Source of the DNA: Thermoleophilaceae bacterium
GTDB lineage: Bacteria > Actinomycetota > Thermoleophilia > Solirubrobacterales > Thermoleophilaceae
DNA length: 48,905 nucleotides
Reading direction: 5' to 3'
Assembly (NCBI GenBank): GCA_025928345.1
Contig: JAICJR010000003.1
Span: 1 to 48,905, forward strand
A program made the position numbers and the translations under genes. The notes beneath the pieces were generated by a model. That model did no database searches. It was not told the origin of the DNA and saw only the letters and a list, made by a program, of their open reading frames with translations. Below, one piece after another: positions 1 to 48,905 of the stretch; the stretch's first letter is position 1, and each line of letters begins with the position of its first letter.

Positions 1-369
1 CTCGGACACGAAGAAGTTGCAGGTGTCGATGATCTCCTGCACCTCGCCGAGCGACTCGGCGTAGGGCTTGCCGATCTCGCGCGTGACGAGCCGCGAGAGC
101 GACTCCTTGTTGTCCTCCACGAGCCGGCCGATCTGCTGGATCGCGCGGCCGCGCACGGGAGCGGGGACGTCCGCCCAGGCCTGCTGGGCCTCGCGCGCGG
201 CGCGGCAGGCGGCGACGAAGGTGGAGGCGTCGCCGAGCAGGGCTTCGGCCACCACGTCGGATGTGCGCGCCGGGTTGGTGGACGTGATGCGCCCGCCGGG
301 GGCGTCGGTCTGGGCGACTCCGCCGATCACGGAGGCGACGGTGCGGGAGGAGGCAAGGGTGTCGGTCAT
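1..369 (-). CDS. Aldehyde dehydrogenase, N-terminal part (cut by window edge)
   Basis: The minus strand is open from an ATG at 369 to the window edge (123 codons), so the ORF track missed it. The translation reads as the N-terminus of an NAD(P)-dependent aldehyde dehydrogenase: an INP-type start (TSTNPARTSDVV), the helix AARAAREAQQAW-like segment, then RGRAIQQIGRLVEDNKES and REIGKPYAESLGEVQEII, typical of the cofactor-binding half. The segment EIIDTCNFFVSE resembles ALDH7/aminoadipate-semialdehyde-type enzymes, but substrate cannot be assigned. The catalytic Cys and Glu lie outside the window. It is divergent from the secreted hydrolase at 461. Confidence 0.85.
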   Translation of the reverse strand, partial: MTDTLASSRTVASVIGGVAQTDAPGGRITSTNPARTSDVVAEALLGDASTFVAACRAAREAQQAWADVPAPVRGRAIQQIGRLVEDNKESLSRLVTREIGKPYAESLGEVQEIIDTCNFFVSE

Positions 370-460
370 GTAATGGATCGTAGTTCGGTGGAACCGGCGC
401 ACCGTGAAGCACCTGCGCGATATGTTGCGTCCGCGGAAATCGAGGTAGGGGGAATTGCTC

Positions 461-2671
461 GTGCAGGGACGAGTCATCGCGCTGGGCGTGCTGTGCGCGC
501 TCGCAATCGCAGCACCCGCGGGTGCGTCCACAGGATCGCTTTACAACGGACCGGGTCCGCGGCCGGGGCCGGACATCCTCTATGCCCCGCCGGCCAACGC
601 CCCGCAGCTGACTAACACCGGCATCTGGCGCGCGCCGCCGATTCTCGTGTCCGGCGCGAGCGCCTACCGAGACGGCGAGTTCCTCTACCAGGACTACCTC
701 TACGACGACCACGGCGCGAACGGTGGCACGCCCGACCCGAGCGATCCGCGCCTCTCGGGCGACACCTTCTCGATGCCGAACGGCACTTACACCTATCCGA
801 CGAACTCCGTCTATGCGGGCAACGCGGCCGACCTCGTCGAGCTGAGGGTGAAGCCCGCCCAGAACGCCACGGCGTTCCGCATCACCTTGAACACGATGAA
901 GGACCCCTCGCTCGTAGCCACCACGATCGCGATCGGCGACAGCGCGCAGCCGCAGCAGTTCCCGCACGGCGCGAACGCGAGCGCGCCGGCCCAGTGGTTC
1001 GTGACGGTTCACGGCCAGACCGCCGACATGCTCAATGCCGCCAGCGGCAAACCAGCTCCCACGGCACCGAGCGTGAGTGTCGACACCACGCGGCGCCAAA
1101 TCACGGTGCTCGTACCCCACACAGACTGGAACCCCGGCGTCGGCACGGTCCGGCTGGCGGCGGGGACCGGTCTGTGGGACAAGACCGCAGGCAAGTACCT
1201 CATCCCGCAGCAGACGGCCGACGCCACGCATCCGGGCGGAGCGGGCACGCTCTCGAACCCCACCGCCTTCTTCAACGTGGCGTTCCGCTTCAGCGAGCCC
1301 ATGCCGGACGCGACCAACCCGGTGACAACCGCGACGAACGCCGCTTGGTGGCGCGACCAGGATCAGGGGCAGGCGCTGAAGAACGGCGACCTCACGCCCT
1401 TCCACGCCGACGTCGACTTCTCGAAGCTCCAGCGTCATGTGAACGACGACAGCGGGGTGCCGCAGACAGGCCCGCTGGACCGCATCCTGGCGAGCCACTT
1501 CGAGACCGAGCAGGGCACCGACTACTCCACCACCTGCCAGTCGGCCACCGCGTGCAAGGGCGAGCTGCGCGGTCAGCTCCAGCCGTACGCGATCTACGTG
1601 CCCAAGCAGGCGCAGCCCGCAAGCGGCTACGGCCTCACGCTGCTCCTGCACTCGCTCGGGGCGAACTACAACCAGTTCGAGGGCAGCCGCAACCAGTCGC
1701 AGATCGGCGACCGCGGACCCGGCTCGATCGTGATCACGCCCGAGGGCCGCGGGCCTGACGGCTGGTACTACGACTACGCGGGCGCAGACACCTTCGAGGT
1801 GTGGGCGGACGTGGCCGCGCACTACAAGCTCAACCCTGACTGGACGTCGATCTCCGGCTACAGCATGGGCGGCTACGGCACCTACAAGTTCGCCACGCAA
1901 TACCCGGACCTGTTCGCGAAGGCGCAGCCGGTGGTCGGGCCTCCAGGCCTCGGCGTGTGGGTGCCGCCGGCGCCGGTCGAGCCCGGCGGGGACAGCAGCA
2001 ACACGAACTTCATGCTGCCGTCCGTGCGGAACATTCCGTTCCTGATCTGGGACGCGGTCACCGACGAGCTCGTGCCGTACGCGGGCGTGGTCGACCAGGC
2101 GAACACGTTCGACCAGCTCGGCTACCGCTACGAGTTCGACTCGTTTGCTCCGGCCGATCACCTCACGCTGGCGATCAACGACGAGTACCAGCCGGCGGCC
2201 AACTTCCTCGGCACCACCACGGTGGACCGCAACCCGGCGCACGTCACCTACGTGGTGAACCCGAAGATGGACTTCCCCGAAATGGGCGCTCCGGCGAACC
2301 ACGCGTACTGGCTCTCCGGCCTCACGCTGCGCGACTCGAGCGGCAGCACGCCGCGCGGGACGATCGACGTGCGCTCCGAGGGCTTCGGCGTGAGCGACCC
2401 GGTGGCGGGGGCGACGCAGCACGGGGCCGGTGCGCTCACCGGCGGCACGCTGCCGGCGATCGCCTACACGAGCCAGTCGAAGCAGTGGGGACCAGCGCTG
2501 CCGGCCCTCAGGCGCGACCGCCTCGACATAAACGCGCAGAACATCTCGGCCGTGACGATCGATCCGAGCCGGGCGCATGTGAGCTGCGGGGCCGCCCTCA
2601 ACGTGCAGACGGACGGCCCCTTGAGCGTCACGCTCGCCGGCTGCGGCCGGACCGAGACGTTCGGCGGTTAA
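461..2671 (+). CDS. Secreted alpha/beta-hydrolase (esterase/peptidase-like) with N-terminal beta domain
   Basis: About 736 aa. The track starts at TTG 455, but the G-rich Shine-Dalgarno (aggggg, 447-452) ends only 2 nt before that codon; the in-frame GTG at 461 has normal spacing and is preferred. A signal peptide follows (VIALGVLCALAIAAPAGA). Residues about 30-330 look all-beta and resemble glucodextranase C-terminal/DOMON-type modules. The C-terminal half is an alpha/beta hydrolase: nucleophile elbow GYSMGGYG (Ser about residue 468), probable Asp in WDAVTDELVPY and His in PADHLTLA. Activity is likely extracellular ester or peptide hydrolysis; the substrate is unknown. Its TAA stop overlaps the stop of the convergent DUF1059 gene. 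Confidence 0.8.
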   Translation: MQGRVIALGVLCALAIAAPAGASTGSLYNGPGPRPGPDILYAPPANAPQLTNTGIWRAPPILVSGASAYRDGEFLYQDYLYDDHGANGGTPDPSDPRLSGDTFSMPNGTYTYPTNSVYAGNAADLVELRVKPAQNATAFRITLNTMKDPSLVATTIAIGDSAQPQQFPHGANASAPAQWFVTVHGQTADMLNAASGKPAPTAPSVSVDTTRRQITVLVPHTDWNPGVGTVRLAAGTGLWDKTAGKYLIPQQTADATHPGGAGTLSNPTAFFNVAFRFSEPMPDATNPVTTATNAAWWRDQDQGQALKNGDLTPFHADVDFSKLQRHVNDDSGVPQTGPLDRILASHFETEQGTDYSTTCQSATACKGELRGQLQPYAIYVPKQAQPASGYGLTLLLHSLGANYNQFEGSRNQSQIGDRGPGSIVITPEGRGPDGWYYDYAGADTFEVWADVAAHYKLNPDWTSISGYSMGGYGTYKFATQYPDLFAKAQPVVGPPGLGVWVPPAPVEPGGDSSNTNFMLPSVRNIPFLIWDAVTDELVPYAGVVDQANTFDQLGYRYEFDSFAPADHLTLAINDEYQPAANFLGTTTVDRNPAHVTYVVNPKMDFPEMGAPANHAYWLSGLTLRDSSGSTPRGTIDVRSEGFGVSDPVAGATQHGAGALTGGTLPAIAYTSQSKQWGPALPALRRDRLDINAQNISAVTIDPSRAHVSCGAALNVQTDGPLSVTLAGCGRTETFGG

Positions 2672-2862
2672 GCCGGGACGGCAGCCTCGTCCTTGAGGGA
2701 CTTCCGGATCTCCTCGCGGAACTCCGGGGTGTCCTCATGGCCGTGGACGGAGGCGGCGTGCTCAACGGCGGCGCGCACGACCTCCTCTTCGGTGCCGGAG
2801 ATATAGAGCGAGCAGTTCGACTCGCTCGGCATTTCGCGGCAATCCACGAACTTGCGGCCCAT
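2668..2862 (-). CDS. DUF1059 family small protein
   Basis: 64 aa. The start MGRKFVDCREMPSESNC and the later AVEHAASVHGHEDTPEFREEI match the DUF1059 pattern (conserved MGxxxxDCRxxP..C and HAxxxHG). A Shine-Dalgarno (GGAAGGAG) lies about 8 nt upstream of the ATG. The biochemical function of DUF1059 is not known. The two Cys residues and the HGH motif suggest possible metal or redox chemistry, which is inference only. It converges on the secreted hydrolase, the two stop codons sharing TTAA. Confidence 0.85.
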   Translation of the reverse strand: MGRKFVDCREMPSESNCSLYISGTEEEVVRAAVEHAASVHGHEDTPEFREEIRKSLKDEAAVPA

Positions 2863-2968
2863 CTTGGATCTCCTTCCGTCGAGGCCTGAGCGTGTTCTAA
2901 CCGGGTGTCAGCCAGCGGTCAAGGCGTCTCCTCAAGCTGGCCTCACGGCGGTCGATCTAACCGGAGGT

Positions 2969-3217
2969 ATGAGCCCGGACCAGATCACGCGCAACGCTGC
3001 CGCCATCTCGGGCGCCGTGAAGATGCTCGAGCGCGAGATCGCCTCATTCCACCAGCAGCTCTCCGTCAGCGCGGCCAGCGACGAGACCAGCCGCCAGATC
3101 TCGGACTACCTCACCGAGCTGCACTTCCACTTCCGCACGCTCTGCGCGCGGGCCGAGCGCCTCGAGTCAGAGACCCGGGCGCTCCTCGGCACAGAGACCG
3201 CCGCCTCGGCCAGCTAG
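2969..3217 (+). CDS. Small alpha-helical hypothetical protein
   Basis: 82 aa if the ATG at 2969 is used; the track's TTG at 2852 lies inside the divergent DUF1059 gene and is unlikely. A GGAGG sits only 1-2 nt before this ATG, which is unusually tight, so the start is uncertain. The protein is one long predicted helix with heptad-like spacing (VKMLEREIASFHQQL, LHFHFRTLCARAERLESE), consistent with a coiled coil. No family is recognised. It precedes the VOC gene in the same direction with a 39-nt gap, so the two may be co-transcribed. Confidence 0.6.
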   Translation: MSPDQITRNAAAISGAVKMLEREIASFHQQLSVSAASDETSRQISDYLTELHFHFRTLCARAERLESETRALLGTETAASAS

Positions 3218-3256
3218 CTGCTTCGATAGGCGCACACAAGCGCCGAAAGGAGCCTG

Positions 3257-3667
3257 ATGGAGGTCGAGTTCGTCGCCACCGTCGCCGTCATCGCACCGGA
3301 TCCCGCTGAGTCGCGCCGGCTCTACATGGACACGCTGGGGCTGCCACTCGAGAGCGCGGGCGGCGACTACTTCCACAGCGAGCAGATAGCCGGGACCAAG
3401 AGCTTCGGCATCTGGCCGCTCTCCCAGGCCGCCGAGGCGTGCTTCGGCAGCGAGGAATGGCCGTCGCACCGTCCCGTCCCCCAGCTCAGCATCGAATTCG
3501 ACGTTGCGGACGCCGGCGCCGTGCAGTCCGCGGCCGAAGAGCTGGCCGCCGCGGGCTACGAGTTGCTGCACCCGGCGCGACAGGAGCCGTGGGGACAGAC
3601 GGTCGCCCGCGTGCTGTCACCCGAGGGCGCCATCGTCGGCATCTCCTACGTTCCCGACTTCCACTAG
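3257..3667 (+). CDS. VOC (glyoxalase/bleomycin-resistance fold) family protein
   Basis: 136 aa with a clear Shine-Dalgarno (AAAGGAG) before the ATG. One vicinal-oxygen-chelate module pattern is visible: VAVIAPDPAESRRLYMDTLGLPLE at the N-terminus, central SIEFDVADAGAVQSAAEELAAAGYELL, and the terminal LSPEGAIVGISYVP strand. VOC members include glyoxalases, dioxygenases and antibiotic-binding proteins; which applies here cannot be told, and the His/Glu metal ligands are not clearly complete. It converges with the BNR protein gene, both stops lying within CTAG at 3664-3667. Confidence 0.85.
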   Translation: MEVEFVATVAVIAPDPAESRRLYMDTLGLPLESAGGDYFHSEQIAGTKSFGIWPLSQAAEACFGSEEWPSHRPVPQLSIEFDVADAGAVQSAAEELAAAGYELLHPARQEPWGQTVARVLSPEGAIVGISYVPDFH

Positions 3668-5556
3668 CGCCTGATCCGGAACGTCCGCGTGTTGCGGCGC
3701 GTTATCCCCTCCCGGTTGAACGCCCTGTCCACGCTGCGCGCCCACACCTTGTAGAAGCCGACCGGCAGGTGCCGCCTGACGGTGAGCGTCCACGTGGTGG
3801 TGCCGTGTGCGCGCAGCCACACGCGCCGTGAGCAGACGCGCGGCTTCGTGAACTTCCCGTTCGAGCGCAGGAAGCGGCAGCTCTTCGTCTTGCGGTGGGC
3901 TATGAAGGACCCGACGGCGCGCTTTGCAAGCGCCACCTGTACCCGCGCCACGTGCCCGCCGCAGCCACGATCCGCCGCCTTGCCGCGGAGGACGAAGCGC
4001 CGCTTGCGCGCGAACACCGCGCGCCCGCGCCTGTAGGTGGTGATTGGCGCCTTGGTGTCGGAGCACTGTGCCGTGCCGTTCTGCGGCAGCGGCTTGCATG
4101 ACGTCGACCCGACGAGCGGGGCGCCCGAGTCCTGCCTGATGAAGAGCGGCACGGACACGGGCAGCGGCGCGCCGGTAACGGGATCTGTCTGGGTGGCGTC
4201 GCCGGTGGCGATCAGCACGCACCCGCGCTGGTCGACGGCGTTCGTGAAGAAGTCGCCGAGGCGGCGGTCCTTCGAGCCGTTCGGGTCGAAGCTCTCCGCC
4301 ACGCACTCGGTGCCGCCCTGGCACACGGAGTTCGCGCTAACCGGCCGGTCCATCGCCTTGACCACGGTCGCCTGCGGCTGCGCCGTGTCCGCGCCGAACA
4401 CCTGCGCGTCGTACACGAAGACGTCCGACTTCTGGCAGTCCACGTCCACGAGCTGGTTGGTCTGGTACCAGACGATCGAGACCTTGCCGGGGTCGCCCGC
4501 CACGATCCACGGCCAGAACGCGCGCGCGTTCGCCGGCGCGGCGATCGTGATCGGCGCGGAGAACGTCTTCCCGAAGTCGTGCGACACGGCCATCTTGATC
4601 TGGTTGGGAGCCGGCGTGGGGTTGCCGCACGCGTCGCTTGCGGTCCCGCTCGTGGCCGCCGTGTCCCACACGAGGTAGATCGTGCCCGCCGGGTCGATCG
4701 CGATCGCCGGCCAGTGGCCGTACACCTTGTCGCCGGACACCTTCGTCGGCGTGAACTTGCCGCCGAAGGTCCCAACGCTCACGCCGACGCCGTTGTCGTA
4801 GTTGCCGTCGCCGTCCGAGTCGAACAGCGCGGGCTCCACGAGCTTCCCGTTCTGGTGGTCGTAGTAGAGCTTGCCGAAGCCGGTGTAGTTCCCACCGCCG
4901 GAGTACGCGCCGAAGTCCGGGGTGCCGGTCGCGCCGCAGGTGTTGCCGCCGTCGGTGGACTGGAAGATCGTGTGGCCGCTGCCGCTGAGGCTTCCCTCCT
5001 CGGTGTCCGTGGCCATGAACACCTGGTTCGGCTTGCCGCCGGCGAGCCACGGCCGGTCGCCGTCGTGGCACTGCACGGTGCCTTTGTCCCAGCTCTTGCC
5101 GCCGTCCTGCGAGGAGAACACCGCGTCGTTCGCGAGATCGATGCCGGTGTCGTAGACGCGGCCGCCCTCGTCCATCGTGAGGTCCGGGTCGCTGAATCCC
5201 TGGCTCTTCGCGGGATTGGTGTTGAAGCCCTCGCCGGCGAGGTCGTCGACCTTCCAGGTCGCGCCGCCGTCGCTCGAGGTCCAGATGTTCACCTGGTTGC
5301 GGTAGCTGGCGATGAAGTCCGGCACCTCGACCGGGGAGAAGAAGCCCGGGCCGTACAGGTGCGTGGTGCCCTCGTGGCTCGTGTAGACGAGCGTGCCGCT
5401 GCGCGGGTCGAGCATCACGAGCGGCTCGCCGCCCGCCAGGTTCTTGCTCACGTACGTCGGCGGCGCGAACGTCACCGGCGGACCCGCCGCATGCGCCGAG
5501 ACCGCCAAGCCGAGCGCAACCACCACCGTCACGACACCAGCCCCGACACCCCGCAT
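3664..5556 (-). CDS. Secreted BNR/Asp-box beta-propeller protein (sialidase-like fold)
   Basis: 630 aa with a signal peptide (VVTVVVALGLAVSAHA). At least four Asp-box repeats (S-x-D-x-G-x-T-W) are visible: TSSDGGATWK, SSQDGGKSWD, QSTDGGNTC and VSHDFGKTFS, indicating a multi-bladed propeller as in sialidases and photosystem-assembly-type proteins. No sialidase arginine triad or FRIP motif is evident, so enzyme activity is not claimed. The last 110 residues are rich in Arg/Lys and look like an Ig-like domain (TWTLTVRRHLPVGFYKVWA), common in secreted actinobacterial proteins. A Shine-Dalgarno (GGGGAGG) precedes the ATG. Confidence 0.8.
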   Translation of the reverse strand: MRGVGAGVVTVVVALGLAVSAHAAGPPVTFAPPTYVSKNLAGGEPLVMLDPRSGTLVYTSHEGTTHLYGPGFFSPVEVPDFIASYRNQVNIWTSSDGGATWKVDDLAGEGFNTNPAKSQGFSDPDLTMDEGGRVYDTGIDLANDAVFSSQDGGKSWDKGTVQCHDGDRPWLAGGKPNQVFMATDTEEGSLSGSGHTIFQSTDGGNTCGATGTPDFGAYSGGGNYTGFGKLYYDHQNGKLVEPALFDSDGDGNYDNGVGVSVGTFGGKFTPTKVSGDKVYGHWPAIAIDPAGTIYLVWDTAATSGTASDACGNPTPAPNQIKMAVSHDFGKTFSAPITIAAPANARAFWPWIVAGDPGKVSIVWYQTNQLVDVDCQKSDVFVYDAQVFGADTAQPQATVVKAMDRPVSANSVCQGGTECVAESFDPNGSKDRRLGDFFTNAVDQRGCVLIATGDATQTDPVTGAPLPVSVPLFIRQDSGAPLVGSTSCKPLPQNGTAQCSDTKAPITTYRRGRAVFARKRRFVLRGKAADRGCGGHVARVQVALAKRAVGSFIAHRKTKSCRFLRSNGKFTKPRVCSRRVWLRAHGTTTWTLTVRRHLPVGFYKVWARSVDRAFNREGITRRNTRTFRIRR

Positions 5557-5630
5557 GCCGACCTCCCCTTGCCGGTCAAAGATTCCCCTGCGCGCGGGAA
5601 GCTTACGCCTGCTTCGTCATCATCGGCGCA

Positions 5631-6047
5631 ATGGAAGACCCGATGGTGATCAGCCGCAGCGTGTCGGTGCCGCTGTCCGAGGTCGAGATGCGCGTGAGCC
5701 GCTCGTCCGGCCCAGGCGGCCAGCACGCGAACGTCACCGCCTCGCGCGTGGAGGCGATCTTCGACGTGGCGAACTCTCCCTCGCTCAGCGAGGAGCAGCG
5801 CAAGCGCGTGCTGGCGCGCGTGGGGCCGCGGCTCACGGCCGTGGCGCAGGACACTCGCAGCCAGGCCCGCAACCGCGAGCTCGCGCTCGAGCGTCTGCGC
5901 GCGCGGCTCACCGCGGCGCTCTCGGTTCCGCGGGCGCGCCATGCCACCAGGCCCACCAAGGCATCGCGAACGCAGCGCCTTGAGTCCAAGCGGCGCCGCG
6001 CCAACCTGAAGCGCGCGCGCCGCCGCCCAGGGAGCGACGACTACTAG
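5631..6047 (+). CDS. arfB: ArfB-type peptidyl-tRNA hydrolase (class I release factor-like ribosome rescue)
   Basis: 138 aa. It has the RF-1 catalytic loop with GGQ in SSGPGGQHANVTASRVE and a Lys/Arg-rich C-terminal tail (RLESKRRRANLKRARRRPG), the two hallmarks of ArfB/YaeJ/ICT1. Members release nascent chains from stalled ribosomes without a stop codon, the GGQ loop acting in the peptidyl transferase centre and the basic tail entering the empty mRNA channel. Length matches the family (about 140 aa). There is no obvious Shine-Dalgarno. It converges with the LOG gene, sharing CTAG at the stops. Confidence 0.92.
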   Translation: MEDPMVISRSVSVPLSEVEMRVSRSSGPGGQHANVTASRVEAIFDVANSPSLSEEQRKRVLARVGPRLTAVAQDTRSQARNRELALERLRARLTAALSVPRARHATRPTKASRTQRLESKRRRANLKRARRRPGSDDY

Positions 6048-6772
6048 GCCACCCGCGCCTGGCGGTGCGCGGCGCTGCCCACCACCTCGAGCACGCGCTT
6101 CGGATCGTCGGTTACCTCGAACAGGTCCATGTCGGGCGGCGAGATCTTCCCGCCGCCGAGCACGTGCTTGCGCATCCAGTCGACCAGCTCGGCCCAGTAG
6201 CCGCTGCCCACGAGCAGAACTGGGAAGTGGCTGATCTTGCCCGTCTGGATGAGCGTGAGCGCCTCAAAAGTCTCGTCGAGCGTGCCGAAGCCGCCGGGGA
6301 ACACGACGAACGCCGAGGCGTAGCGCACGAACATGACCTTGCGGGTGAAGAAGTAGTGGAAGTGCAGCGGCAGGTCCACGTAGCGGTTGATCCCGACCTC
6401 GAAGGGCAGGTCGATGTTGAGCCCGATCGACAGCGCGCCCGCGTCGCGCGCTCCGCGGTTCGCCGCCTCCATGATCCCGGGCCCGCCGCCGGTGATGATC
6501 GCGAAGCCCTCCTCGCCGAGCGTGCGCGCGGTGAGGCGGGCGAGCTCGTACTCCGGATGGTCCTGCGGCGTGCGCGACGAGCCGAAGATCGACACCGCGG
6601 CGCCCACGCGCGCGAGCGCCCGGAAACCCTGTGCCAGCTCGCCGCGGATGCGCTCGATGCGGGCGGAGTCCGATTGCGTCGAGACGATCGAATCGACCTC
6701 GGCACCGAGGAGCTCCTCGTCGGGCGTCGCGGGCGGGCGCGGCTCGCGCGGTTCGCGCGGCTCGTCCGTCAT
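6044..6772 (-). CDS. LOG family (TIGR00730) Rossmann-fold protein
   Basis: 242 aa. The signature motifs GGGPGIMEAANRGA and PGGFGTLDE are both present; they form the phosphoribohydrolase active site of LONELY GUY proteins, which cleave nucleoside 5'-monophosphates to base and ribose 5-phosphate. Bacterial members were long mis-called lysine decarboxylases. The N-terminal 40 residues are acidic/proline-rich and likely disordered. It is the last gene of an apparent three-gene operon (pfkB kinase, small protein, LOG; gaps of 15 and 3 nt), so a nucleotide or ribose salvage role is plausible. Confidence 0.88.
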   Translation of the reverse strand: MTDEPREPREPRPPATPDEELLGAEVDSIVSTQSDSARIERIRGELAQGFRALARVGAAVSIFGSSRTPQDHPEYELARLTARTLGEEGFAIITGGGPGIMEAANRGARDAGALSIGLNIDLPFEVGINRYVDLPLHFHYFFTRKVMFVRYASAFVVFPGGFGTLDETFEALTLIQTGKISHFPVLLVGSGYWAELVDWMRKHVLGGGKISPPDMDLFEVTDDPKRVLEVVGSAAHRQARVA

Positions 6773-6775
6773 GGA

Positions 6776-7066
6776 CTACTCCCTGTGGGCTGAGAGACGC
6801 GCGAGAGCCTCGTGGCACTCCACCACGCGCTGCTTCACGGGGTCGTCATCCGGCCGGTCGTGCACGAGGTCCCAGGTGCGCTCGGCCACCTCGCTCGCGG
6901 TCTCGGACGTGGCCTGCGCGCACAGCAGGTCGATCAGCTTGAGCTCGAACTGCTGGATCTGGGTGGCGGGATCGGCAGGGTCGAGCTTCGGCAGCGGATC
7001 TTCCGTGGCCTCCCGCCACATCGCTGTCGCAATCACGAGCCGGTTCCGGAGCAGCGTCGGGTCCAT
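6776..7066 (-). CDS. Small hypothetical protein in pfkB-LOG operon
   Basis: 96 aa, mainly alpha-helical (IQQFELKLIDLLCAQATSETASEVAERTWDLV). No family is recognised. It starts 15 nt after the pfkB stop and ends 3 nt before the LOG start, so it is almost certainly co-transcribed with both. It has no signal peptide or membrane segment, which suggests a cytosolic partner or regulator; that is inference from position only. Confidence 0.75.
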   Translation of the reverse strand: MDPTLLRNRLVIATAMWREATEDPLPKLDPADPATQIQQFELKLIDLLCAQATSETASEVAERTWDLVHDRPDDDPVKQRVVECHEALARLSAHRE

Positions 7067-7081
7067 GCGCGCACGGGCACA

Positions 7082-7930
7082 TTACCGAGGCGCTCGGAGC
7101 TTCAGATCAGCGGCGGTGAGCTGGCCGTTGAACGCGCCGCGCCCCGTGGTGGCCGCGGCGCCGCAGCGCGACGCGAGCTCCAGCGCCCGCTCCACTTCCA
7201 GTCCGCTGCCGAGCGCGAACGTCAGCCCGGCCGCGAAGCTGTCGCCCGCGCCATACGCGTCCGCCATCGGTCCTGGGAGCGGCGCGGCATGGAAAGTGCC
7301 GGTGCGTCCCTCGCCCGCGGTCCAGGTGCCGCCCTCGGCGCCGGCGGTGCCCACCACGAGTTTCGGCTCGGGGTCGAGCTGGCCATGGGCGTAGCGCTCG
7401 CCGGCGTCGTTGGAGCTGTGCACGAGGGCGTCGAGCCCCACACCGGCCTCCTTCAGCACCGGGAGTGAGCGCGCGGTGGCCACCAGCACGCGCGCCTGCC
7501 GCGCGGCGCGGAGCGCCCCGGCGTCGCCGCTCACGAAGTAGACGGCGTCGGCGTCCGCCAGATCGTCCCAGCCGATGTCGTCGTCACCGCTCGGGCCGTA
7601 GCGCTCGTGGATTGTCGTGATCGTGCGCTCTCCCTTCTCGTCGAGGAAGGTGAAGGCGCGCCGCTGCGGCTTGTCCTTGAACTCGCAGCGCACGTCCACC
7701 CCGAACTCCCCGAGCTCGCTCTTTGCGCGGTGGCCGAGCTCCTCGTCGCCGAGTGCGGTGTAGAAGAGCGAGCCGCCGGCGAGCTTCGCCAGCTGCACCG
7801 CCGCCACCGAGCCGCCGCCCGCCGCCTCGGAGAAGGTGTCCTCCGCGTGAACGATCTCGCCAGGCTTCGGAACGTGCTCCACGAGCGCGAACTCCACGTA
7901 CTCCACATGCCCCACCACCGCGACCTTCAT
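7082..7930 (-). CDS. PfkB/ribokinase family carbohydrate or nucleoside kinase
   Basis: 282 aa from the ATG at 7930; the track extends to 8077 into the rhodanese gene, which is not credible. The start MKVAVVGHVEY, the AAGGGSVAAVQLAKLAG segment and the C-terminal DAYGAGDSFAAGLTFALG motif (catalytic Asp in GAGDSF) are those of the ribokinase fold. Family members phosphorylate sugars or nucleosides with ATP in the cytosol. The substrate is not determinable. It heads a three-gene operon ending with a LOG phosphoribohydrolase and is divergent from rhodanese across only 24 nt. Confidence 0.88.
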   Translation of the reverse strand: MKVAVVGHVEYVEFALVEHVPKPGEIVHAEDTFSEAAGGGSVAAVQLAKLAGGSLFYTALGDEELGHRAKSELGEFGVDVRCEFKDKPQRRAFTFLDEKGERTITTIHERYGPSGDDDIGWDDLADADAVYFVSGDAGALRAARQARVLVATARSLPVLKEAGVGLDALVHSSNDAGERYAHGQLDPEPKLVVGTAGAEGGTWTAGEGRTGTFHAAPLPGPMADAYGAGDSFAAGLTFALGSGLEVERALELASRCGAAATTGRGAFNGQLTAADLKLRAPR

Positions 7931-7954
7931 CTCGACCCGGCACCATAGAGGCGG

Positions 7955-8281
7955 ATGACCCTCCGAGAGCTGTCTCCCGAGATCGCCGCCGAGCTCCTCG
8001 CCCGCGGCGACGCCCAGCTCGTGGACGTGCGCGAGCCGTACGAGCACGCCGCCGGGCGGATCGCCGGCGCGCGCCATGTCGAGCTTGGTGCGCTCACCGG
8101 CCAGGCCGAGACGATCGACCGTGAGACGCCGGTGGTGTTCTATTGCCGCGTGGGAGCGCGCTCCGCGATGGCGGCCGAGGCGTTCGCCGCCTCAGGCTGG
8201 GACGCCTACAACCTGTCCGGCGGCATCGTGTCCTGGGCGGCGTCCGGCCTGCCGATCGAGGGCGAGATCGCCGAGCACTAG
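7955..8281 (+). CDS. Single-domain rhodanese-like sulfurtransferase
   Basis: 108 aa. The N-terminus has LVDVREPYEHAAGRI (the CH2A-type signature) and the active-site loop is FYCRVGARSAMAAE, with the catalytic Cys followed by a 6-residue loop (CRVGARS), as in GlpE/PspE-type thiosulfate or persulfide sulfurtransferases. Likely cytosolic, carrying sulfane sulfur on the Cys. It converges with the ferritin-like gene, sharing CTAG at 8278-8281, and faces pfkB across a 24-nt spacer, implying an extremely short or absent leader. Confidence 0.92.
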   Translation: MTLRELSPEIAAELLARGDAQLVDVREPYEHAAGRIAGARHVELGALTGQAETIDRETPVVFYCRVGARSAMAAEAFAASGWDAYNLSGGIVSWAASGLPIEGEIAEH

Positions 8282-9225
8282 CTTCCGAGGCGCATCCGCC
8301 GCTCGGCCGCGCGAAGAATCGACTGCCGCTTCTTCCCCGCGCTCTCATACAGATTCACCACGGCCACGACCTCGTCGCTCGCGTCCGCCAGCCGCTGCGT
8401 GATCTCAGCTGCCCGCATGCGGTCATAGTCCTCCCACGGCTCATCGATCGCAATTTCAGCGCCGGCCTCGTCGGCCGGGCCGAACTCCGCAACGAGCTCC
8501 GGCTCCTCGGACACGTGCTCGGGCTCCGGCGGCTCCGGGGCCGGAGCTGGGGTCGGAGGTCGGAGGTCGGGGGTCGGAGGGGGAGGCTGGGGCGCCGGCG
8601 GCGGTGGAGCGCCGTTCGTGGCCTGTGGCCTTTGGCCTGTGGCCCTTGGCTTCTTCTCCGCTCTCCCGCCTCCGGCCTCCGGCCTCCGGCCGGCAAGCCG
8701 GTCGCTCACTTCCACCACCGCCTCGCGCAGATATTCGGCCATCCTCTCCTCATCCGCCCGAATCTCGCGGGCCAGGCTGGCTGTTTCCTCGTCGCCCTCG
8801 GCTTCGGCCAGACGCTCGATCGCGATGTAGGTGGCCACCTCGAGGGCTTCGCTTGCCGACTCGGCGCGCACGTTGCGGAGCACGCGGTCGGCGGCGGGGG
8901 ACTCGGCGCCGCGCAGGAGGGTGAGTGGCAGGCCGACCACGGACAGCATCACGCGAGTGGCGCCGCGCGCGATCCCGAGGCTGTAGCCCACGGGCGCCGA
9001 GATGAGCGAGAACGCCATGCGCAGCGGATCGGCGCCGTCCTGCTCGAGCTCCGCGATGCGCGCGGCGAGCCTGCGGCCGTGCTCGCGCGTCTCCTCGAGG
9101 TGCTCCTCGATCCGGGCCCGGTGCTCACCGGGCGGCGTGGCGGCGATGTGCGCCTGGAGCGTCTGCGTGAGGCCGGCTTCGATCGCGCGTGCCTCACGGA
9201 GGTACTGGACGAGCAGGTCGCTCAT
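8278..9225 (-). CDS. Ferritin-like (DUF892-type) protein with repeat-encoded Pro-rich linker
   Basis: 315 aa from the ATG at 9225, which has GGAAGGA six nt upstream; the ATG at 9231 would touch that site. Residues 1-150 are helical and resemble DUF892/YciE-F ferritin-like proteins (LLVQYLREARAIEAGL, EEHLEETREHGRRLAARI). Next comes a roughly 80-residue Pro/Ala linker, then an acidic C-terminal helical segment (RLADASDEVVAVVNLYESAGKK). The linker is encoded by three blocks of 7-bp tandem repeats (8551-8689), read on the opposite strand, so its sequence is probably a by-product of repeat insertion. Function of the family is unclear; stress roles are reported for YciF. Confidence 0.7.
   Translation of the reverse strand: MSDLLVQYLREARAIEAGLTQTLQAHIAATPPGEHRARIEEHLEETREHGRRLAARIAELEQDGADPLRMAFSLISAPVGYSLGIARGATRVMLSVVGLPLTLLRGAESPAADRVLRNVRAESASEALEVATYIAIERLAEAEGDEETASLAREIRADEERMAEYLREAVVEVSDRLAGRRPEAGGGRAEKKPRATGQRPQATNGAPPPPAPQPPPPTPDLRPPTPAPAPEPPEPEHVSEEPELVAEFGPADEAGAEIAIDEPWEDYDRMRAAEITQRLADASDEVVAVVNLYESAGKKRQSILRAAERRMRLGS
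8551..8689. repeat. Three 7-bp tandem repeat blocks forming facing arms, inside a CDS
   Basis: Plus strand: GGTCGGA-type heptamers x4 at 8551-8578, GGCCTGT-type heptamers x4 at 8620-8647, and CCTCCGG x3 at 8669-8689. The first and third blocks can pair along about 23 nt if G-U pairs are allowed, the middle block lying in the loop. The same two outer heptamers recur at 48807-48857. Confidence 0.85.
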
Positions 9226-9322
9226 CGGCATTCCTTCCGTGACGGGAATTCGTCGGTCATCCTGGCTTGCCCGGTGAAACAGCGGGTTTAACCTGGGATG
9301 ACCTGGCTACCCTTGTCGTTCA

Positions 9323-9631
9323 GTGGGATTGATCGCCTTTCTCATATGGCTTGCTGTCACCGGACTGGTGATCGGTGCGTTCGCCCGCCTGGCGCTCCCG
9401 GGCCCGGACCCGATGGGCATCGGGCAGACGATCCTCGTGGGGCTCGCGGGCTCGTTCATCGGCGGGATCATCATGTCGCTCCTCACGGGGCGGAATGCGT
9501 GGAGCTTCCTGGTGGCCGTGGCAGTGTCGACCGGCATCGTCTACCTGATCCGCCGCTCGCGCGGCGGTTCGCTGTTCAACCCTGGCACCTACCAGGGCCG
9601 GCCCATCGGCAGGCCGCGACGCCGCTTCTAG
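9323..9631 (+). CDS. GlsB/YeaQ/YmgE (transglycosylase-associated) small membrane protein
   Basis: 102 aa from a GTG. Three hydrophobic segments are present: about 4-24, 34-54 and 60-75. The pattern LIAFLIWLAVTGLVIGAFARLALPGPDPMG and ILVGLAGSFIGGII is typical of the YmgE/transglycosylase-associated family, small inner-membrane proteins linked to stress responses in other bacteria; the mechanism is unknown. The C-terminus is basic (RPIGRPRRRF), likely cytosolic. TACCCT lies 9 nt before the start, a candidate -10 for a leaderless message. Stops overlap with the peroxiredoxin-like gene in CTAG. Confidence 0.88.
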   Translation: MGLIAFLIWLAVTGLVIGAFARLALPGPDPMGIGQTILVGLAGSFIGGIIMSLLTGRNAWSFLVAVAVSTGIVYLIRRSRGGSLFNPGTYQGRPIGRPRRRF

Positions 9632-10248
9632 CTACCTGAGTTCAGATGCGGCCGGATCGCTCGCGCGGCGGCGAGCACCTCCTGCGCGCGCGGGTTGTCG
9701 CCGGACTGCTCCGACAGGTACGCGTAGCGCACCGAGCCGTCCGGAGCGATCACGAGCGCGCCGCCGAGCTGTGCCGCGTGCGTCCTGATCATCCCCTGGT
9801 TCACCGCGATGCTGCCCTGCCTGAGCCGCGACCCGATCGTCGCCACCAGCCCACGCCAGATCTGCATCGGACCGATCACCTCGTTGAGAGTCGCCACCTT
9901 CGCGCCCGCGAGCTCGTAGACCTTGCGGTCAGGGTCTAGGAGCAGTCTGAGGTCGACGTTCTGCTTCCTCAGGAACTCGCGCGCGTGGTCGGGCGGGCCG
10001 AACCCGATCATCGCCAGCTCGACGTCCGCCTCCGCGAACTCGTGCCGGTGGTTGTGGATGTCCACCGCCAGCTGGCGGCAGAAGACGCAGCCGAAGTGGC
10101 GGAGGAAGACGAGCACAGCCGGCCTCTCCGCCCACAGATCCCCGAGACGAACGGCGTTGCCGTCCGGGTCGTTCAGGACGACGTCCTCGAGCACGCTCGC
10201 GTCGCTGGGCGGGCGCGTCTGCTGGCGAACGGGGACAGCGTCGAGCAT
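9628..10248 (-). CDS. AhpC/TSA-type peroxiredoxin-like protein
   Basis: 206 aa from the ATG at 10248. The longer track start (10308) would run into the divergent gene, while TAGTCT sits exactly 8 nt upstream of the chosen ATG. A thioredoxin-fold domain is visible: PAVLVFLRHFGCVFCRQLA gives the N-terminal CxxC at the redox position, and LLLDPDRKVYELAGA is the usual peroxiredoxin-like2 segment. Such proteins reduce peroxides or disulfides in the cytosol; the exact substrate is unknown. Convergent stop overlap with the small membrane protein gene. Confidence 0.85.
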   Translation of the reverse strand: MLDAVPVRQQTRPPSDASVLEDVVLNDPDGNAVRLGDLWAERPAVLVFLRHFGCVFCRQLAVDIHNHRHEFAEADVELAMIGFGPPDHAREFLRKQNVDLRLLLDPDRKVYELAGAKVATLNEVIGPMQIWRGLVATIGSRLRQGSIAVNQGMIRTHAAQLGGALVIAPDGSVRYAYLSEQSGDNPRAQEVLAAARAIRPHLNSGS

Positions 10249-10256
10249 CGGCGTGG

Positions 10257-10262
10257 AGACTA
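10257..10262 (-). promoter_or_regulatory. Candidate -10 (TAGTCT) for leaderless peroxiredoxin-like gene
   Basis: TAGTCT on the minus strand, followed by exactly 8 nt and then ATG at 10248. Spacing fits transcription starting at the start codon. No Shine-Dalgarno is visible. Confidence 0.5.
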
Positions 10263-10293
10263 ATGCCCCAGTGGTACGCTCGCGCCGACGGCC

Positions 10294-10707
10294 ATGGAGA
10301 GCGCTCACGCTACCCAGCGGAACGGTGAGGCAGGCGCTGCAGGCTCACGGACGGGGGACCTGGAGGCGCTGCTGGCCGCCACCGAGCAGGCCGCTGAGGA
10401 CCTCAAGAGCCGTGCCCGCGAGGAGGTGGACGCCGCTCTCGCCGACCTCACCACGCTCGTGGCCGAGCTGCGCGACGCGGCCGATCGGCTCGAGGAGCGC
10501 CTCGCCGGAATCCGGACGAGCGCCGGGGTCGCCGCTCCCGCCCCGGCGGAACCCGACCACATGCGACGTGCCCGTCTCGTGGCCGTGAACATGGCCGCAA
10601 ACGGCGCCACGCGTGCCGAGACCGCCCGCTATCTCGGCGAGCGACTTGGGATCCGGGACCGCGAGGCGCTGCTCGACTCGGTCTACGAGTCCCTCGGCGG
10701 CGCGTAG
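10294..10707 (+). CDS. Hypothetical coiled-coil protein with C-terminal helical domain
   Basis: 137 aa. Residues 20-75 have heptad character (LEALLAATEQAAEDLKSRAREEVDAALADL), indicating a coiled coil; an Ala/Pro linker follows; residues 90-137 (RRARLVAVNMAANGATRAETARYLGERLG) resemble a short helix-turn-helix-like element seen at the end of several actinobacterial coiled-coil proteins. No family name is claimed. It is divergent from the peroxiredoxin-like gene (45-nt spacer) and followed 42 nt later by the ion-channel gene. Confidence 0.7.
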   Translation: MESAHATQRNGEAGAAGSRTGDLEALLAATEQAAEDLKSRAREEVDAALADLTTLVAELRDAADRLEERLAGIRTSAGVAAPAPAEPDHMRRARLVAVNMAANGATRAETARYLGERLGIRDREALLDSVYESLGGA

Positions 10708-10735
10708 GACGCGTCGATCCTTCCGCGCGCGTGGT

Positions 10736-10741
10736 TACTCT
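10736..10741 (+). promoter_or_regulatory. Candidate -10 (TACTCT) for leaderless channel gene
   Basis: TACTCT followed by exactly 8 nt of alternating C and G and then the ATG at 10750. No Shine-Dalgarno is present. Confidence 0.5.
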
Positions 10742-10749
10742 CGCGCGCG

Positions 10750-11145
10750 ATGCCTGTTCACGCGCCGCTGCGCCGTCTCGGCCGCGAGGTGCAGAGGGTG
10801 GCCGGCGCGGACACGGCCAGCCACCTGCACCTGCGCGAGCGCCTCGTGTCCGTGTTCACGGCGTCGGTCGTCATCGACCTGTTCGCGGCGGTGGCCATCT
10901 ACTTCCTCGAGCGCGGCAGGACGGCAACCGGCATCCACACATTCGGCGACGCGCTCTTCTGGACTAGCACGCAGCTGCTCACCGTCTCCTCGCAGATGCC
11001 GAACCCGGTCACCACGGGCGGCAAGATCATCGACATCTTCCTCGAGTTCTGGGCGATCACCGCCGTCACCGCCGCGGCCGGCTCCTTCGCCGCCTTCTTC
11101 CACAGGCGCGGGATGGAGCGCGACCCGCTCGACACCACCTACTAG
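10750..11145 (+). CDS. Two-TM ion-channel-like protein with non-canonical selectivity filter
   Basis: 131 aa. TM1 spans about residues 33-53, a pore helix is at FGDALFWTSTQLL (65-77), and TM2 is at about 92-117. The layout aligns residue for residue with the Ion_trans_2 potassium-channel pore (xDALYWAxxTxTTVGYGDxxPxTxxGR), but the TVGYGD filter is TVSSQM, while the downstream Pro and Gly-Lys are kept (PNPVTTGGK). It is therefore a channel-fold protein unlikely to be K+-selective in the usual way. There is no cytosolic RCK or cyclic-nucleotide domain. Its stop overlaps the convergent GNAT gene in CTAG. Confidence 0.75.
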   Translation: MPVHAPLRRLGREVQRVAGADTASHLHLRERLVSVFTASVVIDLFAAVAIYFLERGRTATGIHTFGDALFWTSTQLLTVSSQMPNPVTTGGKIIDIFLEFWAITAVTAAAGSFAAFFHRRGMERDPLDTTY

Positions 11146-11882
11146 ACCCGCGGTGGCCTTCTCTCCCACATGTGAACCGCCCCTATGTCCCGATACCCGA
11201 GCCGCAGGTAGATCGGTCGCCCGCGCCGCGTTGCCTGCAGCGAGCTCGTCGTGCAGCCGCGTCCACGAGCCTCAACCAGCGCATGAATCATCAGCGCAGT
11301 GGCGAGCCCGCGCCCGCGCGCTTCGGGCAGGGTCGCGACGAGGTAGATGCCACATTCGCCGTCCTCCTCATAGCTGAGGACTGTGCACGCCGGCACGCCG
11401 TCCGCACGCGCGAGGTAGAGATGCACTGGCTCGGGAGGCAGCCGCTTGAACGCCCGCTCGAAGTCGCCGGGGAAGTCATAGGCGGTGTCGTTCAGGCGCG
11501 CCGCCGCCACCATGTCCGGCTCCATCAGGTCATGCCCCGCGCCGCCCGCCGCCGGCACCTCCAGCTCAGCCAGGTCGAGCGTCATCGCCGCCGGCCGCGC
11601 GTCCAGCTGGTGGCCTGCCCGCTCGAGCAGCTCCGCGGCTTCGGTGTCGTGTTCCGGCACCCACACGGTCCACGCCCGCACGCCGCTGCGCCCGTATTCC
11701 TCGGCCAGCGGCTCAAGCGCCTGGCCGAGCGCGGCAGCGTCCGAGTACACCACGCAGTTCACCACCGAGCGATCCGGACAGTCCGGCACCACCGCCGCCG
11801 TCACGCCGTCCAGCTCCAACACGTGCCCGCCGGAGCCGTAACGGGCGAGCGAGGAGAACACGCCCGCCATGTTGGCGAGCAT
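11142..11882 (-). CDS. GNAT family N-acetyltransferase
   Basis: 246 aa. The C-terminal half contains the acetyl-CoA-binding motif A, VATLPEARGRGLATALMIHA (R/Q-x-x-G-x-G/A loop), followed by SSLQATRRGRPIYLRLGYRDIG, the usual beta6-beta7 ending. The N-terminal half resembles a second, degenerate GNAT-like module. The acceptor substrate is unknown. It begins 22 nt after the DUF4389 gene stop, same strand, and may be the third gene of a dipZ-DUF4389-GNAT unit. ATG at 11882 or 11870 are both possible. Confidence 0.85.
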   Translation of the reverse strand: MLANMAGVFSSLARYGSGGHVLELDGVTAAVVPDCPDRSVVNCVVYSDAAALGQALEPLAEEYGRSGVRAWTVWVPEHDTEAAELLERAGHQLDARPAAMTLDLAELEVPAAGGAGHDLMEPDMVAAARLNDTAYDFPGDFERAFKRLPPEPVHLYLARADGVPACTVLSYEEDGECGIYLVATLPEARGRGLATALMIHALVEARGRGCTTSSLQATRRGRPIYLRLGYRDIGAVHMWERRPPRV

Positions 11883-11904
11883 TCGCGGCCAGGCGGACGT
11901 CAGC

Positions 11905-12489
11905 TCAGTCCCACACGAAGGGCGGATACCGCGTGGTCATGAACGCGGCGTAGGCGTAGCCGCGCGTGAGCCAGCGCTGCGACACCAGCACGATGTCGAA
12001 CATCCCGCGGGGGAACTTCCTCGTGAAGAGGATCGCGAAGAACGAGAAGAACACGAGAATCTCGGCGATGTAGTTGAGGATCCCGGCCACGAACAGGTAA
12101 GGGATCGCGAGGAGCCACGCCACGAGCGGCCGCCAGCGCTCCACGCCCGCCTCCGGGAAGTCGACCTCGAGCGCCACCGGATAGCTCGGATCGGGCTCGA
12201 ACCTGAAGGGCGGGTACGGGTCCACCATCAGGTAGACGTACGCGAACACGCGCGCATGCCAGCGCATCACGCCCTCGAGGAAGTGGAACAGCGAGGGCGG
12301 GTAGCGCCCCGTGACGATCACCATGAAGAACGCCGCGATCACCACGAACCAGGCGGCGAAGTACAGGATCGTGAGCAGGATGTAGTGCGGCACCGCGAGT
12401 AGCCACTTGACGAGCGGCAGAAAGCGATTGAGCGGCTCCTGGTATTCGATCTCTAGACGCGCCGGATAGCTCTGAGCCTCGGCCTCCAC
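11905..12489 (-). CDS. DUF4389 membrane protein (two tandem modules)
   Basis: About 194 aa from a GTG at 12489; the track start at 12525 is a weak TTG. Two copies of the DUF4389 pattern are visible: YPARLEIEYQEPLNRFLPLV followed by KWLLAVPHYILL, then YPVALEVDFPEAGVERWRPLV followed by AWLLAIPYLFV. Each is followed by a hydrophobic segment, giving about four TM helices, and each ends with a R-Y-P-P-F type motif. Function is unknown. It starts 42 nt after dipZ on the same strand. TATAAA 6 nt before the GTG could be a -10 for an internal leaderless promoter. Confidence 0.8.
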   Translation of the reverse strand: MEAEAQSYPARLEIEYQEPLNRFLPLVKWLLAVPHYILLTILYFAAWFVVIAAFFMVIVTGRYPPSLFHFLEGVMRWHARVFAYVYLMVDPYPPFRFEPDPSYPVALEVDFPEAGVERWRPLVAWLLAIPYLFVAGILNYIAEILVFFSFFAILFTRKFPRGMFDIVLVSQRWLTRGYAYAAFMTTRYPPFVWD

Positions 12490-12531
12490 CCCGTCTTTAT
12501 ATCCGCGCCGGCGGCCGAAAGGCAACCGCGC

Positions 12532-14280
12532 TCAGCCGAACGTGAACGAGTAGGCGGACAGGCCGTTCTGCATGCGCAGGGTCAGGAAGCCGCCGCCGGG
12601 CCCTGAGAGGTTCACGACGTTGTAGAGCCGCTGGCGGTTCACGTCGACCACGCCGGCGTGCACGTCGGTACCCGCCGCGTCCGGGGGGATCGGCTTGCCG
12701 TTCAGCAGCACCTGCACCAGCCCGCTGCGCCCGCTTGGAGGCCCGAGCACCACGTAGACGCGCTGCGCCTGGAAATCGAGGCTGAGCGACGCCGAGCGAA
12801 CCGCGGTGCCGGACTCCTTCGCCTCGTTCCACACGCCGCCGTAGGCGAACTGATTCAGCCCGAGGCCGTTTGGCGGCGGGCCGTAGTCGTGGACGCCCTT
12901 CACGGGGCCGTTCGTGTAGCCGTCGGCGCGCGCGGTTCCCACGTAGGTCTCCGGGGTCGCCAGCCGCGGCGGCTTGATCGCATGGACCTTCGCGAGGCCG
13001 GTCGCCAGGCGCTTGTCGCCGCGCTCGGCGAGCAGCGTTCGGATCGCGCGCTCGTCCTTCGCGTAGTCGCCCTCGCCGAAGTGGGTGTAGCGCACGCGCC
13101 CGCGCGCGTCGATCAGGTACTCGGCCGGCCAGTACTGGTTCCCCCAGGCCGTCCAGGTGCCGTAGTTGTTGTCCTGCACCACGGGGTAGCGAATGCCGTC
13201 GGTGGCGATCGCGTGCTTCACGTTGCCGGTGTCGCGCTCGAACGGGAACTCCGGCGTGTGCACGCCGACGATCGTGAGGCCGGCCTTGCGGTAGCGGGCG
13301 TCCCAGGCCTTGAGATAGGGGAAGGTGCGGATGCAGTTGATGCAGGTGTAGGTCCAGAAGTCGACCAGCACCACCCGGCCGCGCAGGCTGGCGAGCGTGA
13401 GACGCTTGCCGCCCGTGTTGAGCCACGGCCCCGGGCTCGCGAAGTCCGGCGCGTTGCCGAGCACCGGCAGGCCGTCCGCCGGACGCTTGCCGGCCGGGCC
13501 ATGCGCGACCGGCCTCGTGCTGTCGAAGCGCGGCTTGCCGCGCAGGCCCGCGAGGCGTGACTGCACCGGATGCGAGGTCTCGAGCGAGTTCGCCGGGTCG
13601 ATCAGCGCCGTGGGGAGGTGCTGAGCGAGCGCGTTCTCGAGCTTCACGTCGACCATCGTCGCCATCGCCACCGCCGTGAGCACCATCACCACGCCCATCG
13701 CCCGCTGAAGCCCGAGGCCGCGGCCGGCGGCCCTGATCCGGTCGGCCACCTTGCGCCCGCCCAGCGCCAGCACGAGGAGCACGATTGCCGAGCCGGCGGC
13801 GTACGCGAGCGCGATCGTGACGAGACGAGCCGAGGTCCCCTGGGTGGCGGACACCGAGATCACCGCGGCGAGGATCGGCCCCGCGCACGGCGTGTAGGCG
13901 AAGCCGAGCGCGCCGCCCACGCCCACGCCGCTCCAGAAGCCGTCGCCCCGCGTGCGCGGGCCGAACCGCGATAACCGCGACAGCGGCGCCTCGATGCGCG
14001 CCGCCACGCCGGGCAGAAGGAGCGAGATCCCGAAGCCGATCAGCACGACCTCCGCAAGCACGCGCACGCCGTTGCCCGCCACCCCCACGCCCTTCACGAG
14101 CGACGCGAGCGCCACCACCGCAATCGTGAAGGTGAGCGCGAGCCCGAGCACGATGCCGAGCGGCCGCCGCCGGCCTCCGACCGCACTCGCCGACAGGAGC
14201 GCGGGCAAAACGGGCAGGACACACGGCGTGACCGCCGTGGCCGCCCCGGCCACCACCGCGAACAGAATCAGCAGCAGCAT
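12532..14280 (-). CDS. dipZ: DipZ-type fusion: CcdA membrane domain + TlpA-like thioredoxin + C-terminal beta domain
   Basis: 582 aa. Residues 1-210 form the six-TM CcdA/DsbD electron-transport domain with the conserved Cys pair in AVTPCVLPVLP (Cys20) and YTPCAGPIL (Cys132). Residues about 270-420 are an extracytoplasmic TlpA/ResA-like thioredoxin domain with active site WTYTCINCIRTFP (Cys313, Cys316). The last 140 residues form the beta-rich domain seen in mycobacterial DipZ. The protein should pass reducing equivalents from cytosolic thioredoxin to extracytoplasmic substrates such as cytochrome c apoprotein thiols. Slightly shorter than M. tuberculosis DipZ. Confidence 0.9.
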   Translation of the reverse strand: MLLLILFAVVAGAATAVTPCVLPVLPALLSASAVGGRRRPLGIVLGLALTFTIAVVALASLVKGVGVAGNGVRVLAEVVLIGFGISLLLPGVAARIEAPLSRLSRFGPRTRGDGFWSGVGVGGALGFAYTPCAGPILAAVISVSATQGTSARLVTIALAYAAGSAIVLLVLALGGRKVADRIRAAGRGLGLQRAMGVVMVLTAVAMATMVDVKLENALAQHLPTALIDPANSLETSHPVQSRLAGLRGKPRFDSTRPVAHGPAGKRPADGLPVLGNAPDFASPGPWLNTGGKRLTLASLRGRVVLVDFWTYTCINCIRTFPYLKAWDARYRKAGLTIVGVHTPEFPFERDTGNVKHAIATDGIRYPVVQDNNYGTWTAWGNQYWPAEYLIDARGRVRYTHFGEGDYAKDERAIRTLLAERGDKRLATGLAKVHAIKPPRLATPETYVGTARADGYTNGPVKGVHDYGPPPNGLGLNQFAYGGVWNEAKESGTAVRSASLSLDFQAQRVYVVLGPPSGRSGLVQVLLNGKPIPPDAAGTDVHAGVVDVNRQRLYNVVNLSGPGGGFLTLRMQNGLSAYSFTFG

Positions 14281-14373
14281 CGTCGGCTGTGCACTATCGC
14301 GGCGTCACATTAGACGCGCATTAAGGAGTCGACGGGCGTAGGCTGGAATCCAGGACTCGAATAAGGAGGATCA

Positions 14374-15015
14374 ATGCCTGGCCAGCCGTTCTCCTGGGAA
14401 GGTCTCGACAAGTTCAAGCGCGACGGTCGCTTCATCGCGCACTACCCGCCGAACGTGAAGACGTTCTACTCGCCGGACGACGACGTCCACGGGCTGCTCC
14501 AGACCCTGCTCGCGAGCGCCGAGCAGTCGATCGTCCTCAACATGTTCGGCTACGACGACACCGACCTCGACGCGATCATCAAGTCCAAGCTGAAGGACGA
14601 GCACGTATTCGTGCAGATGAGCCTGGACCGCAGCCAGTCGAAGAGCGGGAAGACCGAGCGCCAGATCCTCGCCGCTTGGGACAACGATTACTTCGGAAAC
14701 TCGATCGCGATCGGCACGAGCTCGAAGCACGCGATCTCGCACCTGAAGATGGTGATCGTGGACGGCATCTACACCGTGAAGGGCAGCACCAACTGGTCGC
14801 TCAGCGGCGAGCAGAAGCAGGACAACGAGCTCACCGTCTGCAACAGCGCGGTGGTGGCGGCCGAGGCGCGCGCCGTTCTCGACCGCAACCACGACTTCAT
14901 GCTGAAGCAGATGGCGGCCGAGGCAGCCGCGGCCGGGGACGGCAAGGCGCCGAAGACCGCGGGCAAGCGCTTCATGCGCGCCGCCGAGGCGGGCGGCCAG
15001 AGGCGGGCCGTCTAG
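14374..15015 (+). CDS. Phospholipase D-like (single HKD) nuclease-type protein
   Basis: 213 aa with a strong Shine-Dalgarno (AAGGAGG) before the ATG. One HKD motif is present, HLKMVIVDGIYTVKGSTNWS (H-x-K-x4-D then GSxN), as in Nuc/PLDc_2 enzymes, which act as dimers to cleave phosphodiesters. The preceding SAEQSIVLNMFGYDD strand-helix fits the fold. No signal peptide. The C-terminal 40 residues are Ala/Lys/Arg-rich and likely disordered, possibly binding nucleic acid. The arsC-like gene starts 11 nt later. Confidence 0.87.
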   Translation: MPGQPFSWEGLDKFKRDGRFIAHYPPNVKTFYSPDDDVHGLLQTLLASAEQSIVLNMFGYDDTDLDAIIKSKLKDEHVFVQMSLDRSQSKSGKTERQILAAWDNDYFGNSIAIGTSSKHAISHLKMVIVDGIYTVKGSTNWSLSGEQKQDNELTVCNSAVVAAEARAVLDRNHDFMLKQMAAEAAAAGDGKAPKTAGKRFMRAAEAGGQRRAV

Positions 15016-15018
15016 ATT
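15013..15018 (+). promoter_or_regulatory. Candidate -10 (TAGATT) for leaderless arsC-like gene
   Basis: TAGATT, which includes the stop codon of the PLD gene, is followed by exactly 8 nt and then GTG at 15027. No Shine-Dalgarno is present. Confidence 0.5.
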
Positions 15019-15026
15019 TCCGTGCA

Positions 15027-15380
15027 GTGCCCGAGCTGACTGTTTACGAGAAGCCCACCTGCACGACCTGCCGCAACCTCGCGATGCTGCTGCAGGAGCG
15101 CGGCATCGAGTTCGAGCGCGTGAACTACCACGTCGATCCGCTGCCCGAGGAGAAGATCCGCGACCTGCTGCGCAAGGCAGGCGTCGGCCCGCACGAGGTG
15201 CTCCGCAAGAAGGAGCCGGTCTACAAGGAGCTAGGTCTCGATACGCGAGACGTCAGCGACGACGAACTCATCCAGCTGATGGTCGAGCATCCACAGCTGC
15301 TGCAGCGCCCGATAGTCGAACGCGGCGAGAGGGCAGTGCTCGCGCGTCCGCCTGAGCGGGTCCTCGAGATCCTCCCCTAG
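15027..15380 (+). CDS. ArsC/Spx family thioredoxin-fold reductase
   Basis: 117 aa from GTG 15027 (the track joins it to a shadow frame from 14676). The start ELTVYEKPTCTTCRNLAMLL gives the CxxC-R pattern of the ArsC/Spx/YffB family; the later LIQLMVEHPQLLQRPIVERG is the conserved P-x-L-x-x-R-P-I/V-V segment that binds the substrate anion in ArsC. It could be a glutaredoxin-coupled arsenate reductase or a Spx-like redox protein; no ars genes lie nearby, so arsenate is not assured. Confidence 0.87.
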   Translation: MPELTVYEKPTCTTCRNLAMLLQERGIEFERVNYHVDPLPEEKIRDLLRKAGVGPHEVLRKKEPVYKELGLDTRDVSDDELIQLMVEHPQLLQRPIVERGERAVLARPPERVLEILP

Positions 15381-15389
15381 AACGACAAA

Positions 15390-15409
15390 GGCCCGCCATA
15401 AGGCGGGCC
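15390..15409. terminator. Bidirectional hairpin between arsC-like and csp genes
   Basis: Perfect 8-bp stem ggcccgcc / ggcgggcc with a 4-nt loop (ataa). Read on the minus strand it is followed by TTTGTCGTT, so it fits a weak intrinsic terminator for the cold shock gene best, and may also serve arsC. Confidence 0.7.
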
Positions 15410-15431
15410 CCTGACAACGACGGCGTCCGGC

Positions 15432-15635
15432 CTAGATGGCCTGGACGTTTACCGCCTTCGGTCCCTTGTCGCCGGCCTCGGCGTCGTAGGAGACCTTCGA
15501 ACCCTCGGCGAGCGAGCGATAGCCGTCGCCGATGATTCCGGTGTGGTGGACGAAGAGGTCCTTGCCGCCGTCATCGGGCGTGATGAAGCCGAAGCCCTTC
15601 TCGTCGCTGAACCACTTGACTGTGCCGTTAGGCAT
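15432..15635 (-). CDS. csp: Cold shock protein, CspA family
   Basis: 67 aa, the usual Csp length. It carries RNP1 (KGFGFI) and RNP2 (LFVHHT) on an OB fold, starts [17 protein letters not shown] and ends [10 protein letters not shown], all canonical. It binds single-stranded RNA/DNA and melts RNA structure in the cytosol. GGAGG lies upstream of the ATG. The roughly 130-nt gap upstream is long for this window and could hold a structured 5' leader as in other csp genes; I cannot see a defined cold box. A hairpin terminator follows. Confidence 0.95.
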
Positions 15636-15767
15636 TCCGTGTTACCTCCACGGTTTCTGTGTGCTGCGCTACGCGGAGGTTGATCCAGCAACGCCTGCAC
15701 TGCTTTTAGCCGAGTCCAACCCGGCCCTGCTAGTCGGACGGTAGCAGTGATTCGGGCTCTGCGCGAG

Positions 15768-16373
15768 TCAGGATGTGCGGCGTGCGCGGGCGGCCGGCCC
15801 CGTGTGCAGACCGTCCAGCAGGATCTCCAGGTGCCGGCGCCAGTCAGATTGGGCTGCGAGCGGCCCGCTCATCGACGCGCACAGCCCGCTCATGAGCATC
15901 CCCAGCTCGTCGGCCGTGAAGTCCTTGCGTAGTGCACCCTGCCGCTGAGCGCGCTTAACGAGCTTGTCCATCGCCTCGTTCAGCTCGGCCCGCGCGGGCT
16001 CGGCGTACTCGAACGCGCCACTCGAGGTGCGCAGCACATCCTGGAGCGCGACGTTCTCGGCCATGTGCGCCGCGGTGGTGTGCAGCAGCTTCGAGAACCC
16101 CTCCCACGCGTCCTTCTCCTCGAGCGCTGCACGAGCGTCGTCGGCAAACGAGCGGAACTTGCGTGTCACAAGCTCGCCCATGAGCACGTCTTTGTTGGGG
16201 AAGTGGCGATACACCGTCCCCACACCCACCCCGGCGCGGCGCGCGACGTCGTCCATCTGCGCATCGGCCCCCTGCTCGGCGAACACCTCGGCCGCGGCTT
16301 CGAGGATGCGCTCCCTATTTCGCCGGGCATCTGCCCTGAGCTGTCGAATTCCGGGATCCGCCTGCGTCGTCAT
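15768..16373 (-). CDS. TetR family repressor, divergent from MFS exporter
   Basis: 201 aa from ATG 16373; the track's first codon (16397) is a TTG. The N-terminal helix-turn-helix is clear: RERILEAAAEVFAEQG then MDDVARRAGVGVGTVYRHFPNKDVL. The C-terminal ligand-binding domain is helical and unassigned. It is divergent from the DHA2 MFS transporter with a 104-nt spacer holding a strong promoter and GAAC-N4-GTTC, so it likely represses that exporter and is released by an exported compound. TAGACT 10 nt before the ATG may be its own -10. Confidence 0.9.
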   Translation of the reverse strand: MTTQADPGIRQLRADARRNRERILEAAAEVFAEQGADAQMDDVARRAGVGVGTVYRHFPNKDVLMGELVTRKFRSFADDARAALEEKDAWEGFSKLLHTTAAHMAENVALQDVLRTSSGAFEYAEPARAELNEAMDKLVKRAQRQGALRKDFTADELGMLMSGLCASMSGPLAAQSDWRRHLEILLDGLHTGPAARARRTS

Positions 16374-16390
16374 CTGTGACGAGAGTCTAC

Positions 16391-16419
16391 TTGACAAACG
16401 GAACCATCGTTCATATTCT
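16391..16419 (+). promoter_or_regulatory. Sigma-70-type promoter of MFS gene with operator in the spacer
   Basis: TTGACA (16391-16396), 17-nt spacer, TATTCT (16414-16419). The spacer contains the inverted repeat GAAC-CATC-GTTC (16401-16412), a likely TetR site, and CGGAACC recurs at about 16399, 16421 and 16434. Repressor bound here would block RNA polymerase. Confidence 0.75.
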
Positions 16420-16477
16420 GCGGAACCGTTAAGCGGAACCGGATCTCGACTTCCAGATAGTTACCAGGAGCACAAAG

Positions 16478-17937
16478 ATGACCACCCACTCCCTCACCTC
16501 AAGACAGAAGGATCTGGCGCTCGTGCTGCTCGCGGTCACGCAGTTCGTGATCGTGCTCGACGCGTCGATCGTCAACGTCGCCCTGCCCTCGATCGGCCGC
16601 GCGCTCGACTTCTCCCAGGACAACCTGTCGTGGGTCGTGAACGCGTACACGCTCACGTTCGGCGGCTTCCTATTGCTGGGCGGCCGGCTCGCGGACCTGC
16701 TGGGCCGCCGCAAGATCTTCATCGGCGGCCTCGCGCTGTTCTCCGTCGCGTCCCTGCTCGGCGGGCTTGCGCAGTCGGACACGTGGCTGATCGCGGCGCG
16801 TGCCGCGCAGGGCCTCGGCGCGGCGCTGATCTCCCCCGCAGCGCTCTCGCTGATCACGACGATCTTCCGCGAAGGCGCCGAGCGCAACCGCGCGCTGGGC
16901 GTCTGGGGCGCGGTGGCCGGCTCGGGCGGCGCGGCGGGCGTGCTGCTCGGCGGCGCGCTCACCCAGTGGATCAGCTGGGAGGCGGTGCTGTTCGTGAACG
17001 TCCCGATCGGCCTGCTGGCCGCGGCTGCCGCTCCAAGGCTGCTTCCCGAGAGCCGTGACGCCAGCCACCGCTACTTCGACGTCCAGGGCGCGGTGCTCGT
17101 CACCGGCGGCCTGGCGCTGCTCGTGTACGCGCTGGTGGATGCAAACAACGCCGCTGGGGCACCTTCCACACGATCGGCCTGGGCGCCGTCGCGCTCGCGC
17201 TGATCGGCGCCTTCGTGGCCTGGGAGGCACGCGCTCCCCATCCGATCATGCCGTTCTCGATCTTCCGCCTGCGTACGCTGCGCGGAGCGAACGTGATCGG
17301 CCTCCTGCTTGGCCTCTCGCTGTTCGCGATGTTCTTCTTCCTGTCGCTGTACATGCAGCAGGTGCTCGGCTACGACGCGCTGAAGACCGGCCTCTCCTAC
17401 CTGCCGCTCGCACTGATGATCATCGCCTCGGCGGGCGTTGCCTCGCAGCTCACCACCCGGATCGGCTTCAAGCCGGTGCTCGTCACGGGCTTTCTGATGC
17501 TCACAGGCGGGCTCGTGTGGTTCAGCCAGGTGTCGGCCGGCGGCTCATATCTCGGCGACGTGCTGTTCCCGTCGCTCGTGGTGGGCTTCGGGCTCGGGCT
17601 CGCGTTCGTGTCTGTGACGATCGCGGCCGTGATGGGAACGAAACCGGACGAGGCCGGCCTCGCATCCGGGCTGATCAACACCTCGCAGCAGGTGGGCGGC
17701 GCGCTCGGCCTGGCGATCCTCTCGGCGATCGCCACCGCGCGCACCAACCACGTGATCGCGGGAGGCGGCCACAGCCAGGGCTTTGCCCTCACGGCCGGCT
17801 TCCAGACAGCCTTCCTGGTCGGAGCGGCGTTCACGCTGGCGGCGGCCCTGCTGGCGGCCGTGATGGTCTCGTCCGCTGATAGCCGCGCTCATGCCGAGGC
17901 GGCACAGGCTGGCGAGGCGGCACCCGTGGCCGCCTAG
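16478..17937 (+). pseudogene. DHA2-type MFS drug exporter, interrupted by a 1-nt frameshift
   Basis: Two adjacent ORFs (16478-17203 and 17215-17937) together give one 14-TM EmrB/QacA-type antiporter of about 486 aa. The first carries the DASIVNVALPSIGRAL motif C-like start and GGRLADLLGRRKIF (motif A). Its natural continuation after LVDANNA is WGTFHTIGLGAVALAL, found in the other frame. The frame is lost at about 17150-17157, where one nucleotide is missing beside a GGGG run; no slippery heptamer is present. It is either a recent inactivating deletion or a sequencing error. A good Shine-Dalgarno (AGGAG) precedes the ATG. Confidence 0.85.
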
Positions 17938-17957
17938 GTTCCCCCCCGCCTAGGCGG
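17930..17957. terminator. Hairpin carrying both stop codons of a convergent pair
   Basis: Perfect 9-bp inverted repeat CCGCCTAGG / CCTAGGCGG around a C-rich 10-nt loop. The plus stop (TAG, 17935-17937) lies in the left arm and the minus stop (CTA, 17950-17952) in the right arm. There is no T tract. Confidence 0.6.
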
Positions 17958-19071
17958 TCCCTGCCGTCCGCAGGCTCCGATCCGGATCACGGGGCCCGAG
18001 CCCGAAGCGGGGCTCGGGCCCCTCTCGTTCGCTGAGCCAGGCGAGCATCCGCTCGGCGAGCGCCGGGCCGTGCTTGAAGCCGTGGCCCGAGCCGCCGCCG
18101 TAGATCCACACGGCGGCTCCGTGCTCGGGGTGCGGCGCGGCGATGAAGTGCGTGTCGTCGGTGAGGCTGTACTGGCACACGGCCACGCTCTTGAGAGGTG
18201 CATCGGCCAGCGCGGGGAAGCGCAGGCGCGCGTACTCCCGGGCGCGCTGCTCGTTCACGGGCGCGTGGGCGCGGGGCCAGGTGTCTGGGTCGAGCGTGAG
18301 GCCCTCCACGTCGGGCGCCACCTTCACGCCATAGGAGTCGAGCGAGCCGAGCCCGTAGGCGGCGCCGTCGTAGTCCACGAAGCCGGGCACGGGCGGCGTG
18401 TTCCACTCGGGTGGAGCGTCGAAGAAGAAGAGGTCCTGTTGGGTCACGCGCATGCGCACGATCTCCGGGAAGAGCCCGGCGAGCCAGGCGCCGCACGCCC
18501 ACACCACGCGGTCCGCCTCGAGGCGGCGGCCGTCGTCGAGCAGCACCGCGGCCCCGTCCGGGCGCGCGGTCGCGTGCTCCAGCTTCGCGCCGCTTTTTTG
18601 TGCGCGGCGCGCCAGGGCGCGCGTGGCGTCGCCTGCCCGCAGGATCCCTGCGCACGGCTCGTGCAGCACGTACCTCAGACCGTCCGTGCCCAGGGTCGGA
18701 TAGAGCGCCTCCGCGTCGTTCAGATCGAGCCGCTCTACAGGCACGCCCTCCTCGCGCAGCGCGCGCTCGCTGTCGGCCTCCCAGCCGTCGTCGCGGCGCG
18801 CGAACCACACGAGGCCCGACTCCACGAGCAGCTCGGACCCGGTGTCGCGCTCGAGCTCGCGCCACAGCTCGCGCGCCCGCCAGGCCGAGCGCGTGTACCA
18901 GGCGTCCGACCCGTGCGAGAAGCGCAACAGGCGCGACTCGCCGCCGGATTCCGCCCGCTCATGGCCCGGCTCGAAGCGGTCAACGAGCGTGACGTCCCAT
19001 TGCTCCCGCGCGAGCAGATCGGCAAGGGCCGCACCAAACACTCCCGCTCCAACCACGATCGTCGACGGCAT
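17950..19071 (-). CDS. FAD-dependent oxidoreductase, monomeric sarcosine oxidase / SolA type
   Basis: 373 aa. The Rossmann FAD motif GAGVFGAALADLLARE is at the N-terminus; GESRLLRFSHG and RVTQQDLFFFD follow the MSOX/MTOX (SolA) pattern. VCQYSLTDDTHFIAA holds the Cys that covalently binds FAD in monomeric sarcosine oxidase (C-x-Y-x3-D-x-H-F), and GGGSGHGFKHGP is the C-terminal FAD-binding signature. It should oxidise an N-methyl amino acid to the imine with H2O2 release. Substrate (sarcosine, N-methyltryptophan or other) is not assigned. TAGGAT lies 7 nt before the ATG. Confidence 0.9.
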   Translation of the reverse strand: MPSTIVVGAGVFGAALADLLAREQWDVTLVDRFEPGHERAESGGESRLLRFSHGSDAWYTRSAWRARELWRELERDTGSELLVESGLVWFARRDDGWEADSERALREEGVPVERLDLNDAEALYPTLGTDGLRYVLHEPCAGILRAGDATRALARRAQKSGAKLEHATARPDGAAVLLDDGRRLEADRVVWACGAWLAGLFPEIVRMRVTQQDLFFFDAPPEWNTPPVPGFVDYDGAAYGLGSLDSYGVKVAPDVEGLTLDPDTWPRAHAPVNEQRAREYARLRFPALADAPLKSVAVCQYSLTDDTHFIAAPHPEHGAAVWIYGGGSGHGFKHGPALAERMLAWLSEREGPEPRFGLGPRDPDRSLRTAGTA

Positions 19072-19078
19072 CGCCGCG

Positions 19079-19084
19079 ATCCTA
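19079..19084 (-). promoter_or_regulatory. Candidate -10 (TAGGAT) for leaderless sarcosine oxidase-like gene
   Basis: TAGGAT on the minus strand followed by 7 nt and ATG at 19071; no Shine-Dalgarno is present. Confidence 0.45.
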
Positions 19085-19101
19085 GCCAGCGGTCTACGCG
19101 C

Positions 19102-21159
19102 TTACGGCCCGGTCCAGCCCCACGCGTAACACGGGTGGTCGCCGCAGACGTCGACCACCTCGCCGCCCGGCTGCAGGAAGTCCGACTTCTGCAGGCGGTT
19201 CGACGGCTCGGAGCGCGGCGCCTCGTGCGGGTCCTGCCCGGCGCGGTCCGGCAGCTCGCCGAGAGGCGGCGGATCGGTGCCCTGCGCGCCGCCGTTGCGA
19301 GTGGGCCCGATATCCCACACCACGAGCGCGGACCCGTCGTACGGGAAGCTCGTGATCGGGGGGATGCCGAAGTAGGGCGTGACCTCGGGCGAGCGGCCCG
19401 GGTCAAGCGCCGGCGTGCGCAGTTGCGCGCCGATCGTGCGCGCTTCCACCTCGGTGGCCCAGTTCGTGACCTGATGGTCGCCGAACGCCATCTCGAGCAG
19501 CACCTTGTGCGGCGGCGTGTCCGGGTACGGGCGGCTCGTCATGTGTTCCGCGTAACCGTCCGAGTCGCCGCGGTCCCACAACATCTGAAGCATCGAGATG
19601 ATCAGCGGCCGCTCGAGCTCGTTCGGGTAGGCCCTGTAGAGCACCGCGGCGAACGGGTCGAAGTCCGAGCTGCGGCGGATCAGCAGGCTGTAGTTCATTC
19701 CCGGCACGCCGAGCACCGCATGGTCGAAGTCCGGCGCGAGCGCCGTGAGCGCTCCGCCCTCGATCCCGCCCTGACTGTTGCCGTCGTAGTACAGGTGCGC
19801 TGTGTCGATCGCGGACTCACCGCCGAGCTGGAACGCGCTGTTCGACGCAAAGCCGTTCGGGTGGATCAGCAGCCGTCCGAGGTACATGAAGTTCACGTAC
19901 GCCTGCTGCATGCGGTCCGGGATCGTGTTGAAGTGCGATAGGTCCGCGAGCGCCGCGAACGCGTTCGGCAGGTCGGTCTCGGCCATGCCGATCCAGTCGG
20001 TGCCGCAGAACACGAAGTCGTGCTCCTCCGCCATCGCCTCGACGTTCCCGGCGGTGACCTCGCTCGCGCTCCCGAACAGCCCGTGCCCGTAGAGCGAGGC
20101 GCGCGCGGGAGCGTTCGCGGCCGCGCGCGGGATCACGCAGTCGAAGTTGGCCGCCATCGTGTTGCCGGGCAGGCGCAGCGGCGTGTTGGAGCCTGGCGCG
20201 AAAGCCATGCTCGCGCCCGGCGGGCAACCGGGCGCGTCCAGATAGCACGGCACGAGAAACTCGCCCTGCACCTCACGGGCGATATTCGCGTTCTTGTCAG
20301 GCGTGAAGTCGGTGGTCTGCGTGACGACGAACGTGGGCGCGGAGCCCTGCACCTTCATGTCGCGCAGGTTGGTGTCGCCGAGCTGGGCGAACGCGTCGTT
20401 GCGCATGTAGAGCGCGCGCTCCGACAGGTTCTGGCGGCTCGCGACGGTGAAGTCCCAGGCGAGGTAGAGGCTGCTGCGCGAGATGCCGGCCTTCGCGAGC
20501 CGGCGAAAGATCCACTCCATGTGCGGGCGCCGCGCCTCGAACGAGCTGTCGCTCGTCGCGATCCGGTCGCGGTACTCCCGGAAGGGGAGCTGCGCCGGGA
20601 TGAGGTTTCCGTTCGCATCGCGCAGGTCGCGCAGCGCGACGATGTAGTGGTGGCCCTCCTGCCAGTTCGCGGCGGGGTGGATCAGCAGGTTGCGATCCGA
20701 GTTGCTCGCGGGATTCGCGTCCACCTCCGACCAGATCAGCTGCCGCTTGAGCGTCGTGGCGTCGATCACCACCACCGGCTGGCCGGGGTCGAAGCTGCGC
20801 GCGACGTCCGAGATCGGCACCGCCCCCGTGGCGTCGAACGCCTTCTGGTTGTCGAGCCCCGGCACGTGCGTGACGATCTCCTGGCCAGGGCTGAAGCCGT
20901 CGTTCATGTTGTACGGCCCCGGGTCGATCGGCTTGCCCGCCACGTTGCGCGGCATGTCCGCGAGCCGGAAGTCGATCCGCAGCCCGGTGGGCGTGGACGG
21001 ATCGGCCTTGGTGAAGAGGTCGTTCGGGAACGGCAGCATGCAGGCCGCCGGATCGAGCGGATCGCAGTTCGTCACCGGATTCGCCGCGCGCGCCGGAGCG
21101 GCCACGGCTAACAGCGCAAGCACAACAAGCGGCGCAAGGCGCGCCGGCCATCTCCCCAT
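19102..21159 (-). CDS. Large secreted alpha/beta-hydrolase-like protein
   Basis: 685 aa with a signal peptide (LAPLVVLALLAVAAPARA) and an upstream AGGGGG. The mature start ACMLPFPNDLFTKADP and the long beta-rich N-terminal half recall the N-terminal domain of bacterial extracellular lipases (VolA/Lipase_bact_N style), a resemblance only. The C-terminal half has a nucleophile elbow YDGNSQGGIEGG (G-x-S-x-G), with a candidate His in EMAFGDHQVTNWA. Cys pairs (CDPLDPAAC, PCYLDAPGC, VCGDHPC) suggest disulfides, fitting export. Likely a cell-surface or secreted esterase/lipase of unknown substrate. It stands alone between solA-like and aroF. Confidence 0.7.
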   Translation of the reverse strand: MGRWPARLAPLVVLALLAVAAPARAANPVTNCDPLDPAACMLPFPNDLFTKADPSTPTGLRIDFRLADMPRNVAGKPIDPGPYNMNDGFSPGQEIVTHVPGLDNQKAFDATGAVPISDVARSFDPGQPVVVIDATTLKRQLIWSEVDANPASNSDRNLLIHPAANWQEGHHYIVALRDLRDANGNLIPAQLPFREYRDRIATSDSSFEARRPHMEWIFRRLAKAGISRSSLYLAWDFTVASRQNLSERALYMRNDAFAQLGDTNLRDMKVQGSAPTFVVTQTTDFTPDKNANIAREVQGEFLVPCYLDAPGCPPGASMAFAPGSNTPLRLPGNTMAANFDCVIPRAAANAPARASLYGHGLFGSASEVTAGNVEAMAEEHDFVFCGTDWIGMAETDLPNAFAALADLSHFNTIPDRMQQAYVNFMYLGRLLIHPNGFASNSAFQLGGESAIDTAHLYYDGNSQGGIEGGALTALAPDFDHAVLGVPGMNYSLLIRRSSDFDPFAAVLYRAYPNELERPLIISMLQMLWDRGDSDGYAEHMTSRPYPDTPPHKVLLEMAFGDHQVTNWATEVEARTIGAQLRTPALDPGRSPEVTPYFGIPPITSFPYDGSALVVWDIGPTRNGGAQGTDPPPLGELPDRAGQDPHEAPRSEPSNRLQKSDFLQPGGEVVDVCGDHPCYAWGWTGP

Positions 21160-21215
21160 CTATTCCCCCTGCCTCGGTACCCCCGGCCAAGAAAGCTAAC
21201 GAAACGCGGCGCGGC

Positions 21216-22238
21216 TTACGCCAGTTGCCTGCCCACGAGCGCGGCGTGCGACGCCACGCCCTCGGCGAAGCGCTGGAAGTCGCGCGCGTAGAGCTGCTGC
21301 GGCCCGTCGCACAGCGCCGCGTCCGGGTCCTCGGCCACCTCGACGATGATCCCGTCCGCGCCCACCGCGGCGGCCGCGCGCGAGAGCGGCTCCACCAGGC
21401 GGCGGTCGCCGGACGCGTGCGAGGGATCGACGATCACCGGCAGGTGCGTGTGCAGCTTGAGGTACGGCACGGCGCCGAGGTCGAGCGTGAAGCGCGTGGC
21501 GGTCTCGAACGTGCGGATGCCGCGCTCGCACAGCATCACGTTCTCGTTGCCCTCCTTGAGGATGTAGTCCGCGGCCATCAGCAGCTCGTCCACGGTCGAG
21601 GACAACCCGCGCTTGAGCAGCACCGGCTTGCCCAGCTTGCCCACCACCTCGAGCAGCCCGTAGTTCTGCATGTTGCGGGCGCCCACCTGGATCACGTCCA
21701 CGGCCTCGGCCATCGCGTCGGCGTGCGCGGCGTCGGTGAGCTCGCTCACCACCGGCAGGCCGGTCTCCTCGCGTGCCTCGCGCAGGATGTCGAGGGCGGG
21801 CATGCCGAGCCCCTGGAAGGAGAACGGCGAGGTGCGCGGCTTGAACGCGCCGCCGCGCAGCATCGACGCTCCGCCCGCCTTCATCGCGCGTGCGACGGCA
21901 AGCGTCTGGTCGCGCGACTCGACGGTGCATGGTCCGGCGATCAGGCAGAACGTCTCCTCACCTCCCACGCGGCGGCCGTCCACGCTCACCACCGTGGGCG
22001 CGTGATGCGACAGCTCCCGCGAGGCGAGCTTGTAGGGGCGGCTGATCGGGATCACCTGGTCCACACCGGGCATCCCCTCGAGAGCCAGCGCACGCACGCC
22101 CTCCGGATCGCCCAGCGCGCCGATCGCCGTGGTCAGCTCGCCGGGCATCACCTTTGCGTGCACGCCGCGCACGGTCTCGAGCCGCGCCACCACGGCGTCG
22201 ATCTCGGCCTGCGTGGCCTGCGGTGTCATCACCACCAT
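21216..22238 (-). CDS. aroF: 3-deoxy-7-phosphoheptulonate synthase (DAHP synthase, type I-beta)
   Basis: 340 aa from ATG 22238 (the track extends to 22307 over the azoR end). An N-terminal ferredoxin-like regulatory domain (residues 1-70, [21 protein letters not shown]) precedes the barrel, which contains [57 protein letters not shown] and [15 protein letters not shown], all diagnostic of the AroA-beta/KDOPS group. It condenses phosphoenolpyruvate and erythrose 4-phosphate, the first step of the shikimate pathway, in the cytosol. The start is uncertain among ATG/GTG codons at 22229-22241. It follows azoR by 28 nt but no functional link is obvious. Confidence 0.95.
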
Positions 22239-22266
22239 CACGACGCGCGTATTGTGCCGCCTCCTC

Positions 22267-22908
22267 TCAAGCGGCGGCCAGTGCCGAGCTCTCGAAGCGG
22301 GCTCCAAGGCGCCGAGCCTCGGCGTGAGCGGCCTCGCGCAGCGCGTTCGCGTCGGCCGTGGCGATCGTGGGCTGGAAGCGCACCTCGGTCACGTCCTCGA
22401 TGCCGGCGAAGCGCAGCCAGTCGTTGAAGTACGTCGAGTGGAAGTCAGTGCCGAACGCCCGGCCGCGGCCGGGCCCGTACACGCCGCTGGTGTAGATCAC
22501 GGCCGCCTTCTTATCGGTCAGAAGCCCGCTGTAGCCCTTCTCGGGATCGAAGCCGAAGATCAGCCCCGGCTGGCTGATCGTGTCGATCAGGTGCTTGAGC
22601 GGCCACGGCACGCCGTGGTTCCACATCGGGACGGTGAAGAGGTAGCGGTCGGCGGCGTTGAAGCGCTCGAACACGCGCAGCACGTCCCCCCACGCGTCGG
22701 CCTGAGGCTCCTCGCCCGCAAACACGCTCATCTTCGCCTCCACGCCGGCGGGTCCGTAGACGGGCAGCGGCTCGCGCCACAGGTCGAGGGTGTCCACCTC
22801 CACTGGCGGGTTGGCCTCGCGGTAGGCCTCGAGGAAGGTGCCGGCGATCGACGTCGACTCCGAGTTCTCACCTCGCGGCGAGCCGACCACGTAAAGCAGC
22901 TTGGTCAT
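22267..22908 (-). CDS. azoR: FMN-dependent NADH-azoreductase (flavodoxin-like quinone reductase)
   Basis: 213 aa from ATG 22908 with GGAG five nt upstream. The flavodoxin-like fold shows LLYVVGSPRGENSESTSIA (FMN phosphate loop), FTVPMWNHGVPWPLKHLID (M-x-N/H-x-x-x-P-x-x-L-K-x-W/L-I-D motif) and IYTSGVYGPG (isoalloxazine contact). AzoR enzymes transfer two electrons from NADH to quinones or azo compounds and protect against thiol-reactive or quinone stress. It is divergent from a MarR gene with a long inverted repeat between them, indicating MarR control, as is common for quinone-inducible azoR genes. Confidence 0.9.
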   Translation of the reverse strand: MTKLLYVVGSPRGENSESTSIAGTFLEAYREANPPVEVDTLDLWREPLPVYGPAGVEAKMSVFAGEEPQADAWGDVLRVFERFNAADRYLFTVPMWNHGVPWPLKHLIDTISQPGLIFGFDPEKGYSGLLTDKKAAVIYTSGVYGPGRGRAFGTDFHSTYFNDWLRFAGIEDVTEVRFQPTIATADANALREAAHAEARRLGARFESSALAAA

Positions 22909-22927
22909 GGTGCTCCTCTCCTGAAAA

Positions 22928-22960
22928 TAGTTGCATATACAATCAGTGTAGATGCAACTA
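22928..22960. promoter_or_regulatory. MarR operator: 14-bp arms, 5-nt spacer, between azoR and marR
   Basis: TAGTTGCATATACA and TGTAGATGCAACTA form an inverted repeat with a single mismatch around ATCAG. It lies in the divergent promoter region, and TACAAT at 22938-22943 within it may be the marR -10. The ATG at 22952 used by the track lies inside the operator. Confidence 0.8.
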
Positions 22961-22975
22961 CAATGCAGGTACGAG

Positions 22976-23419
22976 ATGAAGCTCACACAGCCACAGCTCG
23001 ACGCCTGGCGCAGCCTCCTACGCGGGCAGGCGCTTCTGATCGAAGAGGTGGAGCGCCGGCTCGCGGCGGCCGACCTCCCGCCGCTCGGCTGGTACGACGT
23101 TCTCACTGCGCTGGACAAGGCGGGGGGGCGGCTTCGGATCCACGAGCTCGCGGACGCCGTGATCCTCAGCCGCAGCGGCCTCACCCGGCTGCTCGACCGG
23201 CTGGAGGCGGCCGGCCTGCTGCGGCGCGAGCCCTGCGAGGACGACCGCCGCGGCTCCTACGCGGTCATCACGCCCGCCGGCCGGCGGATGCTGAAGCGCA
23301 TGTGGCCCGTCTACGAACGCGCCCTCGCCGAGCACTTCGCGCCGCACGTCGGAGCCGGCGAGGCACGCGCGCTCCGCTCTGCGCTCGAGCGGGTGACGGA
23401 CTCGGTGCGAAACGCCTAA
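22976..23419 (+). CDS. MarR family regulator of azoR
   Basis: 147 aa from ATG 22976; the upstream ATG 22952 is embedded in the operator, so the shorter form is preferred. The winged helix is clear: PLGWYDVLTALDKAGGRLRIHELADAV, LSRSGLTRLLDRLEAAGLLRR (recognition helix) and EDDRRGSYAVITPAGRRML (wing with the conserved D-x-R). MarR proteins bind palindromes as dimers and are released by phenolics, quinones or thiol oxidation. The gene probably represses itself and azoR. The stop overlaps the crotonase stop in CTAA. Confidence 0.92.
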   Translation: MKLTQPQLDAWRSLLRGQALLIEEVERRLAAADLPPLGWYDVLTALDKAGGRLRIHELADAVILSRSGLTRLLDRLEAAGLLRREPCEDDRRGSYAVITPAGRRMLKRMWPVYERALAEHFAPHVGAGEARALRSALERVTDSVRNA

Positions 23420-24141
23420 CCAGGCGTGCGCGGGGCGTTGTCGAGCCAGGAGTCGAGGAGCGGGTCGCCCGCCTCCACCGCAGCCTCGATCTGCCGCAGC
23501 ACATCGCCGCGCAGCTCGCGCTTCGTCCGCGCGTAGGGGTCGCCGCCGAAGCCCGCCATCTCCTCCGCCACGTCACACGCACGCTCGAGCACCTCGCCCG
23601 GGCCCGCCAGCTCGTCCACGAGCCCGAGTCGCAGCGCCTCCTCGGGCTCGACGAGGTGCGCGCGCAGCGCCAGCGCACGCGCCGCCGGGACGGCCAGCTC
23701 CGCGCGCACCAGCTGGATCGCGGCCACCGGGTACGGCACGCCGGCGCGCAGCTCGGTGAGGCCGAGCTTGCCCTCCGTTGCGCCCACTCGGTAGTCGGCA
23801 CAGAGCGCGATCACCATCCCGCCCGCGATCGCGTGGCCGGTCACGGCCGCCACCACCGGCCGCGGGAAGCAGTACCAGGCCAGCACGAGCTGGTTGATGC
23901 CGTTCACCATCGCGCGCTGGTCGTCCGGGCTCATGTTCGGCACGAGCTTCAGGTCCACTCCCGCGGAAAAGAAGCCTTCGCGGCCCGTGATCACGACCGC
24001 GCCGGGAAGATCGGCCGCGAGCTCAGCGCGGACGGACTCGAGCTGGTCGAGCAGGCCGGGGTTGAGCGCGTTCGCCGGCGGGCGGTCGATGCGGACGATC
24101 GCCAGCGCCCCGCGCGACTCGACTGTGACGTCCGAGCCCAC
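23416..24141 (-). CDS. Enoyl-CoA hydratase/isomerase (crotonase) family protein
   Basis: 241 aa from a GTG. It shows crotonase landmarks: RPPANALNPGLLDQLESV, the first oxyanion segment REGFFSAGVDLKLV, the second oxyanion loop ITGHAIAGGMVIALCADYR-like VTGHAIAGGMVIALCADYR, and the region LGLTELRAGVPYP that normally carries the catalytic Glu. It acts on a CoA thioester; hydratase, isomerase or other activity cannot be separated. It begins 24 nt after the small membrane protein gene, so it may be the last gene of the dgcA-dgcN operon. Confidence 0.88.
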   Translation of the reverse strand: MGSDVTVESRGALAIVRIDRPPANALNPGLLDQLESVRAELAADLPGAVVITGREGFFSAGVDLKLVPNMSPDDQRAMVNGINQLVLAWYCFPRPVVAAVTGHAIAGGMVIALCADYRVGATEGKLGLTELRAGVPYPVAAIQLVRAELAVPAARALALRAHLVEPEEALRLGLVDELAGPGEVLERACDVAEEMAGFGGDPYARTKRELRGDVLRQIEAAVEAGDPLLDSWLDNAPRTPG

Positions 24142-24165
24142 GCGCGAAGCCTGACAGACCTCGGC

Positions 24166-24399
24166 TCAGCGGGAGCGGCGGCGCCTCGGAGCCGGCTTCG
24201 GCTCAGGCTCGGGCTCGGGCCGCCTGCCCCGCTCTCCGCTGAGGAGCGCCGGGATCTGGCTGATCACCCAGTAGACGAGCATCAGCACAGCCACGCAGAG
24301 AGCGAGCGCAACGGCGAGATAGATCGTCGACACCGCCCAGATCGCGATGAAGAGGGCGAGGCAGACGATCGGCCAGAGCGGAAGCCGCCTGCCCCTCAG
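24166..24399 (-). CDS. Small membrane protein, probable CTG start (not in ORF track)
   Basis: 77 codons are open with no ATG/GTG/TTG at the expected beginning. The frame encodes a hydrophobic stretch of about 38 residues (LWPIVCLALFIAIWAVSTIY, then LAVALALCVAVLMLVYWVI), enough for one long or two short TM helices, then a basic/acidic tail with PEPEPEP. A CTG at 24399-24397 overlaps the TGA of the upstream gene as CTGA, exactly like the TTGA and GTGA couplings just upstream, so CTG initiation by translational coupling is inferred. Function is unknown. Confidence 0.55.
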   Translation of the reverse strand: MRGRRLPLWPIVCLALFIAIWAVSTIYLAVALALCVAVLMLVYWVISQIPALLSGERGRRPEPEPEPKPAPRRRRSR

Positions 24400-24893
24400 G
24401 GGATCATCTCCGCGGGCAGCCTCTTGCCGTAGCCCTGCGCTGCTAGCGCGAGCTCCGACTGCTCGATCACGTCCACGCCGAGCCCGTCCGCGATGTAGCG
24501 CACCCGCCGCTCGTGGTCGCGCCCCAGGTCAGCCAGGTACGCGAGCGCGCCGATCCGCGCGTGCTCGGCGCGCATCCCGTCGCGGTGCACCTCGATCTTG
24601 CCCCAGAGAGCGACGATGCCGGTGATGCGGTCGAGGTACGGAATCGGGCCGCGGCTCGGCGGGCGGTGGTAGGCGTAGATGCCGCACTTGCAGTCCGGGT
24701 GCGGCGCGCGATGCGGCTCGTCGAGCCAGCCCTTGCCGAAGAGCAGCGTGCGGTTGGCCGGGAAGCACTCGGCATGCACCTCCGCCTCCTCCCAGCGCAG
24801 CGGGATGAACGGCGAGGACAACCGGTCGCGCACGAGCCGCCACTTGCGAAAGCCCACGACCGGCTCGATCAGGTCGGGAGCGGACGCGGTCAA
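24396..24893 (-). CDS. Hypothetical protein with CxCGIYA motif
   Basis: 165 aa from a TTG that overlaps the previous stop (TTGA). I do not recognise a named family. Conserved-looking features are VVGFRKWRLV near the start, EVHAECFPANR, the dense motif HRAPHPDCKCGIYAYH (His/Cys cluster, possible metal site), and LWGKIEVHRDGMRAEHARI. It has no signal peptide or TM segment. The two flanking genes overlap it by 4 nt each, so the three small proteins are translated as a coupled set within the dgcA-dgcN operon. Confidence 0.75.
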   Translation of the reverse strand: MTASAPDLIEPVVGFRKWRLVRDRLSSPFIPLRWEEAEVHAECFPANRTLLFGKGWLDEPHRAPHPDCKCGIYAYHRPPSRGPIPYLDRITGIVALWGKIEVHRDGMRAEHARIGALAYLADLGRDHERRVRYIADGLGVDVIEQSELALAAQGYGKRLPAEMIP

Positions 24894-25078
24894 GCCGGCA
24901 CCTTCTCGGGTTCGCGCTGGGGCTCCCGCTCGGGATCCGCGGGCGGCGCCGGATCGGGCTCCGGCACCGGCTCGGGCCGCGGCGTCTCGCGAGGAACCTG
25001 GATCGGCTCGACGGTGATCTCTCTTGCGGGACCCGGCAGTGTCGCCGCCGGGTCCTCACCCAGCAGTCGCATGCTCAT
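24890..25078 (-). CDS. Small Pro/Glu-rich protein
   Basis: 62 aa from ATG 25078, which has AGGA about 9 nt upstream; the track's 25105 start overlaps the dgcN end. After MSMRLLGEDPAATLPG the chain is almost entirely Pro, Glu, Arg and Asp with PEP/PDP repeats (PRPEPVPEPDPAPPADPE), so it is disordered. The gene begins 10 nt after the DUF1611 gene and its stop overlaps the next start (TTGA). It could be a tether or a non-enzymatic partner of the following protein; that is speculation. Confidence 0.65.
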   Translation of the reverse strand: MSMRLLGEDPAATLPGPAREITVEPIQVPRETPRPEPVPEPDPAPPADPEREPQREPEKVPA

Positions 25079-25088
25079 AGGGTAAGTC

Positions 25089-26147
25089 CTAATCCGGCCG
25101 TTCAAACGCTGTTAACACAGCATCGAGTACCCGGTTGGCGCCGAAGCGAACGAGGTCATCCACCGGCAGACCGGTCTCTTCCTGCACCTCGGCGATGGCC
25201 ACTCGGGCCTCGTCGTCGCTCGCGATTCCCGAGGTGTTGAGCGCGACGGCGGCCACGCGGGCGGGCCGAAGCGGCCGGGTGATGCCCTCGTAGGCCTTGA
25301 TCAGATCGGGGAGAGCGGGGATCGCCACGTCCGGGTAGCCGGAGAAGTGCGTGGCGCCCGCGCGGTGGGCGAGCACCAGCAGATCGGGCGAGGAGCCGTG
25401 CAGCAGGCCGAGCGTCACCGCCGAGTAGGCCGGGTGAAAGAGCGAGCCCTGGCCCTCCACGAAGAGGAGCTCGCCGCGCTCGGAGCCCTCGTCCACGAGC
25501 CGCTCGGCGGCGCCCGCCACGTAGTCCGCCAGCACGTGGTCCACGGCTATGCCCCAGCCGGCGATGGCCACGCCCGTCTGCCCGGTGGGCACATAGACGG
25601 AGTTGATCCCTCGCGCACGCGCCGCGGCGTCCAGCTCCACCGTCACGGCCTTCTTTCCGATCGCCACGTCCGAGCCCACGCTGTGCACCACTCGCACGCC
25701 GGGCCGGCGGGCGTCCGGACCGCGCGGCACGCCCAGGTCGGCGGGCACGAGCCGCAGGTCGCGCAGCTTCACACCATGGTGCTCGGCGGCAGAGCTGAAC
25801 TCGGGGTCGTCCGCGAGGATCGTGTGGAGCCCAGCCTCGACGTCGAGGCCGCGGTCGATCGCCTCCAGCACAAGCGCCCGCCAGGAGGCGTCGAGCTGGC
25901 CGCCCGTCGGGGCGACGCCGATCAGCAGCGTGTTCGCCCCGCGCTCCACTGCCTCGGCGATCGTCGCCACGATCGGCACCGGCTTCTGGCAGAACGGCAC
26001 CACCTCGGCCGCAGTCCGCCCCGCCTGGGTCGAATCCACCACGGCCGCCACATCGCGTGTGCCGTAACGGATCACGCCGTGGGCGGTCTTCGCGTGGTAG
26101 TCGTCGAAGAGGCCCTCGGTGAGGACCGCCAGCCGCTCCGCGCTCAC
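25089..26147 (-). CDS. dgcN: DUF1611 protein, DgcN-type (D-glutamate N-acetyltransferase candidate)
   Basis: 352 aa from a GTG that overlaps the dgcA stop (GTGA). It has the DUF1611 architecture: an N-terminal Rossmann-like part (LIGVAPTGGQLDASWRA) and a C-terminal P-loop-like part beginning HSVGSDVAIGKKAVTVEL (about 155-172), with VEGQGSLFHPAYSAVTLG and GATHFSGYPDVAIP. DUF1611 proteins adjacent to an enolase-superfamily racemase have been described as DgcN, which acetylates D-glutamate before DgcA racemises N-acetyl-D-glutamate. The gene order here (DgcA then DgcN, coupled) supports that assignment, but substrate is inferred. Confidence 0.8.
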   Translation of the reverse strand: MSAERLAVLTEGLFDDYHAKTAHGVIRYGTRDVAAVVDSTQAGRTAAEVVPFCQKPVPIVATIAEAVERGANTLLIGVAPTGGQLDASWRALVLEAIDRGLDVEAGLHTILADDPEFSSAAEHHGVKLRDLRLVPADLGVPRGPDARRPGVRVVHSVGSDVAIGKKAVTVELDAAARARGINSVYVPTGQTGVAIAGWGIAVDHVLADYVAGAAERLVDEGSERGELLFVEGQGSLFHPAYSAVTLGLLHGSSPDLLVLAHRAGATHFSGYPDVAIPALPDLIKAYEGITRPLRPARVAAVALNTSGIASDDEARVAIAEVQEETGLPVDDLVRFGANRVLDAVLTAFERPD

Positions 26148-27154
26148 TCGGGCCGCACGCCAAGGCCGGGATCGGCGGACGCGACCACGCCGCCGTCCCG
26201 GAAGCCGAGCCCCGTGAATGGCGAGTTCGAGATCAGCAGGTGTCCGTCGAGGTCCACGTAATCGACAAGCGACGCTAGCTGAGCGGCGGCCGCGATGCCG
26301 AGCTCTGATTCGATCATGCAGCCGAGCATGACCTGGAGGCCGAGCGCCCGTGCGGCGTGGATCATCCTCAGCGACTCGCGGATCCCGCCGGCCTTGGCGA
26401 GCTTGATGTTGACGCCCTCGGCATAGCGCGCCACACGAGCCACGTCGAGCAGGTCCTTGCAGCCCTCGTCGATCACCACCGGGATGCGCGGCTCGACCTC
26501 ACGCAGGGCGCGGAAGCTGTCGATGTCGGCCGCCGGGAAGGGCTGCTCCACGAATTCCACGCCCATCTCCACGAGCACCGGCATCAGCTCGCGCGCGGTC
26601 TCGATGGTCCAGCCCTCGTTGCCGTCGATCCGGATCCGCGCATCGCTGTTCTCACGCACCGCCTTCAGCCGCTCGAGGTCATCGGGGGCGCCGACCTTCA
26701 CCTTCAGCACCTTGAAGCCCGATGCGCGGCGCGTGCGGTCGATCGTGCCCTCGATCGAGTCGATGCCGATCGTGTATGAGGTGGGCGGGCTCGTGGGCGA
26801 CAGGCCGAGCACGCGCCAGAGCGGCTCGCCGAGCCGCTTGCCGACCCAGTCGTGCAGCGCGGCGTCGATCGCCTGCTTCGCGCCCTGCTCGCCGGGCCGC
26901 ATCGCGAGGCGGCGGCCGATGTACTCGCGGGCGTAGGGGTCGCCGCCGATGAGGGCGGGGGCCTCGTCCTCGAGGAAGGCGACCATCGAGTCCTGGCTCT
27001 CGCCCCAGTAGTCCACGGGCGCGCCCTCGCCGTAACCGATGATCCCGTCGTGCTCCAACTCGACGTGCACCACCTCTTCGACGTTGCGGGTCTCCCGCGC
27101 GATCGTGAACGTCTCGGCGAGCACCAGGGAGATCCTGTGCGCTCTCAGTTCCAT
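26144..27154 (-). CDS. dgcA: Enolase-superfamily racemase/epimerase, DgcA-like (or dipeptide epimerase)
   Basis: 336 aa from ATG 27154, which fits the usual N-terminus (HRISLVLAETFTIARETRN); the track's ATG 27175 is less likely. The MLE/AE-epimerase catalytic set is complete: KVLKVKVG (Lys151/153), metal ligands Asp178 (DGNEGW), Glu203 (VEQPF) and Asp229 (IDEG), and Lys254 (KLAKAGG); CMIESELGIAAAAQL closes the barrel. This subgroup racemises N-acyl amino acids or epimerises L-Ala-D/L-Glu. Pairing with DUF1611 favours N-acetylglutamate racemase (DgcA); muropeptide epimerase is the alternative. First gene of a six-gene minus-strand operon. Confidence 0.85.
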   Translation of the reverse strand: MELRAHRISLVLAETFTIARETRNVEEVVHVELEHDGIIGYGEGAPVDYWGESQDSMVAFLEDEAPALIGGDPYAREYIGRRLAMRPGEQGAKQAIDAALHDWVGKRLGEPLWRVLGLSPTSPPTSYTIGIDSIEGTIDRTRRASGFKVLKVKVGAPDDLERLKAVRENSDARIRIDGNEGWTIETARELMPVLVEMGVEFVEQPFPAADIDSFRALREVEPRIPVVIDEGCKDLLDVARVARYAEGVNIKLAKAGGIRESLRMIHAARALGLQVMLGCMIESELGIAAAAQLASLVDYVDLDGHLLISNSPFTGLGFRDGGVVASADPGLGVRPE

Positions 27155-27198
27155 AAGGGTTCTGTCAACGTACATCTATCGCCGAATGCGCGAGTTCT

Positions 27199-28200
27199 GT
27201 GCGTGCCCGTGGCCCGGGCCGGGTGAACCTCATCGGGGAGCACACCGATTACAACGGCGGCCTCGCGCTGCCGTTCGCGATCGCGCTGGGAGTGACCGTG
27301 GTCGCGGAGCCGCTCGCGGCCGAGCTGGTCGAGGTGGAGGCGCTCGACCTGGGCGAACGTGACGCGTTTCCGCTCGATCACGTGGAGCGAGTTGCGGGCT
27401 GGCGCGCGTACGCGCGCGGGCTCGTGGCGGAGCTGCGGCCGGCCTGCGGCATGCGGCTCTCGATCGAAGCGGACCTGCCGCGCGGCGCAGGGCTGTCCTC
27501 GTCCGCGGCGCTGAGCACGGCGCTCGCGCTCGCGATCCTGGCCTTGGACGGCCGGGAGATGGAGCGGCTCGAGCTCGCGCGCGTGTGCTCACGTGTGGAG
27601 AACGACTGGGTCGGAGCGAGCTCCGGGCTGCTCGACCAGCTGGCCGTTCTCTTCTGCCAGGAGGAACACGCCCTGCGGATCGACTTCCGCTCGCTCGAGC
27701 TGCGCCAGGTGCTCCTCGACCTGCGCGGCTGGACGCTGGCCACGCTCGACAGCGGCGTGGCTCGCGAGAACGCCGCGTCCGGCTACAACGAGCGCTACGA
27801 GGAGTGCGCGCGCGCTCGTGAGCTGCTCGGCGTGAAATGGCTGAGCGCGGCGTCGCCGGCGGACGTTGCGGAGCTGCCGCAGCCGCTGGCGCGGCGAGCC
27901 CGCTTCGTGCTCGAGGAGAACGCGCGAGTGGACGCCGCGGCGGCGGCACTCGCGGGCGGGGAGCTGCCCGAGCTCGCACGGCAGCTCGACGCCTCGCACG
28001 CGGGACTGCGCGATCTCTACGAGGTGTCGACGGCCGAGGTGGAGGCCGCCGTGGAGGCGATGAAGCGCGCGGGCGCGGCCGGTGCACGGCTGATCGGCGG
28101 CGGCTTCGGCGGCTCGGTGCTGGGGCTCTTCCCGCCGGGCGCCGTGCTGCCGCCGGGCGCCCTGACGGTGGAGCCGGCGGGGCCCGCACATCTCATCTGA
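27199..28200 (+). CDS. galK: Galactokinase (GHMP kinase)
   Basis: 333 aa from GTG 27199. Motif 1 GRVNLIGEHTDYNGGLALPF is the galactokinase signature, motif 2 LPRGAGLSSSAALSTALAL is the GHMP ATP-binding loop, and motif 3 GARLIGGGFGGSVLGLF is the C-terminal loop. It phosphorylates galactose at O1 in the Leloir pathway. The N-terminus is about 15-20 residues shorter than usual (only six residues before motif 1), so the start could be leaderless or the leader reduced. No galT or galE is nearby. It is divergent from dgcA over 44 nt. Confidence 0.92.
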   Translation: MRARGPGRVNLIGEHTDYNGGLALPFAIALGVTVVAEPLAAELVEVEALDLGERDAFPLDHVERVAGWRAYARGLVAELRPACGMRLSIEADLPRGAGLSSSAALSTALALAILALDGREMERLELARVCSRVENDWVGASSGLLDQLAVLFCQEEHALRIDFRSLELRQVLLDLRGWTLATLDSGVARENAASGYNERYEECARARELLGVKWLSAASPADVAELPQPLARRARFVLEENARVDAAAAALAGGELPELARQLDASHAGLRDLYEVSTAEVEAAVEAMKRAGAAGARLIGGGFGGSVLGLFPPGAVLPPGALTVEPAGPAHLI

Positions 28201-28427
28201 GCCGGGCGTGACCGCCACCTGCGGGCGACGCCCCCAGATGGGGCCAGCCGACGGGGGGTTACCCGCACCCCGCGAGTGGCGGGGCGCCACACCGCCAGAT
28301 GCCAGGCAGCCACCTTTTGAGAAGGCGCCCAGGCTGCGAATCTGCTCCGCATGCACGGCCGCCAGACTCGAGCCAATCGGATGGCCCTTGATTGGGCTGG
28401 ACCCTCGGTCTTCGTAGCCGCCGCTTT

Positions 28428-28454
28428 GCGCTGTCACCCCTAGCGCCCTTTTTT
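28428..28454 (+). terminator. Possible intrinsic terminator after galK
   Basis: A short stem GCGCT/AGCGC with 9-nt loop is followed by CC and six T residues; a T6 run is rare in this GC-rich DNA. The stem is weak (5 bp). Confidence 0.4.
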
Positions 28455-28469
28455 GAACGACTCCCCCTT

Positions 28470-28503
28470 CCTCGCTCCCGCCTTCCCCCCGGCGGGAGCG
28501 AGG
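28470..28503. repeat. Perfect 13-bp hairpin (REP-like)
   Basis: CCTCGCTCCCGCC and GGCGGGAGCGAGG flank TTCCCCCC. It is followed on the plus strand by TGTTTCT, so it may end galK transcripts, or it may be a member of a dispersed palindromic repeat family. Confidence 0.6.
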
Positions 28504-28531
28504 TGTTTCTGGGGTCGATAATCCCGCGCGG

Positions 28532-29095
28532 GTGCCGTTTCTCATCCTCCACGGCTGGCAGGGCTCAGGGCCTGACCACTGGCAGAGCTGGCTTGCGCGG
28601 CGGCTGAGGGAGCGCGGTGAGCGGGTGAGCTATCCGGAGCTGCCCGAGCCGGACACGCCGCGGCTCGACCGCTGGCTGGACGCCCTCGACGCCGAGCTGG
28701 CCCTCGATCCGAGCGGGCTCGTGGTGCTGTGCCATTCGCTCGGCTGCGTGCTCTGGCTGCAGCACGCGCGGCGGGCCAGCGACCGGCGCGCCGAGCGCGT
28801 GCTGCTCGTCGCCCCGCCGAGCCCCTCGGCCGAGCTGCCCGGTGTGGACGGCTTCTTCCCGCTTTCGGTCGAGCCCGAGGACGTGGCGCGCGCGGCGCGC
28901 TCCACCGAGATCGTGGCGGCCGACGACGACCCGTACTGCCCGGAGGGCGCGTTGCGCCTCTACGGCGAGCCGCTCGGCGTGCCCGTGCGCGTGGTGGAGG
29001 GAGGCGGCCATCTCAACACCGACGCCGGCTACGGTCCCTGGCCGGAGGTGGAGCGCTGGTCGCTCCGCTCAGCCGAGCACGGCGCCGAGCACTGA
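28532..29095 (+). CDS. RBBP9/YdeN family serine hydrolase
   Basis: 187 aa from a GTG with GATAAT 9 nt upstream (possible leaderless start). The fold is a small alpha/beta hydrolase: FLILHGWQGSGPDHWQSWLA at the N-terminus is the RBBP9/YdeN signature, the nucleophile is in VVLCHSLGCVLW, the Asp in AADDDPYCP, and the His in VEGGGHLNTDAGYG. Family members are cytosolic serine hydrolases of largely unknown substrate. Its end overlaps the convergent HAD gene by 27 nt. Confidence 0.9.
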   Translation: MPFLILHGWQGSGPDHWQSWLARRLRERGERVSYPELPEPDTPRLDRWLDALDAELALDPSGLVVLCHSLGCVLWLQHARRASDRRAERVLLVAPPSPSAELPGVDGFFPLSVEPEDVARAARSTEIVAADDDPYCPEGALRLYGEPLGVPVRVVEGGGHLNTDAGYGPWPEVERWSLRSAEHGAEH

Positions 29096-29758
29096 GTCCA
29101 CGTCCGCCAGGTCCGGCAGCACCGCGTCCGCGCCGGCGTGGAGCAGGTCGTCCTCGCCGTACGGGCCGGTGGCCACGCCCACCGCCCGGGCACCGCCCTC
29201 GATCGCGGCCGCCACGTCGAGCGGCGTGTCCCCGATGAGCACGATCTCCTCAGGCTGAAACGCGATGCCGCGCAGGTCGAGCGCCTTGCGCCGCGCCACC
29301 GCCACGAGCTCGCCGCGCCGGCGGTGATCCGAGCCGTACGCGCCAATCTCCATGTCGAGCAGCTCGTCGAGGCCGAACACGCCGAGCTTCAGGTGCGCGT
29401 TCGGCTCGATGTTGCCGGTGAGGAGCGACTGGGTCACGCCGGGCTCGCCCCGCACCCGCGCGAGAGCGTCGCGCACGCCGGGGAGCGCCCTGCCGCGCTC
29501 GCGCACCAGGTCCGCGCGGGACGCCATGGCGTCCGCCAGCGCCCGCTCGAAGTCGGCGAGAAGCTGCTCTCCGTCCTCGATTCCCGCGGCGGCGAGGAGG
29601 TCGAGCGCGATCTCCGGATCGGTGCGGCCGGCGAACGGAACGAAGTGCTCCGGCTCCGCGCCGGCGACCTTCTCGAACGCGTCCACGAACGCGTCGCGGC
29701 CGAGGCCGGCTGCGTCCACAAGCGTGCCGTCTATGTCCCAGAGCACGAGTCGCGCCAC
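29069..29758 (-). CDS. HAD-superfamily phosphatase (phosphoglycolate phosphatase-like)
   Basis: 229 aa from GTG 29758; the track start (29818) runs into the divergent gene. Motif I VLWDIDGTLVDAAG (DxDGT), motif II SLLTGN, and motif IV IVLIGDTPLDVAAA (GDTxxD) are present, with a helical cap between motifs I and II as in Gph/beta-phosphoglucomutase-like enzymes. It likely hydrolyses a small phosphate ester in the cytosol; the substrate is unknown. It faces the isoaspartyl peptidase gene across only 19 nt. Confidence 0.88.
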   Translation of the reverse strand: MARLVLWDIDGTLVDAAGLGRDAFVDAFEKVAGAEPEHFVPFAGRTDPEIALDLLAAAGIEDGEQLLADFERALADAMASRADLVRERGRALPGVRDALARVRGEPGVTQSLLTGNIEPNAHLKLGVFGLDELLDMEIGAYGSDHRRRGELVAVARRKALDLRGIAFQPEEIVLIGDTPLDVAAAIEGGARAVGVATGPYGEDDLLHAGADAVLPDLADVDSVLGAVLG

Positions 29759-29763
29759 GCCGG

Positions 29764-29769
29764 TAGCTT
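29764..29769 (+). promoter_or_regulatory. Candidate -10 (TAGCTT) for leaderless isoaspartyl peptidase gene
   Basis: TAGCTT is followed by exactly 8 nt (gccgggtc) and GTG at 29778, within a 19-nt divergent spacer. Confidence 0.5.
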
Positions 29770-29777
29770 GCCGGGTC

Positions 29778-30653
29778 GTGGCGGACAGGGTGATCGTCGT
29801 GCATGGCGGGTGCGGCAATCCGGCCGCGGGCGTGGTGCGCGACGAGGCCTCCTATCACCGCGCGATGGCGGATGCGCTCGAGGCTGGGTCGGACGTGCTC
29901 GAGGGCGGCGGCTCGGCGCTCGACGCGGTGCAGGCGGCGGTGCAGTCGCTCGAGGACTGCCCGCTCTTGAACGCCGGGCGCGGCTCGGTGCTCACCGCGG
30001 ACGGCGGAGTGGAGATGGACGCGTCGATCATGTCGGGCGCGGACTTGCGCGCCGGCGCGGTGGCGGCTGTGACGGGCGTGCGGCACGCGGTGGCGCTCGC
30101 GCGCGAGGTGATGGAGCGGACTCCGCATGTGCTGCTGGCTGCGGCGGGCGCCGAGCGACTCGCGGTATCCGCCGGACTCGAGCTGTGCGATGCGGATTGG
30201 TTCGTCACCGAGCGGCAGCGGGAGCGGTGGATGGCTTCTCAGGGGACGGTTGGCGCGGTGGCCTTGGATGGGTCAGGGCATCTGGCGGCCGCGACTTCCA
30301 CCGGGGGTGTGGGGGGGCAGCTGCGCGGGCGGGTGGGTGACTCTCCGCTTATTGGGGCCGGGTGCTATGCGGACGACGCCGTCTGCGCGGTGTCTTGCAC
30401 AGGTTCTGGTGAGGCGATCATCCGTGGCTCGCTGGCCTTCGAGGTGGCGGCTTTGATGCGCATCGGTGGGTTGGCGCTTACTGAAGCTGGGGACGGAGCG
30501 CTTCGGAGGGTGGGTGCTTTGCGCGGGGACGCGGGGTTGATCGCCGTCGATGCCGCCGGGAATGTGGCGATGCCGGCGAACACGACGGTCATGCACCGCG
30601 GCGTCGTGCGCAACGGCGGTCCGCCCGAAACCGCCGTCTTCGTCACCGACTGA
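29778..30653 (+). CDS. Isoaspartyl peptidase / type 2 L-asparaginase (Ntn hydrolase)
   Basis: 291 aa from GTG 29778; the track extends upstream in a shadow frame. It begins VIVVHGGCGNPAAG and contains ALDAVQAAVQSLEDCPLLNAGRGSV, family hallmarks. Autocleavage should occur before Thr in SQGTVGAVALD, leaving Thr as the N-terminal nucleophile; TSTGG follows with the substrate-binding loop, and CTGSGEAIIR completes the beta-subunit. Members cleave isoaspartyl dipeptides and L-asparagine. It ends in a long hairpin shared with the convergent membrane-protein gene. Confidence 0.9.
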   Translation: MADRVIVVHGGCGNPAAGVVRDEASYHRAMADALEAGSDVLEGGGSALDAVQAAVQSLEDCPLLNAGRGSVLTADGGVEMDASIMSGADLRAGAVAAVTGVRHAVALAREVMERTPHVLLAAAGAERLAVSAGLELCDADWFVTERQRERWMASQGTVGAVALDGSGHLAAATSTGGVGGQLRGRVGDSPLIGAGCYADDAVCAVSCTGSGEAIIRGSLAFEVAALMRIGGLALTEAGDGALRRVGALRGDAGLIAVDAAGNVAMPANTTVMHRGVVRNGGPPETAVFVTD

Positions 30654-30688
30654 AGGATTTGGTGCCCGCGGGCACCCGAATCCTTCAG
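30650..30688. terminator. 39-nt hairpin carrying both stops of a convergent pair
   Basis: CTGAAGGATT and AATCCTTCAG form the outer arms, with inner GGTGCCCG/CGGGCACC pairing to the centre. The plus stop TGA (30651-30653) lies in the left arm and the minus stop (TCA, 30685-30687) in the right arm. There is no T tract. Confidence 0.7.
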
Positions 30689-31308
30689 CGAGCGAGCGAG
30701 TTCGCGCCGGTTGCCGAGCGGGCGCGCGGGCGCGCTTGGCGGCGCTCCGCACGACGCCGGTCGCCTGACGCGAGTCGCGCCGGCAGCATCACGAGCGGCG
30801 GCACGACGAGCAGCACGAGGAGGATGAGGTACCAGCGCGTGCGCGCATCGGTGCCGGCGCCGATCGTGTGGATCACGCCGAGTGCCCAGAAGACGATGGT
30901 GAACCTGTGGAGCGCGCGCCAGCGGTCAGGCCCGAAGCTGTTGCGCGCGTAGTAGGAGAGGCCGAGCGCTGCCAATCCCCAGCCGCCGATGATGCCGAGC
31001 CCGGTCCACAGCGGCCGGTAGCGCCCCGCGAAGGGGATGACGATTCCGCCGACGCCGGGGTGCAGGTACGGGTCGCCGAGCAGGGACAGCCCGTGCAGCG
31101 CGAGTGACCCGAGCGCGCCGAGGGCGAGCGCCTCGTGGAGCGCGCGCATGTCCCCGCCGAGACCACGCCCGGCCATCAGCTTGCCGCCGATCATCAGCCC
31201 GACCGTGACCGACATGCTCGCGAGCACGAGCGACGCCGTGCCGGCGGCCCGGCTCGTGATCCAGAAGAGGTGGGAGCTCGGGTTGGTGAGCGCGAGGAGC
31301 GTCGTCAC
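30685..31308 (-). CDS. Ferric reductase-like transmembrane protein (heme b type)
   Basis: 207 aa from GTG 31308, which overlaps the upstream stop as GTGA; the longer track ORF is a shadow. Five to six TM helices: SRAAGTASLVLASMSVTVGL, DMRALHEALALGALGSLALHG, WTGLGIIGGWGLAALGL, WRALHRFTIVFWALGVIHT, WYLILLVLLVVPPLVM. Paired His residues (LHEA...LHGL and LHRF...IHTI) match the bis-heme pattern of the ferric-reductase/MsrQ fold. It has no FAD/NAD domain, so it needs a partner reductase. Co-translated with a His-rich membrane-anchored protein. Confidence 0.85.
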   Translation of the reverse strand: MTTLLALTNPSSHLFWITSRAAGTASLVLASMSVTVGLMIGGKLMAGRGLGGDMRALHEALALGALGSLALHGLSLLGDPYLHPGVGGIVIPFAGRYRPLWTGLGIIGGWGLAALGLSYYARNSFGPDRWRALHRFTIVFWALGVIHTIGAGTDARTRWYLILLVLLVVPPLVMLPARLASGDRRRAERRQARPRARSATGANSLAR

Positions 31309-31739
31309 GACTGTTGCGTTGTGACGGGTGCCGGGGCGGGCGCCGGAGCCGGTGCGGGTGCCGGGCTGGCCGGCGCGGGCGAGGGTGCCGGTGCCGGGGC
31401 CGACTGCGTGGACGTGCTCGACGTCGGCGTCGGCGTCGGCTGCACGTGGTGGTGGTGATGGTGGTGGCGCCTGCGCACGTGATGGTGCACCGGCCGCGTA
31501 TGCGCGCTGCGGTGCCGGGCGACCTGGGCGGGCCTCGCCTTGCTCTTGCTCGCAAGCGCCGGATCGTGGCCGCGCACCATCTGGGCGAAGATCACAGCCC
31601 ACACCAGCGCGAATACCGCGATCGAGAACCAGAAGGTCCGGCGCCTGATCAGCGTCATGCGCTTCCTGCGGGCGCGGACCTTCGCGCGCGCGAGCGCGCG
31701 AGCGTGAAGAACGTCCCCCATGCCCCTGATGTTCTCCAC
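31305..31739 (-). CDS. Single-TM protein with His-rich and Pro/Ala-rich tail
   Basis: 144 aa from GTG (ATG at 31721 possible). The N-terminal 30 residues are basic (RARRKRMTLIRRR), then one TM (TFWFSIAVFALVWAVIFAQM), then a likely extracytoplasmic tail with 13 His within about 18 residues (HHHVRRRHHHHHHHVQ) and a long Ala-Pro repeat (SPAPASPAPAPAPAPAPAP). No family is recognised. The 4-nt overlap with the ferric-reductase-like gene suggests one unit, with metal capture by the tail as a guess. The Ala-Pro region could be low-complexity wall-spanning linker. Confidence 0.7.
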   Translation of the reverse strand: MENIRGMGDVLHARALARAKVRARRKRMTLIRRRTFWFSIAVFALVWAVIFAQMVRGHDPALASKSKARPAQVARHRSAHTRPVHHHVRRRHHHHHHHVQPTPTPTSSTSTQSAPAPAPSPAPASPAPAPAPAPAPAPVTTQQS

Positions 31740-31778
31740 GACCGCTCACGCCCCGCTAAGGGCGCCGTGAAGATTCTC

Positions 31779-32684
31779 TTAGACCAGTCGCGCGCGCATC
31801 GTGTCGGCGTCGATGTGCGCCTCGTCGGTGGACTCGACGAAGTCCCTGAGCGTGCGCGCAAACCGCACGGGGTCGTCCAGCTGGGGGAAGTGTCCGGACT
31901 TGTCGAACACCTCGAGACGGCTGCCCGGCATCCCACGGTGGGCGGTGCCCGCGTGGGCCACGGGGATGATCGGGTCGCGCCGCCCCCACACGATCAGCGT
32001 GGGCATGTCCGCGGCGAGGTAGAGACGGTCTGAGGCGTTCACGCGCTGCCCGCCCGCGTCGATCACGGCGCGCAGGGTGTGGAGGAACGCCTGGCGAGCG
32101 TCGCCGTCGGCGAGCGAGCCGTAGCCGCGCGCGAACTCCGCGATGTCCGGCCCGGCGCGGAAGCCGAGCTTCCCCACCAGCTGGGAAAGCGTGGTGCCGG
32201 CGTCGCGCACGGTCCCGTTCGAGATCAGCGGCAGGACGAGCTCGGAACCGGGGAGCGTGGCCGCGCGCAGGAGCGGGTGGACCTCGCGGCCGAGGCCGCC
32301 GCTCGACACGAGCACGAGCCGCCCGCTGCGCTCCGGGAACTGGTAGGCGAACTGGAGCGCAATGCCCCCGCCGAGAGAGTGGCCCACCACGGTGGCCTTG
32401 CGATGGTCGAGTGCCACCATCAGATCGCGCAGCCCGGCGGCGTAGGCGCCCAGTGAGTAGTCGCCCCGCGGCTTGGCGGAGCGGCCGTGCCCGAGCAGGT
32501 CCGGGGCGATCACGGTGTTCGTCTCAGCCAGCAGCGTCATCACGTCGATCCACTGCTCGGATCTGCCGGCGATGCCGTGGATAAGCAGGATCGGCGGGCC
32601 CTCGCCGGCCACGCGATAGCTCACGAGATGGCCGTGAAGCTCGATCTCCTCGGTGCGAATTGCGGTTTTGGTCTTTTGTGCCAT
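31779..32684 (-). CDS. Alpha/beta hydrolase
   Basis: 301 aa from ATG 32684 (GTG 32708 is an alternative). A classic alpha/beta hydrolase: oxyanion segment ILLIHGIAGRSEQW, nucleophile elbow VVGHSLGGGIALQ, acid VWGRRDPIIPV and His DKSGHFPQLDDP. Related proteins are C-C hydrolases, epoxide hydrolases and esterases; there is no basis for a specific one. It is divergent from a MerR gene with an inverted-repeat operator between them, so it may belong to that regulon. Confidence 0.9.
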   Translation of the reverse strand: MAQKTKTAIRTEEIELHGHLVSYRVAGEGPPILLIHGIAGRSEQWIDVMTLLAETNTVIAPDLLGHGRSAKPRGDYSLGAYAAGLRDLMVALDHRKATVVGHSLGGGIALQFAYQFPERSGRLVLVSSGGLGREVHPLLRAATLPGSELVLPLISNGTVRDAGTTLSQLVGKLGFRAGPDIAEFARGYGSLADGDARQAFLHTLRAVIDAGGQRVNASDRLYLAADMPTLIVWGRRDPIIPVAHAGTAHRGMPGSRLEVFDKSGHFPQLDDPVRFARTLRDFVESTDEAHIDADTMRARLV

Positions 32685-32708
32685 GGGTTCGGTACCAACA
32701 CTCGCCAC

Positions 32709-32738
32709 TTGTCAGTGTTACACCGTTTCATGTAACTT
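32709..32738 (+). promoter_or_regulatory. MerR-type promoter with operator between -35 and -10
   Basis: TTGTCA (32709-32714), 18-nt spacer, TAACTT (32733-32738). The inverted repeat GTTACA-N8-TGTAAC (32717-32736) fills the spacer and runs into the -10, the usual MerR layout, with slightly long spacing as MerR promoters have. Confidence 0.65.
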
Positions 32739-32751
32739 GAAACTTCCTAAC

Positions 32752-33498
32752 ATGGCCGTGATGGCGTCAAGATCGAACGGCACGAGCCGGCTGACAATCG
32801 ATCAGCTCGCGCAGCGCACCGGCATGACGGTACGCAATATCCGCGCGCACCAGTCGCGCGGGCTGCTGCCGCCTCCGGTGGTCGAGGCGCGCACCGGCTA
32901 CTACGACGAGGAGCATCTCGCCCGCATCAAGCTCATCCAGGAGATGCAGGCCGAGGGCTTCAACCTCAAGGCAATCGAGCGCCTGATCGAGGGCTCGAGC
33001 GGCGCCGTGGAGGAGGCGCTCGGCTTTAAGCGCGCGGTCCTCACGCCGTTCGGCGACGAGGAACCCGAATACATCACCCAGGAGGAGCTCGACCAGCGCC
33101 TGCACGGGCCGTTCGACGACAAGATCGCGCGCAAGGCGATCAAGCTCGGGCTCGTCAAGCCGCTCGGCGAGGACCGCTGGGAGATCCCGAGCCCGACGCT
33201 GTTCTCCGCCGGCGAGGAGCTGATCCGCCAGGGCGTGCCGATCGACCACGTGCTCGCGGTTGCGGAGCGGGTGGTGCGTCATTCATCCGCGGTGGCGGAC
33301 GCCTTCGTGCGCGTGTTCGTGGACGACGTCCTCGGCCCGCTGCCGCACAACGGCGTGCACGATCCCGCCGAGTGGGCGCGCAAGCGCGACGCGCTCGAGC
33401 GCCTGCGGCCGCTCGCGAGCGACGCCCTGCTCGCGGCGTTCAAGCAGCAGATGACGAGCGCCGCCGAGCGCCGCTTCAGCAAGGTGCTCGACAGCTGA
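32752..33498 (+). CDS. MerR family transcriptional regulator
   Basis: 248 aa from ATG 32752 (ATG 32761 possible). N-terminal winged helix LTIDQLAQRTGMTVRNIRAHQ followed by SRGLLPPPVVEARTGYYDEEHLARIKLIQ is a standard MerR DNA-binding domain; residues 75-100 form the dimerisation helix. The 150-residue C-terminal domain is helical and unassigned (FVRVFVDDVLGPLPHNGVHDPAEW), larger than metal-type MerRs, suggesting an organic ligand. It likely controls itself and the divergent alpha/beta hydrolase. Its 3' end overlaps the methyltransferase gene by 23 nt. Confidence 0.9.
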   Translation: MAVMASRSNGTSRLTIDQLAQRTGMTVRNIRAHQSRGLLPPPVVEARTGYYDEEHLARIKLIQEMQAEGFNLKAIERLIEGSSGAVEEALGFKRAVLTPFGDEEPEYITQEELDQRLHGPFDDKIARKAIKLGLVKPLGEDRWEIPSPTLFSAGEELIRQGVPIDHVLAVAERVVRHSSAVADAFVRVFVDDVLGPLPHNGVHDPAEWARKRDALERLRPLASDALLAAFKQQMTSAAERRFSKVLDS

Positions 33499-34264
33499 CG
33501 ATCACGTAGCGGCTGGTCACGCGGAACCCGTCCGGGTCCTCGTTGGCCTGCTCGAGCGTCTCGAGCATCCGCGCCCGCAGCGGCTCCAACTCACCGCGCG
33601 GCTCGAGCACGGTCACACCGGCCAGCGCCATGGGATGGTTCGCGAGCTCGCCGTCGAGGTACTCCGCGGCGGACGGGCCCGTGAACTCGATCGTCTTCTC
33701 CTCCAGGGACACGTCGAATGAGTGCGGCGCGAACAATCCTTCGAGGGCCCCACGCTCATGCCACGCGAACGGCGGAGGCGCCGGCGGAGTGCCGAGCGCG
33801 CGATTCACGGTCTCGCGCGACAGCCGGTTCACCGCCGAGATCGCGCCGCCCGGGACCCACGCGCTGAACACCAGGCGGCCGCTCGGCGAGGTCACGCGGG
33901 CGAGTTCCGCCGCTGCCGCCTGCGCGTCCGGCGCGAAGACCAGGCCGAACACGGAGAGGACAATGTCCACCTCACCGTCCCCCAGCGGCAGGGAGGCGGC
34001 TTCGCCGGCCGCGAAGTCCGCGTCGAGCCCCTGCTCGGCGACCCGGCGCCGCGCCACGTCGAGCAGCCGGGCGGCTGGGTCCACCCCGGTCACACGCGCG
34101 CCGCGCTCGGCGGCGAGCAGCGCGGCGTTGCCGGTACCGCAGCCCACGTCCACCACGCGCTCGCCCGCGGCGGGCGCGGCGCGCGCCACCACCTCGCGTG
34201 CAGCCGGCATCAGCTGGTCGGCAGTGCGCTCGTAGTTACCAACACCCCAGTCGAGTTCGGTCAT
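33476..34264 (-). CDS. Class I SAM-dependent methyltransferase
   Basis: 262 aa. Motif I RVVDVGCGTGNAALLAAERG, motif II-like VTGVDPAARLLDVAR and motif IV DIVLSVFGLVFAPD match the Methyltransf_11 group, small-molecule methyltransferases. The C-terminal part (FTGPSAAEYLDGELANHP) is typical of UbiE/arsenite-like uncharacterised members. Acceptor unknown. It faces the thioesterase across 20 nt and overlaps the convergent merR gene by 23 nt. Confidence 0.88.
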   Translation of the reverse strand: MTELDWGVGNYERTADQLMPAAREVVARAAPAAGERVVDVGCGTGNAALLAAERGARVTGVDPAARLLDVARRRVAEQGLDADFAAGEAASLPLGDGEVDIVLSVFGLVFAPDAQAAAAELARVTSPSGRLVFSAWVPGGAISAVNRLSRETVNRALGTPPAPPPFAWHERGALEGLFAPHSFDVSLEEKTIEFTGPSAAEYLDGELANHPMALAGVTVLEPRGELEPLRARMLETLEQANEDPDGFRVTSRYVIVSCRAPC

Positions 34265-34270
34265 TGGCGT

Positions 34271-34276
34271 TAGCCT
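34271..34276 (+). promoter_or_regulatory. Candidate -10 (TAGCCT) for leaderless thioesterase gene
   Basis: TAGCCT is followed by exactly 8 nt (gacagccc) and GTG at 34285, within a 20-nt divergent spacer. Confidence 0.5.
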
Positions 34277-34284
34277 GACAGCCC

Positions 34285-34695
34285 GTGACCAGGCGCGAGC
34301 TCATCCGCGACTTCGTTCCGAATTCGCCTCTCGTGCGGCACCTCGGCATCCAGTTGCAGACGCTCGAGCCGGACCTCGCGGAGCTTCTCCTCCCGTACCG
34401 GGCGGAGCTCGCGACGATCGGCGACGTTGTGCACGGTGGCGCGATAGCCACTCTGATCGACACCACCGCGATGGCCGCCGCCTGGGCCGACGACGAGGAG
34501 GTGCCGGACGCCGCGACCGGCTCGACGGTGTCGATGACCGTCGACTACGTGGATGCCGCCCGCGGGGGCGACCTCCTCGCCACCGGCAGGCCCGTCCGCC
34601 GTGGCCGCAGCATCTGCTTCTGCGAGGTGACCGTCACCGAGCCGCCCGGCGGGCGGGTGGTGGCGCGCGGCTCGGCCGTCTACCGCTTCGCCTAG
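34285..34695 (+). CDS. PaaI-type hotdog-fold acyl-CoA thioesterase
   Basis: 136 aa from a GTG. GDVVHGGAIATLIDTTAMAA contains the HGG motif and the long hotdog helix, and TVSMTVDYVDAARGGDLLA is the following strand pair with the usual D-Y-x-x-x-A pattern. The family hydrolyses aryl- or acyl-CoA thioesters; phenylacetate-type substrates are common, but none is proven here. Its stop shares CTAG with the convergent catE-like gene. Confidence 0.9.
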   Translation: MTRRELIRDFVPNSPLVRHLGIQLQTLEPDLAELLLPYRAELATIGDVVHGGAIATLIDTTAMAAAWADDEEVPDAATGSTVSMTVDYVDAARGGDLLATGRPVRRGRSICFCEVTVTEPPGGRVVARGSAVYRFA

Positions 34696-35543
34696 TTGGT
34701 GAGCAGCACGGCGTCGCGCCACGGATCGAGCACGATCGCGCTGCCGTCGCTCGTGCTCACCTCGGCGCCCGCGTCGCGCGCCTGAGCGGCCACCCGCTCG
34801 GCTTCCTCGCGGCTAGGCAGGACCACTTCGAAGGACCGCAGCCCGGTTGAGCCCTCTGGCGGCGGTGAGCCGCCGGCGCTCTCCCAGGTGTTCAGCCCGA
34901 TGTGATGGTGGTAGCCGCCCGCGGACACGAACAGCGCGCCTGGATAGGTCCGCACCATCACGTCGAAGCCGAGCGCGCCCGCGTAGAACGCCTCGGCGTC
35001 GTGCAGGTTGGCCACCTGCAGGTGCACGTGGCCCATGTACGTGCCCGCCGGCATGAGCGGCGGCACTGGCTGCGCGCCGTCCACCTCCCCGAGCACGCCC
35101 TCGAGGTCGAGCGGAAGGGTGGCCATCTGGATCACGCCCTCGTCGCTGCGCGGCCATTCGTCGCGCGGGCGGTCGCGGTAGATCTCGATGCCGTTGCCCT
35201 CGGGATCGTTGAGGTAGAGCGCCTCGCTCACGAGATGGTCGGACGCGCCGGTGAAGCGCCAGCCCTGCTCGACCACGCGTCGTAGCGCCTCGCCGAGATC
35301 GGCCCGCGTGGGCACGAGCACGGCGAAGTGGAAGAGGCCGGTGGTGCCGTGCGGGCGGCGCGGAGCGTCAGGCTCGCCCGTGAGGCGCAGGATCACCGGG
35401 CCGCCGTCGGGGCCGAGCCCGAGCGTGTTGCCGTCGCGCTCGAGAACGCGAAGACCCAGCGCTCCCTCGTAGAAGGAGCGCTGGGCTTCAAGGTCCGCCA
35501 CGGTGAGGTGAACCGATCCGATGTGCGTCGCGGCGGGAAGCAT
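34692..35543 (-). CDS. catE: CatE-like extradiol (catechol 2,3-) dioxygenase, two VOC modules
   Basis: 283 aa. Two tandem vicinal-oxygen-chelate modules: residues 8-125 (IGSVHLTVADLEAQRSFYEG, then GLFHFAVLVP, then DPEGNGIEIYRDRP) and 165-283 (GHVHLQVANLHDAEAFYAG, YHHHIGLNTW, LDPWRDAVLL). The first module has metal-ligand candidates His in VHLTV, His in LFHFAV and Glu in IEIY, as in Bacillus CatE. It would cleave a catechol ring adjacent to the hydroxyls with Fe(II). The natural substrate is unknown. TAGGCT lies 10 nt before the ATG. Confidence 0.85.
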   Translation of the reverse strand: MLPAATHIGSVHLTVADLEAQRSFYEGALGLRVLERDGNTLGLGPDGGPVILRLTGEPDAPRRPHGTTGLFHFAVLVPTRADLGEALRRVVEQGWRFTGASDHLVSEALYLNDPEGNGIEIYRDRPRDEWPRSDEGVIQMATLPLDLEGVLGEVDGAQPVPPLMPAGTYMGHVHLQVANLHDAEAFYAGALGFDVMVRTYPGALFVSAGGYHHHIGLNTWESAGGSPPPEGSTGLRSFEVVLPSREEAERVAAQARDAGAEVSTSDGSAIVLDPWRDAVLLTN

Positions 35544-35556
35544 CTGGCGCCTCAGC

Positions 35557-36114
35557 CTACGCGCCCTTGACCGCCGAGGCGGAGAGGACCAGCGTCACGC
35601 CGTTGCTGACGAGCAGGCCGCCGCCGGCCAGCGCCTGGTTCCACTCGAGGCCGAACTCGCGGCGGTCGAGCTTCGCGCTGGCCTCGATGCCGACGCGCTC
35701 GTTGCCCCACGGGTCGACTCCGCCACCGGTGTACTCGCCGGTGAGCTCGATCGGCTTGGTCACGCCCTTGATCGTGATCTCGCCCGGGATGCGGACGGTG
35801 CGGTCCTCGCCGAGCTCGATCGAGTCGGCCTTGAAGGTGATCTGCGGATGGTCCTCCACCCCGAAGAAGTCCGACGACGCGAGGTGCTGGTCGCGCTGCT
35901 CGTTGTGGGTGGTGACGCTGGAGGCGTCGACGGTGCCGCTCACGCTCGCGCGCTCACCGTCGGACTCGATTGCGCCCTCGAACTGGGTGAACTGGCCGCG
36001 CACGGTCGCGATCCCCATGTGCTTGACCGTGAACTCGACGCTCGAATGCGAGGGGTCGATGTTCCAGGTGCCGGCGGGAATCGAGGTGGTGGGGCTGGCT
36101 GCTGTTGTGCTCAT
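35557..36114 (-). CDS. YceI-like lipocalin-fold protein
   Basis: 185 aa from ATG 36114, with AAGGAG upstream. Starts GTWNIDPSHSSVEFTVKHMGIATVRGQFTQF, the YceI signature, and continues with DASSVTTHNEQRDQHLASSDFF and FKADSIELGEDRTVRIPGEIT, all canonical. YceI proteins bind polyisoprenoid or amphiphilic ligands. No signal peptide, so cytosolic here. Promoter is TTGACA-N17-TAAAGT with a MarR-type operator at the start site; the MarR gene lies immediately upstream, so acid/organic-stress type control is likely. Confidence 0.93.
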   Translation of the reverse strand: MSTTAASPTTSIPAGTWNIDPSHSSVEFTVKHMGIATVRGQFTQFEGAIESDGERASVSGTVDASSVTTHNEQRDQHLASSDFFGVEDHPQITFKADSIELGEDRTVRIPGEITIKGVTKPIELTGEYTGGGVDPWGNERVGIEASAKLDRREFGLEWNQALAGGGLLVSNGVTLVLSASAVKGA

Positions 36115-36143
36115 TTTTGAAGGCTCCTTGAAAGAGGGTGAAA

Positions 36144-36157
36144 CTTGACCTGTCAAC
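36144..36157. promoter_or_regulatory. MarR operator in yceI promoter
   Basis: CTTGACctGTCAAC: 5-bp perfect arms (TTGAC/GTCAA) with a 2-nt spacer, overlapping the expected yceI transcription start. Same layout as the operator at 36740-36753. Confidence 0.65.
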
Positions 36158-36158
36158 T

Positions 36159-36187
36159 ACTTTAGCTGAGAAATGTTGTGGTGTCAA
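36159..36187 (-). promoter_or_regulatory. yceI promoter (TTGACA-N17-TAAAGT)
   Basis: On the minus strand TTGACA (36187-36182), a 17-nt spacer, and TAAAGT (36164-36159). The -35 is embedded in TAGTTGACA, a motif repeated at the operator downstream. Confidence 0.75.
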
Positions 36188-36204
36188 CTATTGAGGGATC
36201 AAGT

Positions 36205-36239
36205 GCCCAGTGCCCAGTGGCCAGTGGCCAGTGGCCAGT
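36205..36239. repeat. 7-bp tandem repeat, five copies
   Basis: GCCCAGT x2 followed by GGCCAGT x3, directly after the marR stop and before the yceI promoter. Contains TGGCCA palindromes. Confidence 0.85.
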
Positions 36240-36247
36240 GGCCTGAG

Positions 36248-36727
36248 CTATTCGACCGAGCAGGAGCCTTCGCCGGCTGCGCCGGGGAGGCGGCCCAACA
36301 GATCCGCGAGCTGACTGACTTCGTCTTCTGAGAAGTGAGACAGGAAGGCGGCGCGGATGCCGTCGATGTGGGTGCGGCCGGCCTCGCGGAGGCGCTGGTG
36401 GCCGGCGTCGGTGAGCTGGGCGTAGGAGACGCGCGCGTCGGACGGGCACGAGACCCGTTCGACGAGGTCGACGCGGCAGAGCCCGTCGACGAGACGGGTC
36501 ACGCCCGAGCGGGTGAGCATCGTGCGCTTCGCGAGCTCGGACATCGCCAGCCGGCGGTCCGGCTCCTGCGCGAGAAAGAGGAGCACCTCGTAGTCGCGCG
36601 AGGTGAGGCCGTGGCGTGCGACCAGGTCAGCGTCGAGCTCGCGTGTGATCGCGGCGTGACTCAGGAGGAAGCCCCGCCAGGCGGCGAGGTCCACTCCTTC
36701 GAGGCCTGTTGTCTGCTTCGTGCTCAC
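36248..36727 (-). CDS. MarR family regulator (autoregulated, probably controls yceI)
   Basis: 159 aa from GTG 36727. Winged helix: GLTSRDYEVLLFLAQEPDRRLAMSELAKRTM, LTRSGVTRLVDGLCRVDLVERV and SDARVSYAQLTDAGHQRL (wing with D-x-R). A TAAACT -10 sits only 6 nt before the GTG, so the message is probably leaderless, and the palindrome GTTGATgaATCAAC overlaps its upstream promoter region. A related palindrome is in the yceI promoter just downstream. The divergent TetR gene shares the same control region. Confidence 0.92.
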   Translation of the reverse strand: MSTKQTTGLEGVDLAAWRGFLLSHAAITRELDADLVARHGLTSRDYEVLLFLAQEPDRRLAMSELAKRTMLTRSGVTRLVDGLCRVDLVERVSCPSDARVSYAQLTDAGHQRLREAGRTHIDGIRAAFLSHFSEDEVSQLADLLGRLPGAAGEGSCSVE

Positions 36728-36739
36728 GACCAGAGTTTA

Positions 36740-36770
36740 GTTGATGAATCAACGTTCTGCCCACTATTAT
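36740..36770. promoter_or_regulatory. Shared operator and divergent promoters of marR and tetR
   Basis: GTTGATgaATCAAC (36740-36753) is a perfect 6-bp-arm palindrome. For tetR (+), TTGATG (36741-36746), 18 nt, TATTAT (36765-36770), then 8 nt to ATG. For marR (-), TAAACT (36739-36734) begins next to the palindrome. A bound MarR dimer would cover both promoters. Confidence 0.7.
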
Positions 36771-36778
36771 GTGGGACG

Positions 36779-37357
36779 ATGGCGTCTCAGATAGCACGAC
36801 GGGCGGACGCTGCGCGCAACATCGACCGCATCCTCGGGTCCGCGATTCACGTGTTCGCGCTTGACTCGGGCGCGGGCATGAACGAGGTGGCCGCCCACGC
36901 GGGAGTGGGCCGCGCGACCCTCTACCGCCACTTCGCCTCGCGCGACGACCTGATGGCCGCCATCCGCGCCCAGGCCGGGCAGGAGGCAGTGGCCGCGGTG
37001 GAGAGCTGCACGCTCGACGCCGGCTCCTCGCTCGACTGCATCGAGAGCATCGTGCGTGCCGTGATCGAGCTTGGCGACCGCTACCGCTTCCTCAGCAACT
37101 GGCGCAGCGACGAGCACCGCGAGCCGCGCGAACGGATCTCGGCCGCGCTCGCCGCCGCCGTGGAACGCGGTCAGCGCCGGGGCGAGATCTCGCGCAGCGT
37201 GCCGGTGGACTGGGCGGTGCTCGCCATCCGCAGCCTGATGCTCGCCGCCCTCGAGCAGCTGTCCGACGGCGAGCTGAGCGACCGCGAGGCCGAGCGGCTC
37301 GTCACGCGTATCGTGGTGCAGGGCCTCTCCCCCGCGCGAAGGAACGGCGGGCAGTGA
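36779..37357 (+). CDS. TetR family regulator, operon with MFS and Usp
   Basis: 192 aa from ATG 36779; the track start at 36335 runs through the marR gene. Helix-turn-helix is clear: NIDRILGSAIHVFALDSGAG then MNEVAAHAGVGRATLYRHFASRDDLMAA. The C-terminal domain (ALEQLSDGELSDREAERLV) is unassigned. TATTAT lies 8 nt before the ATG, so it is likely leaderless. Its stop overlaps the MFS start (GTGA), so the regulator is co-translated with the exporter it probably controls. Confidence 0.92.
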   Translation: MASQIARRADAARNIDRILGSAIHVFALDSGAGMNEVAAHAGVGRATLYRHFASRDDLMAAIRAQAGQEAVAAVESCTLDAGSSLDCIESIVRAVIELGDRYRFLSNWRSDEHREPRERISAALAAAVERGQRRGEISRSVPVDWAVLAIRSLMLAALEQLSDGELSDREAERLVTRIVVQGLSPARRNGGQ

Positions 37358-38784
37358 GCGAGCAGGGCGTCGAGCGGCAGCACTACGGCCTCACCTTCGC
37401 GGTGCTGGCACTCGCGGGCGTGTCGTACTCGCTGCTCCAGTCGCTCGTGGCCCCGGCGCTGCCGGTGATCCAGCACGACCTTCACACGAGCGCCACGCAC
37501 TCCACGTGGGTGTTCACCTCGTTCCTGCTCAGCGCGTCGGTGGCGACGCCGATCGCCGGCCGGCTCGGCGACATGTTCGGCAAGGAGCGCACGCTGCTGC
37601 TCGTCCTCCTCGTACTCGCCGGCGGCACGCTCGTGTCCGCCCTTGCCAGCTCGATCGCGCTGCTCGTGGTGGGCCGCATCATCCAGGGCACAGGCGGGGC
37701 GATATTCCCGCTCGCCTTCGGGATCATCCGCGACGAGTTCCCGGCGCGTCGCGTGGCGAGCGGCATCGGCTTCATCTCTGCGCTGCTGGGCGTCGGCGGC
37801 GGCGCGGGCATAGTGCTCGCCGGGCCGATCGTCGAGAACTTCTCCTATCACTGGCTCTTCTGGCTGCCGCTCATCCCCACCGCGATCGCGGCGATCGCCA
37901 CCCATCTGTTCGTGCCGGAGTCTCCGCTCAAGCCGGGCGGGCGCGTGAGCTGGCTCGGCGCCGGGCTGCTGTCGGCGTGGCTCGTCGCGCTCCTGCTCGG
38001 CACGAGTCAGGGGCCCATCTGGGGCTGGGGCGACCCGCGTGTGATCGGCCTGTTCCTTGCGGCCGTCGTGCTCGCCGTGGTGTGGATCGTGGCCGAGTCG
38101 CGCGCGCCGGAGCCGCTCGTGGACATGGCGATGATGAGGCTGCGCGGCGTGTGGACCACGAATGTGGCCGCCACGCTGCTCGGCTTCGGCATGTACGGCT
38201 CGTTCATCACGATCCCGCAGTTCGTGGAGGCGCCCGCGGGAGCCGGCTACGGCTTTCATGCCTCGGTCACCCAGGCGGGCCTCTTCCTTGTTCCATCGAC
38301 GGCGGGCATGCTCGCGGTCAGTCCGCTTGCCGGACGGATCGCGCACAGCGTTGGCTCGCGGGTGGCGCTGATGGCCGGCGCGCTTCTCACGATGGTCTGC
38401 TTCGTGCTGCTCGCGGCCGCCAACACGCAGCGCTGGGAGATCTACGTGGCGAGCCTCTTCCTCGGCGCTGGCATCGGGCTCGCCTTCGCAGCGCTGGCGA
38501 ACCTGATCGTCGAGGCCGTGCCGCCCGAGCAGACCGGCGTCGCAACCGGGATGAACACGATCATGCGAACGATCGGCGGCGCCATCGGCGGCCAGGTGGC
38601 GGCGAGCATCATCGCCGCGTCGCTCGAGGCGTCCGGCGTGCCGGCCGAGCGAGGCTTCACCATCGCGTTCGCGCTGGCGGCGGGCGCGCTGTTCGTGAGC
38701 TTCCTGTCGGCGCTCGCGGTTCCGCGGAAGCCGCGTGGGCCGCTGATCACGGCCGAGCCGGCCACCGCCGGGTCGAGCAGCTAG
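37354..38784 (+). CDS. MFS transporter, DHA2 (14-TM) type
   Basis: 476 aa from a GTG within GTGA. About 14 TM helices. Motif A GRLGDMFGKERTLLLVLLV follows TM2, RIIQGTGGAIFPLAFGIIRDEFP is motif B-like, and GIGFISALLGVGGGAGIVLAGP resembles the antiporter motif C of drug exporters. It probably exports a hydrophobic drug or metabolite by proton antiport. It lies downstream of TetR with coupled translation and 2 nt before the universal stress protein gene, forming a three-gene operon. Intact, unlike the frameshifted DHA2 gene at 16478. Confidence 0.92.
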   Translation: MSEQGVERQHYGLTFAVLALAGVSYSLLQSLVAPALPVIQHDLHTSATHSTWVFTSFLLSASVATPIAGRLGDMFGKERTLLLVLLVLAGGTLVSALASSIALLVVGRIIQGTGGAIFPLAFGIIRDEFPARRVASGIGFISALLGVGGGAGIVLAGPIVENFSYHWLFWLPLIPTAIAAIATHLFVPESPLKPGGRVSWLGAGLLSAWLVALLLGTSQGPIWGWGDPRVIGLFLAAVVLAVVWIVAESRAPEPLVDMAMMRLRGVWTTNVAATLLGFGMYGSFITIPQFVEAPAGAGYGFHASVTQAGLFLVPSTAGMLAVSPLAGRIAHSVGSRVALMAGALLTMVCFVLLAAANTQRWEIYVASLFLGAGIGLAFAALANLIVEAVPPEQTGVATGMNTIMRTIGGAIGGQVAASIIAASLEASGVPAERGFTIAFALAAGALFVSFLSALAVPRKPRGPLITAEPATAGSSS

Positions 38785-38786
38785 CC

Positions 38787-39218
38787 GTGTACCGGAACAT
38801 CCTGGTGGCGGTGGACGGCTCGAAGGAGTCGGACCTGGCGCTCGACGCCGCGATCGACCTCGCGCTCGGGACCAACGCGCGGCTCACGCTCCTGCACGTG
38901 GCCACCCGGGCGCCTGCGTCACTCGGCGTTTCGGCAGCCGGCGCAGCCGTGGCCGCCGAGCTGCTCGAGTACCACGACAAGGTCCTCCACGAGGCGATCG
39001 ACAAGGTGCCGAAGGAGCTGCCGATCACCACGCTCATGCTCGACGGCCATCCCGCCCAGGCGATCGTCAAAGCAGCACGCGAGTACGAGCACGACCTGAT
39101 CGTCATGGGCTCTCGCGGCCGCGGCCGGGCAAGCGCGGCGCTGCTGGGCAGCGTGTCGCATGAAGTCCTACACGAGGCCGACGTGCCTGTTCTGGTGGTC
39201 CACCAGAACAGGTCATAG
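38787..39218 (+). CDS. Universal stress protein (UspA family)
   Basis: 143 aa from GTG 38787 (the track adds a shadow frame). YRNILVAVDGSKESDLALDAAIDLA at the N-terminus and VMGSRGRGRASAALLGSVSHEVLHEADVPVLVVH at the C-terminus are typical, with the ATP-binding G-x-x-G-x-G/x(9)-G-S pattern present in the latter (GSRGRGRA...GSVS). The last codons lie in a perfect 13-bp hairpin, and the TAG stop is inside the first copies of a 7-bp repeat, so the native C-terminus may have been altered by the repeat. Confidence 0.93.
   Translation: MYRNILVAVDGSKESDLALDAAIDLALGTNARLTLLHVATRAPASLGVSAAGAAVAAELLEYHDKVLHEAIDKVPKELPITTLMLDGHPAQAIVKAAREYEHDLIVMGSRGRGRASAALLGSVSHEVLHEADVPVLVVHQNRS
39186..39212. repeat. 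Perfect 13-bp hairpin at the 3' end of usp
   Basis: CCTGTTCTGGTGG and CCACCAGAACAGG separated by one T. It is within the coding sequence and abuts the 7-bp repeat array. The one-base loop means the top of the stem must open. Confidence 0.75.
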
Positions 39219-39276
39219 GTCAGGGGTCATAGGTCATGGGGCTGTTCCTCTGACCTATGACCTATGACCTCTGACC
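39211..39276. repeat. 7-bp repeats in two facing 26-nt arms (hairpin)
   Basis: The left arm (39211-39236) has GGTCATA-type heptamers and the right arm (39251-39276) has TGACCTA-type heptamers. The arms match at 23 of 26 positions around a 14-nt loop. The usp stop codon lies in the left arm. Confidence 0.9.
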
Positions 39277-39307
39277 GGGAACCGGCGCGGCGAGCGAAGG
39301 CAACCGA

Positions 39308-39313
39308 TACGTT
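39308..39313 (+). promoter_or_regulatory. Candidate -10 (TACGTT) for leaderless penicillin acylase-family gene
   Basis: TACGTT is followed by exactly 8 nt (ccgggcta) and the ATG at 39322. No Shine-Dalgarno is present. Confidence 0.45.
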
Positions 39314-39321
39314 CCGGGCTA

Positions 39322-41790
39322 ATGAGGCGTCCTTGGCAGGGGGTCATCTCGGCGACGGTTGCGGTCGTCCTTGTTGCGATTCCGGTTTCGGCCGCCAAGC
39401 CGACCACGCACTCGGCCGCCGGCTACAGCGCCGTGATCAAGCGGACGGCGCACGGCATTCCGCACATCACGGCGAAGAACTTCGGCGGGCTCGGCTTTGG
39501 CTACGGCTACGCGTTCGCGCAGGACGACTTCTGCACGATGGCCGAGGACTACGTGACGGTGGAGGGCCAGCGGTCGAAGTACTTCGGGCCGGACGGCACC
39601 TACTACCAGGGCGGCAACGGCATCACGGTGAACAATCTCGACTCCGACTTCTTCTTCCAGCAGATCAAGGACTCACACGTGATCGACAAGCTGCTGGCGA
39701 AGCCGGCGCCGATGGGCCCGAAGCCCGAGGTGAAGCAGGCCGTGCAGGGCTACGTGGCGGGTTACAACAAGTACCTCGCCGACGTTGGGGGACGCAACGG
39801 CCTGCCCGACCCGCGCTGCCGCGGCAAGTCGTGGGTGCGGCCGATCACCACGCAGGACGCGTACCTGCGCTTCTACCAGCTGGTGGAGCTCGCGAGCGGC
39901 GACGTGGTGATCCCCGGCATCGCCGAGGCCCAGCCGCCCACGCCGTCGCTGCCGCTGTCGGTGGGCGCGCCGCAGCTGAACATCCCGCAGACAGCCCACG
40001 CGCTCCTGCAGAAGCTGCCGGGCCTCGGCGCGATCGGGTCGAACGCCGTGGCGGTGGGCAAGGGCGGCACGCGCGACCACAAGCACGGCCTGCTGCTCGG
40101 CAACCCGCACTTCCCCTGGGTCGGCACCGAGCGCTTCTACCAGGCGCAGGCCACGATCCCCGGGAAGATCAACGTGGAGGGAGCGTCGCTCTTCGGCGTG
40201 CCGGTGGTGCTGATCGGCCACAACGACAACATCGCGTGGAGCCACACGGTGTCGACCGCGTTCCGCTTCACGCCGTACCAGCTCACGCTCGTGCCGGGCT
40301 CCCCCACCACGTACCTCTACGACGGCAAGCCCGAGCAGATGACGAGCCGCAACGTCACCATCCAGGTGCGCCAACCGGACGGCTCGATCAAGCCGCAGAC
40401 GCGCACCCTCTACTCGAGCCGCTTTGGCCCGATCTTCAACTCGATCGAGGGCATCCCGCTGCCCTGGACGCCGACGACCGCCTTCGCGCTCGCCGACGCG
40501 AACGCCGACAACTTCCGCGTGTTCAACCACTTCCTCGACACGGACATGGCGAAGTCCGCCCAGCAGGAGCTCGACATCCTGAAGAAGTACGAGGGCATCC
40601 CGTGGGTGAACACGATCGTCGCGGACCGCACGGGCCACGCGCTCTATGCGGACATCGGCGCCGTGCCGAACGTGTCGAACGCGAAGGCGCAGCAGTGCGA
40701 CACCGCGCTCGGCACGGCCACCTTCCAGCTGCTCGGCCTGCCGATCCTCGACGGGTCGCGCTCAGCCTGCAACTGGGGCAACGACTCGGACGCGATCGAG
40801 CCGGGCCTGTTCGGCCCCTCGCACCTCCCCCATCTCTTCCGCAACGACTACGTGACGAACTCGAACGACAGCTACTGGCTGTCCAACCCTCACCACCCGC
40901 TCACCGGCTTCGCGCGCATCATCGGCACCGAGAACACCGCGCGCAGCCTGCGCACGCGCATCGGGCTGATCATGACCCAGGACCAGGTGGACCACGGCGG
41001 ATTCACCCTGCGCGACATGCAGAACATGGTGTTCAGCGATCGTCAGTACGCGGGCGAGCTCACGCGCGACGCGCTCGTGGGCATGTGTCGCTCGATGCCC
41101 GGCGGGCTCGCCCCCACCTCGTCGGGTCCGCCGGTGCAGGTGGGCAGCGCCTGCGACGTTCTGGCGAATTGGAATCTGCACGAGGACCTGAACTCGAAGG
41201 GCGCGGTGCTGTTCCGCCGCTTCTGGGATCACGCGGGGAGCGCCGAGCCGTCGCCCTGGGCGGTGCCGTTCAGCTCGTCGGACCCGGTGCACACGCCCAA
41301 CACGCTCGACACGAACAATCCGCAGGTGCGCCTGGCACTTGGCGATGCGATCAACGACCTCGAGGGCGCGAACATCCCCCTAAATGCCGCGCCCGGCGAC
41401 GTGCAGAAGGGGCCGGGAGGCATCCCCGTGCACGGCGGCCCGGGTGACCCGAACGGCGACTTCGACGCGATCTACACGAACTTCACGGCGGGCAAGGGCT
41501 TCGACCCGGTGACCATGGGCTCCTCATACGTGCAGGCGGTCACCTGGAACAACAGCGCCTGCCCGCTGGCGCGCACAATCCTCACCTACTCGGAGTCCGA
41601 CAACCCGCGCTCGCCGTTCTTCGACGACCAGACCGCCATGTTCAGCCGCAAGCGCTGGGTGCACGAGCGCTTCTGCGCAAACGACGTGAACGCGAACACC
41701 GTCACGAAGACGACGGTGTCCTCCGGCTCAGCGACTAAGACCGTACGCGGTCCCGCCGGCCGCAAGCGCGGCCGCCGCGGCGGTGCCTAG
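39322..41790 (+). CDS. Penicillin acylase family (Ntn) amidase, secreted
   Basis: 822 aa with a signal peptide (GVISATVAVVLVAIPVSAA). It fits the acylase precursor layout: alpha chain about 35-200, spacer, then the beta chain starting at the nucleophile Ser240 in LGAIGSNAVAVGK. Then come GLLLGNPHFPWVGTERFYQA and GHNDNIAWSHTVSTAFRF, typical of aculeacin A acylase and acyl-homoserine-lactone acylases (PvdQ-type). It likely deacylates an N-acyl amide outside the cell, such as lipopeptides or quorum signals; the substrate is inferred only. The last 63 nt overlap the convergent SDR gene. Confidence 0.9.
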   Translation: MRRPWQGVISATVAVVLVAIPVSAAKPTTHSAAGYSAVIKRTAHGIPHITAKNFGGLGFGYGYAFAQDDFCTMAEDYVTVEGQRSKYFGPDGTYYQGGNGITVNNLDSDFFFQQIKDSHVIDKLLAKPAPMGPKPEVKQAVQGYVAGYNKYLADVGGRNGLPDPRCRGKSWVRPITTQDAYLRFYQLVELASGDVVIPGIAEAQPPTPSLPLSVGAPQLNIPQTAHALLQKLPGLGAIGSNAVAVGKGGTRDHKHGLLLGNPHFPWVGTERFYQAQATIPGKINVEGASLFGVPVVLIGHNDNIAWSHTVSTAFRFTPYQLTLVPGSPTTYLYDGKPEQMTSRNVTIQVRQPDGSIKPQTRTLYSSRFGPIFNSIEGIPLPWTPTTAFALADANADNFRVFNHFLDTDMAKSAQQELDILKKYEGIPWVNTIVADRTGHALYADIGAVPNVSNAKAQQCDTALGTATFQLLGLPILDGSRSACNWGNDSDAIEPGLFGPSHLPHLFRNDYVTNSNDSYWLSNPHHPLTGFARIIGTENTARSLRTRIGLIMTQDQVDHGGFTLRDMQNMVFSDRQYAGELTRDALVGMCRSMPGGLAPTSSGPPVQVGSACDVLANWNLHEDLNSKGAVLFRRFWDHAGSAEPSPWAVPFSSSDPVHTPNTLDTNNPQVRLALGDAINDLEGANIPLNAAPGDVQKGPGGIPVHGGPGDPNGDFDAIYTNFTAGKGFDPVTMGSSYVQAVTWNNSACPLARTILTYSESDNPRSPFFDDQTAMFSRKRWVHERFCANDVNANTVTKTTVSSGSATKTVRGPAGRKRGRRGGA

Positions 41791-42720
41791 CGCGCGCCGG
41801 TGCTTCGTCAGCCATAGCTGCAGGCTGCGCGGGTGCGCCTTGTCGTTGAAGTCGCCGTGCGCACCCTCGTCCTTGCTCGGCGGGTCGAACAGGTTGCCCG
41901 GCCGCGGCGGGTCGATCGGCTCGTCGGTCTGCTGAGACTTCACGCCGGTCTTCGCCAGGTAGATCTCGGCAGCCAGCGGCGACACCTTGTTGCCCCAGAT
42001 CGTGTAGACGGCGGAGCCGCCCACGTACATCTCCCGGCGCTTGGCCTTCGCGCAGTGGTGCACGGCCTCGGCGGCCACCTCGGGCTGGTAGATCGGCGGC
42101 ACCGGCATCGGCTTCTTCGGCATCTTGCTGCGGCCGTGGTCGAACTGCGGCGTGTTGAGCCCGGGCAGCTGGACCATCCCCACGTGCACGTTCGAGCCCT
42201 TGTTGCGAAGCTCGGTGCGGACGGACTCGACGAAGCCCTTGATCGCGTGCTTCGCGCCGCAGTAGGGCGCCTGCAGCGGAATGCCGCGGTACGCCATCGC
42301 GGAGCCCACCTGCACGATCGAGCCGTGGTCGCGCGGCAGCATCCGCTTGAGCGCGGAGCGCGTGCCCCAAACCGTGCCGTGGTAGGTGACGTCGGTGGAG
42401 CGCTGGAACTCCTCGGGCTCGATGTCCTCGAAGAAGGAGAAGATGGTTGCCATCGCGTCGTTCACCCAGACGTCGATCGCGCCGAACGACTCCTCCACCG
42501 CGTCCGCGGCGGCCTCGACGGCCACGTGATCGGCCACGTCCACGGGCAGCACGAGGGCTTCCCCGCCGGCCCCTTCCACGTCCTTGCGCGCGCCCTCGAG
42601 TCCCGCGCGGTTGCGTGAGAGAAGCGCGACTCGCGCCCCGTCCTGCGCGAAACGGCGCGCAATTGCCCGGCCGATGCCGGCCGACGCTCCCGTGACCACC
42701 ACTACCTGTCCATCGCTCAT
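41728..42720 (-). CDS. Short-chain dehydrogenase/reductase with C-terminal membrane anchor
   Basis: 330 aa from ATG 42720 (the track runs on to 42978 over the GH15 start). Cofactor loop VVVTGASAGIGRAIARRFA; catalytic Ser in VQVGSAMAYRG, Tyr/Lys in APYCGAKHAIKGF (Y-x3-K). The extra roughly 90 residues beyond the SDR core end in LGTAAAAALAAGGTAYGL, a probable TM anchor. Such long SDRs act on lipids or other hydrophobic substrates. Its 3' end overlaps the penicillin acylase gene by 63 nt; both frames read as plausible protein. Confidence 0.9.
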   Translation of the reverse strand: MSDGQVVVVTGASAGIGRAIARRFAQDGARVALLSRNRAGLEGARKDVEGAGGEALVLPVDVADHVAVEAAADAVEESFGAIDVWVNDAMATIFSFFEDIEPEEFQRSTDVTYHGTVWGTRSALKRMLPRDHGSIVQVGSAMAYRGIPLQAPYCGAKHAIKGFVESVRTELRNKGSNVHVGMVQLPGLNTPQFDHGRSKMPKKPMPVPPIYQPEVAAEAVHHCAKAKRREMYVGGSAVYTIWGNKVSPLAAEIYLAKTGVKSQQTDEPIDPPRPGNLFDPPSKDEGAHGDFNDKAHPRSLQLWLTKHRRALGTAAAAALAAGGTAYGLSR

Positions 42721-42776
42721 GTCCGGTCGCTTACCCTCGGGCCGGTAGCACGAAACGGTCCGGGTACTGACGAAAC

Positions 42777-44579
42777 GTGGAAGAGCCCACACGCATCGAC
42801 GGCTACCCGCCAATCCGCGAGTACGCGGCACTCGGCAACCGCCGCACGTCCGCGCTCGTCGCACTCGACGGGACGGTGGAGTGGCTGCCGCTGCCCGATT
42901 TCGCCGCGGCTGGCGTGTTCGCGGCGGTGGTGGACGCTGAGCGCGGCGGCCGCTTCGAGCTGCAGCCGGACGAGCCATTCAAGGCCGAGCGCTCCTACAT
43001 CGCGGACACCAACGTGCTCCAGACCACGTTCGAGACGAGCGGCGGCAGCGTGCGCGTGACCGACGCGCTTGCGCTTCCCGGCGCGCCCACGCTTCCATGG
43101 ACCGAGCTGACCCGCCGCATCGAGGGGCTCAGCGGCAGCGTGTCGCTGCGCTGGCGCGTGAGCCCGCGCTTTGAGTGGACCGAGCGTGGCACGGTGAACG
43201 CCGGCGACGGCACGCCGGTGATCATCTACGGGAAGCACTCGATCGCCGTGCAGACCTGGGACGCGGGCGAGGCGCAGATCGGGAACGGGGAGGTGTCCGG
43301 CGCGTTCACCATCCGCGAGGGCGAGCGCGCGCTGCTCGCGCTTGGCTGCTTCCACGCGGAGCCCATCCTGCTGTCCGACCGCGATGCGGTGGAGGCGCGT
43401 CTCGACGAGACCGTCTCCTACTGGCGCGACTGGCTCGCAGCCGTCGAATACGAGGGTCCCTGGCACGACGAGGTGATCCGCAGCGCGCTCACCCTCGGCC
43501 TGCTCGTGGATGCGCAAACCGGAGCGATGGTGGCGGCGCCCACCACCGGCCTGCCGGAGAAGATCGGCGGTTCGCGCAACTACGACTACCGCTACGCGTG
43601 GCTGCGCGACACGAGCTTCGCCCTCGAGGCGATGCTTCAGCTCGGTCACGCCACGCAGGTGCACGGCACGCTGTCCTGGGTGCTGGGCGCCACCCGCCGC
43701 ACGCACCCGCACCTGCGTCCGTACTACAAGCTCGACGGCTCCTACAACCCGAGCTCCCGCGAGCTGCCGCTGTCCGGCTACCGCGGCTCCACCCCGGTGC
43801 TCGACGGAAACCCTGCCGAGTCGCAGCTTCAGCTCGGCAACTACGGCGACCTGCTCGACACCGCGTGGCGCTACGTGTCCGACGGCAACCGCCTCGATCC
43901 GGACAGTGCGCTGCGCCTGCGCGAGGTCGTGGATCTGGTCTGCCGGATCTGGCGCAATCCGGACGCGAGCATCTGGGAGCTCGGCGAGCGGCACGACTAC
44001 ACGCAGTCGAAACTGTCGTGCTGGCTGGCGCTCGACCGCGCGCTGAAACTGTCCAACGAGGGGCAGCTCTCGAGCCGTGACAGCGACCATTGGCGCGCCG
44101 TCCACGGCGAGCTTCGCGACTACGTTGAGCGCGAGTGCTGGTCGGAATCGCGCGGCGCGTACACGCGCTACCCGGGCACGGACCAGCTCGACGCTTCGGT
44201 GCTGCTGATGGCGCGCATGGGCTACCTGGACCTGCCGGATCCGCGGATGGACGGCACGATCGACGCCATCCGTAAGGAGCTCGGCCGCGGCCCGCTTCTC
44301 TACCGCTACAGCGGAATGGAGGAGAAGGAGGGCGCGTTCCTCGTGTGCTCGTTCTGGCTCGTGGAGGCGCTGGCGATGTCGGGCAGGGTCGACGAGGCGA
44401 CCGAGGTCATGGACGGCGTCTGCGATCTCGCCAACGACGTCGGACTTCTCTCTGAGGAGGTCGACCCGGAGAGCCGCGAACTGCTCGGCAACTTCCCGCA
44501 GGCCCTGTCGCATCTCGGCGTGATCAACGCGGCGGTTGCCCTCTCGCGCGCGAAGGATCGCGTGGCGTCAATGCGGTAG
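42777..44579 (+). CDS. Glycoside hydrolase family 15 (glucoamylase/trehalase-type)
   Basis: 600 aa from a GTG. An N-terminal beta-sandwich (1-220) precedes an (alpha/alpha)6 barrel. The GH15 signature is present: SRNYDYRYAWLRDTSFALEA, SIWELGERHDYTQSKLSCWL with the probable general acid Glu401, and GLLSEEVDPESRELLGNFPQ with the probable general base Glu560/561. No signal peptide, so cytosolic; actinobacterial intracellular GH15 enzymes include trehalases and glucoamylases, and which one applies is open. Its end overlaps the convergent chrA-like gene by 12 nt. Confidence 0.93.
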   Translation: MEEPTRIDGYPPIREYAALGNRRTSALVALDGTVEWLPLPDFAAAGVFAAVVDAERGGRFELQPDEPFKAERSYIADTNVLQTTFETSGGSVRVTDALALPGAPTLPWTELTRRIEGLSGSVSLRWRVSPRFEWTERGTVNAGDGTPVIIYGKHSIAVQTWDAGEAQIGNGEVSGAFTIREGERALLALGCFHAEPILLSDRDAVEARLDETVSYWRDWLAAVEYEGPWHDEVIRSALTLGLLVDAQTGAMVAAPTTGLPEKIGGSRNYDYRYAWLRDTSFALEAMLQLGHATQVHGTLSWVLGATRRTHPHLRPYYKLDGSYNPSSRELPLSGYRGSTPVLDGNPAESQLQLGNYGDLLDTAWRYVSDGNRLDPDSALRLREVVDLVCRIWRNPDASIWELGERHDYTQSKLSCWLALDRALKLSNEGQLSSRDSDHWRAVHGELRDYVERECWSESRGAYTRYPGTDQLDASVLLMARMGYLDLPDPRMDGTIDAIRKELGRGPLLYRYSGMEEKEGAFLVCSFWLVEALAMSGRVDEATEVMDGVCDLANDVGLLSEEVDPESRELLGNFPQALSHLGVINAAVALSRAKDRVASMR

Positions 44580-45215
44580 CGGCGCTCCGGCCAGAGCGAG
44601 CACGGCGCCCACCGCACCGCCGGCGAGCAGCGCACTCACCACGCCACGCCGCAACGCGAGAAGCCACACGGCCGCGGCGGCGAGCACGAAGTACTGCCAG
44701 GTCTCGCCAAGAGCACGCGTGAGCGGTATGGCCGAGCCGATGATCGCGCCGATGGCCGCAGGGGCCGAGCCGCCGAGGAAGGCGCCGAAGCGGCCGTTCG
44801 AGAGCATGCGGTTGAAGCGGTCCGCGCCGATCAGGATGAACGCGAACGAGGGCGCGAAGCCCACGAGTGCCGCCAGCAGTCCCCCACCCAAGCCGCCCGC
44901 GGCATAGCCCACCGCAGCCACCGTGTGGACGACCGGCCCGGGCGTCACCTGGCCGAGCGCCACCGCGTTCACGAACTGTGCGTTCGTCATCCAGTGGTGC
45001 TGGTGCACGGCGTCCCCCTGCATGAGCGGGATGATCACGAAGCCGCCGCCGAACGAGAGCGCCCCGACCTTGAACGCGGTCCAGCACAGCGCGCCCACGC
45101 CTCCCGTGGATGCCGCGATGTGCGCGGGCGGGCCGCCGAAGCCCAGGCAGCCGATCCGCCCCCACTCCACGAAGATCTCCCCCAGCGAGGGCGGGCGGAC
45201 GGCTTGCGTGGCCAT
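44568..45215 (-). CDS. Chromate transporter (CHR) family, internally shortened
   Basis: 215 aa from ATG 45215. Normal two-domain ChrA proteins are about 390-400 aa, made of two homologous six-TM halves. Here residues 11-34 (EIFVEWGRIGCLGFGGPPAHIA) are the start of the first half, and residues 44 onward (CWTAFKVGALSFGGGFVIIP) are the start of the second; the rest of the first half is missing at about residues 34-40. The second half is complete with GQVTPGPVVHTVAAVGY. Function as chromate/anion exporter is doubtful; single-domain ChrA proteins do exist. TACGCT lies 7 nt before the ATG. Confidence 0.85.
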   Translation of the reverse strand: MATQAVRPPSLGEIFVEWGRIGCLGFGGPPAHIAASTGGVGALCWTAFKVGALSFGGGFVIIPLMQGDAVHQHHWMTNAQFVNAVALGQVTPGPVVHTVAAVGYAAGGLGGGLLAALVGFAPSFAFILIGADRFNRMLSNGRFGAFLGGSAPAAIGAIIGSAIPLTRALGETWQYFVLAAAAVWLLALRRGVVSALLAGGAVGAVLALAGAPLPH

Positions 45216-45222
45216 CGCGGGC

Positions 45223-45228
45223 AGCGTA
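45223..45228 (-). promoter_or_regulatory. Candidate -10 (TACGCT) for leaderless chrA-like gene
   Basis: TACGCT on the minus strand, then 7 nt (gcccgcg), then ATG at 45215. No Shine-Dalgarno is visible. Confidence 0.45.
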
Positions 45229-45380
45229 CGCGAGCACCCGGCAAACCGGCTTTTCGCGCCCTGCGCATTGCTAGAGTGCCCGCTTCCCGCCCCGGAAGCT
45301 CGTGAACGATCTTCTGACAGCTTGGGTCTCGCTAAGAGCGCTGGAACGCCGCGGCCCGCCGACCTCGACCCCCATGTCCC

Positions 45381-46394
45381 ATGGCTGAGCCACGCGCCCA
45401 GACGACCACCGGCACGTCCGCCGGCGAGATCGAGTTCCGGCACGTGAGCAAGCGCTACCCGGGGCGCAGGCAGGTGGCGGTGAACGACCTCTCGCTGGCA
45501 ATTCCCGCAGGCGAGATCTGCGTCCTCGTGGGACCCTCCGGCGCCGGCAAGACCACGGCGATGAAGATGGTCAACCGGCTGATCGACGTGACGGAGGGCG
45601 AGATCCTCATCGACGGCCGCGACGTCACGCGGATGAACGAGACCGAGCTGCGCCGCGGTATCGGCTACGTGATCCAGAACGTCGGCCTGTTCCCGCACAT
45701 GAACGTGGCCGCCAACGTGGCGACCGTGCCGCGGCTCCTCGGCTGGGACCGCGCGCGCGTCCGGGCGCGCGTGCAAGAGCTGCTCGAGCTGGTCGGGCTC
45801 GACCCCGACGAGGACGGCAGCCGCTATCCGGGACAGCTATCCGGCGGGCAGCGCCAGCGCGTCGGCCTCGCGCGCGCTCTGGCCGCCGACCCGCCGGTGA
45901 TGCTCATGGACGAGCCGTTCGGCGCGCTCGATCCGATCACCCGCGACCGGCTCCAGAACGAGTTCCTGCGGCTCCACCGGCAGCTTCGCAAGACGGTCAT
46001 CTTCGTCACCCACGACATCGACGAGGCGATCAAGATGGGCGACAAGATCGCCATCCTGCGCGAGGGTGGAGTGCTAGCGCAGTACGCGAGCCCCGCCGAG
46101 ATCCTCGCCCGTCCCGCTGACGACTTCGTCGCTCAGTTCGTGGGCGCCGACCGCGCGCTGAAGAGGCTCTCGCTGTTGTGCGTTCGGGATGTCGAGCTGC
46201 TCGACTCGGCGCCCGACGCCGCGGACTCACCCGTGCTCACGCCCGACACGACCCTGCGCGACGCGCTGTCCCAGATCCTCGCCGAGGACGGACGTCCACT
46301 CCCGGTTGAGGACGGAGGCAGCCTGCTGGGCTACTTGAGCGTGGACGTCGTCACGCGCGCGCTGTCCGGCGCGGGAGAGGCGGCGGCCACGTGA
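45381..46394 (+). CDS. opuCA: Osmoprotectant ABC transporter ATP-binding protein (OpuCA/OsmV type)
   Basis: 337 aa. Walker A VGPSGAGKTTAMKMV, signature QLSGGQRQRVGLARALA, Walker B VMLMDEPFGALD and the H-loop FVTHDIDEAIKMG are complete. The sequence follows the glycine betaine/choline subfamily (IEFRHVSKRYPG...VNDLSLAIPAGE). The C-terminal 90 residues (DSPVLTPDTTLRDALSQILAEDGRPLPV) form a partial CBS-like domain, the osmosensory element in OpuA/OpuC. First gene of a four-gene operon. The 165-nt upstream region holds no clear promoter by eye. Confidence 0.93.
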   Translation: MAEPRAQTTTGTSAGEIEFRHVSKRYPGRRQVAVNDLSLAIPAGEICVLVGPSGAGKTTAMKMVNRLIDVTEGEILIDGRDVTRMNETELRRGIGYVIQNVGLFPHMNVAANVATVPRLLGWDRARVRARVQELLELVGLDPDEDGSRYPGQLSGGQRQRVGLARALAADPPVMLMDEPFGALDPITRDRLQNEFLRLHRQLRKTVIFVTHDIDEAIKMGDKIAILREGGVLAQYASPAEILARPADDFVAQFVGADRALKRLSLLCVRDVELLDSAPDAADSPVLTPDTTLRDALSQILAEDGRPLPVEDGGSLLGYLSVDVVTRALSGAGEAAAT

Positions 46395-47116
46395 ACGGGT
46401 TCGTGCTCGCGGACAGCGGCCCCGTCATCCCGAACTTCGGTCGCGGGAGCAGCTGCGTGCGCGATAACCACACCTTCTGCTGGAGCTGGGTGAAGCAGCA
46501 CTGGAGCGACACCCTCGGCCCGGCGCTCGTGCAGCACATCGTGCTCACGCTGGTCGCGGTTGGCATCGGCTTTGCCATCGCCATCGCCTGCGCCTTCTTC
46601 GCACACCGGTACGGCTGGTTCGAGCGGCCGTTCGGCACCTTCGCCGGAATCCTCTACACGATCCCGAGCCTGGCGCTGTTCCAGCTGCTCGTGCCGATCA
46701 GCGGCTTTTCGAGGCTGACTGTGCAGATCGCGCTCGTGTCCTACACGCTGCTGATCCTGTTCCGCAACACCCTCGCCGGCCTGCGAAGCGTGCCGGAGGA
46801 CACTCGCGAGGCCGCGCGCGGGATGGGTCTGTCAGCACGGCAGATGCTGTGGAAGGTCGAGCTGCCGCTGGCGGTGCCCGCCATCATCGCGGGGCTTCGC
46901 GTGGCGACGGTGATGGTCATCAGCCTCGCCACGATCGCGTCGTTCATCATCGATGAGGGGTTGGGCTCGCCGATCTTCCATGCGCTTCAGTCCGACTTCA
47001 ATACCGAGCTGATCGCGGCGGGCACGCTCGCGGTGCTGCTGGCAATCACCGCGGACGGCCTGCTGCTGCTCGCGCAGCGGTTGATCACGCCGTGGGCGCG
47101 CACGAGGAGGGCGTAG
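46391..47116 (+). CDS. opuCB: Osmoprotectant ABC permease (OpuCB/OsmW type)
   Basis: 241 aa from a GTG overlapping the previous stop (GTGA), with GGGAGAGG upstream. After a 30-residue N-terminal stretch, five to six TM helices follow, with the EAA loop in EDTREAARGMGLSARQMLWKVELPLAVPAI, the cytosolic site that docks the ATPase. LYTIPSLALFQLLVPISGF is characteristic of this permease family. It pairs with the second permease (47121) to form the heterodimeric channel for glycine betaine, choline or related compounds. Confidence 0.93.
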   Translation: MNGFVLADSGPVIPNFGRGSSCVRDNHTFCWSWVKQHWSDTLGPALVQHIVLTLVAVGIGFAIAIACAFFAHRYGWFERPFGTFAGILYTIPSLALFQLLVPISGFSRLTVQIALVSYTLLILFRNTLAGLRSVPEDTREAARGMGLSARQMLWKVELPLAVPAIIAGLRVATVMVISLATIASFIIDEGLGSPIFHALQSDFNTELIAAGTLAVLLAITADGLLLLAQRLITPWARTRRA

Positions 47117-47120
47117 CCGG

Positions 47121-47822
47121 ATGACCTTCATCCACGCCTTCCAGTTCATCGGCAACAACGCGGGGCTGCTCTGGCACAAGTCGCTCGAGCACATGGCGAT
47201 CTCCGCAGTGGCCGTCGGCATCGCGCTCGCGATCGCGCTGCCGCTCGGGCTGTGGCTCGGTCATTTGCACCGCGGCTCGTTCCTCGCGGTCAACATTCCC
47301 AACATCGGGCGTGCGCTGCCGAGCCTCGCGGTGCTCGCGATCGGGCTGTCCTTCCTCGGGATCGGCAAGCTCAACGTCGTGGTCGCGCTGGTGATCCTGG
47401 CGGTCCCGCCGATCATCACGAACGCGTACGTGGCTGTGGACGAGGTGGACACGGACGCCGTTGAGGCCGCACGCGGGATGGGCATGAAACCCCGCGAGCT
47501 GTTCGCGAAAGTGGAGCTGCCGCTGGCGGTGCCGCTCACCCTCGCCGGTGTGCGCACCGCCGCCGTCTACGTCGTGGCGACGGCCACGCTCGCGGGCTTC
47601 TTCGGCGGAGGCGGGCTCGGCGACATCATCGCCAACCAGGCCAGCTACGGTCTCGACGGCGTGGTGGGGGCGGCCATCGTGGTCACGGTGCTGGCGCTCG
47701 CCACCGACGGGCTGCTCGCACTGGCGCAGTACCTGATCACCCCGCGCGGCCTGCGCGGCGAGACGGAACTTCTTGGAGCGGCGGACTACGAGGCTACGCG
47801 TGCCGCCGCAGAGACTGCATAG
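47121..47822 (+). CDS. opuCD: Osmoprotectant ABC permease (OpuCD/OsmY type)
   Basis: 233 aa, 4 nt after the first permease, with GGAGG about 10 nt before the ATG. Its EAA loop is TDAVEAARGMGMKPRELFAKVELPLAVPL, and IPNIGRALPSLAVLAIGLSFLG is the matching TM2-3 segment. GFFGGGGLGDIIANQASYGLDGV is the typical C-terminal loop. It forms the channel with the permease encoded upstream. A 22-nt gap leads to the substrate-binding protein gene. Confidence 0.93.
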   Translation: MTFIHAFQFIGNNAGLLWHKSLEHMAISAVAVGIALAIALPLGLWLGHLHRGSFLAVNIPNIGRALPSLAVLAIGLSFLGIGKLNVVVALVILAVPPIITNAYVAVDEVDTDAVEAARGMGMKPRELFAKVELPLAVPLTLAGVRTAAVYVVATATLAGFFGGGGLGDIIANQASYGLDGVVGAAIVVTVLALATDGLLALAQYLITPRGLRGETELLGAADYEATRAAAETA

Positions 47823-47844
47823 AACCAGACAAAAGGAGAAACAG

Positions 47845-48804
47845 GTGAAGGTCCGACATCTGAGACGAGGCGCGGCAGGCGTGCTCGCTACAGCGCTCGC
47901 GCTGGCTGTTGCCGCCTGCGGTTCGAGCGGAGGCGGGAATACCAGCACGGGCGCGAGCACCGGCTCGACCCCAACCGCCAAGCCGGGCGCCGGCAAGCCT
48001 GCCGTGACGCTGGGCGCAAAGAACTTCACCGAGCAGTTCGTGCTCGGCCAGCTCTACAAGCAGGCGCTCGAGGCCAAGGGCTTCAAGGTCAACCTGAAGA
48101 ACAACATCGGCTCCACCGAGATCATCGACAAGGGCCTGACGAGCGGGAAGATCGACTTCTATCCCGAGTACATCGGGGTGGGGCTGACGGCCGTCGCTCA
48201 TGACGACAAGTCGTATCCGAGCGCCCAGGCCGCGTACAGCGCTCTGAAGGCGTTCAATGAGAAGCGCGGCTTCACGCTGCTCGACCAGACGCCGTTCACG
48301 GACGTCGACGCGATCGCGGTGAAGCCGGCGTTCGCCAAGCAGCACAACCTCAAGTCGGTGGCGGACCTGAAGAACGCGGGGCCGTTCAAGATCGGAGCGC
48401 CGCCGGAGTTCCGCACACGCTTCACGGGACTCGTCGGCATGAAGAAGGTCTACGGGATCACTCAGGCCACGCTCGTTCCGCTGACGATCGGTCTCCAGTA
48501 CAAGGCGCTCGACAGCGGCAAAGTGCAGGCGGCCGACGTGTTCACCACGGACGGTCAGCTGCAGAGCGGCAAGTACACGGTGCTAACGGACCCGAAGAAC
48601 ATCTTCGGCTACGAGCAGGTGGCGCCGATCGTGAACAAGAAGACGCTGACCAAGGAAGGCCCGGCGTTCGCTCAGACGATCAACGCGCTGAGCGCGAAGC
48701 TCACGACGAAGGCGATGCAGCAGATGAACGGGGCGGTGGATTTGGACAAGCAGTCGCCGGCGTCCGTTGCCAAGCAGTTCCTTCAGGCCAACGGGTTGGC
48801 GTAA
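47845..48804 (+). CDS. opuCC: Osmoprotectant-binding lipoprotein (OpuCC/OsmX type)
   Basis: 319 aa from GTG 47845 with AAAAGGAG 8 nt upstream; the track's 47773 start is inside the permease gene. The lipobox LALAVAACGSSGGG predicts lipid attachment at Cys, followed by a Ser/Thr/Gly linker. The OpuAC domain starts VTLGAKNFTEQFVLGQLYKQALEAKG, with NIGSTEIIDKGLTSGKIDFYPEYIG and VQAADVFTTDGQ typical of QAT-family binding proteins. Delivers glycine betaine, choline or carnitine to the permease. Ends 2 nt before a hairpin-forming repeat. Confidence 0.93.
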   Translation: MKVRHLRRGAAGVLATALALAVAACGSSGGGNTSTGASTGSTPTAKPGAGKPAVTLGAKNFTEQFVLGQLYKQALEAKGFKVNLKNNIGSTEIIDKGLTSGKIDFYPEYIGVGLTAVAHDDKSYPSAQAAYSALKAFNEKRGFTLLDQTPFTDVDAIAVKPAFAKQHNLKSVADLKNAGPFKIGAPPEFRTRFTGLVGMKKVYGITQATLVPLTIGLQYKALDSGKVQAADVFTTDGQLQSGKYTVLTDPKNIFGYEQVAPIVNKKTLTKEGPAFAQTINALSAKLTTKAMQQMNGAVDLDKQSPASVAKQFLQANGLA

Positions 48805-48805
48805 C

Positions 48806-48857
48806 GAGGTCGGAGGTCGGAGGTCGGAGTCTCCGGCCTCCCGCCTCCGGCCTCCTA
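48806..48857. repeat. 7-bp tandem repeats in two facing arms (hairpin), between convergent genes
   Basis: AGGTCGG x3 (48807-48827), then CCTCCGG-type heptamers (48830-48857). In RNA read from the plus strand, about 24 nt can pair with three G-U pairs and one mismatch. Same two heptamers as at 8551-8689. It follows opuCC and precedes a minus-strand C-terminus, so it may also act as a terminator. Confidence 0.85.
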
Positions 48858-48905
48858 CCTTGCCCTCGCCTTCACGCTGAAGCTCGACTTGGTGCCTGCT
48901 GAGTC
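48855..48905 (-). CDS. C-terminal end of a minus-strand gene (cut by window edge)
   Basis: Sixteen codons followed by TAG on the minus strand read DSAGTKSSFSVKARAR, which looks like the last beta-strand of an Ig-like or Big-type domain in a secreted protein, as at the end of the BNR gene at 3664. Too short for a firm call. Its stop codon lies inside the last copy of the 7-bp repeat. Confidence 0.35.
   Translation of the reverse strand, partial: DSAGTKSSFSVKARAR

Follow-up and report, generated by a model that had tools for sequence, protein, structure and literature searches.

Dispersed G-rich heptamer arrays behind stop codons and inside a ferritin-like gene of a Thermoleophilaceae bacterium

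Introduction

A gene for a ferritin-like protein in a Thermoleophilaceae bacterium carries three blocks of tandem heptamers in its middle, which raises the question of how such repeats come to lie in a coding gene and what maintains them there and elsewhere. The answer bears on why seven is a preferred length of bacterial repeats, how the arrays spread and what they do. Hundreds of short arrays of 7-base units occur in this bacterium and in the closest relative compared, often as facing pairs capable of forming hairpins. They are dispersed, have only the heptamer in common, abut stop codons, pair in facing orientation and vary at syntenic sites. Because arrays at syntenic sites can be present, absent or rewritten, and because some lie in frame within coding genes, mutation (slippage, conversion, strand switching) can be separated from selection for RNA structure.

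Results

Arrays in the window

The window, that is, the whole stretch of 48,905 nucleotides analysed, contains the following features.

8278-9231, minus strand: host gene for a DUF892/ferritin-like protein of 317 amino acids, in which the arrays encode a Pro-rich linker
8551-8580, plus strand: GGTCGGA, 4.3 copies, left arm, within the coding gene
8618-8650, plus strand: four heptamers of the GGCCTGT type, between the arms, without a facing partner
8663-8691, plus strand: CCTCCGG, four copies, right arm (reverse complement GGCCGGA)
36202-36243, plus strand: AGTGSCC, six copies, single arm, 4 bases behind the TAG stop of a MarR-family gene (36248-36727, minus strand)
39211-39240, plus strand: GGTCATA/GGTCAGG, left arm, providing the TAG stop of a universal stress protein gene (38787-39218, plus strand)
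39247-39276, plus strand: facing right arm of TATGACC units
48806-48829, plus strand: GGTCGGA, 3.4 copies, left arm, 1 base behind the TAA stop of an OpuAC gene ending at 48804
48831-48855, plus strand: facing right arm of CCTCCGG units

The three blocks that the original prediction had placed at 8551-8689 were all found, the last with four copies of CCTCCGG, as were the heptamer pair about 40 kb away, expected at 48807-48857 and located at 48806-48855, and the arrays expected at 36205 and 39211 (36202-36243 and 39211-39276). With at least 12 of 14 matches at lag 7 as the criterion, the window holds six period-7 arrays, against a mean of 0.67 and a maximum of 3 arrays over 60 Markov-1 trials of random sequence with the same dinucleotide make-up. 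The hairpin at 48802-48860 has a predicted RNA minimum free energy (MFE) of -44.5 kcal/mol (z -6.2). Rfam gave no match within the window.

Two local details may be added. The universal stress protein gene owes its stop (TCA TAG, 39211-39218) to the array, and this stop lies one codon beyond its position in the second, congeneric species. Beside the MarR-family gene, at 36152-36200, TGTCAACTA occurs twice and is conserved in the second species; these copies may serve the neighbouring gene as operator or promoter elements.

The insertion in the ferritin-like gene

The arrays do lie inside a gene and encode its Pro-rich linker, as had been proposed. The ferritin-like identity holds in so far as the Ferritin profile matches weakly, but must be corrected to DUF892, which is the best Pfam match of the protein. 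The outer blocks (8551-8691) are indeed able to fold on each other, with a calculated RNA MFE of -76 kcal/mol (z -3.3). In the second species both outer blocks are the same and the middle block has diverged, all at the same place. The two flanking domains are retained in homologues from other genera, where the intervening segment is not Pro-rich; those examined had no comparable heptamer array, and two GC-only period-7 stretches among them (L046 and L055) resemble codon noise. With the array in both congeneric species, absent from the homologues examined outside the genus, and no linker conserved in all orthologues, the alignments point to an insertion that is genus-specific among the genomes compared, and to a free linker, as predicted, which is rewritten across eleven aligned proteins. 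Coding sequence is a minority context, since arrays lie mostly directly behind stop codons.

Heptamer arrays across the genome

The proposed heptamer-period family with facing arms proved real genome-wide. GGTCGGAGGTCGGA, two units of GGTCGGA, has 38 copies in the 3.45-Mb assembly of the window and none in the reversed control. The refuting condition of the original prediction, arrays no more frequent than in shuffled sequence together with a linker conserved in all orthologues, is not borne out. In 378 kb of this assembly there were 19 strict period-7 arrays, against 0-1 at other periods, 14 excepted; as these stretches were partly picked for hits, densities should come from the second species, in which 1.78 Mb picked by contig number gave 19 strict arrays at period 7, compared with 12 at period 14 and 0-5 at the remaining periods; under the relaxed criterion the same 1.78 Mb gave 79 arrays. 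Period 7, with its double, is the sole excess at a lag that is no codon multiple, and lags 5, 8, 10, 11 and 13 show almost nothing. The most frequent 16-mers of the sampled genome are heptamer 16-mers.

At the relaxed threshold there are indeed a few GC-only hits that resemble codon noise (e.g., L070 1526 and L157 14801), and it could be supposed that the whole pattern arises from chance or codon periodicity in a genome of 69% GC. The reversed control (0 versus 38), the absence of a comparable excess at those other lags and the random-sequence maximum (3 versus 6 in the window) refute this, and leave such an artefact with a negligible probability. In the second species, one arm at L095:15159-15180 has GGGTCGCA, a variant of 8 bases, and behind stops lag 8 is slightly elevated in this species.

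The units are related and G-rich: GGTCGGA/GGCCGGA, GGTCGCA, GGTCATA/GGTCAGA, GGGCATA, GGGCGTA, GGGAGTA, GGGCACT/GGCCACT and GGTGACT. A run of three Gs is present in GGGCACT, GGGAGTA, GGGCATA and GGGCGTA and absent from GGTCGGA, GGTCATA, GGTCGCA and GGTGACT. The array flanks have no conserved core and no k-mers in common beyond the heptamers; CTGTTC, considered as a candidate core, occurs at 13 of 131 arrays and is not among the enriched flank words.

Placement behind stop codons

Gene positions were taken from our own codon-usage gene caller. Of 63 intergenic arrays, 33 have an edge no more than 10 nt from a stop codon, compared with 10.5% under random intergenic placement (p 2e-16), and 24 are no more than 5 nt away (5% expected); a start is as near as 10 nt in just 3 of the 63. 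Since a stop-bearing unit would itself end the reading frame that it invades, the count was repeated with units that are stop-free in all frames, and 22 of 47 such arrays were within 10 nt of a stop (p 3e-10) and one near a start. The stop codon often consists of the letters that open the first unit, as in TAG followed by GTCGGAGG, GTCGCAGG, TGCCCAGTG or GGGAGTAGG and TGA followed by GGTCGGAGG, and TAG is over-used at arrays (28/44 versus 614/1533). Among 39 skewed arrays, the coding strand is G-rich in 27 and C-rich in 12. Arrays lie between divergent genes in four cases versus 15 between convergent genes, and some are found inside tight operons (e.g., L116, L114 and L167). The placement null does not imitate arrays born in zero-length gene junctions, which would touch the stop for that reason alone, and this could account for part of the stop bias.

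Facing arms

An inverted partner (score at least 14) lies within 200 bp of 21 of 96 arrays, compared with about 0.1% of random regions, and a comparable direct partner within the same distance of one; about three quarters of all arrays lack an inverted partner in this range. Neighbouring pairs within 300 bp number 19, against 2.4 expected, and 15 of them face each other while four are direct. Facing pairs outside genes fold into hairpins with z between -5 and -11, and the L143 hairpin reaches -66.6 kcal/mol (z -11.4). Facing arms also occur inside coding genes (8551-8691 in the window, L074 and L075), so that a role at the 3' end of transcripts is not needed there. At L075:16427-16516, GGTCATA arms surround a GC-rich stem-loop that has TTTT behind it on the minus strand; what the second species (L137) conserves is this stem-loop and not the arms.

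Syntenic sites in a second species

The second species (G001) has about 86% nucleotide identity and is syntenic across the window. By our own classification of the alignments, with one further GC-only hit left out, 18 syntenic sites are comparable: six, including the ferritin-like gene, have the same unit in both species on at least one arm, four have different units, and eight have an array in one species only. An AGTGGCC array at 36199 corresponds to a GGTCGCA hairpin in the second species, and at 48804 the GGTCGGA arms of the window correspond to GGTCGCA arms, both having changed together. Units also differ within coding genes, GGTCGGA versus GGTCGCA at L081/L103 and GGYCGGA versus GGTGACT at L168/L199.

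The syntenic site of 39211-39276 has no heptamer array in the second species. The cleanest empty site is that of L167 versus L197, where a 53-bp insert occupies an ATGA/GTGA junction of operon genes with ATGA on both sides; a 21-bp gain between convergent stops separates L162 from L185. No consistent target duplication was found at the empty sites other than L167. The unit spectra differ as well (Fisher p 3e-4), in that two units of GGTCGCA occur at two loci in the species of the window versus about 18 in the second species, and two units of GGTCGGA at 22 versus about 15. Array-less syntenic sites can hold other sequence of about 130-210 bp (L168:6760-6894, L096:5308-5455, L137:13988-14197), bearing the motifs GCAGCAATAAAGG/CCTTATTGCTGC or CTGTTCCCAGAG(AACAG), which is possibly a second interspersed repeat family using the same addresses.

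Discussion

We give about even credence to the idea that G-rich heptameric tandem repeats of the Xanthomonas kind have expanded in this genus, the arrays being dispersed, self-homogenising and tolerated. Arrays might lengthen and shorten by replication slippage, and units might be copied within an array, between facing arms by hairpin-templated strand switching, and between loci by ectopic conversion, with the outcome that each genome would drift to its own unit spectrum. Arrays would survive where the sequence is free, mainly directly behind stops and in the disordered linkers of proteins, given that many units (GGTCGGA, GGTCGCA, GGGCACT) are stop-free and add a harmless period of seven residues; any effect of an RNA hairpin or quadruplex on the upstream gene would be secondary. 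We think that upkeep is by mutation more than by selection, a view that the arrays in coding genes and the exchange of units support. Mutational expansion is further supported by the recurrence of the same units genome-wide without a flanking core, by the species-specific spectra and by the empty sites, and related units in other families of the phylum fit a mutational bias. However, plain neutrality alone does not account for the stop proximity (24/63) or the G-richness of the coding strand (27/39), no conversion event was seen directly, and the scheme does not account for the first seeding of a new site. It would be tempting to go further and suggest concerted evolution of the arrays within one genome, units being copied among dozens of unlinked loci and between facing arms, so that one unit replaces another at fixed addresses behind stops and in coding linkers. 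We offer this only tentatively and rate it below an even chance; if true, sister species share their addresses but fill them with different heptamers.

Mutation-led upkeep has to be weighed against two other readings. The arrays might be RNA elements under selection at the 3' ends of transcripts, in which a facing-arm hairpin, or a two- or three-layer G-quadruplex formed by a single G-rich arm, ends transcription or protects the 3' end of the mRNA, the identity of the heptamer being free provided that the two arms match. The best arguments for such a role are the precise placement at stops, which is strong even for stop-free units (22/47), and the hairpin kept at 48804 although its unit changed; the great stability of extragenic facing pairs, the scarcity of arrays between divergent genes (4 versus 15 convergent) and the finding that, in Xanthomonas, transcript starts or stops are commoner at quadruplex-forming repeats than at control sites (PMC4692102) point the same way. 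Yet no T-run follows the window hairpins and a terminator scan placed no site at the window arrays, so that these are not intrinsic terminators of the hairpin and T-run type. Moreover, most arrays are without a facing partner, termination in the tight operons would silence the next gene, facing arms occur in the middle of coding genes too, and the Xanthomonas study found no regulatory role (PMC4692102). We consider a 3'-end role somewhat unlikely, and rank it second after mutation-led upkeep.

Alternatively, the arrays might be mobile palindromes, degenerate and non-autonomous, that a trans-acting enzyme places at stop/start junctions, like mycobacterial MIRUs or Rickettsia palindromic elements. 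Clean empty sites, the L167 insert with ATGA on both sides, in-frame presence within coding genes and facing arms that look like terminal inverted repeats would all suit this idea, but there is neither a conserved element core nor a fixed length, and different units occupy one site in different species, which transposition predicts only with repeated hits. No match to a RAYT-type Y1 transposase (TnpA_REP) was found in the 88%-complete assembly, with a profile that matched 5 of 14 control genomes, which argues against REP/RAYT elements; neither the conserved body nor the consistent target duplication of a MITE- or MIRU-like element was found, the ATGA-bounded insert being a single case. Lacking a core and a Y1 transposase, a transposon-like origin is placed third and seems improbable.

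Several genomes elsewhere in the phylum have more heptamer-pattern matches than their neighbours (G146, G432 of f34, G404, G167 of f6, G360, G172 and G318 of f38), although the degenerate pattern matched other heptamers in the reversed control too (G146, G404), so that these counts are only a rough index. Units of their own in other families include GGTAGCT, GGTGGCT, GGTGGAT and GGGAGTT. Because such families (G146, G432, G404, G360) show their own heptamer expansions, heptamer arrays have probably arisen repeatedly in the phylum.

Among described systems, mycobacterial MIRUs, as summarised in PMC12548453, insert at start codons with a 4-nt gene overlap, which recalls the ATGA junction at L167; they have a fixed repeat sequence and no heptamer structure, and here there is one such junction only. 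Rickettsia palindromic elements, as reviewed in PMC2229807, are likewise palindromes fused in frame into coding genes, but measure 105-146 bp with a sequence of their own, whereas only the tandem heptamer is common here. The TAACTGA direct repeats of marine Beggiatoaceae also form genome-wide heptamer arrays of few copies whose mechanism of spread is likewise unknown; they differ in lying upstream of starts, in not being G-rich, in being almost never inverted and in having a single unit (PMC4679880). The original prediction had likened the arrays to cyanobacterial STRR, which, going by the Calothrix repeats as cited in PMC4692102, are heptanucleotide tandem repeats too but belong to a different lineage; the likeness considered here is that of period.

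The closest described relatives are instead the GGGAATC repeats of Xanthomonas, which were reported with the GGGGA(C/T)T repeats of Nostoc (Rehm et al. 2015, PMC4692102) and resemble the present arrays in convergent pairing and stop proximity. Each Xanthomonas genome has about 180 dispersed arrays, with 70 closely spaced convergent pairs in Xcc and 75 in Xac; they lie near stops on the coding strand, are under-represented between divergent genes, and their role was "to be elucidated" at the end of that study (PMC4692102). Over-represented dispersed tandem heptamers with G-rich units, stop proximity with the G-rich strand coding (33/63 within 10 nt; 27:12), convergent pairs (15 facing versus 4 direct) and avoidance of divergent promoters are all shared, and on these grounds the arrays belong to the Xanthomonas kind. 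They differ in having at least eight related units rather than one dominant unit, in GGTCNNN units without the three-G run of GGGAATC, in stops that are often fused to the first unit, in in-frame linker arrays, and in units that differ at syntenic sites of congeneric species. What is new here relative to the Xanthomonas kind is the coexistence of many units and their replacement between species.
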